From the NCBI RefSeq assembly GCF_009935865.1, contig NZ_QWEL01000006.1, positions 1 to 64,000 of the forward strand: DNA of 64,000 nt, read 5' to 3'. Source of the stretch: Odoribacter sp. Z80 (GTDB taxonomy: Bacteria; Bacteroidota; Bacteroidia; Bacteroidales; Marinifilaceae). Position numbers and translations under genes: made by a program. The notes beneath the pieces are model-generated. The model saw nothing but the letters and a program-made list of their open reading frames with translations, had not been told where the DNA came from and did no database searches. This document shows positions 1-64,000 of the stretch, one piece after another; the stretch's first letter is position 1, and each line of letters opens with the position of its first letter.

Positions 1-76
1 TCTGGGGACGGTTTGGACCGTTTTCCAAGGGTCACCTTCATCCGTTTTTAAGGGGTCGGTTTTTCCGTTTTTTCCA
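1..76. repeat. degenerate 24-bp tandem repeat at the left edge
   Basis: Three imperfect units (about 4-28, 29-51 and 52-76) each begin with GGG and contain CCGTTTT at 18, 42 and 65, giving a period of 23-24 bp. Read on the minus strand, the array gives an 8-residue pattern of the form xKTxxxxP that stays open to the window edge. It may be the end of a repeat-bearing gene or a non-coding minisatellite. The array is cut by the window start, so copy number and function cannot be judged. Confidence 0.55.
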
Positions 77-84
77 CTTGGAAG

Positions 85-171
85 ATGGTAGAAGAACTGA
101 AGGAAAAGGGAATGGAGGAAGAGAAAGTGGTGGAAGCGGAAACCATATTGCGGGAAATGATGAATGAATGA
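85..171 (+). CDS. small ORF or gene remnant, 28 aa, unknown
   Basis: ATG to TGA, encoding a short, highly charged, helix-prone peptide rich in Glu, Lys and Met. The same frame upstream is closed by TAA at 49-51 inside the degenerate repeat. The ORF could be a genuine small gene, the 3' remnant of a gene disrupted by the repeat, or chance. The composition resembles a protein C-terminus more than random sequence, but I recognise no family. From 172 to 285 I see only the short hairpin listed separately. Confidence 0.2.
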   Translation: MVEELKEKGMEEEKVVEAETILREMMNE

Positions 172-207
172 AAATAAGTCTTGAAGTTTTATGGGAGATT
201 TTAGGAG

Positions 208-221
208 GCCCCTTCGGGGGC
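208..221 (+). other. UUCG-tetraloop hairpin upstream of rpsO
   Basis: GCCCC, TTCG, GGGGC forms a five-pair GC stem closed by the very stable C(UUCG)G tetraloop. No T-run follows, so it is a poor intrinsic terminator. It lies upstream of the rpsO promoter at 286-316 and so would not be in the rpsO mRNA. It may mark the 3' end of the upstream transcript. Confidence 0.4.
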
Positions 222-285
222 AGAAGTGGTGTGTCCTCTGATTTTATTTAAATATGTGGTTTCTGAAATATTAATTGGAGCTTCT

Positions 286-316
286 TTTGCAAATTCGAGA
301 GAAATCAGTATCTTTG
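286..316 (+). promoter_or_regulatory. rpsO promoter, Bacteroidota -33/-7 type
   Basis: TTTG at 286-289 and TATCTTTG at 309-316, separated by 19 nt, match the Bacteroidota housekeeping consensus (TTTG, then TAnnTTTG). Transcription should begin near 323. This rules out the longer in-frame start at 275 and supports the rpsO start at 359. Confidence 0.8.
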
Positions 317-358
317 CGGCGTTTAAACGATATTATTCAATTTAAAGAATTAGAAATC

Positions 359-628
359 ATGTATTTATCAGCAGAAAAAAAACAAGACCTTTTTTCTCAG
401 TACGGAAAGTCTAATAAAGACACTGGTTCTGCGGAATCTCAGATTGCTTTATTTTCCTACCGTATCAGTCATTTGACAGAGCATCTGAAGAAAAATCACA
501 AAGACTTCGGAACTCAGAAAGCTCTGATTAAATTAGTTGGAAAACGCCGCTCATTGCTGGACTATCTGAAAGACCGCGACATTGAAAGATATCGTGCGAT
601 TATCAAAGCATTGAATATACGTAAATAA
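359..628 (+). CDS. rpsO: 30S ribosomal protein S15
   Basis: Encodes the 89-residue small-subunit protein S15, which binds the central domain of 16S rRNA and nucleates platform assembly. The usual length and the conserved region around DTGSAESQIA and KKNHKDFGTQKAL are present, with RRSLLDYLKDRD near the end. The frame is open back to 275, but the promoter lies inside that extension and S15 normally starts near this ATG, so 359 is chosen. A strong terminator follows. pnp is next, the rpsO-pnp order that is widely conserved. Confidence 0.97.
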   Translation: MYLSAEKKQDLFSQYGKSNKDTGSAESQIALFSYRISHLTEHLKKNHKDFGTQKALIKLVGKRRSLLDYLKDRDIERYRAIIKALNIRK

Positions 629-643
629 AAAATACGTTTTCCG

Positions 644-672
644 CAAGCCCGGCTTCGACCGGGCTTGTTTTT
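644..672 (+). terminator. rpsO intrinsic terminator
   Basis: Perfect nine-pair stem CAAGCCCGG / CCGGGCTTG with a six-base loop, followed by a T-run. It separates rpsO from pnp and implies that pnp has its own promoter or is reached by read-through. Confidence 0.88.
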
Positions 673-731
673 ATCCTCCCTCCTCCCTCCCTTGAAAAGA
701 ATTCCGTAAAAATTTTAACCGTTAAGTTGTT

Positions 732-2996
732 ATGAACGTTATTGAAAAGACTATTACTCTGGCTGACGGAAGAGTAATTACACTGGAAACCGGAAAATTG
801 GCTAAGCAGGCCGATGGAGCCGTTATGGTGAAAATGGGCAACACGATGTTGCTTGCCACGGTAGTTTCTGCTCAGGATGCAGGTCCTGATGTGGATTTTA
901 TGCCTTTGTCCGTGGATTATAAAGAGAAATTTGCATCTGTCGGTCGTTTCCCCGGAGGTTTTACACGGAGAGAAGGAAAATCTTCTGATTATGAGATTTT
1001 GGTGTCTCGGTTGGTGGATCGTGCTTTACGTCCTTTGTTTCCGGACGATTATCATGCAGAGACTTTTGTCCAGGTGACTCTGTATTCTGCTGACGAGGAA
1101 TCAATGCCGGATGCTTTGGCTGGTTTGGCTGCATCAGCTGCTATTGCTGTTAGTGATGTTCCTTTCCATGGTCCGATTTCTGAAGTGCGTGTGGCTCGTA
1201 TCAACGGGGAGTTTGTCATTAATCCTACCGCTTCTGCATTGAAAAATGCTGATTTGGATATTATGGTGGGAGCTACCTATGAAAATATCATGATGGTGGA
1301 AGGAGAAATGAACGAGGTATCTGAAAAAGAGATGCTGGATGCCATCAAATTCGCCCATGCTGCAATTAAGGAACAATGTCTTGTACAGAAGGAATTGGCT
1401 GCTGCTGTCGGTAAGGAAAAGCGCACTTATTGCCATGAGGTGAATGATGAAGAATTACGTAAAGATATTTGGGACAAGTGCTATCAGAAGGCTTACGATG
1501 TAGCTCGTCAATGTAATGCCAACAAGCATTTGCGCGGGGAGTTGCTGGATGGTGTACGGGCTGAATATTTGGCTTCGTTGTCGGAAGAAGAGCAGGAGAC
1601 TAAGAAAAATTTAGTAGCCCGTTATTATCATGATGTAGAGAAGGAGGCCATGCGTCGGATGATTTTGGATGAAGGAGTCCGTTTGGATGGGCGTACTACG
1701 GAACAGATTCGTCCGATCTGGTGTGAAGTAGGGTATCTTCCTGGTCCTCACGGTTCTTCTATCTTTACCCGGGGTGAAACTCAGTCTTTGTCTACTGTGA
1801 CTTTGGGTACCAAATTGGATGAGAAGCTCATTGATGAGGCTACTATTCAAGGAAAGGAAAGATTTTTATTGCACTATAATTTCCCTCCGTTTTCAACGGG
1901 TGAGGCAAAAGCTTCGCGTGGGGTAGGCCGTCGTGAGATCGGTCATGGAAACCTGGCTTTCCGGGCTCTGAAACCGATGATACCGCAAGATTTTCCTTAT
2001 ACTATACGTGTCGTATCCGATATTCTGGAATCTAACGGTTCGTCTTCTATGGCGACGGTATGTGCCGGAACTTTGGCGTTGATGGATGCCGGTGTGCCTA
2101 TGAAAAAACCGGTAACCGGCATAGCTATGGGATTGATTACTGATAAAGGATGTGCTAAATATGCCGTTCTGTCTGATATTCTGGGAGATGAAGACCACCT
2201 CGGTGATATGGACTTCAAGGTGACCGGAACCCGTGACGGTATTACGGCTACTCAGATGGACATCAAGGTGGATGGTTTGTCTTATGAGATTATGGAACAG
2301 GCATTGGAACAGGCAAAACGGGGACGGATGCATATTATGGATATCATTACTGAAACGATGCCGGCTCCTCGTGAAGACCTGAAGCCGCATGCTCCGCGTA
2401 TTGTGACCGTTACCATTGATAAAGATCAGATTGGTGCGTTGATTGGTCCTGGTGGAAAAATCATTCAGGATATTCAGGAAAAGTCTGGTGCTACGATCAA
2501 TATTGAAGAGGTAGGTAATAAGGGTATTGTGGATGTGGCTGCAACCAATAAGGAGTCCATTGATTTGGCTTTGGCGCGGATTCGTGCTATTGTGGCGAAA
2601 CCGGAAGTCGGAGAAGTGTATGACGGGGTGGTGAAATCCATTATGCCTTTCGGAGCCTTTGTTGAGATATTGCCGGGAAAAGACGGTTTGCTGCATGTTT
2701 CTGAGATTGATTACAAACGGATTGAGAAAGTGGAGGACGTGTTGAAGGAAGGGGACCGTATTCAGGTGAAGTTATTGGAGGTGGACCCTAAAACCGGAAA
2801 ACTTCGTTTGTCGCATAAGGCTTTGTTGCCGAAACCGGAAGGATGGACTGAACGTCCGGAACGTTCGCGCGGAGAGCGTCCGGAGCGGGGAGAAAGACGG
2901 GAACGTCCGATGCGTCACGACCGTGGTGAAAGACGGGAACATGGTGAATCCCGGCCTGAGAAACCGGAAGATGACAATCAGGAAAGTGCAGATTGA
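732..2996 (+). CDS. pnp: polyribonucleotide nucleotidyltransferase (PNPase)
   Basis: Processive 3'-to-5' phosphorolytic exoribonuclease of mRNA decay, normally a homotrimer. At 754 aa it has the full architecture: two RNase PH domains separated by a helical segment, a KH domain near 555-615 with the GPGGK loop near 573, and an S1 domain near 626-695 ([15 protein letters not shown]). The last 50 residues form an Arg/Gly/Glu-rich tail (repeats such as [12 protein letters not shown]), as in several Bacteroidota homologues, which may add RNA affinity. It sits directly behind rpsO and ends at a clear terminator. Confidence 0.97.
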
Positions 2997-3017
2997 TTTT
3001 CGGAATGAATACAAGAG

Positions 3018-3060
3018 AACTGCCATGCTGGGATCTACCAGTATGGCAGTTTTATTTTTT
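3018..3060 (+). terminator. pnp terminator
   Basis: AACTGCCAT pairs with ATGGCAGTT and an inner CTGG pairs with CCAG. The stem is followed by a long T-rich tract at 3050-3060. Confidence 0.82.
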
Positions 3061-3108
3061 TGTAATAATGCTGTTTCAATTGTTATTCTGACTTTGTTTA
3101 TAATTTTA

Positions 3109-3116
3109 TATATTTG
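3109..3116 (+). promoter_or_regulatory. pdxA promoter -7 element
   Basis: TATATTTG matches TAnnTTTG and lies 24 nt before the pdxA start. No convincing TTTG is seen at the -33 distance; a weak TCTG lies about 18 nt upstream. Confidence 0.5.
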
Positions 3117-3139
3117 CAATTCATAAAATAGTTTCATTT

Positions 3140-4237
3140 ATGGATAACAGATTACTTGTTGGAATCACTCATGGGGATGTGAATGGTATAGGCTATGAGT
3201 TGATTATAAAAATGATGGCGGAAAATAAGATGTGTGAGGTTTGTACGCCTGTGCTTTTCGGTTCTTCGAAAGTAGCCGCTTATCATCGGAAAGTCCTGAA
3301 TATCGAAAATTTTAATTTAAATAGCATACAAAAGGCCCAGGAGGCTAATGCCAAACGCTGTAATATTGTTAATTGTGTAGACGATGCGATCAAGGTAGAC
3401 CTGGGTCAGGAGACAGCAGAGTCGGACGAGGCTGCTATGACGGCTTTAAAAGTGGCTTTGGATGCCTTGGACCGGGAAGATATACAGGTGTTGGTAGGGG
3501 CTCCGCAGGGATGCCGTTCTTTTCAGCCGGCGGAGAGTTGTCCGGCTTTTTTAGCAGCCCGTTATGATGCACGTAATGTGATGCCCTTGCTGGTGGGTGA
3601 AAAGATGAAGATGGGATTTGTTACCCATCATTTGCCTTTCCGGGAGGTGAGTGAGCAGATTTCTGTAAATAATATATTTTACAAGTTGAAATTATTGAAT
3701 AGCTGTCTGCAAAGGGATTTTACAATCCGTAAGCCCCGAATTGCTGTTTTGGGATTGAATCCGCATGTTGGTGAGGGGTGTATGTATGGTGAAGAGGAAA
3801 GAAATATCATTATGCCGGCAATAGAGAAAGCCCGTGATAATGGCATTATGGCATTGGGTCCGTATGCTCCCGATAGTCTGTTTTGCGGGATTGAGTTTGA
3901 AAAATTTGATGTGATTCTGGCGATGTATCATGACCAGGGGATGATTCCGTTTAAGACGATAGAGGGAAATACAGGAGCCGTATTGTTGGCTGGTTTACCT
4001 GTTGTTTATACTTCTACGGTACATGGAACTGCTTATGATATTGTAGGGCAGGGAATCGGAGATGAATCTGCTATGCGAAATGCTGTTTATCTGGCGATGG
4101 ATGTTTATCAGAATCGTACCATGAATGAGGAATTGACCCGAAATCAGTTGAAACATTACGATATTGCTTCCAATAGCAATGAAAGTGATTTGAATGTAGA
4201 ACAAATAGCGGGTGTTAAGAACGATACGGAAGAATAA
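3140..4237 (+). CDS. pdxA: 4-hydroxythreonine-4-phosphate dehydrogenase
   Basis: NAD-dependent, metal-dependent enzyme of the DXP-dependent vitamin B6 route, oxidising 4-phosphohydroxy-L-threonine in the cytoplasm. The 365-aa protein shows the family motifs GDVNGIG near the N-terminus, a His in THHLPFREV, NPHVGEG near 208, YHDQGMIPFKT near 264 and VHGTAYDIVGQG near 294. The three histidines are the expected metal ligands. It appears monocistronic, with its own -7 element and a strong terminator shared with the converging downstream gene. No other pyridoxal genes are present in the window. Confidence 0.95.
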   Translation: MDNRLLVGITHGDVNGIGYELIIKMMAENKMCEVCTPVLFGSSKVAAYHRKVLNIENFNLNSIQKAQEANAKRCNIVNCVDDAIKVDLGQETAESDEAAMTALKVALDALDREDIQVLVGAPQGCRSFQPAESCPAFLAARYDARNVMPLLVGEKMKMGFVTHHLPFREVSEQISVNNIFYKLKLLNSCLQRDFTIRKPRIAVLGLNPHVGEGCMYGEEERNIIMPAIEKARDNGIMALGPYAPDSLFCGIEFEKFDVILAMYHDQGMIPFKTIEGNTGAVLLAGLPVVYTSTVHGTAYDIVGQGIGDESAMRNAVYLAMDVYQNRTMNEELTRNQLKHYDIASNSNESDLNVEQIAGVKNDTEE

Positions 4238-4266
4238 ATATCTTTAGGAAATAAGTTATTGTAAAA

Positions 4267-4298
4267 AAGTTACCTGATACCCAGGTAACTTTTTTTTA
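4267..4298. terminator. bidirectional terminator between pdxA and the glsB-like gene
   Basis: AAGTTACCTG / CAGGTAACTT with a five-base loop. It is flanked by an A-run on the left and a T-run on the right, so it works for both converging genes. Confidence 0.88.
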
Positions 4299-4349
4299 CG
4301 TTAAAAAAAACTTTGCTTGCTTTTTCCGACAGGCAGGATTTTTTATTCC

Positions 4350-5309
4350 TTATTTCCTGCTTTTTAGTTTATTCAATAAGTTAGGAATATAGGTAGCGAT
4401 ATGCCGCTTTTTTTTGGCTTCGTATACATCGGCTATTTTGATTAGGATAGCAGTTTCTTCCACTCCTCCGAAGCCAGGGTTAACAGCTGTCCCGAACATT
4501 TTCATAGAGGGGGAGAGACTCATGTATGCGTTTACCAAAGGGGGGATATTTTCACCCAATTCTCTGACATAGCGGGATAGGATTTTATAGTCTTCGTTGT
4601 AGTCCGTTCCGGTAAAGATTTGCTGCATTTGTTTTTCGTCAATATGAATTTCCAGGGGATGGATTGGTGAGACCAGATTTTCCACGTCATTGAAATATTT
4701 TTTCATAAAGAACAAAATCATATTCCGGGCTTGGATATTGAAACTGGTGTACATGGTAACTTTCCCGAAAAAATATTCTATTTCGGGGTGGTCTACCGTC
4801 AGGGCACCCAGTCCGTCCCATAGGTTATCCAGTGCAAACACGGATTTTCTGCCCATCTTTGTTGATTGGTAGAGCGGGTGAACGAAAGACCGTCCCAGCT
4901 CAATCATACGGGGGAGGTAATTTTCTTTAAAAGGTTCGGAAAAGCGGAATAGTTCCGATGTTGCCAGATTGGGTTCTCCTTCGGCATTCCGGTCTAAGTG
5001 ATTGCACAGGATATAGCGATAACCTCCTATAATCTCCTTCTCCTGGGGATCCCATACGATCAGTTGTTCGTAGGGAGAGGTTTCATGAATGTCGAATTCA
5101 TCAATGTCGGTGTCTTTTCCTGTACCTCCGCCTGCACTTCTGAAAGTCAGTTCCCGGATTCGTCCCACTTCTTTCATCAGGTTGGGAGAATTTTTAAAAT
5201 TGAAGGTATAAATCTCATTTCCGGCTTTGTTTGTTTTCCGTACGAATCTTTCTTCTGTTAGCTCGGCAATAAGTTTTTCTTTTTCAACAGGATATATGAC
5301 AGGTTGCAT
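4350..5309 (-). CDS. glsB: GNAT-family N-acyltransferase, GlsB-like (glycine lipid synthesis)
   Basis: 319-aa cytosolic protein of the ornithine-acyl-ACP acyltransferase (OlsB/hemolysin-like) group. In Bacteroides, GlsB N-acylates glycine as the first step of glycine-lipid synthesis, and this protein resembles that family. Visible features are the segment SPNLMKEVGRIRELTFRSAGGGTGKD near 40-65, the IVWDPQEKEIIGGYRY core and ELGRSFVHPLYQ. The partner O-acyltransferase GlsA is not adjacent. The assignment to glycine rather than another amine substrate is by family resemblance only. Confidence 0.75.
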   Translation of the reverse strand: MQPVIYPVEKEKLIAELTEERFVRKTNKAGNEIYTFNFKNSPNLMKEVGRIRELTFRSAGGGTGKDTDIDEFDIHETSPYEQLIVWDPQEKEIIGGYRYILCNHLDRNAEGEPNLATSELFRFSEPFKENYLPRMIELGRSFVHPLYQSTKMGRKSVFALDNLWDGLGALTVDHPEIEYFFGKVTMYTSFNIQARNMILFFMKKYFNDVENLVSPIHPLEIHIDEKQMQQIFTGTDYNEDYKILSRYVRELGENIPPLVNAYMSLSPSMKMFGTAVNPGFGGVEETAILIKIADVYEAKKKRHIATYIPNLLNKLKSRK

Positions 5310-5353
5310 AGAAGTTGGTTTATCCTTACGTATTTTATAGATTTTTTAAGGTG

Positions 5354-5361
5354 CAAATATA
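5354..5361 (-). promoter_or_regulatory. -7 element for the glsB-like gene
   Basis: On the minus strand TATATTTG matches TAnnTTTG, 45 nt before the start codon. No clear -33 box is visible. Confidence 0.45.
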
Positions 5362-5419
5362 ATGATTTGAATTTAAAAGGTTACCGGGGAAAATGTAAAA
5401 ATTATAAGGAGGATTTGAT

Positions 5420-5450
5420 TTTGTGTTCCCCATACTTTTTGTTAATTTTA
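5420..5450 (+). promoter_or_regulatory. probable promoter of the clostripain-like gene
   Basis: TTTG at 5420-5423, 19 nt, then TAATTTTA at 5443-5450, one mismatch to TAnnTTTG. It would start transcription about 15 nt before the ATG at 5471. Confidence 0.5.
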
Positions 5451-5470
5451 GGCATTAAAATAAGAGCATT

Positions 5471-6631
5471 ATGCAGCTTTTGAAGAAGATAAAAGTAATC
5501 ATTCTCTGTTGTGCAGGTTTGACGGCCTGTCATAAGGACCATCCGGTAAGTTATGACCGTACGGTGTTGGTATATATGGCGGCGGATAATTCGTTGAGTT
5601 CCGACGGTTATGCCAATATAGAACTGATGCTTGAGGGTATGAAAAAGGTATCGGGAAGGTTGGTGATTTATTTTGATTCTGATGATGATGTTCCCCGGTT
5701 GATGACAGTGGAGAAAAACAGTTCGGGTGTTCCCCGTTTAGATACCATTGCTGTTTATGCGGAGGAAAATTCCGCTTCCGTCAAAGTATTGAGTCGGGTT
5801 GTAGAGCAGGTAAAGAGGCTTTACCCGGCAGATTCTTACGGTTTGATATTGTGGTCGCACGGCATGGCCTGGCTTCCCGAAGGGTATAACTTTCCCCGTA
5901 ATTACCATTCTTATGAGCGGAGGGGAGAGATGCCCCGGACGAAATATTTCGGAGAGGACCTTCATCCGTCTGAGGGGATTGGGAAGGAATATATGGATAT
6001 TTGGGAGTTAGGGCAAGGATTACCCGGCGGTTTCCATTTCATTCTGTTCGACGCCTGTTTTATGGCTTCAGTGGAATCTTTGTATGAATTGAGAAATAAA
6101 ACGGAATATGTGATTGCAGCTCCGGCTGAAGTGATAGCTGACGGTTTCCCTTATGATAAAATGATACCTTACCTTTGGGGAGGAGAAGAGGATTTAAAAC
6201 AGGTATGCCGGGAGTTTTATGATTATTATAATTATCATGCTCATGGAGGGTACTGGCGTTCTGCGATGGTTTCTTTGGTGAGAATGCCTGAATTGGAGGC
6301 TTTGGCGGTGAAGGCGAGGGATATTTTAAAGGGACGGACTGATTTTGCCGATGCCTGGAGTTATCCTTTGAGCAGTTCTTTTTTGCCTGATGTTTTTTTT
6401 GATTTGGGAGATTATATGCGCCATATGGCTTCTGCGGAAGAATATGCCGCTTTTCAGGCCGTGTTGGACCGGACGGTGGTCTATAAGGCCACTACCGGGA
6501 AGTTTTTCGGTGTTTCCGTATCTCCTGAACATTTTAGTGGATTGTCGACTTATATTCCTTATTCGAAGTGGGCACAGATGAATACTTATTATTATTCGTT
6601 GGGTTGGCCCGGATATGTATATAGTGAGTAG
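5471..6631 (+). CDS. clostripain-family (C11) cysteine peptidase lipoprotein
   Basis: 386-aa secreted lipoprotein. The N-terminus has a basic start, a hydrophobic stretch and the lipobox LTAC with the lipidated Cys at 20. The C11 caspase-fold dyad is visible as His130 in LILWSHGMAW and Cys196 in LFDACFMAS, the usual family spacing. Family members cleave after Arg or Lys and are often self-activated. Here it would act at the cell envelope of a gut-type anaerobe. It is followed immediately by the MATE gene, whose start lies next to this stop codon, suggesting co-transcription. The natural substrate is unknown. Confidence 0.85.
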   Translation: MQLLKKIKVIILCCAGLTACHKDHPVSYDRTVLVYMAADNSLSSDGYANIELMLEGMKKVSGRLVIYFDSDDDVPRLMTVEKNSSGVPRLDTIAVYAEENSASVKVLSRVVEQVKRLYPADSYGLILWSHGMAWLPEGYNFPRNYHSYERRGEMPRTKYFGEDLHPSEGIGKEYMDIWELGQGLPGGFHFILFDACFMASVESLYELRNKTEYVIAAPAEVIADGFPYDKMIPYLWGGEEDLKQVCREFYDYYNYHAHGGYWRSAMVSLVRMPELEALAVKARDILKGRTDFADAWSYPLSSSFLPDVFFDLGDYMRHMASAEEYAAFQAVLDRTVVYKATTGKFFGVSVSPEHFSGLSTYIPYSKWAQMNTYYYSLGWPGYVYSE

Positions 6632-6633
6632 TG

Positions 6634-7971
6634 ATGAACCGGCGAATTCTGAGTTTAGCTGTTCCGGCTATTGTTTCCAATATTACCGTGCCTTTGCTGG
6701 GGTTGATAGATGTGACTATTGTCGGACATCTGGGGGCTACGGCTTATATCGGGGCGATAGCTGTCGGCGGGTTGTTATTTAATATCCTGTATTGGAATTT
6801 CGGCTTTCTCCGCATGGGGACCAGTGGTTTGACTTCCCAGGCATACGGGCGTAAGGATGCGGAAGCGGAAGTGCGGGTTCTTGTTCAGGCTCTTGGAGTG
6901 GGACTGTTGGCTGCGGTGGCTGTTTTGTGTCTTCAATATCCGGTGGAGCGGCTTGCTTTTTATTTGCTGGATGCGGGAGCTGAAGTGGAGCGGTTTGCGG
7001 TGGACTATTTCAGGGTTTGTATCTGGGGAGCTCCGGCAGTGCTGATGATGTACGGTTTTAAGGGGTGGTTTATTGGCATGCAGAACTCCCGTTTCCCAAT
7101 GTATATTGCCATCGGAGTAAATTTAATCAATATTGTTTGCAGTCTTTTTTTTGTTTTTGGATTGGGGATGAAGGTGGAAGGAGTGGCATTGGGGACAGTG
7201 GTGGCTGAATGGTCCGGGCTTGCGATGGCGATAGTGCTTTGGTGGAGGCGATATGGATATTTGTGGAGTCGGATAGATTTTCGGGAGAGCTTACATTTGG
7301 CTGCAATGCGGCGTTTTTTTTCGGTCAACCGGGATATTTTTTTGCGAACTCTGTGTCTGATTGCCGTGACTGCCTTTTTTACTTCGTCGGGTGCCCGTCA
7401 GGGTGATGTTATTTTGGCCGTGAATACCCTTTTGATGCAGTTGTTTACGCTTTTCTCCTATATTATGGATGGATTTGCTTATGCGGCGGAAGCATTGGCC
7501 GGACGATATATCGGTGCCTGTAATTTAAAGCAATTGCGGCATGCTGTGCGTAATTTGTTTGGTTGGGGAGGTGCATTGGCCCTGCTGTTTACTTTGTTGT
7601 ATGGGATAGGAGGAAGACATTTCCTGGGGATTTTGACCGATGACCGTGAAGTGGTTCTCGGTGCCGGTCAATATTTTTATTGGGTGTTGGCAGTGCCTTT
7701 AGCCGGTTTCGGTGCTTTTTTATGGGATGGAATTCTGATCGGAGCTACGGCAACACGCCAGATGTTATGGGCTATACTGGTTGCCTCAGGGGCTTTCTTC
7801 GGAATTTATTATGTCTGTTCCGGAAGTACGAACAATCATATTTTATGGTTGGCTTTTTTAGTTTATCTTTTTTTGAGGGGAGTTATGATGACTTTCTGGG
7901 GAAAACGGATTTTCAGGGAGGAGTATCTGGTTGTGATGTGCCGGAAAAATGGGTATGGTAAAATGATGTAG
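6634..7971 (+). CDS. MATE-family efflux transporter (DinF-like)
   Basis: 445-aa polytopic inner-membrane protein with about twelve hydrophobic segments and the MATE N-terminal signature around PAIVSNITVPLLGLIDVTIVGHLG. DinF-type MATE proteins export cationic drugs or metabolites using a Na+ or H+ gradient. A GTG at 6631 overlaps the previous stop, but ATG at 6634 gives the normal N-terminus and is preferred. The three-nucleotide spacing to the clostripain-like gene suggests translational coupling. The substrate cannot be inferred. Confidence 0.9.
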   Translation: MNRRILSLAVPAIVSNITVPLLGLIDVTIVGHLGATAYIGAIAVGGLLFNILYWNFGFLRMGTSGLTSQAYGRKDAEAEVRVLVQALGVGLLAAVAVLCLQYPVERLAFYLLDAGAEVERFAVDYFRVCIWGAPAVLMMYGFKGWFIGMQNSRFPMYIAIGVNLINIVCSLFFVFGLGMKVEGVALGTVVAEWSGLAMAIVLWWRRYGYLWSRIDFRESLHLAAMRRFFSVNRDIFLRTLCLIAVTAFFTSSGARQGDVILAVNTLLMQLFTLFSYIMDGFAYAAEALAGRYIGACNLKQLRHAVRNLFGWGGALALLFTLLYGIGGRHFLGILTDDREVVLGAGQYFYWVLAVPLAGFGAFLWDGILIGATATRQMLWAILVASGAFFGIYYVCSGSTNNHILWLAFLVYLFLRGVMMTFWGKRIFREEYLVVMCRKNGYGKMM

Positions 7972-7984
7972 AATACGGATTTTA

Positions 7985-10078
7985 TCAGGTGTGTTTGCCG
8001 GTTATGATGCCGCTTCTTTCGAGAAGGGCCCGGATAGTTGGTTCCTGCCCCCGGAAGCGTTTGTATAACACCATAGGATGCTCGGATCCGCCTTTTTCCA
8101 ATATGTTTTTACGGAAAGATGTGGCGGTGTGGGAATCAAAAATACCTTCCTGTCTGAATAGGGAGAAGGCATCAGCATCCAAAACTTCGGCCCATTTATA
8201 GCTGTAGTAGCCTGCTGCATAGCCTCCTCCGAAAATATGTCCGAAGGCTGTGGAAAAACAATTTCCTTCTATGGCAGGGAACAATTCGGTGGAAGCCATG
8301 GCTTGGTTTTCAAAGTCGGCAACGGAACCGCTAAAGGGGGAGGTCAGGGTATGCCATGCCATGTCTACCAGTCCGAAACTTAACTGGCGTACACTTTGAT
8401 ATCCGCTTTGAAAGTTGGCAGCATTCCGGATTTTAGTGATGTACTCCTGAGGAATCTTTTCTCCGGTTTGATAATGAACGGCCCAAGTGTCCAGCCATTC
8501 TTTTTCAAGTGCCCAGTTTTCCATTATTTGAGAAGGAAGTTCGACAAAATCACGATATACATTCGTTCCGGCAGTGGAGTTGTAGGTACATTGGGATAAC
8601 ATGCCGTGTAAGGCGTGTCCGAATTCATGGAGGAAGGTTGTCACTTCGTCAAAAGTGAGGAGGGAGGGCTTACTGTTAGTTGGTTTACTAAAATTCATGA
8701 CGATTGAAACATGGGGTCGAATGTCCTTGCCTTGATGTTTGCTTTGGCCCCGGAATTCAGTCATCCATGCTCCGCCGCTTTTGCTTTCTCTGGGGAAGAA
8801 ATCAGTGTATAGGATAGCCAGGAATTGTTGATTGGAATCGTATACCTCAAAGGTTTTGATGTCTTCATGATATTTGGGTAAATGATTCATTTCCCGGAAA
8901 GTGAGGCCATAGAGTTTATGGGCCAAATCAAATACGCCTTTCTGTACATTCTCCAATTGGAAATAAGGTTTTAGAAGTTCATCGTCGAGGGCATATTTTT
9001 CTTGTTTTAGTTTGTTGGAATAGTAACTCCAGTCCCACCGTTGAAGTTCTTCGCAGAATCCTTGATTACGGGCAAATTCTTCCACTTCTTTTTTTTCTGC
9101 CTGCGCAAAAGGAAGTGAAGCCGATAACAATTCTCCCAGGAAAGCGAATACGTTTTCCGTATTTTCTGCCATCCGGTCAGTTAAGACATACTCGGCATAT
9201 GTATTATAGCCTAACAACTGTGCTTTCTCAAGACGCAGGGAGACCATTTTTTTGATAATCTCCTTGTTGTCGTAGGCATTGTTTTGATTTGCCCTGGAGG
9301 TATAGGCACGAAACATCTTCTCCCGGAGTTTCCGGTTGTCAGCATATTTCAGAAAAGGAAGGTAGCTCGGCGCATGTAAGGTAAACAGCCAGCCTGGCAG
9401 TTTTTTTTCTTCTGCTGCCATGGCAGCAGCTTCTATTGTGTCTTCGGGAAGACCGGACAAGTCTTTTTCTTCGGTCAGATGAAGGGTAAATCCGTTTGTT
9501 TCGGCCAAGGTATTTTCTTCAAACTGGAGGCTTAAGCGCGACAGTTCCTGGCTGATTTCCCGGAATCGCTGCCGGTCTTTTCCCTGGAGGTTGGCGCCTC
9601 CTTTGATAAAGGCTTTCCAGGTATCTTCCAGAAGGGTCTGTTGTTCTGCTGTCAGCGATGAATGGGGGGTATCATGAACCTGTTTCACCCTTTGGAAGAG
9701 TTGGGGATTCATGTAAATGCTATTGCTGTATTCAGTTAACCGGGGCGAGATTTGCTGTGCAATTTTTTGCATTTCTTCATTTGTACAGGCTGAGTTGAGG
9801 TTGAAAAAAACAGAAGAAATGATATTCAATTGTTCGCCGGCCTGGTCTAATGTGGCTATTGTGTTTTCGAAACTGGCTTGTTCCGTATTTTCTGTAATTC
9901 TCCGGATATCCTTGCGGGCTTCAGTAATGGCTTGTTCGAAAGCCGGCAGATAATCTTTCAGCTGAATGCGGTCAAATGGAGGAACCTCGTGGGGGGTGTC
10001 AAAAGGTTCCGACAAAGGATTTTTACGGTTTTTATCTTCGTATGCTGAAAACAGGAGTATATAAAAGGTGGGGTTCAT
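7985..10078 (-). CDS. M3-family metallopeptidase (oligopeptidase A / Dcp type)
   Basis: 697-aa cytosolic zinc oligopeptidase with the HExxH motif in HEFGHALHGM, His484 to His488. Members degrade short peptides released by other proteases or signal peptidase. There is no signal peptide. The reading frame opens earlier with a TTG at 10108, but a minus-strand -7 element at 10106-10113 overlaps that codon, so the ATG at 10078 is the likely start. It converges on the MATE gene with only 13 nt between stops and no obvious terminator. Confidence 0.93.
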   Translation of the reverse strand: MNPTFYILLFSAYEDKNRKNPLSEPFDTPHEVPPFDRIQLKDYLPAFEQAITEARKDIRRITENTEQASFENTIATLDQAGEQLNIISSVFFNLNSACTNEEMQKIAQQISPRLTEYSNSIYMNPQLFQRVKQVHDTPHSSLTAEQQTLLEDTWKAFIKGGANLQGKDRQRFREISQELSRLSLQFEENTLAETNGFTLHLTEEKDLSGLPEDTIEAAAMAAEEKKLPGWLFTLHAPSYLPFLKYADNRKLREKMFRAYTSRANQNNAYDNKEIIKKMVSLRLEKAQLLGYNTYAEYVLTDRMAENTENVFAFLGELLSASLPFAQAEKKEVEEFARNQGFCEELQRWDWSYYSNKLKQEKYALDDELLKPYFQLENVQKGVFDLAHKLYGLTFREMNHLPKYHEDIKTFEVYDSNQQFLAILYTDFFPRESKSGGAWMTEFRGQSKHQGKDIRPHVSIVMNFSKPTNSKPSLLTFDEVTTFLHEFGHALHGMLSQCTYNSTAGTNVYRDFVELPSQIMENWALEKEWLDTWAVHYQTGEKIPQEYITKIRNAANFQSGYQSVRQLSFGLVDMAWHTLTSPFSGSVADFENQAMASTELFPAIEGNCFSTAFGHIFGGGYAAGYYSYKWAEVLDADAFSLFRQEGIFDSHTATSFRKNILEKGGSEHPMVLYKRFRGQEPTIRALLERSGIITGKHT

Positions 10079-10105
10079 ATTTTCGTTATTGATTGGATAC
10101 TTTGG

Positions 10106-10113
10106 CAAAGTTA
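10106..10113 (-). promoter_or_regulatory. -7 element of the M3 peptidase gene
   Basis: On the minus strand TAACTTTG matches TAnnTTTG, 27 nt before the chosen ATG. It excludes the upstream TTG start. Confidence 0.6.
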
Positions 10114-10197
10114 ATTATTTTCATTTACAATTCTGTCCGGAGGTTTATTGGAGAAAGTTAAATGAACTTTAAAAAAGTATTCTTAGAGAGTAATTAT

Positions 10198-10205
10198 TAT
10201 ATTTG
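10198..10205 (+). promoter_or_regulatory. -7 element of the ECF sigma gene
   Basis: TATATTTG matches TAnnTTTG and lies 21 nt before the ATG at 10227. No TTTG is seen at the expected -33 distance, which suggests weak or regulated transcription. Confidence 0.5.
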
Positions 10206-10226
10206 TTCTGGCTTAATTGTATCAGC

Positions 10227-10790
10227 ATGTTGCAGGAAAGAGAAATTTTAATTGCTTTAAAGGCTGGGAAAGAGGAAGGTATGGATGCCTTGTTTGAAAG
10301 GTGGTACAGGCCTATGGTTGTGTTTGCTGATTCTTATTTGCATGATTTGCAGGAAGCTGAGGATTTGGTTCAGGAGCAAATGATAAAGTTATGGTCAGCA
10401 AAAGTTTTTGACGGGGTTGTTGCCGGGGCTTTAGGAACTTTCTTGTTTACTGTTATCCGGAATGCCTGTATTAATTGGAGAAAGAAAAAAAGGTTGCCTG
10501 TGACTGCTTTGGAGGAATTGTGTTCCGTACAGCTTGCGTGGGAAGAGGCTGTACGGATGGATGAAGCCGGAATACAGCTTCTTCGGGAAGCTTTGCAACA
10601 GTTGCCGGAAAGAACCCGTTTGGTGGTGGAGTGTGTGGTATTACAGGAGAAGCAATATAAAAAAGCTGCTGAAGAGTTGGGTGTTTCAGTGAATACAATT
10701 AAAACTTTATTGAGACAGGGGATAAAGGAGCTGCGCGAGAGATTGAAAGGAAAACGGGAATGTATCTTCTTTTTGATGTTGGATTTGTGA
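10227..10790 (+). CDS. ECF-type RNA polymerase sigma factor
   Basis: 187-aa sigma-70 family protein with region 2 (core binding and -10 recognition) around RWYRPMVVFADSYLHDLQEAEDLVQ and region 4 helix-turn-helix around KKAAEELGVSVNTIKTLL. The frame opens at 10203, but the first methionine with a normal N-terminus is at 10227, after the -7 element. Bacteroidota ECF genes are commonly followed by a FecR-like anti-sigma and SusC/D genes; neither is present here. The next gene is an unrelated secreted protein 237 nt away, so the signal controlling this sigma factor is unclear. Confidence 0.9.
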   Translation: MLQEREILIALKAGKEEGMDALFERWYRPMVVFADSYLHDLQEAEDLVQEQMIKLWSAKVFDGVVAGALGTFLFTVIRNACINWRKKKRLPVTALEELCSVQLAWEEAVRMDEAGIQLLREALQQLPERTRLVVECVVLQEKQYKKAAEELGVSVNTIKTLLRQGIKELRERLKGKRECIFFLMLDL

Positions 10791-10882
10791 CATTTTAAGC
10801 AAGTTTTGTTAAAATTTTTGGATATTCCGGTCGGTTTTTAAGATTTTTAAAAAAAGTCCCCGACGAATGGAAACGTTTTAAA

Positions 10883-10919
10883 TTGCATATTTATACTTTT
10901 TTATCGTATAAAGTTGCAA
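10883..10919. promoter_or_regulatory. long imperfect inverted repeat between the sigma gene and the secreted protein gene
   Basis: TTGCATATTTATAC (10883-10896) and GTATAAAGTTGCAA (10906-10919) are complementary at 12 of 14 positions with a 9-nt loop. No T-run follows, so it is not a standard terminator. It lies 108 nt before the next gene and could be an operator or a leader hairpin. The rest of 10791-11027 is AT-rich with no other clear signal. Confidence 0.45.
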
Positions 10920-11027
10920 TATGTTACTGTTATGCTCAAAATCTGTTAAAATGTGAGTTAAAATTCATTTTCACTTCACCCTTTTGTCCTGTTTAGGCGT
11001 TTTATAGATGTATAAATTGATGATTAA

Positions 11028-11861
11028 ATGATGATGCATCGGATAACAGGTATAATTTTTTTTCTTGTTGCTTTTTGTGGTTATGGTTGGGGGATGGAAA
11101 AGGCTACTTCAGAGTTGGATAATTTAGTGCGTACCTTTAAGGAAAATCCTGCCAATCCTCAGATTACGATTCAGTTGCTGAGGGAGTTAAAGCGGGAAGG
11201 GAAGCCGGCAAAGGAAGTTTTGGACCGGTATTTTCAGACTCAGACAGAGGCGGACTATTATAAGGAGTACAATTGGGTTATTGTCCGGGATTTTGTAAAT
11301 GATATTCGCACTCCTCAATTGCAGTATGTGTTTAGGAACCGGACGAAATTTATGCAGCATTTTTCTATGGATGATGTCTTTCAGAAATTGGATTATGCTT
11401 TGGTGTCTTATTTGGGGACCTTTTATCAGAAAGACCAGACGAATTTTCATTTGGAGTTGAAAAAAATCCGGGAGTGCGGGTACGAACATTATGATGTTGT
11501 TTACGATTATTTTTATATCAGAGAGATAAAGGCTGCCCGAAATGCGGAGGATTATTTTTATAAGGCCCGGAAATTATTCCGTTATTTTCCGGAGGATCGG
11601 CAAATGATTAAAGAAATTACAAACGGAGCCCTGGAACTTATCCATGATGTGTCCAGGTTGAAAGTTATCCAATTGTGGGCAGGGAAAACGGTGGAATCGA
11701 AGTCTGATTTTGAAGCCATCTGTAATTATGTGACCATTTCTCAGCGATGCGGTTTTAGCCAGGTCGCCCGGAAATATGCCATGATTGCCCGAAATTTAGC
11801 TGAGAAAGGGGATGAACAGATGAAAATACAGGCTTCCCGTTTGCTTCAGACAGTGAATTGA
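11028..11861 (+). CDS. secreted protein of unknown function, helical repeat-like
   Basis: 277 aa with an N-terminal signal peptide (hydrophobic stretch about residues 7-22) and no acceptable lipobox. The mature part is mostly helical with a TPR-like feel (for example NPANPQITIQLLRELKREGK, and DFEAICNYVTISQRCGFSQVARKYA). I recognise no catalytic motif. Three successive ATG codons mark the start. It lies downstream of an ECF sigma factor and a large inverted repeat, so it could be part of that sigma factor's output, but this is inference. Confidence 0.6.
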   Translation: MMMHRITGIIFFLVAFCGYGWGMEKATSELDNLVRTFKENPANPQITIQLLRELKREGKPAKEVLDRYFQTQTEADYYKEYNWVIVRDFVNDIRTPQLQYVFRNRTKFMQHFSMDDVFQKLDYALVSYLGTFYQKDQTNFHLELKKIRECGYEHYDVVYDYFYIREIKAARNAEDYFYKARKLFRYFPEDRQMIKEITNGALELIHDVSRLKVIQLWAGKTVESKSDFEAICNYVTISQRCGFSQVARKYAMIARNLAEKGDEQMKIQASRLLQTVN

Positions 11862-11865
11862 TTCG

Positions 11866-11879
11866 GGTATTTAAATACC
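11866..11879. promoter_or_regulatory. perfect palindrome GGTATTTAAATACC
   Basis: A 14-bp perfect palindrome spanning the stop codon of the AsmA-like gene (minus) just after the secreted-protein gene. It differs by one base from the site at 14366-14379 upstream of the same AsmA-like gene. It has no loop and no T-run, so it reads as a protein-binding site rather than a terminator. Confidence 0.4.
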
Positions 11880-14237
11880 TTGATTTTTTGTTTGTTCGGC
11901 CGTTACCGGGGAATCTGTTGCCGGTTCATCTCCTTCGAAAATCAGTTTGAGTGTGTATAAATTTTTGCCTGTGTATTGGGTTAATTTTTCCTTCGGGGCT
12001 GTGGTTATCCGGAAGTTTTGGTCTGAAATTCCTTGACGAAGTAAATATTCCGTTAAAGTTTGATTGCGTTTCTGGCTGAGTAATCCGGTTAACTGTTCCA
12101 GTTGTTCCGCATCGGCTAAAGAGAGAATCTGGTCTTCCAGAGAGGCATTTTTCAATTCCTCATTTACCTGCTCCCGGACATAGGTGAGGAAGCTGAGGTC
12201 TTTTGTATCCATTTCAAATATTTTGGTATAATCTATGGGTTGTAGAGTTTCTTTTGTTTTTTCCGGATGTTGCCGGAGATAGAAATTCCTCTTAACATAG
12301 AATTGGGATAGGGTGGCCTTGCTTTGCCGGAGGTTTACGTATTGCTCCATTACCAGAGTCATTTCGGGTTTTGCTTTAAGCATTTCTGCCAGTAGGTTGA
12401 TTTTTGTCAATTGTTCCGGCGTAAAGTCGTTTTGGGTGGCTTCGAACGGAAGGTTTTCTAATTTATCAGAAGAAAGACCGAGCGAGCCGGCCAGGAATTG
12501 AATGGGAGATACTGCCACTTTCACCAGAAGGTTGGTGAGGGTTTTAAATATGATTTTTTTATAAGAAAATTCCGGAGAGTTGATGTTGCCTTTCACAGGC
12601 AGATTTGTTTTAATCTGTTCGTCTTTATCTTTAATCAGGTATAGTGCTGTTTTTAAAGGGATATTGTATTCCGGTTCGGGCTTTTTTTGTTTGTTGTCTA
12701 CTTCACATTTGGCTATGTTGAGGTTATTGCGTCCGTCCAGAATGTTATTTTGGATGGCATTGACACTGTTGAATGACAGTATGCCTTTTTTTAACGGATA
12801 TCCGAAATATTGTAAACTATAAGGTGTAAAAGTTTTTAAGTCAAGGTTTTTGATGTTGAGCACTAAATTGGTGTTACTGATATCATCTGTTTTTCCTTCA
12901 TAAACGAAAGATATTTTTCCTCCGTTTTTGAGGCTACTGGTTATTTTGACTTTGTTTTGCTGGTCTAACGAAAAACCGTCGGCTTTTAGGTTGATGTTTT
13001 CTAAATTGAATGTAAAAGGTGAGTGGAGGGTTTTATCCTCAAAAACAAAGAGAGAACGATTTATCCGGAAGGTGTCAATTTTAAAATGGGGTTGTTTTGT
13101 TGTTTCAGAGGAAGCCGTTTGAGGAATATTCTGTTCCTCGCAGTAGGAAGAGTCTGTTGTTTCAGTGTTCAATAAATCGGTTATTGTATTTCCTTCGGGG
13201 CGCATTTCGAAACTGCTCCGGAGGCCGTCGATTGCAATTCGGTTGAAGTGGAAAACGGCTTTTTCCGGATTTATGCTTGTCATTTCTATGGAAAGGCTAT
13301 CGGTAGCCAATACAGGTTTGTTGCTGAGGTCTGTCAGGGATAGTTGCCGCAGATTTACGGATCCCCGTATGTTCAGATCTGTTACGTGCCGGGTGTTTCC
13401 TTCAATGTTCAGGTGGGTGGTTAACAGTCCGTTTATGTCGTTAATTTTCAGGAAATCGGTCAGGTAGGGTTTCACCGGAGCTATGGAAAAATTGCTTAGG
13501 TCAATATCGAGCAGATAGGTGTTTGCTTCCAGATTGTACTGGATTTGAGTTTGCAGGTGGCCTCCATCATTAAAATTCAAACCTATTCCCACATCCGTAT
13601 TTTTGCCGTTGAAATATACACCGGGGATTTGCAGGCTGAAATTATCCATTCCCCAGATGGAATTCCGGATGAGGTCCTGGTATTGGATTTGTCCTTCCTG
13701 TATGCTGATGTCATACAGGGCTATGGTCATTCCTTCGGCAGATGATACTGAACTGGTAGTGTCTATGATTATTCCTTCAACAGGAGCCGTTGGGCCGGTG
13801 GTGTTTGTGGATGCTTCGGGAGAAAGCAGGGAATCTGTCGGTTGGGACATGCTGTTGTCAGTCCCCAGAGCCATCAGGTCATCGAAGTTGAAGACAGAAC
13901 CTTGTTGCCATATTTTCAGGCGAGGGTTGACCAGATGAATGCGATTGATCCGGATTTCGTTGGCTAACAGCCGGTGTATACTCATGTCTACGGATAAGGT
14001 GTCAAATGAGACAAAAGTACCCTGTTCGTCCTTTTCCCAGATTTCGAAGCCTGTGATGCGGGCATAACCCGTGAAAATATTCAGATACAGGCCTTGTATC
14101 TGAATTTGGCGGCCAATGAATTCTTTGCTGTGTTTTACGATATAGTTTTTGGCTATCGGAGGGGTTACAAAAGTAAGGATAATCAACAGAACTAATATTG
14201 CACTTAAGGTGATAGTAAGCGGTTTAAGAATTTTCAT
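11871..14237 (-). CDS. AsmA/DUF748-like envelope protein
   Basis: 788-aa protein with one N-terminal membrane anchor (LTITLSAILVLLIILTFVTPPI, residues about 7-28) and a long periplasmic beta-rich region typical of the AsmA/DUF748 group, which includes bridge-like lipid-transfer proteins. The C-terminal 150 residues, from about SLADAEQLEQL, carry the charged helical segment seen in DUF748 proteins. The open frame extends upstream to 14381, but the ATG at 14237 gives the normal anchor and lies behind a -7 element at 14271-14278. Role in outer-membrane lipid homeostasis is a family-level inference. Confidence 0.7.
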   Translation of the reverse strand: MKILKPLTITLSAILVLLIILTFVTPPIAKNYIVKHSKEFIGRQIQIQGLYLNIFTGYARITGFEIWEKDEQGTFVSFDTLSVDMSIHRLLANEIRINRIHLVNPRLKIWQQGSVFNFDDLMALGTDNSMSQPTDSLLSPEASTNTTGPTAPVEGIIIDTTSSVSSAEGMTIALYDISIQEGQIQYQDLIRNSIWGMDNFSLQIPGVYFNGKNTDVGIGLNFNDGGHLQTQIQYNLEANTYLLDIDLSNFSIAPVKPYLTDFLKINDINGLLTTHLNIEGNTRHVTDLNIRGSVNLRQLSLTDLSNKPVLATDSLSIEMTSINPEKAVFHFNRIAIDGLRSSFEMRPEGNTITDLLNTETTDSSYCEEQNIPQTASSETTKQPHFKIDTFRINRSLFVFEDKTLHSPFTFNLENINLKADGFSLDQQNKVKITSSLKNGGKISFVYEGKTDDISNTNLVLNIKNLDLKTFTPYSLQYFGYPLKKGILSFNSVNAIQNNILDGRNNLNIAKCEVDNKQKKPEPEYNIPLKTALYLIKDKDEQIKTNLPVKGNINSPEFSYKKIIFKTLTNLLVKVAVSPIQFLAGSLGLSSDKLENLPFEATQNDFTPEQLTKINLLAEMLKAKPEMTLVMEQYVNLRQSKATLSQFYVKRNFYLRQHPEKTKETLQPIDYTKIFEMDTKDLSFLTYVREQVNEELKNASLEDQILSLADAEQLEQLTGLLSQKRNQTLTEYLLRQGISDQNFRITTAPKEKLTQYTGKNLYTLKLIFEGDEPATDSPVTAEQTKNQGI

Positions 14238-14270
14238 GTCTGGAAAATTATAGTTAAAACGGCGTTTTTG

Positions 14271-14278
14271 CAAAAGTA
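14271..14278 (-). promoter_or_regulatory. -7 element of the AsmA-like gene
   Basis: On the minus strand TACTTTTG matches TAnnTTTG and lies 33 nt before the ATG at 14237. It excludes the longer open frame to 14381. Confidence 0.55.
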
Positions 14279-14365
14279 ATGCTTTATTTATAAAATGACA
14301 GCCTTGGGGAGTTTTGATTTCTATCGATTGCAGCAATTTTGCTCTGAAGGATAGGTGTGTAAACA

Positions 14366-14379
14366 GGTATATAAATACC
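14366..14379. promoter_or_regulatory. palindrome-like motif GGTATATAAATACC in the cmk promoter
   Basis: It lies 11 nt upstream of the cmk -7 box, where a bound protein would affect polymerase. It is nearly identical to 11866-11879, and its 23-nt context (14357-14379) matches 31454-31476 at 20 positions. Confidence 0.4.
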
Positions 14380-14390
14380 AAAAAATATTT

Positions 14391-14398
14391 TATCTTTG
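14391..14398 (+). promoter_or_regulatory. -7 element of cmk
   Basis: TATCTTTG matches TAnnTTTG and lies 8 nt before the cmk ATG. No -33 TTTG is visible; the palindrome at 14366-14379 occupies that area. The very short leader is unusual but the element is a perfect match. Confidence 0.55.
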
Positions 14399-14406
14399 TG
14401 CGCGTT

Positions 14407-15105
14407 ATGGAAAAGGACCAAAAAACGATTGTAGTAGCTGTAGATGGCTATTCTTCTACGGGGAAAAGTACCATAGCCAAGATGATTGCTTCCCGTTTGA
14501 GAATCACTTATATAGATACGGGAGCGATGTATCGGGCAGTGACTCTGGCCGCCTTACGCAGTGGGGTGATTGACGGGGGCAAAGTGGATTTGGAAGCTTT
14601 GCGGGAGTGTCTGAAGAATATTCATATCGGTTTCCGGTATAATACTGCTACACAGGTTTATGAGACTTATTTGAACGGAGAGTATGTGGAAGGGGAAATC
14701 CGGAGTATGGAGGTATCTAATCAGGTAAGTATGGTTGCTGCAGTGGATTTTGTGCGGGAATTTTTGGTTGCTCAGCAACGGGAACTGGGGAAGCGGGAAA
14801 ATGTGATTATGGATGGAAGGGATATCGGTAGTGTTGTTTTTCCGGATGCTGAGGTGAAGTTTTTTATGACGGCTTCGCCTGAAGTGCGGGCGGAACGCCG
14901 GTATAAAGAACTGAGAGAAAAAGGGGAGAATGTAAGTTATGAGGAAGTTGAGGCTAACGTACGTACACGGGATTATATAGATACCCATCGGGAAGTGAGC
15001 CCGTTGAAGCAGACGGAGGATGCCATTGTTGTGGATAACAGTTGTATGAGTATAGAGGAAGAATTGAGTTTTATGATAAGTAAAATTCAAGAGGTTGGAA
15101 TGTAA
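14407..15105 (+). CDS. cmk: cytidylate kinase
   Basis: 232-aa P-loop kinase that phosphorylates CMP and dCMP using ATP. The P-loop DGYSSTGKST (about residues 12-21) and the CMP-binding segment DTGAMYRAVT are clear, as is MDGRDIGSVVFPDA. The frame is open from 14314, but the -7 box at 14391-14398 and the usual N-terminus favour 14407. It is followed after 14 nt by ispH, and cmk-ispH-pfkA probably form one transcript ending at the terminator after pfkA. Confidence 0.95.
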   Translation: MEKDQKTIVVAVDGYSSTGKSTIAKMIASRLRITYIDTGAMYRAVTLAALRSGVIDGGKVDLEALRECLKNIHIGFRYNTATQVYETYLNGEYVEGEIRSMEVSNQVSMVAAVDFVREFLVAQQRELGKRENVIMDGRDIGSVVFPDAEVKFFMTASPEVRAERRYKELREKGENVSYEEVEANVRTRDYIDTHREVSPLKQTEDAIVVDNSCMSIEEELSFMISKIQEVGM

Positions 15106-15119
15106 CAGGTATTTTAGAG

Positions 15120-15968
15120 ATGATTGTTGAGATTGATGAGCATTCGGGTTTTTGCTTTGGTGTAGTCAATGCCATCCGGAAAGCTGAGGAGGAGTTAGAG
15201 AAGGGAGTTCTTTATTGTGTCGGGGATATTGTGCATAATGATTTGGAGGTGGAGCGTTTGCAGCGGAAAGGGCTTCGTACCATCGGACATGCTGAATTTA
15301 CCGGTTTACGTGATTGCAGGGTGTTGTTCCGGGCTCATGGAGAGCCTCCGCTTTCTTATGAGTTGGCTATACGTAATGGAGTGGAAATCATTGATGCTTC
15401 CTGTCCGGTGGTGTTGAATTTGCAGAAGAAGATCCGGGCAGCTTATGAAAAGACGAAAGAGAAAGGGGCTCAGATTGTCATTTATGGGAAGCAGGGACAC
15501 GCTGAGGTTGTGGGTTTGGTAGGTCAAACAAACGGAACGGCTGTCGTTGTGGAGAAAGAAGAAGATTTGCAGCAGATAGATTTTTCCCGTCCCGTTATCC
15601 TTTTTTCCCAGACTACAAAGAGCCTGGCGGGGTTTAAAAAGGTTGCCGCTCTTTTGCAAGAGAAAGGCAGGGCGGGGGTGACAGTATATGATACGATATG
15701 CCGGAAGGTGGCAAACCGTATACCTCAATTGAGGAAATTTGCTGCTTTGCATGATGTCATTTTGTTTGTCAGCGGAGAAAAGAGTTCGAATGGAAAGCAG
15801 TTGTTTTCTGTGTGTAAGGAAGTGAATCCGCGTACTTATTTTGTTCAGGGGGTGGCAGATGTAAAGCCGGAAATGTGGGAACATTCGGCAAGTATAGGGA
15901 TAAGCGGTGCTACTTCCACACCCCGTTGGATTATGGAAGAGATGAAGAGTATGATAGAACAACAATAA
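15120..15968 (+). CDS. ispH: 4-hydroxy-3-methylbut-2-enyl diphosphate reductase
   Basis: 282-aa iron-sulfur enzyme, the last step of the MEP isoprenoid pathway, yielding IPP and DMAPP. The three cluster cysteines are visible at 12 (GFCFGV), 95 (DASCPVV) and 194 (DTICRK), with His40, His73 and His127 as expected substrate-binding histidines. It lacks any fused domain. It lies between cmk and pfkA with short gaps (14 and 16 nt). Confidence 0.96.
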   Translation: MIVEIDEHSGFCFGVVNAIRKAEEELEKGVLYCVGDIVHNDLEVERLQRKGLRTIGHAEFTGLRDCRVLFRAHGEPPLSYELAIRNGVEIIDASCPVVLNLQKKIRAAYEKTKEKGAQIVIYGKQGHAEVVGLVGQTNGTAVVVEKEEDLQQIDFSRPVILFSQTTKSLAGFKKVAALLQEKGRAGVTVYDTICRKVANRIPQLRKFAALHDVILFVSGEKSSNGKQLFSVCKEVNPRTYFVQGVADVKPEMWEHSASIGISGATSTPRWIMEEMKSMIEQQ

Positions 15969-15984
15969 ATTAATTACATGAATT

Positions 15985-16965
15985 ATGGGAAAAATTAAAA
16001 GAATCGGAGTCCTGACTTCGGGAGGGGATGCTCCGGGAATGAACGCAGCCATCCGGGCTGTGGTCCGCGCGGCCATTTTTAATGGGTGCGAAGCTTATGG
16101 TATCTATGGAGGATATCAGGGATTGATTGAGGGGGATATAAAAAAAATGAAATCCAGTGATGTAAGCAATATTATTCAACGGGGTGGTACTATTTTAAAA
16201 TCGGCACGAAGTACGGAATTCCGTACGCCGGAAGGACGGACGAAGGCTGCCCAGAAGTTGGCTGAATATAAGATCGACGCTTTGGTTGTGATCGGAGGTG
16301 ATGGTTCTTTTACGGGGGCCAAATTGCTGATTCAGGAACATGATATTCCGGTGGTCGGACTGCCGGGAACCATTGATAATGATTTGTATGGTACGGATTC
16401 GACTATTGGGTATGATACGGCAGTGAATACGGCAGTGGAAGCTGTGGATAAAATTAAAGATACGGCCAGTGCGCATAACCGTCTTTTCTTTGTGGAAGTG
16501 ATGGGACGGGATGCTGGTTTTATTGCATTGCGTACGGCTATTGCTGCTGGTGCCGAGGCTGTGTTGGTTCCGGAGGTAGAGACGGACCTTACAACTTTGG
16601 AGCATTTTATCGAGAAGGATTACAATCCCAAAAATTCCAGTGGCATAGTCATTGTGGCTGAGGGGGAAAAATCCGGAGGAGCTTATAGTATTGCTGAAAA
16701 AGTAGCACAGAAACATCCGGAATATGACATTCGCGTGTCTGTTTTGGGACATATGCAGAGAGGAGGGTCGCCTTCTCAGTTTGACAGGGTACTGGCCAGT
16801 CAGCTGGGTGCGGCTGCCGTAGATGCTTTGTTGGATGACCAGAAGAGTATTATGGTTGGTATAATGAATCGAGAGATTGTTCATGTTCCGTTTAATAAAA
16901 CCATTAAACATACCAAGAATCTGAATTCCGAATTATTGGCTTTGGTACGGGTACTTTCGGTATGA
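15985..16965 (+). CDS. pfkA: ATP-dependent 6-phosphofructokinase
   Basis: 326-aa enzyme committing fructose 6-phosphate to glycolysis. Motifs GVLTSGGDAPGMNAAIR at the N-terminus, VIGGDGSFTGA near 105, the catalytic PGTIDND near 130, GRDAGFIAL and GHMQRGGSPSQFDR are all intact. GGDGS (Gly at the position replaced by Asp in PPi enzymes) fits ATP use. Last gene of the cmk-ispH-pfkA unit. Confidence 0.96.
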   Translation: MGKIKRIGVLTSGGDAPGMNAAIRAVVRAAIFNGCEAYGIYGGYQGLIEGDIKKMKSSDVSNIIQRGGTILKSARSTEFRTPEGRTKAAQKLAEYKIDALVVIGGDGSFTGAKLLIQEHDIPVVGLPGTIDNDLYGTDSTIGYDTAVNTAVEAVDKIKDTASAHNRLFFVEVMGRDAGFIALRTAIAAGAEAVLVPEVETDLTTLEHFIEKDYNPKNSSGIVIVAEGEKSGGAYSIAEKVAQKHPEYDIRVSVLGHMQRGGSPSQFDRVLASQLGAAAVDALLDDQKSIMVGIMNREIVHVPFNKTIKHTKNLNSELLALVRVLSV

Positions 16966-16988
16966 GCTTTGGAAAAGGATTTGGGAAA

Positions 16989-17016
16989 GGCAGTTGTTTT
17001 TCAACTGTCTTTTTTT
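16989..17016 (+). terminator. pfkA terminator
   Basis: GGCAGTTG / CAACTGTC stem with one G-U pair and a five-base loop, followed by seven T. Confidence 0.82.
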
Positions 17017-17048
17017 GTTTTATATACGGTGGAGAGTATAATAATTTG

Positions 17049-17056
17049 TATTTTTG
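17049..17056 (+). promoter_or_regulatory. -7 element of priA
   Basis: TATTTTTG matches TAnnTTTG, 25 nt before the ATG at 17082. The alternative GTG start at 17058 would lie at or upstream of the transcription start and is therefore unlikely. Confidence 0.5.
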
Positions 17057-17081
17057 AGTGATTAAAGCCGATGTAATAGGA

Positions 17082-19514
17082 ATGAAATATGCAGATGTTA
17101 TAGTGCCTCTTGCTGTGGAGGGAATGTATACTTACGGGATCAGAGAAGAATGGGAGGAGCGTGTTCGTCCGGGTATGTTAGTATTGGTTTCTTTTGCCGG
17201 TCATAAGAAGTATACGGCTCTGGTTGGGCGTGTACATGACTGTAAACCGGAGGGCTATGAGGTGAAATGGCTGGAAGAAATCGTGGAGGAGCGGATTTGT
17301 TTGGGTGATGAACATCTGAAGTTTTTATTTTGGGTGAGTGAATATTACATGGCTACTTTGGGTGAGGTGATGAAAGCGGTTTTCCCGGTGGCTTTCCGTT
17401 TGGAGAGTTTTACTGCGCTTATCCGGACTTGCAGGGAGGGGGATGATGTTGTGCTGACGGAACAGGAGAAGATGTTGTTGGGTTTTTTACGGCCCGGGGA
17501 GAGTGTTGCGCTGAGGGAGGCGGAAAAGTATCTGAAGTTAAGACACGGTTTGGTAGTGGTCCGTTCTTTACTGGATAAAGGGTATATTCAGGTGAAGGAG
17601 ACGGTTGGAGAAACGTATCGGGAAAAGACGGAGCGTTATGTTGTCTGGGGCCGGAAGTATTCCGACGAGCAATTGAACAGGATTCTGGATGGTTTGAAAA
17701 AAGCTCCGGTGCAGTATAGGATGGTATGCCGGTGGATAGAATGGGGGAAGGATGAGATGTTGCGGGGGGATTTTCTGCAACAGACCGGGCAAAATGCGGT
17801 GGCCTTGAAAACTTTGTGTGATAAAGGAATTTTACGGGTCGTAGAGCGTTCTGTGAGTCGTTTGGAGGAAGGGAGAGCTTGTGATCACGGATGGCATCCG
17901 TTAACTGCGGAACAATCCGGAGCGTTGCATGATATTAAGAATGGTTTTGCCGGAAAAGATTGCGTTTTGTTGCAAGGAGTTACTTCTTCCGGTAAGACGG
18001 AAGTATATATTCATTTGATAAAAGAATACATAGAGCGGGGAGAGCAGGTATTGTATATGTTGCCGGAAATTGCTTTGACGGTTCAGATTGTGAAGCGGTT
18101 GCAGAGTGTGTTTGGGGAAAAGGTGGGGATTTACCATTCCGGCATGTCGGATGCAGCCCGGGCTGAATTATGGAAAAAGCAGTGCGGACCTTATCCTTAT
18201 CCTTTGATTCTGGGGGTACGCTCTTCTGTATTTCTGCCTTTTTCCGGGCTCGGTTTGATTATTGTGGATGAAGAGCATGATCCTTCCTATAAACAAAAAG
18301 AACCTTCACCCCGTTATCAGGGCAGGGATGCCGCCATTATGCTGGGAAAAATTCATGGGGCCCGTGTTTTGTTAGGGTCGGCAACGCCTTCGTTTGAATC
18401 CTGGCAAAATGCAGTGAGCGGAAAATACGGATTAGTAAGACTTAACGGCCGGTATGGGGGAATACAAATGCCTGAGGTTGTGTTGGCAGATGTCGGGGAA
18501 TATCGCCGGAAAAAATTGATGAAGGGGAGTTTTTCCCCTTTGTTGGTTCATGAGATGGAAAAGGTATTGTCTGCCGGGAAACAGGTGATTTTGTTTCAGA
18601 ATCGCCGGGGGTATTCCACTTATGTGCAATGCGGGCAATGCGGTACCATACCGAAATGTAAGTATTGTGATGTGAGTCTGACTTATTATAAGCAGCGGAA
18701 TGTGTTGGTGTGCCGTTATTGCGGAGCTATGTTACCAATGGAGGACGTGTGTTTGGAATGTGGCAGTGGCCACTATAAGGAGATGACTCCGGGAACGGAA
18801 AAAATAGAGGAAGAGGTCGGGCGTTTGTTTCCGGATAAGAGGGTTGCGCGGATGGATTTGGATGTGATGAGCAGTAGGTCCAGGTATAAAGCGGTTATAG
18901 ACGATTTTGCTGCAGGAAAAACACATATTTTAATCGGCACCCAGATGGTTACGAAAGGGCTGGATTTTGAGAATGTAAAATTAGTAGGGGTGATGGATGC
19001 TGACAGCATGGTGAATTTTCCGGATTTCAGAGCCGAAGAACGGGCTTATTGCATGCTGACTCAGGTGAGCGGGCGAAGTGGCCGGAAGGGGGAGAGGGGG
19101 AAAGTGGTTATTCAGGCTGCAGATTTGAAAAATCGGGTTTACCGGATGTTGACGGAAGGAGATTATGAAACCTTTTTTTCCCAGCTTGTTGCTGAGCGGG
19201 GCTTTTTCCTGTATCCTCCCTGTGCCCGGTTGATTCAGATGGAATTCCGGGCCAGGGATGCGGTTGTTTTGCGGCATGCTGCAAATCGTGTGGCTATGCG
19301 ATTAAGGGAGAAGCTGGGGAAAAGGGTTTGCGGACCGGCAGTGCCGGAAGTAGGCCGTATCGGCGGATTGTATCGGCTGGTGGTGATGCTGAAAATAGAG
19401 ACCGGGATGTCTTATTCCGGAGTGAAGTCTTTTATACGCAAAGAATTGGTTGAATTGCGGCGGGAGAAGGATTTCCATACGGTGAGGATTTTTTGTGACG
19501 TTGATCCGTATTGA
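17082..19514 (+). CDS. priA: primosomal helicase PriA
   Basis: 810-aa 3'-to-5' superfamily-2 helicase that restarts stalled replication forks. The N-terminal DNA-binding domain (KYADVIVPLAVEGMYTYGI) is followed by Walker A in GVTSSGKTEVY (near 305), DEEH near 395, and a zinc region with paired cysteines (CGQCGTIPKCKYC, CRYCGA, CLECGSGHY) near 515-565. Helicase motifs GTQMVTKGLDF and QVSGRSGRKG are intact. It is probably monocistronic, with its own -7 box and the pfkA terminator upstream. Confidence 0.96.
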   Translation: MKYADVIVPLAVEGMYTYGIREEWEERVRPGMLVLVSFAGHKKYTALVGRVHDCKPEGYEVKWLEEIVEERICLGDEHLKFLFWVSEYYMATLGEVMKAVFPVAFRLESFTALIRTCREGDDVVLTEQEKMLLGFLRPGESVALREAEKYLKLRHGLVVVRSLLDKGYIQVKETVGETYREKTERYVVWGRKYSDEQLNRILDGLKKAPVQYRMVCRWIEWGKDEMLRGDFLQQTGQNAVALKTLCDKGILRVVERSVSRLEEGRACDHGWHPLTAEQSGALHDIKNGFAGKDCVLLQGVTSSGKTEVYIHLIKEYIERGEQVLYMLPEIALTVQIVKRLQSVFGEKVGIYHSGMSDAARAELWKKQCGPYPYPLILGVRSSVFLPFSGLGLIIVDEEHDPSYKQKEPSPRYQGRDAAIMLGKIHGARVLLGSATPSFESWQNAVSGKYGLVRLNGRYGGIQMPEVVLADVGEYRRKKLMKGSFSPLLVHEMEKVLSAGKQVILFQNRRGYSTYVQCGQCGTIPKCKYCDVSLTYYKQRNVLVCRYCGAMLPMEDVCLECGSGHYKEMTPGTEKIEEEVGRLFPDKRVARMDLDVMSSRSRYKAVIDDFAAGKTHILIGTQMVTKGLDFENVKLVGVMDADSMVNFPDFRAEERAYCMLTQVSGRSGRKGERGKVVIQAADLKNRVYRMLTEGDYETFFSQLVAERGFFLYPPCARLIQMEFRARDAVVLRHAANRVAMRLREKLGKRVCGPAVPEVGRIGGLYRLVVMLKIETGMSYSGVKSFIRKELVELRREKDFHTVRIFCDVDPY

Positions 19515-19539
19515 CCCGTCTATTGTATAGTAAATTTTT

Positions 19540-19547
19540 TATCTTTG
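19540..19547 (+). promoter_or_regulatory. -7 element before the small membrane protein gene
   Basis: TATCTTTG matches TAnnTTTG and lies 34 nt before the ATG at 19582. The -33 region shows only weak TTG candidates at unusual spacing. Confidence 0.5.
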
Positions 19548-19581
19548 TTTCTTCTTTTGCGGAAACAATAAAAAAGATAAT

Positions 19582-19986
19582 ATGAGCAGGGATACATTGA
19601 TATTGTTGGCTTTTTGTGTATTTGCCTTGTTAGCGGGCATGCGGATAAAACAACGTTTCCGGGCGTGGAGAAACAGAAATGTACCCCATCCCATTTATAA
19701 AAATCAGCGTCCTAAGATGGCGCGTGCGGAGGAACCTCCTGAAGTCAGGGCCCGTCGTCTGAGGCGGGAACAACGGGAGCGTTTTTTCACTATCGCCCAG
19801 TTATTTGTTTTGGGCGGGTTGATGGTCTATATGCTCCCGGCTTTAGTGCAGGATTTTGCAGTTTCCGGCCGGGTGAGTGCTTCTCATCTTTTTTTACGTT
19901 GTTTGATATTTGTATTCACTATTTATATTTTTCTTCTGGGTTATTTTAAGGTGGTTAAACGGAGAGATAAGGAAAATATGGATTAG
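19582..19986 (+). CDS. small membrane protein of unknown function
   Basis: 134 aa with three predicted membrane segments (about 5-21, 71-90 and 104-122) separated by a very basic segment (AEEPPEVRARRLRREQRERF). I do not recognise a named family. Own -7 box and own terminator indicate a separate transcription unit. Confidence 0.65.
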   Translation: MSRDTLILLAFCVFALLAGMRIKQRFRAWRNRNVPHPIYKNQRPKMARAEEPPEVRARRLRREQRERFFTIAQLFVLGGLMVYMLPALVQDFAVSGRVSASHLFLRCLIFVFTIYIFLLGYFKVVKRRDKENMD

Positions 19987-19993
19987 CAGCAGA

Positions 19994-20023
19994 CAGGAGG
20001 GCTTACGTTCTCCTGATTTTTTT
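19994..20023 (+). terminator. terminator after the small membrane protein gene
   Basis: CAGGAG / CTCCTG stem with a ten-base loop, followed by A and seven T. Confidence 0.7.
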
Positions 20024-20090
20024 GCAAAACCTTAAACGAAGGCTTAACGTTTTTTAAGTTCTAAAATTTAACATTTGGAAGGGGATTTTC

Positions 20091-20098
20091 TAATTTTG
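20091..20098 (+). promoter_or_regulatory. candidate -7 element of the Bat operon
   Basis: TAATTTTG matches TAnnTTTG. It leaves a long leader of about 120 nt before moxR at 20224, which may hold regulatory structure, although I see no strong hairpin in it. Confidence 0.4.
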
Positions 20099-20223
20099 GT
20101 GTATCTAAAATCAAGTATTTTGCTATCATTAAAATCTGCTAAAAAAGAGAATCTTTTCAAACAGATTTAGGGAAGTTTCGTAAGAGATTTTATTAAGATA
20201 TAACAACTTTAAAATTATAAAGT

Positions 20224-21216
20224 ATGGATACTGTTGATATCAAAGCATTGAATGAACGCATACAGCAGGAGAGTTCGTTTGTCGATATGATAAACATTGA
20301 AATGAACAAGGTGATTGTGGGACAGAAGCATTTGGTAGAAGGACTTTTGATTGGTATGCTTTCCAATGGACATATTTTGCTGGAAGGAGTTCCTGGTTTG
20401 GCAAAAACTTTGGCTATTAATACATTAGCTACAACTATTGATGCTAAGTTCAGTCGTATACAGTTTACGCCTGACCTTTTGCCGGCCGATGTGCTTGGTA
20501 CCATGATTTATTCTCAAAAGCGGGAAGAGTTTGTCGTAAAACACGGGCCTATATTTGCTAATTTCATTCTGGCTGATGAAATCAACCGTGCTCCGGCCAA
20601 GGTGCAGTCGGCTCTGTTGGAAGCCATGCAGGAACGTCAGGTTACTATCGGGGATACGACCTACCGGTTGCAGGAACCTTTTTTGGTGATGGCCACCCAG
20701 AACCCCATTGAGCAGGAAGGTACTTATCCGTTACCGGAAGCACAGGTCGACCGTTTTATGCTGAAGGTGGTGATTGATTATCCTAAGAAGGAAGAGGAAA
20801 AACTGATTGTCCGCCAAAATATGGAAAAATCCTTTCCCCAGGCGAATACCATTTTAAAACCTGCCGATATTGTGAGGGCCAGGGAGGTCGTAAAGGATGT
20901 CTATATGGATGAGAAAATCGAAAAATATATCATTGATATTGTTTTTGCCACGCGTTTTCCCCAGGATGCCGGGTTGGAGAAGTTTGTGAATATGATTTCC
21001 TACGGAGGTTCCCCTCGTGCCAGCATCAGCCTGGCGAAAGCAGCCAAGGCGTATGCTTTTATTAAACGTAGAGGATATGTTATTCCGGAGGATGTCCGTG
21101 CTGTATGTCATGATGTGCTCCGCCACCGTATCGGCCTGACTTATGAAGCTGAAGCGAATAACATTACCAGTGAGGATATTATTAATGAAATCCTGAACCA
21201 GGTTGAAGTGCCCTGA
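20224..21216 (+). CDS. MoxR-family AAA+ ATPase of the Bat operon
   Basis: 330-aa cytosolic AAA+ protein with the MoxR-type P-loop GVPGLAKT near 60, Walker B LADEINRAPAK near 118, sensor 1 VMATQNPIEQEGTYPLPEAQ and the C-terminal lid. MoxR proteins are thought to act as chaperones that mature von Willebrand factor A proteins. Here it leads an operon containing two such proteins (BatA and BatB) and a DUF58 protein, the classical arrangement of Bacteroides aerotolerance. Confidence 0.93.
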   Translation: MDTVDIKALNERIQQESSFVDMINIEMNKVIVGQKHLVEGLLIGMLSNGHILLEGVPGLAKTLAINTLATTIDAKFSRIQFTPDLLPADVLGTMIYSQKREEFVVKHGPIFANFILADEINRAPAKVQSALLEAMQERQVTIGDTTYRLQEPFLVMATQNPIEQEGTYPLPEAQVDRFMLKVVIDYPKKEEEKLIVRQNMEKSFPQANTILKPADIVRAREVVKDVYMDEKIEKYIIDIVFATRFPQDAGLEKFVNMISYGGSPRASISLAKAAKAYAFIKRRGYVIPEDVRAVCHDVLRHRIGLTYEAEANNITSEDIINEILNQVEVP

Positions 21217-21257
21217 TAAGCGGTAGGTCGTGTCCTGTATACTTTTAATCTTTATTT

Positions 21258-22127
21258 ATGGAGACTTCTGAATTATTACAAAGAGTCCGGAAGATTGAAA
21301 TCAAAACCCGGGGATTGTCCAGCAATATCTTTGCCGGAGAGTATCACTCTGCTTTCAAGGGCAGGGGTATGACTTTCAGTGAGGTCAGGGAGTATCAATA
21401 CGGAGATGATATCCGGAATATCGACTGGAATGTGACGGCTCGTCATAATCATCCTTATGTAAAGGTTTTTGAGGAGGAACGTGAATTGACAGTGATGCTG
21501 ATGATAGACGTCAGTGCTTCCCGTAATTTTGGTACCGTTTCAAAGCTGAAGAAGAACCAGATTACGGAGATTGCTGCTGTGATTGCTTTTTCAGCGATTC
21601 AGAATAACGATAAAATCGGAGTAATTTTCTTTTCCGATAAGATAGAAAAGTTTATTCCGCCGAAGAAGGGCCGGACTCATATATTGCATATTATCAGGGA
21701 GTTGATAGATTTTGTACCGGATGACAAACAGACCAATATCGAACAGGCTTTGGAGTATGTGACCAGTTCAATAAAGAAGCGTTGCACTTGTTTTGTGATT
21801 TCGGATTTTATAGATGAGCATGATTTTTCGCATGCTTTGTCTATTGCGAACCGGAAACATGATGTAGTTGCTTTGCGGATATACGACCCCCGTGAGAATG
21901 TGCTTCCTCCGGTGGGGATGATGTATTTGCGGGATGCTGAGACCGGCGAGCGGATGTGGGTAGATACCTCCGACCGGAAATTGCGGGATGCCTATGAAAA
22001 ATATGCTTTTGTACGGGAGAAGGAACTGGAGTCTACTTTCAAGCGTTCGGGAGTGGATGTGGCTCACATCCGTTCGGATGAAGATTATGTCAGGGCTTTG
22101 ATTGCTTTATTTAAGAAAAGAGCTTAG
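21258..22127 (+). CDS. DUF58-domain protein of the Bat operon
   Basis: 289 aa. The DUF58 signature (YQYGDDIRNIDWNVTARHNHPYVKVFEEERELTVMLMIDVSASRNFG) is present, including a von-Willebrand-like metal-site motif DVSAS near 82-86. DUF58 proteins almost always accompany moxR. No membrane segment is visible, so it is likely cytosolic. Placed 41 nt after moxR and 13 nt before the next gene, clearly co-transcribed. Confidence 0.92.
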   Translation: METSELLQRVRKIEIKTRGLSSNIFAGEYHSAFKGRGMTFSEVREYQYGDDIRNIDWNVTARHNHPYVKVFEEERELTVMLMIDVSASRNFGTVSKLKKNQITEIAAVIAFSAIQNNDKIGVIFFSDKIEKFIPPKKGRTHILHIIRELIDFVPDDKQTNIEQALEYVTSSIKKRCTCFVISDFIDEHDFSHALSIANRKHDVVALRIYDPRENVLPPVGMMYLRDAETGERMWVDTSDRKLRDAYEKYAFVREKELESTFKRSGVDVAHIRSDEDYVRALIALFKKRA

Positions 22128-22140
22128 GAAAACGTAAGTT

Positions 22141-23178
22141 ATGATGGGTTTAAAACAAATATGGGTTTGTCTGTTGCTGTTGGCAGGAATTGGAGCGGGG
22201 AGGGCGCAAAATGTGGAATATGGGGTTGCGTTGGACACCAATTACATGCTTATCGGAGATCAGCAACATTTGACCTTTCAGGTACGCAGTGACGGACAAG
22301 TGAAGGTGGAGTTTCCTTTGTTGAGAGATACGGTGGTGCAAGGGGTGGAAATTCTTTCGGGTCCTCTGCGGGATTCTGTCAGAGAAAAAAACGGAAAATG
22401 GCTGATAGAGGAAAAGTATTTGATTACGGCATTCGATACAGGGGTGTATGTTGTGCCTTCAATGCCGGTAAAGATTATAAATCAGGATTATAACAATGTC
22501 TTGCGGACAGAACCGGTTTCTTTTGTGGTGAATACCTATCAGGTAGACCCTCAGAAAGGGAATTATGACATTGTATATCCTTATGATGCTCCCTGGACTT
22601 TCCGGGAGATTCTGCCTTATTTGCTCTGGAGTTTGTTGGGGGTAGGCCTTCTGCTGGTGGGAATATGGTTCTGGCGGAGGCGTAAAAAGAATAAGCCTTT
22701 GTTTGTGGTGAAAAAAGAAGAGATACCCCCGTATGTAAAGGCTATCCGTTCTTTGGACGAAATCAAGGAAGAGAAGTTATGGCAGGCAGGCCGGGAAAAA
22801 GAGTATTATACCCGTTTGACAGATACGGTCCGGTTATATTTGGATGAGGAGTTCGGGATTGCTGCCATGGAACAGACTTCGGGAGAGATTATGACGGCTT
22901 TGAAAGAGAAACCGGAAGTTGAAACGAAGGAGCGGGAAAGGATGGAGGAATTGCTTTCTACGGCTGATTTTGTGAAATTTGCCAAATACACCCCTTTGCA
23001 GGATGAGAATGCCCGCCATTTGGAGATGGCTTATGGTTTTGTGAATAGTACTCACCAGAGGAAGCAGGCTGAAAAACTTGAGCAACAGAAAGCAGAGGAA
23101 GAGGAAAACAGACGCCATGAGGAGGAAAAGAAGGGTACATTGGATTCCGGAACCGCTATAGGGGAAAGTAATAATTAG
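22141..23178 (+). CDS. BatD/DUF4381-like single-pass membrane protein of the Bat operon
   Basis: 345 aa: signal sequence (about 1-22), a periplasmic beta-rich domain to about 155, one membrane segment near 158-178 (YLLWSLLGVGLLLVGIWFW), and a cytosolic helical domain ending in a Glu/Lys/Gln-rich tail. This is the layout of the small membrane proteins found between DUF58 and batA in such operons. The start has ATGATG; the second ATG is equally possible. Specific function unknown. Confidence 0.7.
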   Translation: MMGLKQIWVCLLLLAGIGAGRAQNVEYGVALDTNYMLIGDQQHLTFQVRSDGQVKVEFPLLRDTVVQGVEILSGPLRDSVREKNGKWLIEEKYLITAFDTGVYVVPSMPVKIINQDYNNVLRTEPVSFVVNTYQVDPQKGNYDIVYPYDAPWTFREILPYLLWSLLGVGLLLVGIWFWRRRKKNKPLFVVKKEEIPPYVKAIRSLDEIKEEKLWQAGREKEYYTRLTDTVRLYLDEEFGIAAMEQTSGEIMTALKEKPEVETKERERMEELLSTADFVKFAKYTPLQDENARHLEMAYGFVNSTHQRKQAEKLEQQKAEEEENRRHEEEKKGTLDSGTAIGESNN

Positions 23179-23205
23179 TGTCATGCAGGGTAAAATTTAA
23201 AGAAT

Positions 23206-24198
23206 ATGTTTGGATTCGAATTTGCAAACCCGGAATATTTTTGGTTGTTGGTACTTCTGGTGCCGATGATATTGTGGTATGTTTTGCGGGAAAAAAAATC
23301 CTATGCCGATTTGCAGTTTTCTTCTTTGCGGGCATTTAAAGGAATGAGGCATACCGGAAAAATCTGGATGCGGCATTTGTTGTTTGTGTTGCAGGTGTTG
23401 GCCATTTTTTTTCTGGTGGTGGCTTTGGCCCGTCCTCAGTCGAGTAATAACTGGCAGACTTATACCAGTGAAGGAATAGATATTGTACTGGCTTTGGATA
23501 TTTCCGGCAGTATGCTGGCCCGTGATTTTACCCCGGACCGTCTGGAAGCGGCTAAGGAGGTGGCTACTAAATTTATTCTGGAACGTCCTCAGGATAAGAT
23601 AGGACTGGTGATTTTTGCCGGGGAGAGTTTTACCCAGTGTCCTTTGACCACAGACCAGGCTGTATTGGTGAATTTAATGAGGGAGGTACAAAGCGGGATG
23701 ATAGAGGATGGTACGGCTATTGGTTTGGGTTTGGCGAATGCGGTAAATCGTCTGAAAGACAGTCCGGCGAAATCGAAGGTTGTGATTTTATTGACCGACG
23801 GAGTAAACAACCGGGGGGCTATTGCTCCCCTGACCGCAGCGGAGTTGGCGAAAGCATATGGCATTCGGGTGTATACGATTGGAGTGGGGACTTACGGGGA
23901 AGCTCCTTATCCGGTACAAACGCCGTTTGGTGTGGAGTTGCGTAATGTTCCGGTGGAAATTGATGAGGAGGTATTGCAGCAGATTGCTCATTTAACGGAT
24001 GGAAAATATTTTCGGGCAACGGATAACAATAAATTGAAACAAATTTATCAGGAGATAGACCAGTTGGAAAAGAGTAAAATAGAAGTGAAGCATTTCAGCA
24101 AAAAGGAGGAACAGTATTTTATTTTTGGATTGGTCGGTCTGTTTTTGTTGATTACACAGGCCTTGTTGCGTTATACTTTACTGAGAAAAATTCCGTAG
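23206..24198 (+). CDS. batA: BatA, von Willebrand factor A membrane protein
   Basis: 330 aa: N-terminal membrane segments at about 10-27 and 58-78, a VWA domain with the metal-ion site DISGS (in LALDISGSMLARD, near 96-104), the conserved Thr and Asp (LTDGVNNRG), and a C-terminal membrane segment. The VWA domain faces the periplasm or cytosol depending on topology. In Bacteroides fragilis the bat genes aid aerotolerance. Partner BatB follows directly. Confidence 0.94.
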   Translation: MFGFEFANPEYFWLLVLLVPMILWYVLREKKSYADLQFSSLRAFKGMRHTGKIWMRHLLFVLQVLAIFFLVVALARPQSSNNWQTYTSEGIDIVLALDISGSMLARDFTPDRLEAAKEVATKFILERPQDKIGLVIFAGESFTQCPLTTDQAVLVNLMREVQSGMIEDGTAIGLGLANAVNRLKDSPAKSKVVILLTDGVNNRGAIAPLTAAELAKAYGIRVYTIGVGTYGEAPYPVQTPFGVELRNVPVEIDEEVLQQIAHLTDGKYFRATDNNKLKQIYQEIDQLEKSKIEVKHFSKKEEQYFIFGLVGLFLLITQALLRYTLLRKIP

Positions 24199-24231
24199 TA
24201 ACTCATTACGACATCATAAAATAATTTGGTT

Positions 24232-25257
24232 ATGTTTAGATTTGCCCATCCTGGATTATTATACCTTTTGATTGTTATTTTACTACTGGTTGTTTTTTAT
24301 GTAGTAATGGTCGGGAAGAAAAGGAAAGCGATTGCGGAGTTTGGAAATCCGGAACTGTTGAAACCTTTGATGCCTTTGCTTTCTTTTAAGCGGGGTACAT
24401 GGAAGTTTGTAATGCTGATGCTGGCTTTGGCTTTTGTGATATTGGGGGTTGCAGGTCCGCAGTTCGGCTCTAAGTTGCAGCAAGTGAAAAAGAAGGGAGT
24501 GGAGCTGATGATTGTTTTGGATGTATCCAATTCGATGATGGCTCAGGATATCAAGCCCAGTCGTTTGGAAAAGGCTAAAATGGCTATTTCCCGTATGGTG
24601 GAAAAGTTGTCTGATGATAAAGTGGGGTTGGTGGTATTTGCCGGAGATGCCTATGTTCAGTTGCCTATTACTACGGATTATTCTTCTGCCAAGCTTTTTT
24701 TATCGGGTATCAATACGGACATTGTGCCTGTGCAGGGAACGGCAATCGGTTCGGCGATAGACCTTGCTGCCCGTTCTTTTACGCCGGAGGCAGAGACTTC
24801 GAAAGCTATCATTGTCATTACAGACGGTGAAAATCATCAGGATGATGCTATCATTGCCGCCAAGCGAGCCCATGAAAAAGGGATTGTGGTTCATACCATC
24901 GGAATGGGGCTGGAACAGGGCGCTCCTATCCCTCAAAAGGGTGCTTCCGGCCAATTTATGAAGGACGGACAGGGAAATGTGGTGATCTCCAAACTGGATG
25001 AGAATACCTTGCAGGAAGTGGCTAAGGCTGGAGAGGGAGTGTATGTTCGGGCCAGCAATACGGATGTGGGGTTGAACCAATTGCTGGATGAAGTGAATCA
25101 GATGGAAAAGACCTTACTGGAAGAGAGGGTATATAGTGATTATGCAGAAAAATATCAATATTTTCTGTTGGTGGGTTTGTTCTTCATTTTGGTTGAATTT
25201 ATGATTTTGGGAAGGAAGAACAAGTATTTTATGAAGATCAATATTTTCAGAAGATAA
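24232..25257 (+). CDS. batB: BatB, von Willebrand factor A membrane protein
   Basis: 341 aa with the same layout as BatA: two N-terminal membrane segments, a VWA domain with DVSNS (IVLDVSNSMMAQD, near 97) and ITDGENHQDDA, and a C-terminal membrane segment (YQYFLLVGLFFILVEFMIL). A TTG two codons upstream is in frame, but the ATG at 24232 is preferred. BatA and BatB are paralogues and probably form a membrane complex. Confidence 0.94.
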   Translation: MFRFAHPGLLYLLIVILLLVVFYVVMVGKKRKAIAEFGNPELLKPLMPLLSFKRGTWKFVMLMLALAFVILGVAGPQFGSKLQQVKKKGVELMIVLDVSNSMMAQDIKPSRLEKAKMAISRMVEKLSDDKVGLVVFAGDAYVQLPITTDYSSAKLFLSGINTDIVPVQGTAIGSAIDLAARSFTPEAETSKAIIVITDGENHQDDAIIAAKRAHEKGIVVHTIGMGLEQGAPIPQKGASGQFMKDGQGNVVISKLDENTLQEVAKAGEGVYVRASNTDVGLNQLLDEVNQMEKTLLEERVYSDYAEKYQYFLLVGLFFILVEFMILGRKNKYFMKINIFRR

Positions 25258-25279
25258 GACGTATTAATAATATCGGTGA

Positions 25280-26068
25280 ATGATGAAAGCGATAATCAGT
25301 TTTGTGGCGGGAGTGATGTTGTGGGGGATGGCTATGTCCGGCATGGCTCAAACGGAAAGGAAATTCATTCGGGAAGGGAATGATTTTTTTGAAAAGCAGG
25401 ATTTTGAGAAAGCGGAAGTGGAATACCGCAAGGCTTCGGATAAAAGAGCCGAGTCGTTTGAAGCTGCCTTTAACATGGCGGATGCCTTGTATAAGCAAAA
25501 AAAATATGAGGAGGCTTTGTCACAATTTACTGCCTTGGCTAAGAAAGAGACTGATAAAGAACGATTGGGTGAGATTTACCATAATATCGGGAATACTTTA
25601 TTGGCTATGCAAAAGACGGATGAGAGTATAGAAGCGTATAAAGAATCGTTGAGGAATCGTCCTGCTTCAGAACCGACTAAATATAATCTGGAATTTGCCC
25701 GGCAGAAACAACAGCAGGAGCAAAATAAAGACCAGCAGAATCAGGACAAAAACCAAGACCAGGACCAAAACCAGGATAAAGAGGAACAGGATCAGGACAA
25801 AGAGAATCAGAACCAGGATCAGAACCAGGATCAGGGAAAGGACCAGGATAAGAAGGACCAGCAGGAGCAAAATAAAGATCAGCAAAATCAGGATAAAAAA
25901 GACCAGCAAGGTCAGCAGCAGGAACAGCCTTCGAAAATTTCCAAAGAGGATGCTGAGCGGTTGTTAGAAGCTTTGCAGAATGATGAGAAGAAAGTGCAGG
26001 AGAAGGTGCAGAAACAAAAAGTGCAGGAGCAGAAAGCAAAGAAAATGAAAATTGAAAAAGATTGGTAA
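25280..26068 (+). CDS. batC: BatC, TPR protein with a Gln/Asp/Lys-rich linker
   Basis: 262 aa: signal peptide (to about 23), TPR-type repeats at about 30-135 (REGNDFFEKQDFEKAEVEYRKA, YHNIGNTLLAMQKTDESIEAY), then an extreme low-complexity stretch 142-218 of Gln, Asp, Lys, Asn and Glu, then a short helix (SKEDAERLLEALQNDEKKVQ). TPR proteins scaffold complexes and the charged region should be disordered. It overlaps no neighbour and precedes batD by 26 nt. Confidence 0.9.
   Translation: MMKAIISFVAGVMLWGMAMSGMAQTERKFIREGNDFFEKQDFEKAEVEYRKASDKRAESFEAAFNMADALYKQKKYEEALSQFTALAKKETDKERLGEIYHNIGNTLLAMQKTDESIEAYKESLRNRPASEPTKYNLEFARQKQQQEQNKDQQNQDKNQDQDQNQDKEEQDQDKENQNQDQNQDQGKDQDKKDQQEQNKDQQNQDKKDQQGQQQEQPSKISKEDAERLLEALQNDEKKVQEKVQKQKVQEQKAKKMKIEKDW
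25703..25933 (+). repeat. low-complexity coding repeat in batC
   Basis: 231 bp dominated by CAG, CAR, GAY and AAR triplets coding for runs such as KDQQNQDKNQDQDQNQ. It lacks a strict period, so it looks like slippage-prone composition rather than a clean tandem array. The same bases give long artefactual open frames on both strands. Confidence 0.85.
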
Positions 26069-26094
26069 TTTTGCAGGATTTTAAACGTATACAG

Positions 26095-27930
26095 ATGAAA
26101 CAACTCGGATTAGTCATATTATTGTTTGTTTGTTCGTTGGCTTTTTCCCAGAATGTGGAATTTAAGGCATCGGCGCCTTCTGTGGTGGCTGTGGGAGAAG
26201 AGTTCAGACTGTCTTATACTTTGAATAAGGAAGGTTCTAATCTGCAATTGCCGTCTCTGGAAGGATTTGATTTGTTGATGGGGCCCTCGACCAGCCAGTC
26301 TTTTATGTCTTCTACCGTAAACGGACGAACGACCCAAAGTGTGTCTTATACTTATACTTTTGTATTGGAGGGAGTAAAGGAGGGGACTTATGAAATACGT
26401 CCGGCTACGGTAATGGTGGACGGTCGGTCGTATCAATCGAATGGAGTAAAGATTGAAGTTGTCAAGGGAAGCGGAAACGGCGGTACGGGAAACCGCAGGG
26501 AGCATCAGGCCGTACAGCCTGATGCTTCTGCTTCTTTGAATGAGAATAATTTGTTTGTAAAGGTAGAGGTTTCCCGGCGTAATCTGTATATAGGGGAAAG
26601 TCTGGTAGCAACCATAAAGGTGTACTCGAAAGTGGACCTGACTAATTTCGGACGCAGTAAATTTCCTTCTTTTGACGGTTTCCTGGCAGAAGAGGTGCCG
26701 ACACCCCAACGGATTGAATTGGTGCGGGAGAATTATAACGGGCAGATTTATAATGTAGGGGTCATCCGGAAAATGTTATTGTATCCTCAACATACGGGTG
26801 AGATTACCATAGAGCCTTTTGAATTGGAATGTATTGTCCGTCAGCGTCTGACGGGGGGCGGACGCAGTTTCTTTGATGATTTCTTCGGAAATTACCGGGA
26901 AGTCCGGGCCATGCGTCGCAGTAAGCCGGTAGTCGTTCAGGTGAAGGAATTGCCTTTGGCCGGTAAACCGGTTGGTTTTAGCGGTACTGTGGGGAATATC
27001 AGCATGTCTACCTCTATTTCTGCCGATACTGTAGATGCCAATGATGCGGTCACTTATAAGGTTGTTTTCCGGGGAACCGGAAACTTAAAATTATTGCAGG
27101 CTCCTGCTATTAATTTTCCTCTTGATTTTGAAACTTATGACCCCAAAGAATCGCGGGATATCCGGGTGACGGAAAATGGCATGAGCGGGACAGTTTCTTT
27201 TGAATATCTTGTTATTCCCCGTTATTCCGGAGAATATAAGATTCCGGCTGTACAATACTCTTATTTTGACTCTCAAAGCGGTAGTTATAAGATACTTTCC
27301 GGGAAAGAATATAAGGTTTTTGTGCGAAAGGGGACTGAGAAAGGGCTTGCTGGCGGAAATAACGGTAGTACTGTCCATTCTTTTAAAAAGGAGGATATCC
27401 GTCAGGTGGGGGAAGATATTCGTTACATCAAAACAGGTGAGCTGCACCTGAGGCCGACAGGGGTACGTTTTTTGGGGACGCCTGCTTATTGGCTGTCTTT
27501 GTTTATTCCGTTGTTCCTGTTTATTGCGGGGGCTATATTGAACCGGAGAAGAATCAAAGCGAATAGCGATATGGCCCGGGTAAAAAATAAGGCGGCAACC
27601 AAAATGGCCCGGAAGCGGTTGAAAGCGGCTGCATTGGCTATGAAGTCTCACAATGCGGAGCGGTTTTATGAAGAAGTATTGAAAGCTTTATGGGGGTATA
27701 TGAGCTATAAATTGAATATAGACCGGGCCGAACTGAATCGTGATAACATCAGTGATATTTTGCAGAAGAAGGGGGTTCAAGAGAGTGCTTTGAAAGAGTT
27801 TATCGGGGTATTGGATACCTGTGAGTATGCCCGGTATGCTCCGGGGAGTAATTCTGACCAGGAGATGGATAAAGTCTATACTTCCAGTATTGACGTGATT
27901 ACTAAATTGGATAAAAGCATAAAAGGCTAA
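26095..27930 (+). CDS. batD: BatD, large periplasmic membrane-anchored protein
   Basis: 611 aa: signal peptide (KQLGLVILLFVCSLAFSQ), an N-terminal oxygen-tolerance (BatD) domain with several immunoglobulin-like beta domains, a membrane segment near 468-488 (YWLSLFIPLFLFIAGAIL) and a cytosolic helical tail. The frame opens earlier with TTG at 26062, but ATG at 26095 gives the signal peptide. BatD presents its large domain to the periplasm and works with BatA and BatB. The gap to batE is 13 nt. Confidence 0.93.
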   Translation: MKQLGLVILLFVCSLAFSQNVEFKASAPSVVAVGEEFRLSYTLNKEGSNLQLPSLEGFDLLMGPSTSQSFMSSTVNGRTTQSVSYTYTFVLEGVKEGTYEIRPATVMVDGRSYQSNGVKIEVVKGSGNGGTGNRREHQAVQPDASASLNENNLFVKVEVSRRNLYIGESLVATIKVYSKVDLTNFGRSKFPSFDGFLAEEVPTPQRIELVRENYNGQIYNVGVIRKMLLYPQHTGEITIEPFELECIVRQRLTGGGRSFFDDFFGNYREVRAMRRSKPVVVQVKELPLAGKPVGFSGTVGNISMSTSISADTVDANDAVTYKVVFRGTGNLKLLQAPAINFPLDFETYDPKESRDIRVTENGMSGTVSFEYLVIPRYSGEYKIPAVQYSYFDSQSGSYKILSGKEYKVFVRKGTEKGLAGGNNGSTVHSFKKEDIRQVGEDIRYIKTGELHLRPTGVRFLGTPAYWLSLFIPLFLFIAGAILNRRRIKANSDMARVKNKAATKMARKRLKAAALAMKSHNAERFYEEVLKALWGYMSYKLNIDRAELNRDNISDILQKKGVQESALKEFIGVLDTCEYARYAPGSNSDQEMDKVYTSSIDVITKLDKSIKG

Positions 27931-27943
27931 ATTGTCAAAAGAG

Positions 27944-28696
27944 ATGAAAAAGATATTATGCATAGGATTTATACTGTGGTTGGGCCTGGGGAGGATTACG
28001 GCATCCTCTCAGGTTCCGGAACAGGCCGGACAATATTATGCTGAGGGAAAATACAGTGAAGCCGCTGGCCTGTATGAAAGCTTATTGGCTGAGGGGCAGG
28101 AATCTGCCGGATTGTATTATAATCTGGGAAACTGTTATTATAAAATGGGCGAGAATACGAAAGCCATACTGAATTATGAGAGGGCCTTGCTGTTGAAGCC
28201 GGGCGATGAAATGGCCCGTTACAATTTAAAGATGGCTCAACAGGCTATTGTGGATAAAATTGAGGTTTTACCGGAATTGTTTTTGGTCAGATGGTATAGG
28301 GCTTTGGAAAATCATTTTTCTGCTGACCAGTGGGGATATATTTCTGTGGCTTTATTTATTTTGTTTCTCGGTATGGCTGCTTTGTTTTTTTACTCCCGTT
28401 CCATAGGGGTGAAAAAAGTGGGATTTTCGATTGGTATTCTGTCTTTTTTACTGACACTGGGAACAGTGTATTTTGCCATGAGGCAGAATGAGCGGGTTAC
28501 AGAGAGAGAATATGCGATTATTACTACTCCCAGTGTTACCGTCAAAGGAGCTCCTGATAAGAGCGGTACCAGTTTGTTCCTGATTCATGAAGGTTTAAAG
28601 GTAAAAGTCGTCGGAGAGTTAGGTGACTGGTATAATATTCGCTTGGCAGATGGCAATGAAGGCTGGATAGCTAAAGCCGATCTGGAGAAAATCTGA
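27944..28696 (+). CDS. batE: BatE, TPR and SH3-domain membrane protein
   Basis: 250 aa: signal sequence, TPR repeats (AGQYYAEGKYSEAAGLYESLL, LYYNLGNCYYKMGENTKAILNYERALLLKPGD), two membrane segments near 115-150 and a C-terminal bacterial SH3-like domain (EGLKVKVVGELGDWYNIRLADGNEGWI). The TTG at 27932 is possible, but the ATG at 27944 fits the signal sequence. Last canonical gene of the Bat operon. Confidence 0.92.
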   Translation: MKKILCIGFILWLGLGRITASSQVPEQAGQYYAEGKYSEAAGLYESLLAEGQESAGLYYNLGNCYYKMGENTKAILNYERALLLKPGDEMARYNLKMAQQAIVDKIEVLPELFLVRWYRALENHFSADQWGYISVALFILFLGMAALFFYSRSIGVKKVGFSIGILSFLLTLGTVYFAMRQNERVTEREYAIITTPSVTVKGAPDKSGTSLFLIHEGLKVKVVGELGDWYNIRLADGNEGWIAKADLEKI

Positions 28697-28812
28697 TGAT
28701 TGCAGAGAAAATCGAAAAGTGGGCAGAGATTTGGGAATACAGGAAAACCTTACTAACTTTATGCCCGCAATGGTCATGGGCTATGGTCCGTAACCTCCGG
28801 TTTAGAATTTGA
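28696..28812 (+). CDS. possible 38-aa ORF overlapping the batE stop
   Basis: The ATG overlaps the batE stop (TGATG) and the frame runs to TGA at 28810-28812, three nucleotides before dnaX. It encodes a short Trp-rich peptide (residues 9, 13, 26 and 28 are Trp). The start-stop overlap would allow coupled translation, but a peptide this short may be chance. No family recognised. Confidence 0.25.
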   Translation: MIAEKIEKWAEIWEYRKTLLTLCPQWSWAMVRNLRFRI

Positions 28813-28815
28813 TTT

Positions 28816-29925
28816 ATGGAAAATTTTATCGTTTCAGCCCGAAAATACAGACCTGCGAGTTTTGATACGGTGGTGGGGCAGTTGGCTATTACCTCTACTT
28901 TGAGGAATGCCATTGTGAATCACCAATTGGCGCAGGCTTATTTGTTTACCGGTCCGCGGGGAGTGGGCAAAACGACATGTGCCCGTATTTTTGCAAAGAC
29001 CATTAACTGCATGAATCTGCAGCCCAATGCAGAGCCTTGCAACGAATGCGAATCCTGTAAGGCGTTCAATGCCGGGCGTTCGTTGAATATTCACGAATTG
29101 GATGCTGCGTCAAACAACAGCGTGGACGATATCCGGGGTTTGGTGGAGCAGGTAAGGATATTGCCCCAGGTGGGGAAATACAGCGTCTATATCATTGATG
29201 AGGTGCACATGCTGAGTACGTCGGCTTTTAATGCTTTTTTGAAAACATTGGAGGAACCGCCAGCACATGCTGTGTTTATTCTGGCCACTACCGAAAAACA
29301 TAAGATATTACCTACCATCCTGTCCCGTTGTCAAATTTATGATTTTAACCGGATGAAGGTCGGCGATACTGTGGAGCATTTGAAATACATTTCTGCTAAA
29401 GAAGGCGTTACAGCTGAAGAAGCGGCTCTGGATGTGATTGCCCAAAAGGCGGACGGGGCGATGCGGGATGCTCTTTCGATTTATGACCAGGTGGTCAGTT
29501 TTTGCGGAAAAAACCTGACTTATGACCAGGTCATCAAGAATCTGAATGTACTGGATTTCGATTATTATTTCCGGCTGACGGATTTGTTTTATAACGGGAA
29601 AGTCGCAGAGGCTTTGTTGCTTTTTGATGAAATTCTCGGAAAAGGTTTTGACGGAGGTAATCTGTTGGCCGGATTGGGGAAACATTTCCGGGATGTACTG
29701 GTTGCCAGGGAACCGTCTACAGTTCAGCTGCTGGAAGTGAGTGCCGGCGTAAAGGCGCGGTATGCCAAGCAGGCAGAGGAGTGTTCTATTGATTTCCTCT
29801 ATGAGGCTTTAAAAGTGGTGGAGCAATGTGAAATGCAATATAAAGTACGGATGGAAAAGAGGTTATGTGTTGAGATTGCTTTTATCCGTCTTTGTCAGAT
29901 CAATGAATTAAAAAAAAAAATCTGA
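28816..29925 (+). CDS. dnaX: DNA polymerase III subunit gamma (zero-frame dnaX product)
   Basis: The 369-aa zero-frame product contains the clamp-loader AAA+ ATPase: Walker A GPRGVGKT (46-53), the zinc cysteines around CNECESC, Walker B IIDEVHMLS, sensor 1 ATTEKHKILPTILSRCQ and the lid and collar domains. It ends L-K-K-K-I-stop immediately after an 11-A run at 29910-29920. The missing tau part lies in the -1 frame, see the next entries. As in E. coli, a short gamma and a long tau may both be made from this gene; alternatively the A-run is misread by one base. Confidence 0.92.
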   Translation: MENFIVSARKYRPASFDTVVGQLAITSTLRNAIVNHQLAQAYLFTGPRGVGKTTCARIFAKTINCMNLQPNAEPCNECESCKAFNAGRSLNIHELDAASNNSVDDIRGLVEQVRILPQVGKYSVYIIDEVHMLSTSAFNAFLKTLEEPPAHAVFILATTEKHKILPTILSRCQIYDFNRMKVGDTVEHLKYISAKEGVTAEEAALDVIAQKADGAMRDALSIYDQVVSFCGKNLTYDQVIKNLNVLDFDYYFRLTDLFYNGKVAEALLLFDEILGKGFDGGNLLAGLGKHFRDVLVAREPSTVQLLEVSAGVKARYAKQAEECSIDFLYEALKVVEQCEMQYKVRMEKRLCVEIAFIRLCQINELKKKI

Positions 29926-29963
29926 GGGCTTCGGAGTTTTCCGGCCTGTTGAAAATTCCGGGG
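29910..29963 (+). promoter_or_regulatory. dnaX: candidate programmed frameshift or slippage site of dnaX
   Basis: Eleven A (29910-29920) read in the zero frame as TTA AAA AAA AAA ATC TGA, so the slippery heptamer A-AAA-AAA occurs twice in phase (29910-29916 and 29913-29919). TGA follows at 29923. Downstream, CGGAGTTTTC (29932-29941) pairs with GAAAATTCCG (29951-29960), ten pairs with one G-U, and the stem can extend to 29929/29963. The 9-12 nt spacer is close to that of known -1 signals. RNA polymerase slippage on A11 would give the same joined product. Confidence 0.65.
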
Positions 29964-30536
29964 TTTAACGGAAAATATGAATCAGCCACCCGGGAAATAA
30001 AAAATCAGGTTACTTCTTCTTCGTCTGTTCATCGGGCGGCAGAATCTGTCAAAGGACGCCCTGATGCTTCTTTCAAGATCAAGGATTCGTTCCGTGAAGT
30101 CAGCCAGAATCAACCTGTTGCAAAGGTTCGGATAGTGGCGGAGGAAAAAAAAGGGCCAATTTCTGCCAAGGAAGTGATTCAGGAAAAAGGAGTATTGGAT
30201 GCCATCGAAAATTTTATTGCCGTACATCATCCGGAAGTAAGTATTACGAGTGCTTTGCGAAGTCATCGTCCGGTGATTGAACAGGAGCAGATTACTATTT
30301 TTGCAGATAATCAGCTTCAGTTGGAAAAGTTAGAAGCCTTAAAGTCTCATATGCAGAATGCTTTTATGAAAGACCTGAATAATGGTTTTCTTTCCGTAGT
30401 CTTTAAATTGTTTGATGTACAGACCACCAATGAAGAAAAGAAGCTTTTTACTGCCAGTGAGAAATTTGACCATTTTCTGGATCTCAATCCGGTGGTCGGT
30501 GATTTGAAAAAAATTTTCGGACTGGAGCTGGAATAA
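29919..30536 (+). CDS. dnaX: dnaX tau-specific C-terminal region in the -1 frame
   Basis: Read from 29919 in the -1 frame, this continues DnaX for 205 residues (N-L-R-A-S-E-F-S-G onward) to the stop at 30534-30536. The joined tau would be about 573 aa, near the size of intact Bacteroidota DnaX. The end of the chain (DAIENFIAVHHPEVS, FDHFLDLNPVVGDLKKIFGL) looks like the conserved C-terminal domain of this group. It has no good start of its own; a TTG at 29949 is the only nearby option. It is the tail of DnaX, not a separate gene. Confidence 0.8.
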   Translation, partial: NLRASEFSGLLKIPGFNGKYESATREIKNQVTSSSSVHRAAESVKGRPDASFKIKDSFREVSQNQPVAKVRIVAEEKKGPISAKEVIQEKGVLDAIENFIAVHHPEVSITSALRSHRPVIEQEQITIFADNQLQLEKLEALKSHMQNAFMKDLNNGFLSVVFKLFDVQTTNEEKKLFTASEKFDHFLDLNPVVGDLKKIFGLELE

Positions 30537-30553
30537 CTTTAGGATTTTATTTT

Positions 30554-30635
30554 GATTTTAGATTTACGATTGGCGGTTTTTGCTTTGACAGGGGAGACCT
30601 GTTTGTGCGTGAATCCGGCCCGTAAATCTAAAATC
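30554..30635. repeat. 15-bp perfect inverted repeat with inner hairpin between dnaX and the SDR gene
   Basis: GATTTTAGATTTACG (30554-30568) is exactly complementary to CGTAAATCTAAAATC (30621-30635). Inside, ACAGG-GGAGA-CCTGT (30588-30602) forms a second hairpin. The element lies between two converging genes and fills most of the 118-nt gap. It could be a terminator-like structure for both strands or a small dispersed intergenic repeat. Confidence 0.6.
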
Positions 30636-30654
30636 GTTATTTATGAGTGGTTTG

Positions 30655-31410
30655 TTATTCCCTGTTTACATCTCTGGAGTTTGCCTGTGCCGTAGGCATG
30701 ATTACGATGTCATTCAGGCAAACGTGTGCCGGTCTGGTAATGGCGAAGAGGATGGTGTCGGCAATATCTTCGTTGGTCAGGGGTGTCATGCCTTTATACA
30801 CATTTTTAGCTGCTTCTTCATCTCCTTTGTAGCGTACGATGGAGAATTCGGTTTCCACCATTCCGGGAGCAATGTTGGTTACTTTGATGTGATGTTTCAG
30901 CATATCGACGCGCATGGCTTTAGACAATGCATCGACAGCGTGCTTGGTGGCGCAGTAGACATTTCCTCCGGGATATACTTCTTTTCCGGCGATAGAGGCC
31001 AGGTTGACAATATGTCCGTTTTGCCGGGCTACCATCAGGGGAGCGACTTCCCGGGTGATATAAAGCAGTCCTTTGATATTGGTGTCTATCATCCGTTCCC
31101 AGTCTTCTAAAAGTCCCTCCTGGATGGGATTAGTGCCGACAGCTAAACCGGCATTATTTACCAATACTGCAATGTTTTGCCATTTATCTTCCAATTGCCC
31201 GATAGCTGTTTTGACGGCTTCTGGATCTCTGACATCGAATGCCAGAGGTAGCACTTCGGCTCCCATCCTGCGAATGTCATCCGCCAGTTGAAGCAGGCGT
31301 TCTTTCCGCCGTCCGCTGATAATTATATCGAATCCTGCTGCGGCAGCTTTTAAGGCAGTGGCTTTTCCTATTCCGGATGTTGCTCCGGTGATGAATGCTA
31401 TCTTTTTCAT
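30655..31410 (-). CDS. SDR-family NAD(P)-dependent oxidoreductase (YdfG-like)
   Basis: 251-aa Rossmann-fold short-chain dehydrogenase. The cofactor motif TGATSGIG (8-15), NNAG near 90, the catalytic Ser, and Y-x-x-x-K (YCATKHAV near 152-156) are all present. ISGRRKERL after the second strand carries Arg residues that favour NADP(H). It resembles the YdfG / 3-hydroxy acid dehydrogenase branch, but the substrate is not determined by sequence. Its upstream region contains the paired motif at 31440-31476. Confidence 0.85.
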   Translation of the reverse strand: MKKIAFITGATSGIGKATALKAAAAGFDIIISGRRKERLLQLADDIRRMGAEVLPLAFDVRDPEAVKTAIGQLEDKWQNIAVLVNNAGLAVGTNPIQEGLLEDWERMIDTNIKGLLYITREVAPLMVARQNGHIVNLASIAGKEVYPGGNVYCATKHAVDALSKAMRVDMLKHHIKVTNIAPGMVETEFSIVRYKGDEEAAKNVYKGMTPLTNEDIADTILFAITRPAHVCLNDIVIMPTAQANSRDVNRE

Positions 31411-31439
31411 AAAAAAGAGTTTAAAGATTATTCAAAAGT

Positions 31440-31476
31440 GGTATTTATATGCAGTGTGAACATGTATATAAATATC
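31440..31476. promoter_or_regulatory. paired AT-rich inverted motif in the SDR / PorT intergenic region
   Basis: TATTTATATGCA (31442-31453) and TGTATATAAATA (31463-31474) form an inverted repeat with one mismatch and a 9-nt spacer. Both halves match the GGTATWTAAATACC-type sites at 11866 and 14366 at 12 of 14 positions. Placed between the divergent SDR and PorT-like genes, it could bind a dimeric regulator. Confidence 0.45.
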
Positions 31477-31514
31477 TTCAAAATTATACTTTTTCACTTT
31501 AAAAGCAGCAGAGA

Positions 31515-31546
31515 TTTGGGGAAAACAATGAAATTAACTACTTTCG
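31515..31546 (+). promoter_or_regulatory. promoter of the PorT-like gene
   Basis: TTTG at 31515-31518, 20 nt, then TACTTTCG at 31539-31546 (one mismatch to TAnnTTTG). Transcription near 31553 leaves only about 6 nt before the upstream ATG at 31559, favouring the ATG at 31583. Confidence 0.6.
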
Positions 31547-31582
31547 TCCCCATTCCATATGAGGAAGAGTGAAAGCAGAATT

Positions 31583-32305
31583 ATGATAAGAAAGCTTTTC
31601 TGTATCGGCTTGTTGGTGTTTTATTTTTGGTGTTGTGATGCACAGAAAATAATGAGAAATACCAGTATTCTGAATTATCAGCGGGGAGACAGGACCTGGA
31701 TGCATTTCGGTTTTTCTTTGGGAATCAATTACATGGATTATAGGGCTGTTTTGTCCGGAGTCAATGATTGGAGGGCTGAAACCGGGAAGTTAGATGTTGG
31801 TTTTCTGGTAGGAATCATTTCTGAGCTTCGGATTTGTGATGATCTGGGATTGCGTTTTTTACCTGCACTGGAATTTTCATCCCGTTCATTGGTTTATACT
31901 CATATTCCTGAAACCGAGAATAATAAACAGTATGCTTACAATGAATCGGTTTATGCATCTTTGCCTTTGATGTTGAAGTATAAGGCGAAACGCATCAATA
32001 ATTTCAGGCCTTTCATTGCGGCAGGGGCCAGTTATAAGTATGATTTCCAGAAACATGACCGGATAAATCCGGATAAGTCTGTTTATTTCCGGACCAATCA
32101 GGGGGATGTATTTCTGGAAACAGCCGGCGGTTGTGATTTCTATCTTCCTTACTTTAAATTGGGTATCGAACTACGTTTTTCAATAGGGTTGACGGATGTT
32201 TTGGTGCATCGTCCTGACCCTTCCATTCCCGGTTTTGAGAATTATACCTATGCTTTGAAAAGATTGAGGGCGCGTGTGTTTACGGTTTGTTTTAATTTTG
32301 AATAA
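31583..32305 (+). CDS. PorT-family outer-membrane beta-barrel protein
   Basis: 240 aa: signal peptide (IRKLFCIGLLVFYFWCCDAQ) and a small eight-strand-type barrel with alternating aromatic residues, ending with an aromatic strand (VFTVCFNFE). It belongs to the PorT-like outer-membrane group, in which some members serve type IX secretion and many have no known role. The frame opens at ATG 31559, but the signal peptide and promoter favour 31583. The gap to the FAD gene is 11 nt, so the two are probably co-transcribed. Confidence 0.75.
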   Translation: MIRKLFCIGLLVFYFWCCDAQKIMRNTSILNYQRGDRTWMHFGFSLGINYMDYRAVLSGVNDWRAETGKLDVGFLVGIISELRICDDLGLRFLPALEFSSRSLVYTHIPETENNKQYAYNESVYASLPLMLKYKAKRINNFRPFIAAGASYKYDFQKHDRINPDKSVYFRTNQGDVFLETAGGCDFYLPYFKLGIELRFSIGLTDVLVHRPDPSIPGFENYTYALKRLRARVFTVCFNFE

Positions 32306-32316
32306 ATTCTCGTATC

Positions 32317-33858
32317 ATGTATAAGGAAATACAACTCAGGGTAAAACCAGAGGTGGCAGGGGTTGCGGAGGTTTTGAAAAAGTTTGTTGCCCGGAGTGAG
32401 GGGATTCTGCCTGAACGGATTAAACATATTGAAGTGGTTCGGCGTTCTGTAGATGCCCGTCAGAAAGAGGTTTTATTTAATTTAACTGTGGGCATCCATA
32501 TTGATTGCGTGGAAAAACGGGAAAAGGTGTTCCTGCCGGCTTACCGGGATGTGAGTGGTGCGGAGCCGGTCATTGTCGTAGGGGCTGGTCCGGGAGGTTT
32601 GTTTGCAGCTTTACGGTTGATAGAAAAAGGTTTTTGTCCGATTATATTGGAACGTGGTAAGGCTGTTGATTTGCGAAAAAAGGATCTGAATAGCTTGTAT
32701 AAGACCGGAGTGGTGAACGAAGATTCAAATTTTGGTTTCGGGGAAGGAGGGGCCGGTACTTTTTCTGACGGGAAATTGTATACCCGGTCTAAAAAAAGAG
32801 GAGATGTCAGGCGGGCTTTGGAAATTCTGGTATTTCACGGCGCTCATGAACATATTCTGGTGGATGCCCATCCTCATGTGGGCACTGATAAACTGCCGGG
32901 AGTAATTGTGAATATGCGCAAAACGATAGAAAAATACGGAGGGGAAGTGCATTTTAATACCCGGATGACGGATTTGTTGTTGAGTGGGAATCAGGTGTGT
33001 GGGGTGGTAGCTGGAGGAAAGGAGTTTTTAGCCCGTCATGTGATTCTGGCTACCGGACACTCTGCCCGGGATGTATACCGGATGTTGTGGCAAAAATCCG
33101 TGTTGCTGGAGCCCAAGGATTTTGCGGTGGGATTGCGTTTGGAACATCCTCAGCAGGATATAGATTGTATGCAGTATCATACAGCTTCGGGACGGGGTCC
33201 CTGGCTTCCTGCTGCAGAATATAATTTTGTAACGAATGTGGAGGGCAGGGGTGTTTATTCATTTTGTATGTGTCCGGGAGGAGTGGTTGTTCCTGCTGCC
33301 ACAGCCCCAGGACAGCAGGTTGTAAACGGAATGTCTTCTTCTGGCCGGAATACGCCGTGGGCTAATTCTGCCATCGTAACGGCAGTGGGAAAAGGAGAAC
33401 TGGAACGTCTGCAGTTTGGAGGCCTTTTCGGGGGTGTGGATTTTCAGGAATACCTGGAGCACAAAGCCTGGGAGGAGGGTGGTGGAGGGCTGATTGCTCC
33501 GGCTCAGGTATTGCCTGATTTTTTAACGGGAAGAGAAAGCCGTCTGTTGCCTTCCGCTTCTTATAAGCCGGGAATAAGGAGTTCCAGGATGGATGTATGG
33601 TTTCCGGAGTTGTTGTATAAACGTCTTGTTGCAGGTTTGTCGCATTTTGGCCGGCGGGCGGGAGGATTTGTTTCGGACAGAGCTTTGTTGCTGGGAGTGG
33701 AAACCCGTACTTCCTCTCCGTTACGGATTCCCCGGACGGAAGGGAGGATGCATCCTGAGATAAAGGGTTTATACCCTTGCGGGGAAGGTGCTGGCTATGC
33801 CGGAGGAATTATTTCTGCTGCTTTGGACGGGGAAAAATGTGCAGAAAGTATAGATTAA
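32317..33858 (+). CDS. FAD-dependent dehydrogenase, COG2509-like
   Basis: 513-aa cytosolic flavoprotein. After an N-terminal domain of about 85 residues comes the dinucleotide-binding motif VVGAGPGGLFAALRL (near 88), then GFGEGGAGTFSDGKL (near 147), and near the C-terminus CGEGAGYAGGIISAALDG, all typical of the uncharacterised FAD-dependent dehydrogenase family COG2509. The substrate is unknown. Confidence 0.85.
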   Translation: MYKEIQLRVKPEVAGVAEVLKKFVARSEGILPERIKHIEVVRRSVDARQKEVLFNLTVGIHIDCVEKREKVFLPAYRDVSGAEPVIVVGAGPGGLFAALRLIEKGFCPIILERGKAVDLRKKDLNSLYKTGVVNEDSNFGFGEGGAGTFSDGKLYTRSKKRGDVRRALEILVFHGAHEHILVDAHPHVGTDKLPGVIVNMRKTIEKYGGEVHFNTRMTDLLLSGNQVCGVVAGGKEFLARHVILATGHSARDVYRMLWQKSVLLEPKDFAVGLRLEHPQQDIDCMQYHTASGRGPWLPAAEYNFVTNVEGRGVYSFCMCPGGVVVPAATAPGQQVVNGMSSSGRNTPWANSAIVTAVGKGELERLQFGGLFGGVDFQEYLEHKAWEEGGGGLIAPAQVLPDFLTGRESRLLPSASYKPGIRSSRMDVWFPELLYKRLVAGLSHFGRRAGGFVSDRALLLGVETRTSSPLRIPRTEGRMHPEIKGLYPCGEGAGYAGGIISAALDGEKCAESID

Positions 33859-33900
33859 TGTATAAAGATCTTGTTTTTTTTAAATTTTTTTCTTTAAAGT

Positions 33901-33931
33901 GTTGACAGCGTCAATAAAATCGCTACATTTG
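33901..33931 (+). promoter_or_regulatory. promoter of the HU gene
   Basis: GTTG at 33901-33904, 19 nt, then TACATTTG at 33924-33931, a perfect -7 match. The start codon is 45 nt downstream. Confidence 0.72.
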
Positions 33932-33975
33932 CCTCTAATAAAAGGTTTAAAACTCTAACCCTAAAAATTAATAGT

Positions 33976-34245
33976 ATGAATAAAGCTCAATTAATCGACG
34001 CTATTGCTGAAAAAGCAGGTTTAACAAAAGCAGATTCTAAAAAAGCCCTGGAAGCTTTCGTTGCTACAGTTGGTGAAGCATTGAAAGGTGGGGATAAAGT
34101 TGCTTTAATCGGATTCGGATCTTTCTCTGTATCTGAAAGAAGTGCAAGAAGCGGAAGAAATCCTCAAACTGGTAAAACCATTACCATTCCGGCTAAGAAA
34201 GTTGTTAAATTTAAAGCAGGAGCTGAATTGGCAGATCAATTCTGA
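33976..34245 (+). CDS. HU-family DNA-binding protein
   Basis: 89-aa nucleoid protein. The HU fold is clear: [28 protein letters not shown], the GFGSF turn, the DNA-contacting arm [16 protein letters not shown] with the intercalating Pro, and the final helix. HU dimers bend DNA and organise the nucleoid. It has its own promoter and a very strong terminator, so it is likely expressed at high level as a single gene. Confidence 0.97.
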
Positions 34246-34263
34246 TCAAGATTTTTTTACGGA

Positions 34264-34297
34264 AGAAGGGGTGTTTATTCAAACACCCCTTCTTTTT
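34264..34297 (+). terminator. HU terminator
   Basis: Perfect thirteen-pair stem AGAAGGGGTGTTT / AAACACCCCTTCT with a four-base loop, followed by T-rich sequence. Confidence 0.92.
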
Positions 34298-34312
34298 CTA
34301 TGTCTTATTCCA

Positions 34313-34867
34313 ATGAAAGAGCAACAAATAGAAAACTGGAAAGTCCTTTCTTCTGAATACATTTCCCATGAACCCTGGTTTACGGTGCGCAGAGAGAAAG
34401 TACAATTGCCTAATGGAAGTATAATACCTTCTTATTATGTATTGGAGTATCCTGCCTGGGTTAATGTTATTGCAGTCACTAAGGAGGGGAAAATGGTTAT
34501 GGAGCGGCAGTACCGGCATGGATTGGGGATGGTTGGTTATGAACTTTGCGCCGGGGTGGTTGATCCTTCCGATGCTAATCCGATGGAGGCTGCAAAACGG
34601 GAGTTGTTGGAAGAAACCGGATATGGAAACGGAGAGTGGCAGCAGTGGATGGTATTGAATGTCAATCCCGGGACACATACTAACCTGACTTATTGTTTTT
34701 TGGCTATAGGGGTGGAAAAGGTCGGAGAGAGGAATCTGGAACCGACGGAAGATATTGCAGTAGAGTTGTTGAATCCAGAGAAGGTAAAGGATTTATTGTT
34801 GCGGGATCAGATTCTTCAGGCTTTGCATGCAGCACCTTTGTGGAAATATTTTGCTATGGACAAATAA
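34313..34867 (+). CDS. Nudix hydrolase (ADP-ribose pyrophosphatase type)
   Basis: 184 aa. The Nudix box is visible as GVVDPSDANPMEAAKRELLEETGYG (near 83-107), with REL-EE-G residues binding metal. Upstream KVQLPNGSIIPSYYVLEYPAWVNVIA resembles ADP-ribose and sugar-nucleotide pyrophosphatases. The frame stays open back into the HU gene, but the terminator at 34264-34297 lies inside that extension, so the ATG at 34313 is used. Twelve nt before the trmH-like gene. Confidence 0.88.
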   Translation: MKEQQIENWKVLSSEYISHEPWFTVRREKVQLPNGSIIPSYYVLEYPAWVNVIAVTKEGKMVMERQYRHGLGMVGYELCAGVVDPSDANPMEAAKRELLEETGYGNGEWQQWMVLNVNPGTHTNLTYCFLAIGVEKVGERNLEPTEDIAVELLNPEKVKDLLLRDQILQALHAAPLWKYFAMDK

Positions 34868-34879
34868 AAGAAAGATGTC

Positions 34880-35557
34880 ATGAAAACTGTCAGAGAGCAG
34901 GTTGAATATTTGAGAAATTTTGTAGTGGATGAGAAGAATGCGTTGTTGACCCGGATGATTGAGGAAAGAACGGATTATGTGACAGTGGTGTTGGAAGATT
35001 TGTACCAGTCCCATAATCAGAGTGCCGTTATGCGTTCTGCTGATTGTTATGGAGTTCAGGATGTACACTTAATAGAGAACCGGAATTCTTATGATATCAG
35101 TTCGACAGTTTCACAGGGTGCCCGGGCATGGCTTTCTTTGCACAGGCATAAAGAGCTGGAGGATAATACTCTGTCGACTATTGATGAATTGAGGAGGGCT
35201 GGTTACAGAATTATCGCTACAACTCCGCATACAAATGATGTATTGTTGGACGAACTGGATCTGGAAAAGGGTAAGATGGCTTTTTTCTTCGGTACCGAGC
35301 TGACAGGATTGTCTTCAACGGTGATAGACCAGGCTGATGAATTTGTAAAGGTGCCCATGTATGGTTTTACTGAGAGTTTGAATGTCAGTGTGTGCGCCGC
35401 ATTGATTATGTACAGTGTTACCCAAAGATTGCGGCAAAGCAGTCTGGATTGGCATTTGTCCGGCAAGCGGAAGGATGAGGTATTTTTACAATGGTATAAG
35501 CATACGGTGAAGGCCTCTGCGGAAATTTTAGAGCGTTTTAATGGGGTAGAGAAATGA
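34880..35557 (+). CDS. trmH: tRNA/rRNA 2'-O-methyltransferase, TrmH type
   Basis: 225-aa SpoU-class knotted methyltransferase. The three SpoU motifs are present: SHNQSAVMRSADCYGVQDVHLIE (near 36-58), FFGTELTGLS (near 136) and GFTESLNVSVCAALIMYSVTQRL (near 156-178). By family it methylates the ribose of G18 in tRNA. Its TGA overlaps the ATG of the next gene. Confidence 0.87.
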   Translation: MKTVREQVEYLRNFVVDEKNALLTRMIEERTDYVTVVLEDLYQSHNQSAVMRSADCYGVQDVHLIENRNSYDISSTVSQGARAWLSLHRHKELEDNTLSTIDELRRAGYRIIATTPHTNDVLLDELDLEKGKMAFFFGTELTGLSSTVIDQADEFVKVPMYGFTESLNVSVCAALIMYSVTQRLRQSSLDWHLSGKRKDEVFLQWYKHTVKASAEILERFNGVEK

Positions 35558-36291
35558 GAGTAGGAATCTTTTTGTTTTTGTGGATTTGGGTGTTGCCGGG
35601 TTGGGCCCAGGCAGATAGTATTGCGGTCTCTTTTGAGAGAATGAAAGAGGCGGAGACGGATAGTATACGTTTGAAATGGGCAGATAAAATTCCCTCCTAT
35701 TTGAAGACACTGGAGTTTGGCCAATATCCTGCATTGCGCCAGGTGAAGTTCTTGGGTTACAGAAAGTGTGTAAACAGCGAAGCTGAATTGTTTTCCTGGA
35801 CTGTGCCATTGCAGGATGGAATGGCTTATTATAATTGGTTTTCATTGAAAGGCGGACATCAGCAAGGCTATTTGCTGAAATATGTACCCGATGAGGAAAG
35901 TGAAACGGAGGGTTGGCTTTTTTATGACCTGGTGGCTTTTGAGTCCGGGGAGCAGATTTATTATGCTTTGTTGGGATGGAGAAAAACTCCGGCTACCAAT
36001 CAGAAAATTGTCAGAATAGCTCGCTTCAACCGCAATGGAACAGTTCGGTTCGACCGACCGTTATTGCAAAGAGGAACGAGTCGGAGCGGTACCCTGGCTT
36101 TTGAGTATGCCGGTGATGGCAGTATGATGCTGAAACAGGACAAGAAGGGAAAACGTATAATTTTTGATCATTTGGCTCCTAAGAATCCGAAATACAAGGG
36201 GTATTTTATGTTTTACGGTCCTGACGGCTCTTATGATGCATTCGTATTGAAAGGAGGAAAATGGCTGTACCAGGAGAATGTAAAACCGTAA
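35554..36291 (+). CDS. secreted protein of unknown function
   Basis: 245 aa with a signal peptide (RVGIFLFLWIWVLPGWAQA) and a mixed alpha/beta mature part with many aromatic residues (YLLKYVPDEESETEGWLFYDLVAF). The start overlaps the trmH stop (ATGA), so translation is coupled. I do not recognise a named domain. Similar secreted proteins occur beside TrmH genes in Bacteroidota, but I cannot state a function. Confidence 0.65.
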   Translation: MRVGIFLFLWIWVLPGWAQADSIAVSFERMKEAETDSIRLKWADKIPSYLKTLEFGQYPALRQVKFLGYRKCVNSEAELFSWTVPLQDGMAYYNWFSLKGGHQQGYLLKYVPDEESETEGWLFYDLVAFESGEQIYYALLGWRKTPATNQKIVRIARFNRNGTVRFDRPLLQRGTSRSGTLAFEYAGDGSMMLKQDKKGKRIIFDHLAPKNPKYKGYFMFYGPDGSYDAFVLKGGKWLYQENVKP

Positions 36292-36324
36292 AACCGGGTT
36301 GAATCGGAAGAAAAAACGAAAACA

Positions 36325-38223
36325 ATGAAAGATTTTATTTGGCAAACCGAACAATTTGCAGATATAAAAATATTACGTTATCAGGTTCCGGCATTTGAGT
36401 CGTTAACGTTAAAGGAAAAGATTTTTATCTATTATCTGAGCCGGGCTGCTTTGGCTGGGAGGGATATTCTCTGGGATCAGAACAACCAGTACAATCTGCG
36501 GGTACGCCGGCTTTTGGAAAAGATTATCCGGGAATATGCCGGAGATCGTGAAACCGATGGTTTTCGCCAGTTTATGCTTTATGCCAGGCAGGTGTTTTTT
36601 GCCAATGGCGTGCATCATCATTATTCTATGGATAAGTTTGTTCCGGGCTTTTCGCAGGAATATTGCCGGCAGTTAGCGGAAGCTGTCGGAGAAACAGAGG
36701 CTTTTGAAGAGGTGGAAAAGATTATTTTTGAGCCTTCTTATATGGCTAAACGGGTTGTTTTGGATAAAGGCCGGGATTTGATAGCCTCTTCGGCAAATCA
36801 TTATTATGTCGGTGTGACCCAGAAGGAAGTAGAAGAATTTTACCGGACAGATGGAGAGTTGCAGGATTGCCCGGTGTCGAGGGGATTGAATTCGACTTTA
36901 GTAAAAGAAGACGGAAAAATAGTTGAACAGGTTTGGAAAGTCGGAGGAAAGTACGGAAAATATCTGGAACAGATCGTTTTTTGGTTGGAGCAGGCTTTGT
37001 CTTATGCCTGTAATGAACAGCAACAGAAGGCGATGCATTTGTTAATAGATTATTATAAAACCGGTGACTTAAAACTTTTTGACGACTATTCCATTGAGTG
37101 GCTGAAAGAAGATGAGGCTTCGGTTGATTTTATCAATGGTTTTATTGAAGTTTACGGAGACCCGTTGGCTTATAAAGCCAGTTGGGAATCGGTTGTTGAA
37201 ATCGTTGACCGTGAAGCTTGCGAGCGTACCGGTAAACTGGCGGAGAATGCACTTTGGTTTGAGCAGCATGCCCCGGTTGACGAACGTTTTAAAAAGACAG
37301 AGGTAAAAGGGATTATGGCCCGGGTGATGCAGGTTGCTATGTTGGGGGGGGATTGCCATCCTTCTACGCCGATAGGTATTAATTTACCGAATGCGGAGTG
37401 GATTCGGGAGCGGTATGGAAGTAAATCGGTGACTTTGGATAATATCACTTATGCCTATGATATGGCTGCCCGTTTTTCTGGCGTGTTGGATGAGTTTGCC
37501 GCTACGGAAGAGGAGAAGGAATGGACTCGCCAATTCGGGGCGTTGGGGAGCAGTGTGCATACGGATTTGCACGAATGTCTGGGACACGGTTCGGGGAAAA
37601 TGCTTCTGGGAATCACAACGGAGGCTTTGCGTAATTACTATTCCACTATTGAAGAAGCCCGGGCTGATTTGTTTGCTTTGTATTATATGATGGACCCGAA
37701 ATTGATAGAGTTGGGAATTATTCCGTCTCAGGAAGTAGCCAAAGCCGAATATTGCAGTTATATCCGCAATGGTCTGATGGTGCAGTTGACGCGGATTAAG
37801 CCAGGGGCCCAACTGGAAGAATCTCATATGCGTAACCGTCAGACTATTGCAGCATGGGTATATGACCGGGGACGGAGCAATGGGGTGATTGAACGGGTGA
37901 GAAAAGAGGGGAAGACTTTTTTTGTGATCCGGGATTTTACGGCTTTACGACTTTTGTTCGGGCAATTGCTTGCCGAAGTACAACGTATTAAATCGGAGGG
38001 GGATTATGAGGCGGCCCGTCAGTTGATTGAAACTTACGGAGTAAAAGTGGATCCAGAATTGCATGCCGAAATATTAGAGCGGTACGAGCGGTTGGGTGTG
38101 GCGCCTTATGCCGGTTTCATCAATCCGGAATATGCTCCGGTGGAAGAGAACGGAGAGATTGTTGATGTGAGAATTTCTTATCCGGAAGATTTCCTGACTC
38201 AGATGCTGGACTACGGTAAGTAG
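36325..38223 (+). CDS. dipeptidyl-peptidase III (M49 family)
   Basis: 632-aa zinc exopeptidase that removes dipeptides from short peptides. The zinc motif HECLGH is at 416-421 and the third ligand motif EEARAD at 443-448, matching the Bacteroides DPP III pattern in place of the human HELLGH. No signal peptide, so it is cytosolic. It is followed by a bidirectional terminator shared with the converging tpiA operon. Confidence 0.93.
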   Translation: MKDFIWQTEQFADIKILRYQVPAFESLTLKEKIFIYYLSRAALAGRDILWDQNNQYNLRVRRLLEKIIREYAGDRETDGFRQFMLYARQVFFANGVHHHYSMDKFVPGFSQEYCRQLAEAVGETEAFEEVEKIIFEPSYMAKRVVLDKGRDLIASSANHYYVGVTQKEVEEFYRTDGELQDCPVSRGLNSTLVKEDGKIVEQVWKVGGKYGKYLEQIVFWLEQALSYACNEQQQKAMHLLIDYYKTGDLKLFDDYSIEWLKEDEASVDFINGFIEVYGDPLAYKASWESVVEIVDREACERTGKLAENALWFEQHAPVDERFKKTEVKGIMARVMQVAMLGGDCHPSTPIGINLPNAEWIRERYGSKSVTLDNITYAYDMAARFSGVLDEFAATEEEKEWTRQFGALGSSVHTDLHECLGHGSGKMLLGITTEALRNYYSTIEEARADLFALYYMMDPKLIELGIIPSQEVAKAEYCSYIRNGLMVQLTRIKPGAQLEESHMRNRQTIAAWVYDRGRSNGVIERVRKEGKTFFVIRDFTALRLLFGQLLAEVQRIKSEGDYEAARQLIETYGVKVDPELHAEILERYERLGVAPYAGFINPEYAPVEENGEIVDVRISYPEDFLTQMLDYGK

Positions 38224-38230
38224 GGATGAA

Positions 38231-38267
38231 AACGGCAGCATTCTTTTTGAGAATGCTGCCGTTTTTT
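38231..38267. terminator. bidirectional terminator between DPP III and tpiA
   Basis: ACGGCAGCATTC pairs with GAATGCTGCCGT around a short T-rich loop, followed by seven T on the plus strand and preceded by a short A-run that serves the minus strand. Confidence 0.86.
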
Positions 38268-38282
38268 TGCCATAAAGAGAAA

Positions 38283-39050
38283 TTAATGATTTTGTCGGGC
38301 ATTTATGATGGCCATAAAATCATCGGCTTTCAAAGAGGCACCTCCGATTAAACCGCCGTCAACATTTGGTTGGGAGAATAATTCGTCTGCATTTTTTGCG
38401 TTACAACTTCCTCCGTATAAGATAGAAGTATTGTCAGCTACGGCCTGACCATATTTTTCTGCTACGGTTTTCCGGATAAAATTATGCATTTCTTCTGCCT
38501 GAGTGGAGGTCGCAGTTTTTCCGGTGCCGATAGCCCAAACCGGTTCATAGGCAATCACGATGTGGGCGAATTGTTCTGCCGGGAGGCTGAATAAGCCGTT
38601 TACCAGCTGGGATTTCACCACTTCAAAATGTTTGTTGGCTTCTCTTTCTGCCAGGACTTCTCCGACGCAGAAGATAACCTCCAGTTGATTTTCCAGGGCG
38701 CGTTCTACTTTCTTTACTAAAATAGCATCGTTTTCTCCATAGTAACTTCTTCTTTCCGAGTGGCCCAGAATTACATATTTGCTTCCGGTGGAGGCGACCA
38801 TTGCTGCTGAGACCTCACCTGTGTAAGCTCCGGACGCTTCTGTTGCGCAGTTCTGTGCAGATACAGCAATGAAGTTGGGGTCAACTATTTTATTGATTTC
38901 TGCCAGATGTATAAAAGGGGTTCCGATAACAACCGTTACGTTTTTGATGTCGGCTTCCTTCACTTTGTTGTTTACTTCTTTTGCCAATTCAATTCCTTCT
39001 TGCAGGGTTTTATTCATCTTCCAGTTTCCTGCAACGATTTTTTTTCTCAT
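38283..39050 (-). CDS. tpiA: triosephosphate isomerase
   Basis: 255-aa TIM-barrel enzyme interconverting dihydroxyacetone phosphate and glyceraldehyde 3-phosphate. Catalytic Lys in GNWKMNK (near 11), His in LGHSERR and Glu in [11 protein letters not shown] are intact. It is the last gene of a minus-strand operon DUF1599, DoxX-like, tpiA (gaps 19 and 31 nt). Confidence 0.97.
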
Positions 39051-39081
39051 AATGGTTTTGTTTAGACTATGTTATGTTGAA

Positions 39082-40329
39082 TTATTTGACTGTTTTTTTG
39101 TATTTTCTGCTGAGATAGAAAGTTAAGCAGGTTAAATAAAGCAAAATTAAAGTATAGACCAGATATTTATCCTTTATTTGCTGTTGTCGGATCAGACAAT
39201 AGGCTGCCGGATCGGTATGTTCGAGTTCTTCTACTTCCGGCAAATCCCGGTGGCCCCATTTGTCGAGTATGGTACCTTCCTTCAGCAGAATCAAGCCGGG
39301 GTTGGAACGTACTATGGTTTTCAGTTGAATTTCATCCGTAGAACAGAAGTCGTAATTGACGTCATGGTCTTTGGCGTATTGCTGAATTTCTTCCCCTACG
39401 GAAGCGGACAAGCCATAGAACCGGTAGCCTTTGTCTTTGGCGTATGCTGCCAGACGGTTTAGTTTTTCCTGATTCTCCGGATCGGTTTTCTGGATGTTAT
39501 AGGCAATTGCTAAAAAAGTGTAGCCCGGGTCGGTTAAGACTTCCTGTGTAATGTCTCCCATTGCCGGATGTTCTATGACAAAATCGTGAATCGGGGCTTT
39601 GTAGCCTTCTTTCACTAATTTTTCAGAAGAACTGTCATATTCCCAGTTCAGGGTATCTTGCCAAGGATAGTTTTGCTCGGTAAATTCTTTAATTTCACCG
39701 GTATTCTTATTTTTGTATTTTAGGGTAATTTCGTACTGGTCATGGGGAGCTCCTTCCGGAATAGTCATACCTTCCGTGATGTTTTTACCGATAGCGTAAG
39801 GACGAAAATCCAAGAGCGGAAGATGACGGTAGGAATAGCATTCAATACCCAACATGAAAAGGGCCGTGATTGCCAGGAGCAGACTTTCTTCCAGTACATT
39901 GAAAATGGACTTGAATTTGGTTCGGTTATAAAAAACAACCAGCGTGAGTGCCAATAATATAATGTTTTTCCAGAAGGTTTCCCAGTTTGTCAGGACGAGG
40001 GCATCGCCGAAGCACCCGCAGTCGGTTACCGGATTTTTGATGGCCAGTATCAAAGTCAGTGGGGTAAAGACTCCCATAAAGAGTAAAGCTCCCCAACTGG
40101 CCCATTTGGTTTTTATATTCAGGAGCAGGCCGATACCGATCATAAATTCGGCCAAGGAAAGCAAAAAAGAAAAGAAGAGGGCGGAGAAATTCATCCAGGG
40201 CATGCCGAAGGCATTGAAATAGTCGATGAATTTGTAATTTGACCCTAATGGATCAACACCTTTGACAAAGCCTGAATAGATAAAAGTCAATCCAATTAAG
40301 ATTCTGCAAATATTCCTCAATAATTTCAT
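39082..40329 (-). CDS. DoxX-like membrane protein with a thioredoxin-like C-terminal domain
   Basis: 415 aa. The N-terminal 170 residues form four or more membrane segments of the DoxX/MauE type (ICRILIGLTFIYSGFVKGVDPLG, then LILAIKNPVTDCGCFGDALVLTN). A soluble region follows, with a thioredoxin-like fold (TFLAIAYNIQKTDPENQEKLNRL, YRFYGLSASVGEE), then a last membrane segment. The cysteines in the DCGCFG loop suggest quinone- or disulfide-linked redox, as in MauE/DoxX. Middle gene of the tpiA operon. Confidence 0.82.
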   Translation of the reverse strand: MKLLRNICRILIGLTFIYSGFVKGVDPLGSNYKFIDYFNAFGMPWMNFSALFFSFLLSLAEFMIGIGLLLNIKTKWASWGALLFMGVFTPLTLILAIKNPVTDCGCFGDALVLTNWETFWKNIILLALTLVVFYNRTKFKSIFNVLEESLLLAITALFMLGIECYSYRHLPLLDFRPYAIGKNITEGMTIPEGAPHDQYEITLKYKNKNTGEIKEFTEQNYPWQDTLNWEYDSSSEKLVKEGYKAPIHDFVIEHPAMGDITQEVLTDPGYTFLAIAYNIQKTDPENQEKLNRLAAYAKDKGYRFYGLSASVGEEIQQYAKDHDVNYDFCSTDEIQLKTIVRSNPGLILLKEGTILDKWGHRDLPEVEELEHTDPAAYCLIRQQQIKDKYLVYTLILLYLTCLTFYLSRKYKKTVK

Positions 40330-40348
40330 AGTACGTTCAGGTTTAGGG

Positions 40349-40912
40349 TTACTGTTTGTTTTCTTCTAAGGTCAGGCGGATAAGCGCAAAAACGGCATAG
40401 TTGACCATGTCGTAATAGTTGGCATCTATCCCTTCGGAAATCAGGGTGTTGCCTTCGTTATCCTCGATTTGTTTGGTGCGGTAAATTTTCATGAGAATCA
40501 GATCGGTATAGGAACTGGTGCGCATGCTGCGCCAGGCTTCTCCGTAATCGTGGTTTTTATTGAGCATTAATTCCTTGGCTTTTTGGAAGTAAGTTTCATA
40601 AAGCCGGGAAATCTTTTCCTGCTCTTCTTTGATATCTTCACCCGGTCCCAGTTCCAGTTGAATCAGTCCCATCAGGGAATAATTGATGATGCCGATGAAT
40701 TCGGGGACTATTCCTTCGTTGACCTTACAAATCCCTTTTTCTTCAATACTTCGGATTCGATTGGCCTTGATAAAAATCTGGTCGGTCAGGGAAGTGGGGC
40801 GTAATATCCTCCAGGCCATTCCGTAATCATGCATTTTTTTCAAAAAAATATCCCTGCAAGTCTCGATCACAATATCATATTCTTTTGTGGTGTCAGGCGT
40901 AATTTTTTCCAT
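40349..40912 (-). CDS. DUF1599-domain protein
   Basis: 187 aa with an internal duplication: CRDIFLKKMHDYGMAWRIL in the first half and AKELMLNKNHDYGEAWRSM in the second, each followed by an I-KxYRxKQIE-like helix. DUF1599 is linked in some families to nucleotide modification, but a role here is unproven. First gene of the tpiA operon. The divergent gap to folP is 168 nt and shows no -7 box on the minus strand that I trust. Confidence 0.85.
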   Translation of the reverse strand: MEKITPDTTKEYDIVIETCRDIFLKKMHDYGMAWRILRPTSLTDQIFIKANRIRSIEEKGICKVNEGIVPEFIGIINYSLMGLIQLELGPGEDIKEEQEKISRLYETYFQKAKELMLNKNHDYGEAWRSMRTSSYTDLILMKIYRTKQIEDNEGNTLISEGIDANYYDMVNYAVFALIRLTLEENKQ

Positions 40913-41055
40913 TTAATTGATTATTAATCTGACTTGTTGTTTGGTTTATTTTTAACAAGTTCGGGAATATAATTAAAAGTCGTTCCTTTTACACTATGAA
41001 ATGTAAAAAACTAATTGTTATTTTGAACGTGTAAATTTAGCAAATAGAAATGAAA

Positions 41056-41076
41056 GGTAAAAGGCAAAAGACAAAA
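41056..41076 (+). repeat. three 7-nt imperfect repeats before folP
   Basis: GGTAAAA, GGCAAAA, GACAAAA in tandem, ending 4 nt before the folP start codon. It may be a purine-rich translation enhancer or only local slippage. Confidence 0.45.
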
Positions 41077-41080
41077 AGTA

Positions 41081-41920
41081 ATGGAGAAGGAAATAAAATT
41101 GGGAGATACGGTTATTAATTTGTCCGTTCCTTTAGTAATGGGAATTTTGAATGTAACGCCGGATTCTTTTTACGACGGTGGGAAGTATATGAGTGAGGTG
41201 AAGGCGATTGAGCGGATTCATCGGCTGATGGAAGAGGGAGCTGATATCATAGACGTGGGAGCCTGTTCGACTCGTCCGGGGGCTGCTTTTGTTGATGAAA
41301 AGGAGGAGCTGGCCCGTTTGAGCTGGGGTGTGGAGTTGGTCCGTAAGTATTATCCTCATGCTGTGGTTTCTGTAGATACTTTCAGGGCCCGGGTAGCAGA
41401 AGAAATTGCTTCTTGTCTGGGGCCGGTCATTGTGAATGATATTTCCGGGGGAACTATGGATGAGGGGATGTTTGATTTTATGGCAAAGTCGGGATTGCCC
41501 TATATTTTGATGCATATCCAGGGGACCCCTCAGACGATGCAGCAAAATCCGGTGTATACGGATGTAGTAGCGGATATACAGGATTTTTTTGTAGAACGGA
41601 TCGGGCGTTTAAATGCATTGGGATTCGATAATCTGATTCTTGACCCGGGGTTTGGATTCGGCAAAACGCTGGACCATAATTATGAGTTAATGAACCGGAT
41701 GGAGGTTTTGCAGGAATTGGGTTATCCCTTGTTGGTGGGTATTTCCCGTAAGTCTATGATATGCCGGTTGCTGGAGTGCACTCCGTCCGAGGCTTTAAAC
41801 GGTACGACGGTGTTGAATACTTACGCTTTGCTGAAAGGAGCTAAAATCTTGCGGGTACATGATGTGAAGGAGGCAAAAGAAGCCGTGCGTATCGTCCGGA
41901 AATTGAATGGACAGGAATAA
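41081..41920 (+). CDS. folP: dihydropteroate synthase
   Basis: 279-aa TIM-barrel enzyme joining p-aminobenzoate to hydroxymethyldihydropterin diphosphate in folate synthesis; the sulfonamide target. Signatures MGILNVTPDSFYDGGKY (near 20-36), DVGACSTRPG (near 60), VSVDTF, NDISGG, DPGFGFGK and GISRKS are all intact. In many Bacteroidales folP is followed by a diadenylate cyclase gene; here a convergent SpoU gene follows instead. Confidence 0.96.
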   Translation: MEKEIKLGDTVINLSVPLVMGILNVTPDSFYDGGKYMSEVKAIERIHRLMEEGADIIDVGACSTRPGAAFVDEKEELARLSWGVELVRKYYPHAVVSVDTFRARVAEEIASCLGPVIVNDISGGTMDEGMFDFMAKSGLPYILMHIQGTPQTMQQNPVYTDVVADIQDFFVERIGRLNALGFDNLILDPGFGFGKTLDHNYELMNRMEVLQELGYPLLVGISRKSMICRLLECTPSEALNGTTVLNTYALLKGAKILRVHDVKEAKEAVRIVRKLNGQE

Positions 41921-41953
41921 TGGCGGCTGTATACATTTTTACAGTATACCCGG

Positions 41954-42508
41954 TTAATCATATCCCTTTTTCATCTTATCCAGGAAAGGATGGATGATTT
42001 GCCATAGTACCATGCCTACGGTCACTGAGATATTGAAAGAATGTTTGGTTCCGAACTGGGGAATTTCGATACAACCGTCTGAAGCGTTAATGATTTCCTG
42101 TTGAACGCCTTTTACCTCATTTCCGAAAACCAAGGCATATTTTTCGTCCGGTGTGATCCGGAAATTTTCTAAAGAAGTCGTATTTTCTGCTTGTTCAATG
42201 GCGTAGATTTTATATCCCTGTGCTTTGAGTTTTTCCACAGTGGCCAAGGCATCCTGTGCGTATTCCCAGGCGACTGCGTCTTCTGCTCCGAGGGCCGTTT
42301 TGTGTACCTCCCGGTTTTCAGGTGTGGAGGTGATTCCGCAAAGATAGATTTTTTCCACCCGGAAAGCGTCCGAGGTTCGGAATACTGAGCCTACATTGTT
42401 CTGACTCCGGATGTTGTCCAATATGATGACTACCGGTAATTTCGGGGCTTGTTTATATTCTTCGGGACTGAGGCGGTTTAATTCCTGGTTTTGTAGCTTA
42501 CGATACAT
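41954..42508 (-). CDS. SpoU-class RNA methyltransferase
   Basis: 184 aa. SpoU motifs are LDNIRSQNNVGSVFRTSDAF (near 28-47), ALVFGNEVKGV (near 118) and IPQFGTKHSFNISVTVGMVLW (near 140-160). The frame extends upstream to 42547, but the ATG at 42508 lies after the miaB stop and gives the normal N-terminus. It follows miaB with a gap of 2 nt, so the two are probably translated together. Target RNA unknown; it is a second SpoU paralogue beside the one at 34880. Confidence 0.85.
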   Translation of the reverse strand: MYRKLQNQELNRLSPEEYKQAPKLPVVIILDNIRSQNNVGSVFRTSDAFRVEKIYLCGITSTPENREVHKTALGAEDAVAWEYAQDALATVEKLKAQGYKIYAIEQAENTTSLENFRITPDEKYALVFGNEVKGVQQEIINASDGCIEIPQFGTKHSFNISVTVGMVLWQIIHPFLDKMKKGYD

Positions 42509-42510
42509 GA

Positions 42511-43833
42511 TTATGCAATTTCTCCTATTAATGTGGCAGAGGTACAATCTTTAACTTTTACCCGGACGAAATCACCTATCTGAATTCCGGGAGCGGGAAA
42601 TACGATGACTTTGTTCTGGCTGCTGCGCCCGAACATTTCGTGGGGATTTTTTTTGGACACACCTTCTACCAGTACTTCAAAGGTTTTGCCGATGTCCCGG
42701 CGGTTGCTTTGCAGAGACCATCCCGTTTGCAAATCGATGAGTTGCTGTAAACGCCGGCTTTTTGTAGTTTCGTCGACATTGTCCGGCAAACTCCTGGAAG
42801 CTTTTGTGCCGGGCCGTTCGGAGTATTTGAACATGTAGGCCAGGTCAAATCCTACTTCTTCCATCAGTTCGAGAGTTTCCCGGAAGTCTTCTTCTGTTTC
42901 GTTGTGGAAGCCTACAAAAACATCGGTGGAAATACCGCAGTCGGGAATAATCCTGCGGATGGCCGAAATACGGTCCAGGTACCATTCCCGGGTATATTTC
43001 CGGTTCATGTCTTTTAGTACGCTATTGCTGCCGGATTGTACGGGTAGATGGATTGCTTTGCAGATATTGGACCAGCGGGCTATGGTTTCCAAGGTTTCGT
43101 CACTCATGTCTTTCGGGTGTGAAGTGGCAAATCTGATCCGCATTTGCGGTACGGTTTGTGCCACCATTTCCAACAGAGCAGGGAATTTAATTTCCGTTTG
43201 GTCATCTTTGTAGCAATAGGAATTGACATTTTGTCCGAGCAGGGTGACTTCTTTGTACCCTCTGCGTTGCAAATCCATGACTTCGCTGACGATGCTGTGG
43301 GGGCTGCGGCTTCTTTCGCGGCCCCGGGTATAAGGAACTATGCAGTAGGTGCAGAAATTGTTACACCCTCTCATGATGGAAACGAAACCGGAGATGCTGG
43401 TCTCATCTATCCGGGACGGACAGATGTCTTTGTAGGTTTCGGTCGTGGATAATTCTATGTTGATGGCTTTTTCTCCCCGGTCAGCTTTTTCTATCAGTAG
43501 GGGAAGGTCCATATAAGCATCAGGACCGACAATCAGGTTTACGTTTTTTTCTTCTTCAAATAATTTTTCTCCAAGCCGTTCGGCCATACATCCCATGATG
43601 CCGACCAATAACCGGGGATTGCGTTTGCGGATTTCAGAGAAGCCCTGTACTCTCCCTCTCACTCTCTGCTCGGCATTTTCCCTGACAGAGCAGGTATTTA
43701 CCAGAATGATGTCAGCTTCTTCTTTCTCTTTTGTGTGTATATAGCCTTTGTCTGTCAGAATAGCTGCTACTACTTCACTGTCGGCTACGTTCATCTGACA
43801 TCCGTAGGTTTCAATGTAAAATTTTTTTGTCAT
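42511..43833 (-). CDS. miaB: tRNA-2-methylthio-N6-dimethylallyladenosine synthase
   Basis: 440-aa radical SAM methylthiotransferase modifying A37 of tRNA. N-terminal cysteines in YGCQMN, NTCSVRENAEQR and GCMAERLG bind one cluster. The radical SAM motif CNNFCTYC (near 153-160) binds the other. A TRAM domain ends the chain. Upstream on this strand lies a TACTTTTG -7 box at 43888-43895. Confidence 0.96.
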   Translation of the reverse strand: MTKKFYIETYGCQMNVADSEVVAAILTDKGYIHTKEKEEADIILVNTCSVRENAEQRVRGRVQGFSEIRKRNPRLLVGIMGCMAERLGEKLFEEEKNVNLIVGPDAYMDLPLLIEKADRGEKAINIELSTTETYKDICPSRIDETSISGFVSIMRGCNNFCTYCIVPYTRGRERSRSPHSIVSEVMDLQRRGYKEVTLLGQNVNSYCYKDDQTEIKFPALLEMVAQTVPQMRIRFATSHPKDMSDETLETIARWSNICKAIHLPVQSGSNSVLKDMNRKYTREWYLDRISAIRRIIPDCGISTDVFVGFHNETEEDFRETLELMEEVGFDLAYMFKYSERPGTKASRSLPDNVDETTKSRRLQQLIDLQTGWSLQSNRRDIGKTFEVLVEGVSKKNPHEMFGRSSQNKVIVFPAPGIQIGDFVRVKVKDCTSATLIGEIA

Positions 43834-43887
43834 GCTTCTTTATTATTCCCGGTTTCAGTGTTTACAGTCGGGGCCGGGAATTTGTTG

Positions 43888-43926
43888 CAAAAGTAATATT
43901 TTCGCTTTAATCTCTTATTACTTTTG
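43888..43926 (-). promoter_or_regulatory. miaB -7 element within a perfect 11-bp inverted repeat
   Basis: CAAAAGTAATA (43888-43898) is exactly complementary to TATTACTTTTG (43916-43926), separated by 17 nt. The left arm read on the minus strand contains TACTTTTG, the probable miaB -7 box 55 nt upstream of its start. The right arm has the same -7-like sequence on the plus strand. It may double as a weak terminator for the upstream barrel gene. Confidence 0.5.
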
Positions 43927-43960
43927 GCCGGAGCTTTTCATTCATTTTTGAATCTGTTGG

Positions 43961-45445
43961 TTAAAATCGTACTCCCAGGGTGATTTTACCTTCGTGATTG
44001 GCGTATTTGTTTTTGACCGGTTCTGCTATCACATCATATAAAGGGTCTTCCGGGTCTTTATAATTGTAGAAATAAGTCGTATTTTCGGCAAATTTGTAAA
44101 TGTAGGCGGCATCGCAATAAAATTGCCCGAAGTTGAGTCCGAATCCACCGGACACTGCTTGTATTTTACCGGTGGATGTATGGCGGTAAGGAGACGCCCA
44201 ATATGCATAACCGGCTCTGAGGCTTAATACGCTGTTGGTGCGGTATTCCGCACCGAACCTCAGATTGTGCGTATTTTTCAATTCGGAATGTAACAAGTTG
44301 TTCGCACCGTTGCCGTCCGGTTCATAAAAGTCGTATCCTTCTTCTCCGTTGCTGTATTTGGCCGAGTGGTAATTATTGAATTCGTAGTCGAGGCTGATAA
44401 TGGCTTTTTGCATTAAAACGGTTGCCAGGCTGAACATGGCTTTCCAGGGCGTTTGCATATCATAATTGTAGCGGTAAGGTCCGGCAAAGCTTTCATAGGT
44501 ATCATAGCCTTCCTCATCCGCCTCGAAGAAAATATTGCGCATATTTTCTTCGTAGTCGTCTGTCAAAGAAAAGTAAGTGGGAGTATGAATGGCCGCCCCG
44601 ATACGTATTTCCGGCAAAGGTCGGTAAATCAGGCCTACTTTGAAATTGGTGCCTACGCCTTCTGTTTTTAAATATTGGTTGAAATTGTATTGGTCTATAC
44701 CGTAGAAGTTTGTCTGGTCTCCTTTTCCCGTATATACGGAACGGTATTTGTAGCGGATGGTTTGGATGCCGATACCTAATCCCAGATATAGTTTGTCTTT
44801 ATAATTGGTGCCGAAAGTAAAATCATATTCCCCCTGATATCCTTCTTCTTTGATCAGCATATGTTGACTTACTTCTTCCGCCGGCCATAAAGTCGGTTCA
44901 TATTGGTTCAGTTCCTGGTTCCATTCTAAAAGTCCGACATTGTATGCCATGAGCGAGCGGTCTGGAATTTCTTCGTTGTAGGAGAGGGCCAGGTTTGCTT
45001 CATTGGCCCATACCAAGGGATAGTTGGTTGGAGAGTGGTAGACAAATTGATTGGTTTTTTGATTGAAATTATTCAGGTTTGTGTAGTTGATGCCGAAGTT
45101 GAATCCTTTCCAATCAAACGCTTGATTGTAGAAAGCGGCAACACCTCCCAGCGAAGCCAGTTGCAAAGAGGCTTTCCGGACGGAGCGACTGTCCGAAGAG
45201 GTATTCGCAATGTTCAGATAAGGAGTGATGCTTACTTCTGATTTACGGAATACTCCTATTCCTGCCGGGTTGGCGTGAAATGCGGACATGTCGCCGCCCA
45301 ATGCGCCAAAGGCACCTCCCATGGCCGATGTCCTGGCTGAACCTGTATTGGTTGTTATGGCGTATCTCACCATATCATTTACGGTCTGAGAGAATGAATT
45401 TACTCCCATTATGAGCAATATTGAAAGAATATTCAACTTTTTCAT
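43961..45445 (-). CDS. OmpP1/FadL-family outer-membrane transporter
   Basis: 494 aa. A signal peptide (KKLNILSILLIMGVNSFSQ) precedes the typical FadL N-terminus (TNTGSARTSAMGGAFGALGGDMSAFHANPAG), where the plug segment lies, followed by an aromatic-rich beta-barrel of about 14 strands ending GKITLGVRF. FadL proteins move hydrophobic molecules across the outer membrane. It begins 22 nt after a lipoprotein gene in the same direction, forming a two-gene operon. The substrate is not predictable. Confidence 0.86.
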   Translation of the reverse strand: MKKLNILSILLIMGVNSFSQTVNDMVRYAITTNTGSARTSAMGGAFGALGGDMSAFHANPAGIGVFRKSEVSITPYLNIANTSSDSRSVRKASLQLASLGGVAAFYNQAFDWKGFNFGINYTNLNNFNQKTNQFVYHSPTNYPLVWANEANLALSYNEEIPDRSLMAYNVGLLEWNQELNQYEPTLWPAEEVSQHMLIKEEGYQGEYDFTFGTNYKDKLYLGLGIGIQTIRYKYRSVYTGKGDQTNFYGIDQYNFNQYLKTEGVGTNFKVGLIYRPLPEIRIGAAIHTPTYFSLTDDYEENMRNIFFEADEEGYDTYESFAGPYRYNYDMQTPWKAMFSLATVLMQKAIISLDYEFNNYHSAKYSNGEEGYDFYEPDGNGANNLLHSELKNTHNLRFGAEYRTNSVLSLRAGYAYWASPYRHTSTGKIQAVSGGFGLNFGQFYCDAAYIYKFAENTTYFYNYKDPEDPLYDVIAEPVKNKYANHEGKITLGVRF

Positions 45446-45467
45446 GCATCAATCGTTTTTAGTTTCC

Positions 45468-47006
45468 TTATCGTCTGGGGCCTCCGCCGTTGCGTACCGT
45501 GGTCGGGCGTACTGTTCCGCTGCTGCGGGCGGCAGAACCGTTGTTAAAGTTGCTGCGGCTACCGGTAGAATATCGTGTTGAACTGTTGTTATTGTAAGTC
45601 GGGCGGTAGGTATTTTGTGGCCGGCTGTATGTTTTTACGTTACTGTTACCCGGCCGGCTGTAATTCTGGCTGTTGGGTCTGGATAAAGTGCCGGGGCGGG
45701 CAGCCGGCCGTGTTGTTGGCCGTGTGATGGTGCTGCCTGGTCGTGTGATGGTGCTGCCTGGTCGTGTGATGGTGCTGCCTGGCCGGGTTGTTGTTCCCGG
45801 CCGGGTATATGATCCTGTTGTTCCGGGTTTTGGCGTTGTTGGTCGGACCGTAGTTCCTGGTCTGGAGGTATTGGGCCGTACAGGTGTTGTAGGCCGGGTG
45901 TTGTTTCCGGGACGTAAGGTGGGTTGTGCCGAAATACCGCCGGGCCTTACCGGGTTATTCCCGGATTGTACTCCACTGGGACGCGGACGCATAGTGCCGG
46001 GGTGTTGAAAGCCGTTTCCGGGACGTACATTGCTTCCTGTGTTCGGCCGTGTTGTAGAAGGCCGTGTACCGCTTACTCCCGGACGGAAAGAAGAACCGGG
46101 ACGTGTTCCTGAAATGTGGTTGCCAACCCCTGGTCGGACAGGAGAGTTGGGGCGTTGCGGTTTGTTGGGGCGATGTCCTCCGCCCCAGTGTCCTCCGTTC
46201 CAATGTGGATAATACCAGTATGGGTAATGCCAATAGGGACGGTGCCAATACGGAGGATACCAACTTCCGTACCAGTTGTTATACCAGGGGGAGTACCAGC
46301 CGAAATGAAAGTTCCATCCGGGATTGTACCATCCGATGTTGAGTCCCAGATGCCAGCCGCTATTGAAAGCCCACCTGTCGTAGCTCGGATTGTTCCATAT
46401 CACTGTCCAGATGTATTTGGGATAGGTTCCGAACAGCAGGGAAGAATAAAGGTCTATATTTGTATAGCTGGGAAACCACCAATAACGGCCATTTGCGGTG
46501 TATACATTCCAATCCGGATCAAAGGAAAGATTCAAAGCAATATTTTCTCCGTTGGCAATGTACCCGAAGCCCTCAGGGTATTGGTTGATAATGTGTTGAA
46601 TTTCATTTAAATCTCCTTGGTTACCCTTGTAGCCTCCCACCCAATAACCGGTACTTTCATAAGCGGAATCATCCTGGCTGTCGCTGATTGTCTGGAATTG
46701 TTGGTTTACATAGGCTGACGTATTCACATTCTCCCGCACATTGGTTTGGTTTTTGGAACTGGAAAAATTTGCCGGGGGAATGCTGCTTCCTTTATAGGCG
46801 GAATGTTCTTCCGTCGGGATGTTCCGGTTTGTGGGAGGATTTTCTGAAAAATTTTGTCCGGTTATATTCTCTACTTCTTGAACAACCAGGGCTTTTTTAC
46901 CCGGGACGAAATAAATATCGTCTTCTATGGTCGTACTGAGGGATTTACCGGTGGAGCAGGATGAGGCCATAAGGGCTGATGCTGCTATGTATAATAAAGA
47001 TTTCAT
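45468..47006 (-). CDS. lipoprotein with Trp/Tyr/Gly-rich and Arg-Pro-Gly repeat regions
   Basis: 512 aa. Signal peptide with lipobox ASSC (Cys at 17), a Tyr/Trp/Asn-rich middle (YNNWYGSWYPPYWHRPYWHY and similar, about 165-290), then a C-terminal half full of Arg-Pro-Gly-Thr-type repeats, including three copies of a 21-bp unit encoding TRPGSTI. Such low-complexity surface lipoproteins occur in Bacteroidota, but I recognise no function. It is the first gene of an operon with the FadL-like barrel. Confidence 0.8.
   Translation of the reverse strand: MKSLLYIAASALMASSCSTGKSLSTTIEDDIYFVPGKKALVVQEVENITGQNFSENPPTNRNIPTEEHSAYKGSSIPPANFSSSKNQTNVRENVNTSAYVNQQFQTISDSQDDSAYESTGYWVGGYKGNQGDLNEIQHIINQYPEGFGYIANGENIALNLSFDPDWNVYTANGRYWWFPSYTNIDLYSSLLFGTYPKYIWTVIWNNPSYDRWAFNSGWHLGLNIGWYNPGWNFHFGWYSPWYNNWYGSWYPPYWHRPYWHYPYWYYPHWNGGHWGGGHRPNKPQRPNSPVRPGVGNHISGTRPGSSFRPGVSGTRPSTTRPNTGSNVRPGNGFQHPGTMRPRPSGVQSGNNPVRPGGISAQPTLRPGNNTRPTTPVRPNTSRPGTTVRPTTPKPGTTGSYTRPGTTTRPGSTITRPGSTITRPGSTITRPTTRPAARPGTLSRPNSQNYSRPGNSNVKTYSRPQNTYRPTYNNNSSTRYSTGSRSNFNNGSAARSSGTVRPTTVRNGGGPRR
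45721..45783 (-). repeat. three 21-bp tandem repeats in the lipoprotein gene
   Basis: The 21-bp unit occurs at 45721-45741, 45742-45762 and 45763-45783, differing only in the last bases of the third copy. In frame it encodes TRPGSTI on the minus strand. Copy-number change would alter the repeat length without breaking the frame. Confidence 0.9.
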
Positions 47007-47091
47007 GAGTTTATATATATTTTTTATTTAACCTATCAAAAACTATACCATCCGATGATGGAATGTTTTTTACAAGGTGTTAATATTTTCA

Positions 47092-47099
47092 CAAATTTA
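47092..47099 (-). promoter_or_regulatory. candidate -7 element for the lipoprotein operon
   Basis: TAAATTTG on the minus strand matches TAnnTTTG. It lies 86 nt upstream of the lipoprotein start, leaving a long AT-rich leader with a small CCATC/GATGG hairpin (47048-47060). Confidence 0.4.
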
Positions 47100-47204
47100 C
47101 CCTTCCTTCCGATGGTTTTTGTCGCTTTTCCGGATAAGGGGAAGAGATATGCTTCTCTGGAATAAAAATAGTGAAATTCGGTCACATCTACTATTTTTTT
47201 TCTT

Positions 47205-47212
47205 TAAATTTG
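47205..47212 (+). promoter_or_regulatory. -7 element of proS
   Basis: TAAATTTG matches TAnnTTTG, 26 nt before the ATG at 47239. It lies inside the longer open frame from 47077 and so argues against that start. Confidence 0.5.
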
Positions 47213-47238
47213 CTCCCGTTTTATCAAAAAATAAGAAG

Positions 47239-48714
47239 ATGGGTAAGTTTTTAACATCAAGAAGCGAAGATTATTCACAATGGTATAATGAGTTAGTGGT
47301 AAAAGCCGGATTGGCGGAACAGTCAGCCGTTCGGGGGTGTATGGTGATAAAACCATATGGTTATGCAATCTGGGAAAAAATCCAGCGTCAATTGGATGAT
47401 ATGTTTAAGGAAACGGGTCATGTCAATGCTTATTTTCCTTTATTGATTCCCAAATCTTTTTTTTCCAAAGAAGCTGATCATGTAGAAGGTTTTGCTAAAG
47501 AGTGTGCCGTTGTGACTCATTATCGTTTGAAAAATGACCCGAATGGCGGAGGGGTGGTTGTGGACCCTGCGGCCAGGTTGGAGGAAGAATACATTATCCG
47601 TCCTACTTCTGAAACGATTATTTGGAATACTTATAAAAATTGGATACAGTCTTACCGGGATTTGCCTGTTTTGTGCAATCAATGGGCGAATGTGATGCGC
47701 TGGGAAATGCGTACCCGTATGTTTTTACGTACGGCGGAATTTTTATGGCAGGAGGGCCATACGGCTCATGCAACGAGGGAAGAGGCCTTGGCCGAAGCGA
47801 ATAAGATGGTGCGGGTATATGCAGATTTTGCCAATAAATGGATGGCAGTGCCTGTTATAATGGGTAGCAAAAGTGAGAGTGAGCGGTTTGCGGGTGCATT
47901 GGAGACTTTTACTATTGAAGCATTGATGCAGGACGGCAAGGCTTTGCAGGCGGGAACTTCCCATTTCCTGGGACAGAATTTCGCGAAGGCGTTTGATGTT
48001 CAGTTTACCAATCAGGAAGGAAAGCTGGATTATGTATGGGCAACTTCCTGGGGGGTGTCTACCCGTTTGATGGGAGCACTGATTATGGCTCATTCGGACG
48101 ATAATGGTCTGGTGTTGCCTCCGAAGCTGGCTCCTTTGCAGGTTGTCATTGTACCTATTTACAAGGGTGTTGAGGGATTACAGAAAATCAGCGCGAAAGT
48201 AGAGGGGGTAATAGAAAAACTGAAGGCTAAGGGAATTTCTGTAAAATATGATGACCGGGATACCCAGAAACCGGGATGGAAATTTGCCGATTATGAACTG
48301 AGGGGAGTACCTGTGCGTTTGGCAATAGGTGAGCGGGATTTGGCGAATGGTACGATTGAGGTGGCCCGGCGGGACACTTTGACCAAGGAAACTCTGCCTT
48401 TGGAGGGAATAGAGGAATATGTAGAGAAATTGCTGGAGGAGATCCAGGAAAATATTTATCAAAAAGCTCTTTGTTTCAGAGATAGTAAGATTACGAAAGT
48501 GGATTCCTATGAGGAGTTTAAAGAGTTGTTGGAAACTAAAGGAGGATTTTTCCTGTGTCATTGGGACGGCACGGCTGAAACGGAAGAACGGATCAAGGCT
48601 GAAACGAAGGCTACCATTCGTTGTATTCCTTTTGACAGTCCGGATGAGGAAGGGAAAGATATGGTGAGCGGTAAACCTTCCCATAGGCGGGTGCTGATAG
48701 CGAAGGCCTATTAA
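47239..48714 (+). CDS. proS: prolyl-tRNA synthetase, archaeal/eukaryal type
   Basis: 491-aa class II synthetase. The N-terminus [45 protein letters not shown], the motif 2 region [25 protein letters not shown] and the C-terminal zinc-type domain mark the short ProRS type without the bacterial editing insertion. This type is widespread in Bacteroidota. A separate Cys-tRNA(Pro) deacylase gene (ybaK) lies 6 kb downstream, consistent with editing in trans. Start at 47239 is chosen over 47077. Confidence 0.95.
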
Positions 48715-48729
48715 TGAATGATGTTTGGT

Positions 48730-49950
48730 ATGAATGTCACGGAGCGTTTTTTAAGTTACGTCAAGTTTGGCACCCAATCTGACCCGCATGCGGGGGTGAC
48801 TCCCAGCACGCGGGGGCAACTGGAATTTGCAGAAGTTTTGTGCCATGAGATGAAAGCGATGGGGTTGCAGGAGGTGAGTGTGGATAAATATGGCTATGTG
48901 ATGGGATTTCTTCCTTCGAATGTGGACAGAGAGACTCCGGCGGTGGGTTTTATTGCCCATTTGGATACGAGTCCTGAGATGGAGGGAGAATTTGTAAATC
49001 CTCAGATTGTCACGAATTATAGTGGGAATGATATTGTTCTGAACAAGGAGAAGGGAATTGCCATTACGACGGATGACTTTCCGGAATTGGGAAATTATAT
49101 CGGGCAGACTTTGATTACGACGGATGGCAATAGTTTGTTGGGGGCGGATGATAAAGCCGGGATTGCTGAGATACTGACAGCGATGGAATACCTGATTGAA
49201 AATCCGGAAATAAAACATGGAAAAATCTGTGTTTGCTTTACGCCGGATGAAGAGATAGGCAAGGGGGCCGATCATTTTGATGTGAAAAAGTTTGGGGCTA
49301 AGTTTGCTTATACGCTGGATGGTGGAGAAATCGGGGAACTGGAATTTGAAAATTTTAATGCTGCTTATGCTAAGGTCGTTTTTAAAGGACGGAATTTTCA
49401 TCCCGGTTATGCAAAGAATAAAATGGTCAATTCCATTGCTGTGGCGAACGAATTTCTTTTGAGTCTGCCTCGTAAGGAAGTGCCGGAAAATACTTCCGGG
49501 TATGAAGGTTTTTTTCATGTTTATTCTATTAAAGGAGATGTGGAGACAACCGAGGTGGAAATTCTGATTCGGGATTTTGACCGGGACAGGCTGGAGTGGA
49601 GAAAGAACACCATAGAAAACGGAGTGAGGGAATTTTCCCGCCGTTTCGGTCTGATCATTGACCTGGAAATGAAAGACCAGTATAGCAATATGCGGGAGAA
49701 GATAGAGCCCGTGTATTATATTGTTGACATTGCCAAGCAGGCAATGCAAGAGGTGGGTGTGAAGCCTCAGATTGTTCCGGTGCGCGGGGGTACAGACGGG
49801 GCAAGGCTTTCATTTATGGGATTACCTACTCCTAATTTGTTTACCGGCGGACATAATTTTCATGGACGGTATGAATATATTCCCGTGCTTTCTATGGAAA
49901 AGGCGGTGCAGATGATTGTCCGTATTGTGGAATTGTGTACTAAAATCTGA
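48730..49950 (+). CDS. pepT: peptidase T (tripeptidase)
   Basis: 406-aa M20 dizinc peptidase that cleaves the N-terminal residue of tripeptides. Motifs AHLDTSPEM, GADDKAGIAEI, DEEIGKGADHFD, GRNFHPGYAKNKMVNSI and GGTDGARLSFMGLPTPNLFTGGHNFHG are intact. The frame starts at 48718 with ATGATG, but ATG at 48730 matches the usual N-terminus (MNVTERFLSYVKFGTQSD). It follows proS after 15 nt. Confidence 0.92.
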   Translation: MNVTERFLSYVKFGTQSDPHAGVTPSTRGQLEFAEVLCHEMKAMGLQEVSVDKYGYVMGFLPSNVDRETPAVGFIAHLDTSPEMEGEFVNPQIVTNYSGNDIVLNKEKGIAITTDDFPELGNYIGQTLITTDGNSLLGADDKAGIAEILTAMEYLIENPEIKHGKICVCFTPDEEIGKGADHFDVKKFGAKFAYTLDGGEIGELEFENFNAAYAKVVFKGRNFHPGYAKNKMVNSIAVANEFLLSLPRKEVPENTSGYEGFFHVYSIKGDVETTEVEILIRDFDRDRLEWRKNTIENGVREFSRRFGLIIDLEMKDQYSNMREKIEPVYYIVDIAKQAMQEVGVKPQIVPVRGGTDGARLSFMGLPTPNLFTGGHNFHGRYEYIPVLSMEKAVQMIVRIVELCTKI

Positions 49951-50058
49951 ATTTTTTTGTCATATTTCTAACTTTTATCCGGAGAGACCGTATATAAGGA
50001 AAAATGGTCCGGATAATCGGATGTTTTTTCATATTATGGATATAAAATAAAGTTGGTT

Positions 50059-50223
50059 ATGAAAAAGTACATTTGCACGGTATGTGATTACGTTTATGAT
50101 CCTGCTCTGGGGGATCCTGACAGTGGTATAGAGCCGGGAACTGCTTTTGAGGATTTGCCGGATGATTGGGTTTGCCCACTTTGCGGAGTCGGGAAAGATG
50201 AATTTGAACCGGTGCAGGAATAA
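50059..50223 (+). CDS. rubredoxin
   Basis: 54-aa iron protein. Two CxxC pairs are present (CTVC at 6-9 and CPLC near 39-42), with the usual [14 protein letters not shown] and [10 protein letters not shown] segments. Rubredoxin carries electrons in oxygen- and peroxide-reducing pathways of anaerobes. The gene is too short to appear as a long open frame and stands alone between pepT and the small-RNA candidate. Confidence 0.97.
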
Positions 50224-50249
50224 GGTAAATAAAAAAAATTTACTTTTTT

Positions 50250-50281
50250 GTTGCGTATTTAAAAATAAAATCATTACTTTG
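50250..50281 (+). promoter_or_regulatory. promoter of the candidate small RNA
   Basis: GTTG at 50250-50253, 21 nt, then TACTTTG at 50275-50281 (a one-base-short variant of TAnnTTTG). It lies directly ahead of a sequence of about 90 nt that ends in a terminator, with no long reading frame between. Confidence 0.5.
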
Positions 50282-50287
50282 CAAATA

Positions 50288-50378
50288 GAATAAAAATTCT
50301 GGGGTCGGCAATACCCTTTTATTTAGCTCCATGACAGTGGACTGATATGTAAGGATTCCTGTAAGGAATCCTTTTTTT
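50288..50378 (+). ncRNA. candidate small RNA upstream of pstS
   Basis: Bounded by the promoter at 50250-50281 and the terminator at 50351-50378. The 5' part can fold with ATAAAA (50290-50295) against TTTTAT (50317-50322) and GGGT (50302-50305) against ACCC (50313-50316), around a CGGCAAT loop. No ORF of note. It may be a free small RNA or an attenuated leader for the pst operon, which has its own promoter further on. I cannot match it to a known family. Confidence 0.45.
50351..50378 (+). terminator. terminator of the candidate small RNA
   Basis: AAGGATTCC / GGAATCCTT stem of nine pairs with a five-base loop, followed by seven T. Confidence 0.85.
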
Positions 50379-50424
50379 GTGTAAAAATAAGTAGAAAAAC
50401 TTACGGAAATAAGGGAAAAGAAGT

Positions 50425-50455
50425 ATTGTTATTTAACAGAATATGAATAGCTTTG
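50425..50455 (+). promoter_or_regulatory. promoter of pstS
   Basis: ATTG at 50425-50428, 19 nt, then TAGCTTTG at 50448-50455, a perfect -7 match. Leader to pstS is about 35 nt. Any phosphate-responsive operator is not obvious. Confidence 0.65.
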
Positions 50456-50497
50456 CATATTTGTTGGGGGATTAGTTTGACTTGAAATTGAAAGAAC

Positions 50498-51508
50498 ATG
50501 TATAATATACGTATTGTTTGTGTGTTTTTTTTCTGTATGGGTGTATGGACGGGGGGAGCAAAGAGGTGTTATGCCCAGGAAAAAAATCAGGTTTTGGCAG
50601 AACGGCAGAGATATAGGCAGGAATTGCGTCATGAGTTGAAGGGGGAGATTCAGTTGTCCGGAGCTTTTGCATTGTATCCGATGGCTGTGAAATGGGCTGA
50701 GGAGTTTCGGAAAATACATCCTAAAGTGCGTATTGATATTTCGGCCGGAGGTGCCGGAAAGGGGATTACGGATGCATTGGCTAAAGTTGTGGATTTGGGG
50801 ATGGTGTCCAGGGATATTTATCCTCAGGAGATAGCTAAAGGGGCTTTTCCTATAGCGGTGGTAAAAGATGCGGTAGTTCCGACTATCAATTCTGAGAATC
50901 CCTTGATTCAGCAGATTTTGGCCATCGGTTTAAAACGGGAGGTTGCGCAGGATTTATGGCTTCATACGACAGCAAAGACCTGGGGAGATGTATTGGGAAC
51001 GGAGAGTACGATACCGGTGCATGTATATACCCGTTCTGACGCTTGCGGAGCTGCCGAGACTTTTGCTGCCTGGTTGGAGGCTCAGCAGGAAGATTTGGAA
51101 GGGACTGCCGTTTTCGGAGATCCCGGAGTCACTTCTGTCGTCCAGCGGGATAAGATAGGAATCGGTTTTAATAATATTGCCTATGCTTATGACATAAATA
51201 CCAAGAAACCTTATCGTCATATAACGGTTTGTCCTCTGGACCTGAATGGAAACGGACGGATAGACCCGGAAGAGGATTTTTATGAAACAAGTACGCAGTT
51301 GAATGCAGCGATTGCCGAGGGAAAATATCCCAGTCCTCCGGCCCGGAATTTGTTTTTGGTAGCAAACGGTATTCCAGAAAAACCGGAAGTGCTGGCTTTC
51401 CTTGAATTTATTCTGACAGACGGACAACAATATGCTTCGGAGGTAGGGTATATCAGTCTTTCAACTGAGCTTTTAGAAGAGGAATTACTGAAATTGCAGT
51501 CAAAATGA
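50498..51508 (+). CDS. pstS: phosphate ABC transporter substrate-binding protein
   Basis: 336 aa with an N-terminal signal peptide and no lipobox. The PBP fold core LSGAFALYPMAVKWAEEFRKIHPKVRIDISAGGAGKGI and the later SDACGAAETFAAWL are phosphate-binding-family segments. A DLNGNGRIDPEE loop (248-259) matches the EF-hand calcium pattern D-x-N-x-N-G-x-I-D-x-x-E. It is the first gene of the pst operon and its stop overlaps the pstC ATG. Confidence 0.88.
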   Translation: MYNIRIVCVFFFCMGVWTGGAKRCYAQEKNQVLAERQRYRQELRHELKGEIQLSGAFALYPMAVKWAEEFRKIHPKVRIDISAGGAGKGITDALAKVVDLGMVSRDIYPQEIAKGAFPIAVVKDAVVPTINSENPLIQQILAIGLKREVAQDLWLHTTAKTWGDVLGTESTIPVHVYTRSDACGAAETFAAWLEAQQEDLEGTAVFGDPGVTSVVQRDKIGIGFNNIAYAYDINTKKPYRHITVCPLDLNGNGRIDPEEDFYETSTQLNAAIAEGKYPSPPARNLFLVANGIPEKPEVLAFLEFILTDGQQYASEVGYISLSTELLEEELLKLQSK

Positions 51509-52434
51509 ATTCAGAACAAGCAGGTCAAATCATCCGGTTTACTTCGAAGTTCCGGCTTATGAAGGATAAGATGGCAGGTTCTGTCATGCTTACTTTTACC
51601 ATGGTATCGGTTTTGTTGGTGGTACTGATAGGTATCGGCTTATTGATAAAATCGATGCCTATTTTGCATGAGAAGTCGTTGTGGGAGTTGCTTTGTACGT
51701 CGAAATGGAAACCCATGCGGGGTGATTTCGGCTTTTTGCCCTTTGTGATGGGGACGCTTTGGGTGACAGCGATTGCTGTACTTTGGACTTTGCCTGTGGC
51801 TTTGTTTACAGCTATTTTCTTAACTGAGAATTCGAAGGCTTGGGTGAAGAAAGTGGTTTTTCCTGCTTTGGATATATTGGCCGGCCTTCCTTCGGTGGTT
51901 TATGGCGTTTGGGGGATTTTAGTGATAGTTCCCTGGATTTCCGATACTTTGGCACCTCATTTTGTAGAATATTCTACGGGGTACTCAACTTTGGCTGCGG
52001 GGATTGTGTTGGGAATTATGGTATTGCCTTTGCTGATCAGTTTGTTTGTGGAGTTATTTTCGTCAGTGCCCCGGGAATACCGGGAAGCTTCGCTTTCTTT
52101 GGGGGCTACCCGCTGGCAAACGACGAAGTATGTGTTGTTGAAAAAGACTTTTCCGGGAATAATTGCTTCCGTGACGTTGGCAATATCAAGGGCTATGGGG
52201 GAGACCATTGCAGTGTTGATGGTGTGTGGAAATATTGTGCAGTTGCCCTCATCGCTGTTTGACGGCTGTTATCCGTTGCCGGCTTTGATTGCCAATAACT
52301 ATGGAGAAATGTTGTCTTTGCCGTTGTATGAATCGGCCCTGATGCTGGCGGCTTTGATTCTTTTCTGTGTTGTGTTTGTGTTTAATATTATGTCCCGTTT
52401 GATTCTGAGAAAACTGGAACAGAAATTGGTTTGA
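51505..52434 (+). CDS. pstC: phosphate ABC transporter permease PstC
   Basis: 309-aa inner-membrane permease with six predicted membrane segments and the binding-protein-dependent transport motif (EASLSLGATRWQTTKYVLL). ATG overlaps the pstS stop (ATGA). It forms the channel with PstA. Confidence 0.9.
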   Translation: MNSEQAGQIIRFTSKFRLMKDKMAGSVMLTFTMVSVLLVVLIGIGLLIKSMPILHEKSLWELLCTSKWKPMRGDFGFLPFVMGTLWVTAIAVLWTLPVALFTAIFLTENSKAWVKKVVFPALDILAGLPSVVYGVWGILVIVPWISDTLAPHFVEYSTGYSTLAAGIVLGIMVLPLLISLFVELFSSVPREYREASLSLGATRWQTTKYVLLKKTFPGIIASVTLAISRAMGETIAVLMVCGNIVQLPSSLFDGCYPLPALIANNYGEMLSLPLYESALMLAALILFCVVFVFNIMSRLILRKLEQKLV

Positions 52435-52452
52435 TTTTAGGAGATTGCTACT

Positions 52453-53298
52453 ATGAAGATAAAGTTTATAGAGGAAAAAGCCATGAAGGCAGTGATGTGG
52501 ATAACCACTTTACTGGTATTTCTGTTTGTCGGGAGTATTTTGTATACTATAGTCAGGAATGGCTGGAATGCAATGAGTTGGGATATGATTTCTTCTTTGC
52601 CCGGTGGCGGGTTTTATATTGGGAAAGAGGGTGGTTTGCTTAATGCTATAGTGGGTTCTTTGTATATCGTGGGGGCTTCTACCGTATTGGGGCTTGTTGT
52701 CAGCATTCCGGTTGTTTTTTATCTGAATGTTTATTTGAAGAAAAATTCAAAGCGGGGGGCTTTTGCCCGTTTGGCTTATGATGTCTTGTTCGGAATACCT
52801 TCCATTGTGTATGGGGCTTTTGCTTTTACCATAATGATTTATTTGGGATTAAAGACTTCTCTGGGTGGTGGTATTATCGTGATTACTTTGTTAATCATTC
52901 CTATTTTCATCCGTTCTATGGATGAAATAGCCCGTGAATTGCCGCAGGATATATTGAATGCTTCTTATTCTTTGGGAGCTACGCGCTATGAAACGATCAA
53001 AGTGGTGGTACGGCAGATTGCCCCCGGTATTGCAACTGCTACTTTGTTGTCTGTCGGGCGGGCTATCGGAGATGCGGCTGCGGTGTTGTTTACGGCCGGA
53101 TATACAGATAATATTCCGGTTTCTTTGGGGCAACCGGCGGCGACTTTGCCTTTGGCGGTATTTTTTCAATTGAGCAGCCCTATTCCGGCAGTTCAGGAAC
53201 GGGCTTATGCGGCAGCCCTGATTTTAACTTTTATTGTTTTGATTTTGAGTATACTGGGACGGATTATTACGAATCGTTTTTCCAGAAATAAGATATAA
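52453..53298 (+). CDS. pstA: phosphate ABC transporter permease PstA
   Basis: 281-aa permease with six membrane segments and the EAA-like loop NASYSLGATRYETIKVVVRQ. Gap of 18 nt after pstC. Confidence 0.9.
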   Translation: MKIKFIEEKAMKAVMWITTLLVFLFVGSILYTIVRNGWNAMSWDMISSLPGGGFYIGKEGGLLNAIVGSLYIVGASTVLGLVVSIPVVFYLNVYLKKNSKRGAFARLAYDVLFGIPSIVYGAFAFTIMIYLGLKTSLGGGIIVITLLIIPIFIRSMDEIARELPQDILNASYSLGATRYETIKVVVRQIAPGIATATLLSVGRAIGDAAAVLFTAGYTDNIPVSLGQPAATLPLAVFFQLSSPIPAVQERAYAAALILTFIVLILSILGRIITNRFSRNKI

Positions 53299-53323
53299 AT
53301 CCGGTTTAACCTGCCAAGTGTTG

Positions 53324-53331
53324 TAACTTTG
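53324..53331 (+). promoter_or_regulatory. possible internal -7 element before pstB
   Basis: TAACTTTG matches TAnnTTTG. If used, transcription would start about 6 nt before the ATG at 53344, making the longer PstB form nearly leaderless. Alternatively pstB is read through from pstA. Confidence 0.35.
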
Positions 53332-53343
53332 TAACTGAAAGAT

Positions 53344-54213
53344 ATGAATATTCCTTTTTTGGGTAAGAAGATTAAATGGTATATGCAGGATTTGAACGAA
53401 ACTGAGTTGAAGAAAGGTTTCTTTCGTCCTTATCAGAAATTTTGTACTAATGAATCGAGGCGTTCGAATATGATTGTGGAAAATCTGAATGTGACTATCC
53501 AGCATAATCATATTTTGAAAGATGTTTCGACTGAGATTCCTGACCGAAAGATTACTTGTATTATCGGGCCTTCCGGTTGTGGTAAGTCTACTTTATTGAA
53601 AAGCCTGAATCGTTTATTGGACAATAATGAGGATGTGAAAATTAGCGGGAAAGTATTGGTTGACGGAGAGGAATTGTATGCTCCGGGGGTGGAGATTACT
53701 CATATCCGGCGTAAAATGGGGTTACTGTCCCAGCGTCCTTGTCCGCTGCCTATGTCTATTTATGACAATATTGCGTATGGGTGCCGCATTCATGGTTTAC
53801 GGAACCGGAAGAAGCTGAATATGGTGGTCCGGCATTATTTACAGGCTGTCGGGTTGTGGGAGGAGGTGAAAGACCGTTTGCATTCTCCGGCAGGACGGAT
53901 GTCTATCGGGCAACAACAACGTTTGTGCCTGGCCCGGGGATTAGCGGTTGAACCTCAATTTATTCTGGCTGATGAGGCGACTTCTGCATTAGACCCTATT
54001 TCCAGCAAGACCATTGAAGATCTCTTTTTGAAGCTGAAGGAAGAGTATGCGATTGTTTTGGTAACGCATACTTTACGGCAGGCTCTGAGAATTGCTGATT
54101 ATGTGATTTTCATGTATATGGGAGAGATTGTGGAGGCCGGTCCTGCGGAGCAGATATTTAAGAATCCCCAGAAGGAACTCACCCAAAAATATCTGTCCGG
54201 CGTTTTTAGTTAA
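53344..54213 (+). CDS. pstB: phosphate ABC transporter ATP-binding protein
   Basis: 289 aa: Walker A GPSGCGKST (near 77), Q-loop LSQRPCPLPMSIYDNIAYG, Walker B ILADEATSALD and the H-loop in VTHTLRQ. The ABC signature reads MSIGQQQR instead of the usual LSGGQQQR. The first 42 residues are extra compared with most PstB; a second Met (53470) would give the usual 247-aa form. No phoU follows. Confidence 0.9.
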   Translation: MNIPFLGKKIKWYMQDLNETELKKGFFRPYQKFCTNESRRSNMIVENLNVTIQHNHILKDVSTEIPDRKITCIIGPSGCGKSTLLKSLNRLLDNNEDVKISGKVLVDGEELYAPGVEITHIRRKMGLLSQRPCPLPMSIYDNIAYGCRIHGLRNRKKLNMVVRHYLQAVGLWEEVKDRLHSPAGRMSIGQQQRLCLARGLAVEPQFILADEATSALDPISSKTIEDLFLKLKEEYAIVLVTHTLRQALRIADYVIFMYMGEIVEAGPAEQIFKNPQKELTQKYLSGVFS

Positions 54214-54249
54214 ACAAGGGTTGTGAACCCGGTAATCTAATCTTTTAAG

Positions 54250-54948
54250 ATGCAAAAAATAGCCGATTATTTGAATGAGCGCTTTGCCGGACGGGAGCCA
54301 CAGGAGGTGCTGGCTTATTGTCTGAATGAGTATAAAGGAGATATTGCTTTGGCTTCCAGCCTGGGGGTAGAGGATCAGGTGTTGACGGATATGATTTGCC
54401 GGATTGACAAGGGAACCCGTATCTTTACCTTAGATACAGGCCGTTTGTTTCCGGAGACTTATAGTTTGATTGAGCGTACAAACCTGACTTATGGAATCAA
54501 GATACAGTTGTTTTTTCCGGATTATCATGATTTGGAGCAGATGGTAAATGCGAATGGGGTGAATTTGTTTTATGAAAGTATAGAGAAAAGGAGGCTGTGT
54601 TGCCATGTGAGGAAGCTTGAGCCGTTGAAGCGGGCATTTTGTGGGTTAAAGGTGTGGATATGCGGTTTGCGTCATGCTCAGTCCGTTACCCGTACGGATA
54701 ATCATTTGGTGGAGTGGGATGCCGGAAACGGTTTGTTGAAACTGAATCCTTTGATTACCTGGAGTGAAGAGCAGGTTTGGGAATATATCCGGACCCACGG
54801 AGTTCCTTATAATAAATTGCATGACCAAGGATTTCCCAGTATTGGGTGCCAACCTTGTACCCGGGCTATAAAATCCGGTGAAGATATTCGTGCCGGGCGT
54901 TGGTGGTGGGAAGATGCGGACCACAAGGAGTGCGGACTGCATAAGTAG
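54250..54948 (+). CDS. cysH: assimilatory APS/PAPS reductase
   Basis: 232 aa. Reduces adenylylsulfate or phospho-adenylylsulfate to sulfite. The four iron-sulfur cysteines C117-C118 (RLCCHV) and C200/C203 (GCQPC) mark the [4Fe-4S] type that favours APS, and the catalytic Cys228 lies in ECGLH. No sulfate-activation genes (cysD, cysN) are nearby. It follows pstB by 36 nt and may share its transcript. Confidence 0.9.
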   Translation: MQKIADYLNERFAGREPQEVLAYCLNEYKGDIALASSLGVEDQVLTDMICRIDKGTRIFTLDTGRLFPETYSLIERTNLTYGIKIQLFFPDYHDLEQMVNANGVNLFYESIEKRRLCCHVRKLEPLKRAFCGLKVWICGLRHAQSVTRTDNHLVEWDAGNGLLKLNPLITWSEEQVWEYIRTHGVPYNKLHDQGFPSIGCQPCTRAIKSGEDIRAGRWWWEDADHKECGLHK

Positions 54949-54981
54949 GGATGTATTTTGCAGGAACTGGACGAAGGACCG

Positions 54982-55467
54982 ATGGCATTAAAAATCAATA
55001 AAACGAATGCAGTGCGTTTGCTGGATAAGGCGAAAATCAGCTATGAACTGGTGCCTTATCAAGTGGACGAAGAGAATCTGGCGGCAACCCATGTGGCGGA
55101 ACAATTGGGGGAGGATATTGCACAGGTATTTAAGACCTTGGTACTGCGGGGAGACAGGAGCGGGTTATTCGTATGTGTTGTTCCGGGAGACGCAGAGGTT
55201 GATTTAAAAAAGGCTGCCAGGGCTTCCGGTAATAAAAGTGCGGAATTGCTCCACATGAAGGAATTGCTGCCGGCAACAGGATATATCCGAGGTGGGTGTT
55301 CGCCCATCGGAATGAAAAAAACTTTACCTACTTTTATCCATACTTCTTGTATGGATTTCGATTATATATATATCAGTGCAGGAGTGCGGGGATTACAGGT
55401 GCGGATGGCTCCGGGAGATTTGGTGGATTTTGTGGGAGCAGTGGTGACGGTACTCATTCAGGAGTAG
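54982..55467 (+). CDS. ybaK: Cys-tRNA(Pro) deacylase, YbaK/EbsC family
   Basis: 161 aa. YbaK-fold protein that removes cysteine from mischarged tRNA(Pro). Conserved residues include the strand around AQVFKTLVL and GGCSPIGMKK. The frame opens with a TTG at 54958, but ATG at 54982 is the usual start. A partner of ProRS in trans editing, fitting the editing-less ProRS upstream in this window. Confidence 0.9.
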   Translation: MALKINKTNAVRLLDKAKISYELVPYQVDEENLAATHVAEQLGEDIAQVFKTLVLRGDRSGLFVCVVPGDAEVDLKKAARASGNKSAELLHMKELLPATGYIRGGCSPIGMKKTLPTFIHTSCMDFDYIYISAGVRGLQVRMAPGDLVDFVGAVVTVLIQE

Positions 55468-55520
55468 TTATAAGCTGGTTGTCAAGCCGTGTTTTTACGG
55501 TCTAAAATTGTGGTTTAGCG

Positions 55521-56567
55521 ATGGATATCGGAAAGGTTTTGATTCGTTGGTATACGGAGAATAAGCGGCAGTTGCCTTGGCGGGAGACGACAGATCCGTA
55601 CCGGATTTGGATTTCAGAGATTATTTTACAGCAGACACGGGTAGTCCAGGGACTGCAATATTTCAATCGTTTCATGGAGCGTTTTCCGGATGTGCGGGCA
55701 TTGGCAGAGGCGGAAGAGGATGAGGTCATGAAATATTGGCAGGGGTTGGGCTATTACAGCCGTGCCCGTAATTTGCATGCTGCTGCAAAAGCTATTATGT
55801 CCCGCTTTGGCGGAGAATTTCCCCGGAAGTATGAAGACGTACTTTCTTTGAAGGGTATCGGAGAGTATACGGCTGCTGCCATTTGTTCATTTGCCTGGAA
55901 ACAGCCTTATGCCGTGGTGGATGGGAATGTGTACCGGGTATTGGGACGGGTGTTTGGCATAGATACTCCCATAGATAGTTGTGAAGGAAAGAAAGAGTTC
56001 GCGGAATTGGCGCAGGTGTTACTGGATAAGGTTTGTCCGGAACTTTATAATCAGGCTATTATGGATTTTGGCGCAGTACAGTGTACGCCGAAAGCACCTC
56101 AATGTCTGTATTGTCCTTTGCGGGAGCGTTGTGCGGCGTTTTCTTCCGGCAGGATAAATGAATTGCCTGTGAAAGCCGGGAAAACTGCTGTGAAAGTCCG
56201 TTATTTCAATTATCTTCATATTCATTGCCAGGGAGTGACTTTACTGGCTCGTCGGAATGAGAAAGATATCTGGCAGAATCTTTATGAATATCCTTTGATA
56301 GAAACGGTAGAAGCTATGGATTTTGCTGATTTACAAAGAACGGCGGCGTATACCACTTTAATGGAGGGGGTGGAGGAAATCCAGGTGTTGCGTATGGTTG
56401 AAATGCCGAAGCATGTACTTTCCCATCGCATTATCTATGCGCGTTTTTATGAATTGGAAGTCAGTTGTTTTTCAGTAGGGATGCAGGATTATTTACAAGT
56501 GGGTCATCAGGAAGTGGAGAAATATGCCGTATCCCGTCTGATTGAATTATACAGAGAGAGGTTATGA
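55521..56567 (+). CDS. mutY: A/G-specific adenine glycosylase
   Basis: 348-aa base-excision enzyme removing adenine opposite 8-oxoguanine. The helix-hairpin-helix LKGIGEYTAAAICSF (near 112), the catalytic Asp in VVDGNVYRVL, the four cluster cysteines (C-x6-C-x2-C-x5-C in VQCTPKAPQCLYCPLRERC) and a Nudix-like C-terminal domain are visible. Confidence 0.94.
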   Translation: MDIGKVLIRWYTENKRQLPWRETTDPYRIWISEIILQQTRVVQGLQYFNRFMERFPDVRALAEAEEDEVMKYWQGLGYYSRARNLHAAAKAIMSRFGGEFPRKYEDVLSLKGIGEYTAAAICSFAWKQPYAVVDGNVYRVLGRVFGIDTPIDSCEGKKEFAELAQVLLDKVCPELYNQAIMDFGAVQCTPKAPQCLYCPLRERCAAFSSGRINELPVKAGKTAVKVRYFNYLHIHCQGVTLLARRNEKDIWQNLYEYPLIETVEAMDFADLQRTAAYTTLMEGVEEIQVLRMVEMPKHVLSHRIIYARFYELEVSCFSVGMQDYLQVGHQEVEKYAVSRLIELYRERL

Positions 56568-56590
56568 CGTATAAGTAACGGGAAATTTTG

Positions 56591-56598
56591 TAACTTTG
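56591..56598 (+). promoter_or_regulatory. -7 element of purF
   Basis: TAACTTTG matches TAnnTTTG, 19 nt before the purF ATG. The surrounding TTGTAACTTTG is the same as that before pstB. Confidence 0.5.
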
Positions 56599-56617
56599 AT
56601 TCCAAGTAATTTTTAAT

Positions 56618-58495
56618 ATGAGTGATGCAATAAAACATGAATGTGGTATAGCCATGGTGCGGTTGTTGAAGCCTTTGGAGTACTACCACCAGAAATACGG
56701 AGATGCTTTGTGGGGATTGAATAAGCTTTATCTTTTGATGGAGAAACAGCACAACCGGGGACAGGAAGGGGCCGGTATGGCAACAGTCAAGTTGAATGCC
56801 TGTCCGGGTGAAGAGTATATTTTCCGGGAAAGAGCTGAAGGAACGGGTGCTATCCAGGAAATATTTTCTACTATCGGCCGGGCTATAACAGACTACCGTA
56901 AGGTTGAGCCGGAAGCGGTGCCGGAAAGTTTGCCTTTTGCGGGGGAGATGTATATGGGGCATTTGCGTTACAGTACTACGGGACGTTCCGGAATTTCTTA
57001 TTTACATCCTTTTTTGCGCCGGAATAACTGGAGAAGCCGGAATTTATCTTTGGCGGGAAATTTTAACCTGACCAATGTGGATGAGATTATGTCTTATATT
57101 GTGGAGCGCGGTCAGCATCCGAGGCATAATGCGGATACATTTATCATATTGGAGCAATTGGGCTATCTGTTGGATGATGAGGTGGAACGGTTGTATCGCC
57201 GATTCAAGGAAGAAGGGCTTAATGGGCAGGACATCAATGAGGCTATAGAAAATAATATTGATATAGAACATATTCTTCGGGAGGCCTCGGCTTTATGGGA
57301 TGGCGGATATGTGATTACGGGTCTGACGGGAAGCGGTGATATGTTTGCTTTTCGTGATCCGCAGGGAATTCGGCCTGCTTTTTATTATGTCAGTGAAGAA
57401 GTTATTGTAGTTGCTTCTGAACGTCCTGTGATTCAGACTGTTTTTGATTTGAAAGTGGAGGATGTGTGTGAACTTTTGCCGGGGCAGAGCATTGTTGTAA
57501 AAAGAAACGGAAGCTGGAAACTCAGTCAGATTCATCCGGCTTTAAACGTGATGCCTTGTTCTTTTGAGCGGATTTACTTTTCCAGGGGAAGTGATTGTGA
57601 TATTTATAAAGAACGGAAAGAGTTGGGGCGTTTGCTGACAGAGGATATTTTAAAACAGGTAGGCTACGATTTGGACCATACTGTTTTTTCTTTTATTCCC
57701 AATACGGCGGAGATTGCTTATTATGGGATGATGCAGGGGTTGGAAGCATGGCTGGACCGGCAGAAGTGTGAAATGATTTGTGAACAGAAAGATTTGCTCA
57801 CTTGCGGACAGATTCGTGAAATATTGGCCAAGCAGGTGCGGACAGAAAAATTAGCTATAAAAGATATTAAGCTGCGTACGTTTATTGCTGAAGGAAACAG
57901 CCGGAATGATTTGGCTGCGCATGTGTATGATACAACGTACGGTACAGTGCGGGAAGGTCAGGATTCTATTGTGGTTATTGACGATAGTATTGTGCGGGGG
58001 ACGACTTTACGTCAGAGCATTATCAAGATTCTTTGTCGTCACCGTCCCAGGCGTATTGTGATTGTTTCCTCTTCTCCTCAGATACGTTATCCGGATTGTT
58101 ATGGGATTGATATGTCGAGAATGGGAGAATTTATTGCTTTCCATGCTGCGGTGGCTTTGCTGAAAGAGAGGGGAATGGAGAAAATGATCAAGGAGGTGTA
58201 CGATAAGAGCAAAGCACAGGTGGGCATGCCGAAAGAAAAGGTGGTGAATTATGTGAAAGAGATTTATGCTCCTTTTACCGATGAGGAGATCTCCCTCAAA
58301 ATTGCGCAAATGATTACTCCGGAAGATTGTCCTTCGGAGATTCGGGTCATCTATCAATCCATAGAAAATTTGCACAAAGCATGTCCGAAGCATCGGGGTG
58401 ACTGGTATTTCTCAGGTAATTATCCGACTCCCGGAGGAAACCGGTTGGTGAACAAAGCTTATGTGGATTGGTATGAGTTGACAGGAAGTCATTAA
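56618..58495 (+). CDS. purF: amidophosphoribosyltransferase, Bacteroidota long type
   Basis: 625 aa, first step of purine synthesis. The N-terminal glutamine amidotransferase has its nucleophile at Cys9 (HECGIAM), so eight residues would have to be removed, and the PRPP site reads VVIDDSIVRGTTL. It is longer than the classical 480-500 aa enzyme, as is usual in Bacteroidota PurF-like proteins. Substrate specificity by homology only. Confidence 0.88.
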   Translation: MSDAIKHECGIAMVRLLKPLEYYHQKYGDALWGLNKLYLLMEKQHNRGQEGAGMATVKLNACPGEEYIFRERAEGTGAIQEIFSTIGRAITDYRKVEPEAVPESLPFAGEMYMGHLRYSTTGRSGISYLHPFLRRNNWRSRNLSLAGNFNLTNVDEIMSYIVERGQHPRHNADTFIILEQLGYLLDDEVERLYRRFKEEGLNGQDINEAIENNIDIEHILREASALWDGGYVITGLTGSGDMFAFRDPQGIRPAFYYVSEEVIVVASERPVIQTVFDLKVEDVCELLPGQSIVVKRNGSWKLSQIHPALNVMPCSFERIYFSRGSDCDIYKERKELGRLLTEDILKQVGYDLDHTVFSFIPNTAEIAYYGMMQGLEAWLDRQKCEMICEQKDLLTCGQIREILAKQVRTEKLAIKDIKLRTFIAEGNSRNDLAAHVYDTTYGTVREGQDSIVVIDDSIVRGTTLRQSIIKILCRHRPRRIVIVSSSPQIRYPDCYGIDMSRMGEFIAFHAAVALLKERGMEKMIKEVYDKSKAQVGMPKEKVVNYVKEIYAPFTDEEISLKIAQMITPEDCPSEIRVIYQSIENLHKACPKHRGDWYFSGNYPTPGGNRLVNKAYVDWYELTGSH

Positions 58496-58507
58496 AATGA
58501 AGTAGTC

Positions 58508-59392
58508 GTGTTACAAACAATAAAGACGTGGATGCTTCCGCTGGCTATGTTGTCGGGGGCATTTTTCTATGAGTTTTTTCAGCAGTTATCTTTTCTGACG
58601 CCGGGATTGATATTCAGCATGCTGTTCATCACCTATTGTAAATTGTCTTTTCGGGACTTGAAGTTCAGCGGATTGCATATATGGTTGCTGATGGTTCAGC
58701 TTATAGGGTGTCTGGTTGTATATGGCGGATTGGTATGGTTTGACCCGGTGGTGGCCGAGGGAGGTCTGATTTGTGTTTTAGCGCCTACGGCAACGGCTGC
58801 TGCTGTGGTTACGGGAATGCTAGGGGGTAGTGTTGCTTGTCTGGCTGCTTATACATTGATGAGCAGTTTGGTGGTAGCGGTTGTGTCTCCTTTGATTTTT
58901 ACTTTATTGGGAGAACATCCCGATATGTCTTTCTGGACTTCAATACTTTATATTTGCCGTCAGGTTATGCCTGTTTTGGTATTGCCTTTTGCTTTGGCCT
59001 TATTGTTGGAGAGAGTTTTTCCGGCGGTCCATCGTCGGCTGAAGAAATTACAGATACTTTCTTTTTACCTTTGGGCATTGGGGTTGACTATTGTCACCGG
59101 TAAAACGGTATATTTTATTGTACATCAAGAGAATGCCAATGTTGTTGAAGAGTGGTGGATGGCTGCTTTGGCTTTGGTCATTTGTATATTCCAGTTTGGA
59201 TTGGGCCGTCGTATCGGTCGCCGTTATGGCGATGCGGTGTCGGGAGGTCAGGGATTGGGTCAGAAAAATACGATTCTGGCAATCTGGATGGCTCAGGTTT
59301 ACCTTAATCCTCTCTCTTCCATAGCTCCTGCTTCTTATGTTTTGTGGCAGAACATCATTAACAGTTATCAGCTCTGGAAGACCAGGAATTGA
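58508..59392 (+). CDS. bile acid:sodium symporter-family (SBF-like) transporter
   Basis: 294 aa with about nine membrane segments and the BASS-type segment LAPTATAAAVVTGMLGGSVACLAAY (near 95-120). Starts at GTG 58508; I see no better ATG. Family members move bile acids or organic anions with Na+; the substrate here is unknown. Follows purF after 12 nt. Confidence 0.78.
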   Translation: MLQTIKTWMLPLAMLSGAFFYEFFQQLSFLTPGLIFSMLFITYCKLSFRDLKFSGLHIWLLMVQLIGCLVVYGGLVWFDPVVAEGGLICVLAPTATAAAVVTGMLGGSVACLAAYTLMSSLVVAVVSPLIFTLLGEHPDMSFWTSILYICRQVMPVLVLPFALALLLERVFPAVHRRLKKLQILSFYLWALGLTIVTGKTVYFIVHQENANVVEEWWMAALALVICIFQFGLGRRIGRRYGDAVSGGQGLGQKNTILAIWMAQVYLNPLSSIAPASYVLWQNIINSYQLWKTRN

Positions 59393-59445
59393 CCGGAAAG
59401 TATGGTTCGGTTGTTGCGCAGAAGCGATCCGAACTGATGCCGGAG

Positions 59446-60648
59446 TTATTCCATTGTCCGGATGGGAGGTACGGTTTCTTCACAGGCCACTTTTGTTACG
59501 AGAATGTTTTTAGGTCCGGGCAGAAGGGGACTGTTTTCCAGTACATGTCTTACCCTGAGGAATTGGTCCGGAGTGAAAAGTTCCAGGTAGGAATAGTCGT
59601 AGTCCATGTAATTCCGCGAGATAAAGGTGCCTGATTCGCAACTGTTTCTTTGGCATTTTTGAAGAAAACTGATTTCCTGATTTTCTTGCAGCCAGGAGAG
59701 GTATTCTTCCCGGTTGTAACTGGGGGTGTCGTCGCAATAATCCGTTTCTTCACAGTCTTTTTCGGAAAATACGTGGTGTAGTCCGAGGTAGTGGCCCAAT
59801 TCGTGGACTAAAGTTTTATAGGCCGTTTCTTCGTATAGGTAGGTGCTGTTCAAAGAGATTGAGTGTGGATAAGCAGGGAGACGAGTGTAATATATGTTGC
59901 TGGCTTGCAGCCCAGCCAGGCTATTTTCGCGGGGGGTATAAGGCAGGTGTGAAATTCCCAGCGTATTGTTTTCGGTAAACTGGTAGATGAAAACGTTGAT
60001 GTATTGGTTGGGGTTCCAGATTAAAGCTGCATTTGTTTTGTTTTCATTTTGCATGAAAGTTTGGCAACTTTGATAGGCTGCAGTGCTTTTGAGAATACGG
60101 TTGATTCCCGGAACGTCTAAAGGATTTCCGTCGGGATCTTCTGTTGCGGCAACGAGTTCCAGATTCATGCCTACACTGCCGGGATGTTCCCGGTAGGCTT
60201 CATTACATTCGGTGATGAGTTTTTCAATCACGTTTGTTTTGATGTTCTGGAGGGTGTCGGTTGCTTCTGTATAGAAAATATGAAAAATGACGGGCAACCG
60301 GTAGTGGTATTCACCGGACAGGGTATCCTGTTCTATCAGTACTTGTGTTTGAACCCGCTCGCTTTGGAGGGTCAGAGTGGTGGAACGTTTTTCTTGCGTA
60401 TCGTTTGGCGTTACGGTTACTGCAATGTAGTCTGTATTATAACCATCGGTCTTGCTGGTTTGGCACCAGTCTGTTGTGCCGGAGACCTGCCATCCGGCGT
60501 TGCTGTTAACGGTTAACTGCCATACTCCTCCGTTTCCGGAAAAATGCAATTTTTTTTCCGAAGTTTTCAATACCTGAGGACTGGGATGGTCTTTTATACA
60601 GGAGAGAAGAAGAAGTCCGACGGATAACAGGAAGAGAATCTTTTTCAT
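59446..60648 (-). CDS. metzincin-type zinc metalloprotease lipoprotein
   Basis: 400 aa. Lipobox LLSC (Cys 17), then a BACON-like domain (about 35-115) and a protease domain with HELGHYLGLHH and the Met-turn RNYMDYDY. This matches the zinc metallopeptidase lipoprotein family of Bacteroides (BF0631-like), related to M43 pappalysins. It would act at the surface. It converges on the transporter gene. Confidence 0.84.
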   Translation of the reverse strand: MKKILFLLSVGLLLLSCIKDHPSPQVLKTSEKKLHFSGNGGVWQLTVNSNAGWQVSGTTDWCQTSKTDGYNTDYIAVTVTPNDTQEKRSTTLTLQSERVQTQVLIEQDTLSGEYHYRLPVIFHIFYTEATDTLQNIKTNVIEKLITECNEAYREHPGSVGMNLELVAATEDPDGNPLDVPGINRILKSTAAYQSCQTFMQNENKTNAALIWNPNQYINVFIYQFTENNTLGISHLPYTPRENSLAGLQASNIYYTRLPAYPHSISLNSTYLYEETAYKTLVHELGHYLGLHHVFSEKDCEETDYCDDTPSYNREEYLSWLQENQEISFLQKCQRNSCESGTFISRNYMDYDYSYLELFTPDQFLRVRHVLENSPLLPGPKNILVTKVACEETVPPIRTME

Positions 60649-60678
60649 GTAAATTCAAGTGCATGTTGATAAAGATTA

Positions 60679-60686
60679 CAAATGTA
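60679..60686 (-). promoter_or_regulatory. -7 element of the metalloprotease gene
   Basis: TACATTTG on the minus strand, a perfect TAnnTTTG match, 30 nt before the start codon. No -33 box seen. Confidence 0.5.
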
Positions 60687-60778
60687 TAAAAACTCGGGAA
60701 TATAATTAAGCGCATTATAATTTATGAATTATGATTTATATTTTTTCACTTTTTCGGGGGATATACCTACATGTGGGG

Positions 60779-60810
60779 ATTGCGGGTGTCGGATTTTATT
60801 ATTTACTTCG
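60779..60810 (+). promoter_or_regulatory. possible promoter of the hemerythrin gene
   Basis: ATTG at 60779-60782, 21 nt, then TACTTCG (60804-60810), a degenerate -7 box. It would favour the ATG at 60831 over 60771. Confidence 0.35.
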
Positions 60811-60830
60811 TCACATTAAATTTATTTAGA

Positions 60831-61538
60831 ATGAATAAACATTTAAGATATGCTGAAACGGATAAGATGAGTGAGCTTATCTGTGAAAATTACAAACTTT
60901 TATTGGTGATGAGTCGTTTCGGACTTTCTTTGGGATTCGGCGACCAGACGGTAAAGCAGGTGTGTGAACAGCAGGGAGTGCATACGGGGACTTTTTTAGC
61001 GGTGGTAAATTTTATGGAGGATGAGTGTTGTGTTCCTGAGAGTTACCGGGAAGATATTTCGGTAGAGGCTTTTGTGGATTATTTGCGGCGGGGACATTCT
61101 TATTTTTTGGATTTTAATTTGCCTGTTATCCGGCGTAAATTGATAGATGCTATTGATTGTTCCCGGGATGATGTTGCTTTTTTGATTCTGAAGTTTTTTG
61201 ATGCTTATGTCAATGAGGTGCGGGCTCACATGGAATATGAGAATGAGGTGGTTTTTAAGTATGTGTATGCTTTATTGGAGGGACGCGAAGCCGGTGATTA
61301 TAGTATCGGGGTATTTGCAGCCCGTCATAATCAGATTGAAACCAAACTGACGGAATTAAAAAATATTATTGTGAAGTATTATCCGGCGAAGACCAATAAT
61401 AATCTATTGAACAGTGTTTTATTTGATATATATTCCTGTGAGAAGGATTTGTGTACACATTGCCGGGTGGAGGATTATATGTTTGTGCCTTTGATTACGG
61501 AATTGGAAAAGAAACTACAAAAGCATGCGGGAGAATGA
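60831..61538 (+). CDS. hemerythrin-domain protein with ScdA_N-like N-terminus
   Basis: 235 aa. The N-terminal segment (MSELICENYKLLLVMSRFGLSLGFGDQTVKQVCEQQGV) resembles ScdA/YtfE N-domains but lacks the CC pair. The rest is hemerythrin-like, with His and carboxylate ligands in HSYFLDFNLP, HMEYENEVVF, HNQIETKLTEL and CRVEDYMFVP. Di-iron hemerythrins bind O2, NO or peroxide. Overlaps the next gene by 14 nt. The frame opens at 60771, but 60831 is preferred. Confidence 0.82.
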   Translation: MNKHLRYAETDKMSELICENYKLLLVMSRFGLSLGFGDQTVKQVCEQQGVHTGTFLAVVNFMEDECCVPESYREDISVEAFVDYLRRGHSYFLDFNLPVIRRKLIDAIDCSRDDVAFLILKFFDAYVNEVRAHMEYENEVVFKYVYALLEGREAGDYSIGVFAARHNQIETKLTELKNIIVKYYPAKTNNNLLNSVLFDIYSCEKDLCTHCRVEDYMFVPLITELEKKLQKHAGE

Positions 61539-62142
61539 AATAATAAAGGTGGCGATAGCTGAGACTTCGGTTATTATCCGAACAGGAACAGCCTTGGTAC
61601 TGAAAAAGATTCAGGGTTTAAAATTGATGCCAATTGAAATTGTTTCTCCGGATAATCTGATAGAATGTCTGCGTTTTCATAAGCCGGATGTTTTGGTGAT
61701 GAATCCTGCTTTTCCTGGTCATTTTGATGTGCGTGGATTAAAGCGAGACATGCAGATTCCGGACATGAAATGTGTCGCTTTGGTTTGTTCGGTGACGGAC
61801 CAGAATATTTTGCAGGATTACGATGAGTCGGTTTCCCTTTATGATGCTCCTGACGTTTTGTCGGATAAACTAAATCGTTTGCTGAATACCGAAGAGGATA
61901 CGGGAGGGGAATCGGTTGGTCTGGAAATACTTAGCGGGAGGGAAAAAGAGATTGTCGCTTGTGTGGCGAGAGGGATGACCAATAAGGAGATTGCTGAAGC
62001 TTTGTTTTTGTCCGCCCATACGGTAATAACGCACCGCCGGAATATTGCCCGTAAATTGCAAATTCATAGCCCGGCGGGTTTGACTATCTATGCTATTGTC
62101 AATAAATTGGTTGAGTTGCAAGATATAAAAGGATATCTGTGA
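61525..62142 (+). CDS. LuxR/NarL-type regulator with a degenerate receiver
   Basis: 205 aa. C-terminal HTH: LSGREKEIVACVARGMTNKEIAEALFLSAHTVITHRRNI (near 134-172). The N-terminal receiver-like domain has Asn in place of the phospho-Asp (VLVMNPAFPG), lacks the DD pair and the Lys of the last strand, so it is a pseudo-receiver. It overlaps the hemerythrin gene by 14 nt and is probably translated with it. Confidence 0.84.
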   Translation: MRENEIIKVAIAETSVIIRTGTALVLKKIQGLKLMPIEIVSPDNLIECLRFHKPDVLVMNPAFPGHFDVRGLKRDMQIPDMKCVALVCSVTDQNILQDYDESVSLYDAPDVLSDKLNRLLNTEEDTGGESVGLEILSGREKEIVACVARGMTNKEIAEALFLSAHTVITHRRNIARKLQIHSPAGLTIYAIVNKLVELQDIKGYL

Positions 62143-62167
62143 CGGAAGTGACAGAGGAATCTAAGGA

Positions 62168-62749
62168 TCATAGATTTAGTTGTCTGCGGCACATGTCCTG
62201 CACTTCGGGAAAAAATGTTTCGAATAAAGACTGTAATTTGTGAAAGTGTTTGTCCAAAAATACGATTGCTTCCGGGGGATTTATTGTGATTTTTCTGTAT
62301 TGGGTCATGATATCCAGGGATTGTTTTATCCCTTGTCGGGAGGCGTAGCGGCCAAGCCGGTTGGTCAGGATGAAATGCCAGATGAAATGTTGGAAGCGGG
62401 GAGGAAGGTAACGGTAGTTTACGATCAGGGCTATATAAAATCTGCGGGCATAGGGAGTAAGTTTTTGTCCGGTGTATTGGGGAAAACCGAGGGCCAGAAA
62501 GTGATCGAAAAAGATGTCGGTTACCGCGGCTGAGTAACGGCCGAATAATGGTTTCCCCAGGCTGACCGCTTCTTTGACTGCCGGATGGGTATCTGCAAAA
62601 GAATCTATAAGACGGTGCAGCAATATGCCTTTCCGGAAAAAATCGGGATATGAGTTGTAGGCTTTGCCTTTTACCGCATCCCCTACAAAGTTGCCGATCT
62701 GAATCTGCCGGTTTTTTCCGGAAAGATAGATGTGTGCCAGATAGTTCAT
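62168..62749 (-). CDS. ACP phosphodiesterase-like protein (DUF479)
   Basis: 193 aa with the N-terminus NYLAHIYLSGKNRQIQIGNFVGDAVKG typical of AcpH/DUF479, which in E. coli removes phosphopantetheine from acyl carrier protein. The ATG at 62749 is used; an earlier in-frame ATG at 62770 lies inside the upstream gene. It follows that gene by 4 nt. Confidence 0.8.
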   Translation of the reverse strand: MNYLAHIYLSGKNRQIQIGNFVGDAVKGKAYNSYPDFFRKGILLHRLIDSFADTHPAVKEAVSLGKPLFGRYSAAVTDIFFDHFLALGFPQYTGQKLTPYARRFYIALIVNYRYLPPRFQHFIWHFILTNRLGRYASRQGIKQSLDIMTQYRKITINPPEAIVFLDKHFHKLQSLFETFFPEVQDMCRRQLNL

Positions 62750-62753
62750 GCTT

Positions 62754-63884
62754 CTATTTGACCCATACATTCAATATTTCTCCGATATACATTTTATGCA
62801 GGTCTTTGTTTCCCCATTGTTTTTTTGATGTGGGGTCGTGAATGGCTTCGGGCGTAAAGGGCTGACTGACCAGTTTGCGGCATTCAATGATCATCCATGC
62901 TTCGGAAAAGGCTTTGCTTCCTGAAGGTGTGGTGATCGGAGTCAGTCCGGTGGCTTTGATTTTATCTTCATTTTTTCCGCTATGGGTGCCACAATATTGT
63001 AAAGCATCACGGTAAGTTTCGGTATAGAAACTCAGCGTATAGGTATCGTCATTTTCCATGAATTGATAGGTGTGGCGGGTGGGATTGATAAAACAGAAAG
63101 TGACCGGTTTGTTGTACAGATGGCCTAAGCCGCCCCAACTGGCTGTCATGGTGTTATATTGGTTATCTTTTCCTGCGGTCACGAGCATCCAATTTTCCGA
63201 TAGCATTTTGTAAATGTTTCCCGGTATTTTATCCGGAGATATTTGTTTGTATCCTGGCAGGGAGGTGTTTCCCGTAGCCGGAATACCGGCGGTCAGGTTA
63301 GCCGGATTCTTTCCCATTGCGGTAGGATAACTCCCCAGGGCTTTTTCCAGGCTGGTAAAAAGTTGTTCGACCAGGTCGATGGTGTGTATTCTGAATTTTC
63401 CGGTGGATTTGTATAATCTTCCTTTTTTAGTGTTGATGGCTTGTTTATCTGTAATCAGGTCTTCGGCCGGGATGACTTGTTCTCTGTCTCCCATCATATA
63501 GGTATAACGGATGCCGGTGATTTTGGCTTCACATTTGTCGCGGTTGCATGTCAGATACATTTGATAATGAATGGTAGCCCGGTCCAGCGATAGGGTTTTA
63601 TCTGAGAATACAAGGTATTGTTGTCCGAGGCAAACAATTTGCCCGCTGGGTTCGTCGGACATTAAAATCCGGCTTTGAAAATTTTCCTGTGGGGTGAATT
63701 GTTCCTGTGCCCATTTTAAGGCCAGTTGAAAGAGGTGTTGTTGAGATTCTCCCGGTAAAGAGAAGGTCCGGGTGAAAACTACCTTTCCGTCTGTAACGGG
63801 AACGGCTCCGGCCAGGTATTTCGGGTTTTCCTGCGCAAATAAAAGGTAAGGGAATAAAAGAAGGACAAGAAATAATTGTTTCAT
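62754..63884 (-). CDS. secreted DUF4468-flavin reductase fusion protein
   Basis: 376 aa. Signal peptide (KQLFLVLLLFPYLLFAQ), a DUF4468-type N-terminal domain (VPVTDGKVVFTRTFSLPG, WAQEQFT; about 30-175), then a flavin-reductase-like split barrel from about 220 (GNIYKMLSENWMLVTAGKDNQYNTMTASWGGLGHLYNKPVTFCFINP). Finding the cofactor domain in a secreted protein is unusual. The ATG at 63884 is chosen over 63914. Confidence 0.8.
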   Translation of the reverse strand: MKQLFLVLLLFPYLLFAQENPKYLAGAVPVTDGKVVFTRTFSLPGESQQHLFQLALKWAQEQFTPQENFQSRILMSDEPSGQIVCLGQQYLVFSDKTLSLDRATIHYQMYLTCNRDKCEAKITGIRYTYMMGDREQVIPAEDLITDKQAINTKKGRLYKSTGKFRIHTIDLVEQLFTSLEKALGSYPTAMGKNPANLTAGIPATGNTSLPGYKQISPDKIPGNIYKMLSENWMLVTAGKDNQYNTMTASWGGLGHLYNKPVTFCFINPTRHTYQFMENDDTYTLSFYTETYRDALQYCGTHSGKNEDKIKATGLTPITTPSGSKAFSEAWMIIECRKLVSQPFTPEAIHDPTSKKQWGNKDLHKMYIGEILNVWVK

Positions 63885-63911
63885 AGTAGATATATATTTG
63901 TATGAGTAGAA

Positions 63912-63919
63912 CAAAGATA
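63912..63919 (-). promoter_or_regulatory. -7 element of the DUF4468-flavin reductase gene
   Basis: TATCTTTG on the minus strand, a perfect TAnnTTTG match, 27 nt before the ATG at 63884. It excludes the longer start at 63914. Confidence 0.6.
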
Positions 63920-63985
63920 ATGGCAGGAATCGAATTTTCTATGGAATAAAACTAAAAAATAGAAAGAAATTGTATTTTTATATCC

Positions 63986-64000
63986 ATGAAACCGGAACAA
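63986..64000 (+). CDS. first codons of a gene cut by the window end
   Basis: ATG AAA CCG GAA CAA, five codons, preceded by an AT-rich stretch with a -7-like TATTTTTA. Too short to assign. Confidence 0.3.

Follow-up and report, generated by a model that had tools for sequence, protein, structure and literature searches.

An A11 Tract Splits dnaX of Odoribacter sp. Z80: Probable RNA Polymerase Slippage at a Poly-A Run Common in Bacteroidota

Organization of the dnaX Locus

The window analyzed here is a 64-kb stretch of the genome of the gut bacterium Odoribacter sp. Z80 (2.56 Mb, 47 contigs). It carries a dnaX gene (28816-30536, forward strand) which, as read from the sequence, is split at a run of eleven adenines (29910-29920). 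Three genes lie upstream of dnaX at 25280-28696; they appear to code for a TPR protein, a BatD-like protein, and a BatE-like protein and may close a Bat (aerotolerance) operon. The locus consists of the following features:

28816..29925, forward strand: gamma ORF of dnaX, 369 aa (ORF list, NCBIfam, Pfam)
29910..29920, forward strand: A11 tract, in the gamma frame TTA AAA AAA AAA ATC (sequence; family comparison)
29923..29925, forward strand: gamma stop codon TGA in the 0 frame (sequence)
29922..30536, forward strand: tail specific to tau, 204 codons of the -1 frame and a stop (frames; profile C-terminus; selection in relatives)
29926..29966, forward strand: 16-bp stem-loop 3′ of the run (fold; comparison with relatives)

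The gamma ORF begins with the ATG at 28816 and ends with TTA AAA AAA AAA ATC TGA. Its product spans AAA+ ATPase, lid, and domain III, and the match to Pfam DNA_pol3_gamma3 extends to aa 367. The tail occupies 204 codons of the -1 frame (29922-30533) and is closed by a stop codon at 30534-30536. In the NCBIfam search, gamma was aligned with positions 1-364 of the 614 positions of NF011531 and the tail with positions 435-613; the two represent the N- and C-terminal portions of one DnaX profile. Two in-frame A_AAA_AAA heptamers are present in the run (29910-29916 and 29913-29919). The 0 frame is stopped immediately after the run, and the +1 frame stays open over 15 codons. The initial annotation had claimed a dnaX split at A11, a gamma ORF ending at the TGA at 29923, a tau tail continuing in the -1 frame to 30536, and two in-phase heptamers. 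Each of these claims was borne out by the sequence, and that concerning the tail also by the C-terminal match to NF011531.

The A11 tract is the only A/T run of at least 9 in the 64-kb window, where the next longest is 8. In the entire 2.56-Mb genome, A/T runs of at least 11 occur at two places only, namely at dnaX and at an A16 tract. Overlapping A9 matches on both strands number 68. AAA accounts for 64% (1184/1850) of the lysine codons outside the run, so the unbroken AAA run is not just a matter of codon preference. The A16 tract (L080, G000:C26:230220-230235) is the longest A run found in the genome, and there is no long open frame at its position. The idea that dnaX is the sole gene with a run of at least 10 was rejected, as L319 holds another A10, at the beginning of an ORF.

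The Split in Related Genomes

A run of eleven adenines is a typical site of indel errors, and the split could have come from a homopolymer sequencing or assembly error, or from a recent frameshift mutation that turned dnaX into a pseudogene. The count of adenines in related genomes had been named in the initial annotation as a check, with relatives having a single frame and no A-run as the outcome that would speak against a programmed event. The family search covered 56 genomes, 55 of which gave some match, two of them (G032 and G047) too weak for dnaX. From the 53 remaining genomes, 50 loci were read (G003, G038, and G049 were left out), and one of these, L051, was excluded as a broken locus without the frame-setting motif, which left 49 readable loci. 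All 49 carry A9-A12 at the junction. In 28 of them the gene is split and the tail lies in -1, 19 have a single ORF, always with the run, and in two further split loci the contig ends within the tail. The same A11 in the same frame was found in L003, L004, L005, L008, and others; L004 comes from a same-genus assembly (G048) consisting of a single contig of 4,392,288 bases.

The tail was also compared between relatives. In six pairs (L003/L004, L015/L017, L014/L015, L012/L013, L015/L019, and L007/L009) its dN/dS was 0.04-0.24 at dS of 0.1-1.6, so that in the relatives the tail is under purifying selection. In comparisons with the window itself, dS was saturated (infinite) in 8 of 13 cases, and the other five gave ratios of 0.19-0.45 at dS of 1.5-2.5. 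Because A9-A12 is present in 49/49 family loci and the tails of the relatives are kept by selection, the split is unlikely to come from an assembly slip or a pseudogene. This explanation, to which we give next to no credence, can be regarded as largely refuted by the A11 and frame common to several assemblies and by the selection on the tail.

One locus may represent such an error. L045 (G037) has an A9 and is split with the tail in -1, and the near-identical L042, L047, and L048, with the same flanking bases, have an A10 and a single ORF. The one-base difference is either a slip in the assembly or a present-day case of a single base switching the layout. In the excluded L051 (G054:C9), the dnaX match lies in three pieces with frame breaks, probably as a result of poor assembly.

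Distribution of the Run in Bacteroidota

Three wider samples were read. The order search gave a match in 187/198 genomes, and 108 loci were read: 17 split -1, 8 split +1, 33 single-ORF with the run, 46 single-ORF without it, and 4 unclear or cut, frequencies that are biased, as split candidates among the matches listed were fetched first. In the scan of named genomes, the best 80 of at least 594 loci comprised 42 single-ORF loci with the run, 13 split -1, 1 split +1, 18 single-ORF without the run, 3 truncated at contig ends, and 3 short frames without an A-run (L211, L222, and L243). The named single-ORF loci with the run belong to Pedobacter, Mucilaginibacter, Hymenobacter, Chitinophaga, Dyadobacter, Sphingobacterium, Rikenellaceae, and others, and those without it to, e.g., a Bacteroides sp. 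and other Bacteroidaceae. The phylum sample gave a match in 196/198 genomes; the 69 loci read, mostly the nearest ones, were 29 single-ORF with the run, 21 split -1, 1 split +1, 16 without the run, and 2 lacking the motif. The no-run rows in this sample come mostly from outside the class.

Altogether, 307 loci were reduced to 289 rows. Five splits without a readable tail were dropped, three at contig ends (L021, L024, and L188) and two unexplained (L069 and L098), as were seven short frames without a run, either at or near contig ends (L101, L107, L192, and L193) or real (L211, L222, and L243). Three loci without the motif (L051, L312, and L313) and three with identical protein segments were also removed.

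The run is accompanied by three layouts: one ORF, a split with tau in the -1 frame, and a split with tau in the +1 frame. The tail is in -1 in 79 of the split run loci and in +1 in 10. Two of the +1 cases (L064 and L056) belong to the same genus and were assembled independently, one as a single contig of 4.3 Mb.

Two lineages were noted separately. Among the no-run rows, L171, L177, L201, and others are from Bacteroides-like and other Bacteroidales lineages of gut and rumen and have one dnaX ORF. In a distant group of the phylum (f136; g205 and g210), dnaX open frames of ~400 aa are found in many genomes, and the only locus of this group that was read, L314, has an A10 with the tail in -1. The f136 genes may be the Chlorobium-like genes of an earlier study (PMC3711429).

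Run Length and Closure of the Other Frames

The longest A-run was scored between codons 228 and 266 past the DEVHMLS-type motif. Its length in the 289 non-identical rows is bimodal: at most 6 in 67 rows, 7-8 in 13, and 9-13 in 209. The 209 long runs consist of 24, 143, 35, 5, and 2 runs of 9, 10, 11, 12, and 13 adenines, respectively, so that 178/209 are of 10-11. In control windows of the same genes, the longest A-run was 7 in gamma (n = 578) and 8 in the tail (n = 287), and T-runs at the junction did not exceed 7. All three phases of the run relative to the upstream frame occur, which indicates that the length of the run is kept and not its phase.

A long mononucleotide run with lengths of 9-13 among species could also serve phase variation at the DNA level, in which slipped-strand mispairing alters the run and switches tau on and off. 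The narrow range of lengths, mostly 10-11, argues against it. Tau is expected to be necessary in every cell, and this mechanism seems highly improbable to us. The frames flanking the run, when closed, fit constitutive dual output instead.

Closure of these frames is common in the run loci. Both non-tau frames were closed within 8 codons in 197/212 run loci, compared with 10/80 no-run loci, for which codon 240 past the motif was the control position; at random tail positions both frames were closed in 928/4180. By layout, both were closed in 114/123 single-ORF, 73/79 split -1, and 10/10 split +1 loci. The +1 frame was closed in 73/79 split -1 and 114/123 single-ORF loci, and the window is among the 6/79 split -1 loci in which it is not closed within 8 codons. 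Two of the no-run rows, L058 and L137, have an A10 further on; the no-run class is therefore slightly contaminated, which works against the contrast between the two classes. The 80 no-run rows contain 38 in-frame A_AAA_AAN heptamers at codons 195-300 past the motif, some of them inside longer A runs, and 30/38 have a -1 stop no more than 8 codons away.

A FastTree tree of the 289 rows gave nine independent pairs with support whose members differ in the run. Closure of both frames went with the run in 6.2 pairs and against it in 0.2 (averages; median p 0.031). The +1 frame by itself gave a result that is suggestive only, with 5.4 vs. 0.3 pairs and a median p of 0.0625. The fewest changes on the tree were 30 between run and no run and 32 among the layouts of the run-bearing rows; the tree was a quick one, and some of these changes will be errors of tree or assembly.

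The tail could also be made as a separate protein, by internal initiation or coupling, and a TTG-start ORF at 29949 does lie inside the tail region of the window. Among relatives, an ATG (the only start codon counted) was found within the first 25 tail codons in just 3/78 split -1, 3/121 single-ORF, and 2/10 split +1 rows, and in the single-ORF relatives the tail is fused to gamma. Separate synthesis of the tail is therefore hardly credible.

The Downstream Stem

The initial annotation described a 10-bp stem at 29932-29960. A stem is indeed present, but it is larger: the MFE fold has 16 bp, 29926-29941 paired with 29951-29966, and starts 5 nt past the run and 6 nt past the second heptamer. With its 4-bp basal extension included, the stem has an energy of -20.9 kcal/mol and a z of -2.5, and 4/200 shuffled sequences were as stable. 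Its rank within its own gene is an unusual 0.01; for the 14 further family loci listed, the rank was 0.21-0.75. No extra downstream structure was found in the 79 split -1 loci (mean z -0.09; the lowest decile holds 10% of them), and the mean z was -0.16 in the 10 split +1 loci and -0.08 in the 123 single-ORF loci. The stem-loop had been put forward as a stimulator of frameshifting. As a conserved element this role is unsupported, and it was rejected for the group on the basis of a mean z near 0; it is possible for the window only, where the stem may be due to chance or may be a local addition that helps ribosomes to shift.

Ribosomal Frameshifting or RNA Polymerase Slippage

With programmed -1 ribosomal frameshifting, ribosomes that shift on A_AAA_AAA, with the stem at 29926-29966 as stimulator, would give tau, and unshifted ribosomes would give gamma. 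Several features of the window speak for such a mechanism: the in-frame heptamers at 29910-29916 and 29913-29919, a 16-bp stem (z -2.5) located 6 nt past the second of them, at a spacing that resembles that of E. coli dnaX, and a +1 frame left open for 15 codons. The -1 direction is also the one found in 79/89 split loci with a readable tail. Ribosomal frameshifting of this type needs seven in-phase adenines, works in one direction, and never enters the +1 frame. The runs are of 9-13 adenines and not 7, ten split loci require the +1 direction, the third frame is closed in 73/79, the 79 split -1 loci show no excess of downstream structure, and no Shine-Dalgarno-like stimulator was seen by eye upstream in the window. 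The step at nine adenines, the occurrence of both directions, and the closure of the third frame favour polymerase slippage, and we regard ribosomal frameshifting as the sole mechanism as unlikely.

We consider it quite likely, from the comparison of sequences, that the split dnaX yields both forms of the clamp-loader subunit through RNA polymerase slippage on the A11 tract. Transcripts with 11 adenines, or with another number out of register with the tail, would end translation soon past the run and give gamma of ~41 kDa with domains I-III. Transcripts with 12 adenines (11+1; also those with 9 or 15) would be read into the tail and give tau of 573 aa and ~64 kDa. We infer that slippage occurs in Odoribacter sp. 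Z80 and that each of the two proteins has a use. The surplus of splits in -1 (79, against 10 in +1) would follow if insertions of one adenine were commoner than losses. The absence of the run from 80/289 rows and the small number of supported independent pairs (nine) count against the slippage model. A mixed mechanism, in which -1 ribosomal frameshifting contributes alongside slippage, could operate in this species, since the window has the strong stem, in-frame A_AAA_AAA, and an unclosed +1 frame. The proposal of the initial annotation that gamma and tau are made by programmed means thus stands in that the split looks programmed and is unlikely to be an error; it had left the choice between the ribosome and the polymerase open, and the comparison favours the latter.

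For the phylum as a whole, a somewhat bolder reading seems rather probable. Programmed slippage at a tract of 9-13 adenines in dnaX would be phylum-wide, old, and blind to direction, with layouts swapped by single bases. The run would have been lost in Bacteroides-like gut lineages, perhaps together with gamma, and a few lineages may use other recoding (in-frame TAG in L222 and L243). On the same reading, the DNA-encoded product could have swapped repeatedly between tau and gamma (at least 32 layout changes on the quick tree) because all three frames are made anyway.

Comparison with Known Systems

Slippage at the A9 tract of Thermus thermophilus dnaX was reportedly described by Larsen et al. 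in 2000. The window resembles Thermus in having an A-run of at least nine and, probably, gamma and tau from one gene. Thermus dnaX has nearby stops in both other frames; in the window, the 0 frame stops at once and the +1 frame stays open over 15 codons. Unlike in Thermus, where the template encodes tau and slippage leads to gamma, it is gamma that the template specifies in the window. Relatives with a single ORF have the Thermus layout. Slippage at the Thermus A9 tract is treated in PMC1088944 and PMC5009743, and the former states that where slippage gives only a truncated product its importance is hard to judge by sequence comparison. This may be why single-ORF cases have not been listed.

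In E. coli dnaX, -1 ribosomal frameshifting takes place on A_AAA_AAG with the aid of a Shine-Dalgarno-like element and a stem-loop, as summarized in PMC3711429. The two products would be the same in both systems, and in the window, too, a stem follows the slippery run. They differ in that E. coli makes tau in the 0 frame, and the window has only A_AAA_AAA, without the AAG ending. In addition, no Shine-Dalgarno-like stimulator was seen in the window, its stem is not common to the relatives, and both directions occur among the orthologues.

The nearest precedent is the two-ORF dnaX with poly-A reported by Antonov et al. in 2013 for 17 genes from 12 genera, nine of them with 10 adenines, with a -1 shift (PMC3711429). 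Transcriptional realignment was proposed there for two-ORF dnaX, with mixed direction considered a sign of it, and the scan covered 22 Bacteroidetes genomes (PMC3711429). Like the genes described in that paper, the window dnaX has the gamma stop right past the poly-A and needs a DNA-level -1 shift for tau. It differs in having an A11, and in that only the -1 direction is given for those genes, while the relatives of the window include splits in +1 as well as run-bearing genes with one ORF.

According to one review, most other bacteria are without frameshift signatures in dnaX (PMC3290774). Another states that only enterobacteria appear to take the frameshift route to gamma, and names slippage in Thermus and proteolysis in Caulobacter as other routes (PMC4456610). 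A search of the openly licensed literature yielded no paper that deals with slippage at dnaX in Odoribacter, Bacteroidota, or Flavobacteria. The initial annotation held the mechanism to be undescribed for Bacteroidales. This agrees with the absence of an openly licensed paper naming it, but the same architecture was published in 2013, and members of Bacteroidales may already be among the two-ORF dnaX species of that paper (PMC3711429). The architecture of the window dnaX has been known since 2013, and its phylum-wide spread and frame-switching were not found described in the openly licensed literature.

If slippage runs through Bacteroidota, gamma would be selected for across much of the phylum, and its purpose could be tested by comparing run-bearing species with run-less relatives. 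For annotation, it should be kept in mind that such dnaX genes look broken and are probably intact.

Loci with Other Junctions

Several of the loci dropped from the comparison do not fit the slippage model. L069 and L098 have an A10, yet the gamma frame runs for 39 and 44 codons, respectively, past the run before a stop, which the model does not explain. In the case of L211, a dnaX tail of 266 codons lies in the +1 frame near 3649 without an A-run, indicating a different frameshift or an error. Two loci from uncultured Bacteroidales, L222 (2749-2849) and L243 (3560-3660), have no A-run and carry an in-frame TAG at the gamma/tau junction, past which the same frame is open for 201 and 254 codons, respectively. 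The two agree at 32/35 bases around the TAG, a closer match than over the remaining linker, and the other five stop codons inspected at these loci are TGA or TAA. In 393 genomes of the order, a search for the TAG pattern that allowed up to 3 mismatches gave no hit. L222 and L243 are thus candidates for programmed stop read-through or for reassignment of TAG. Together with L211, they suggest that other routes to gamma termination exist in small lineages.
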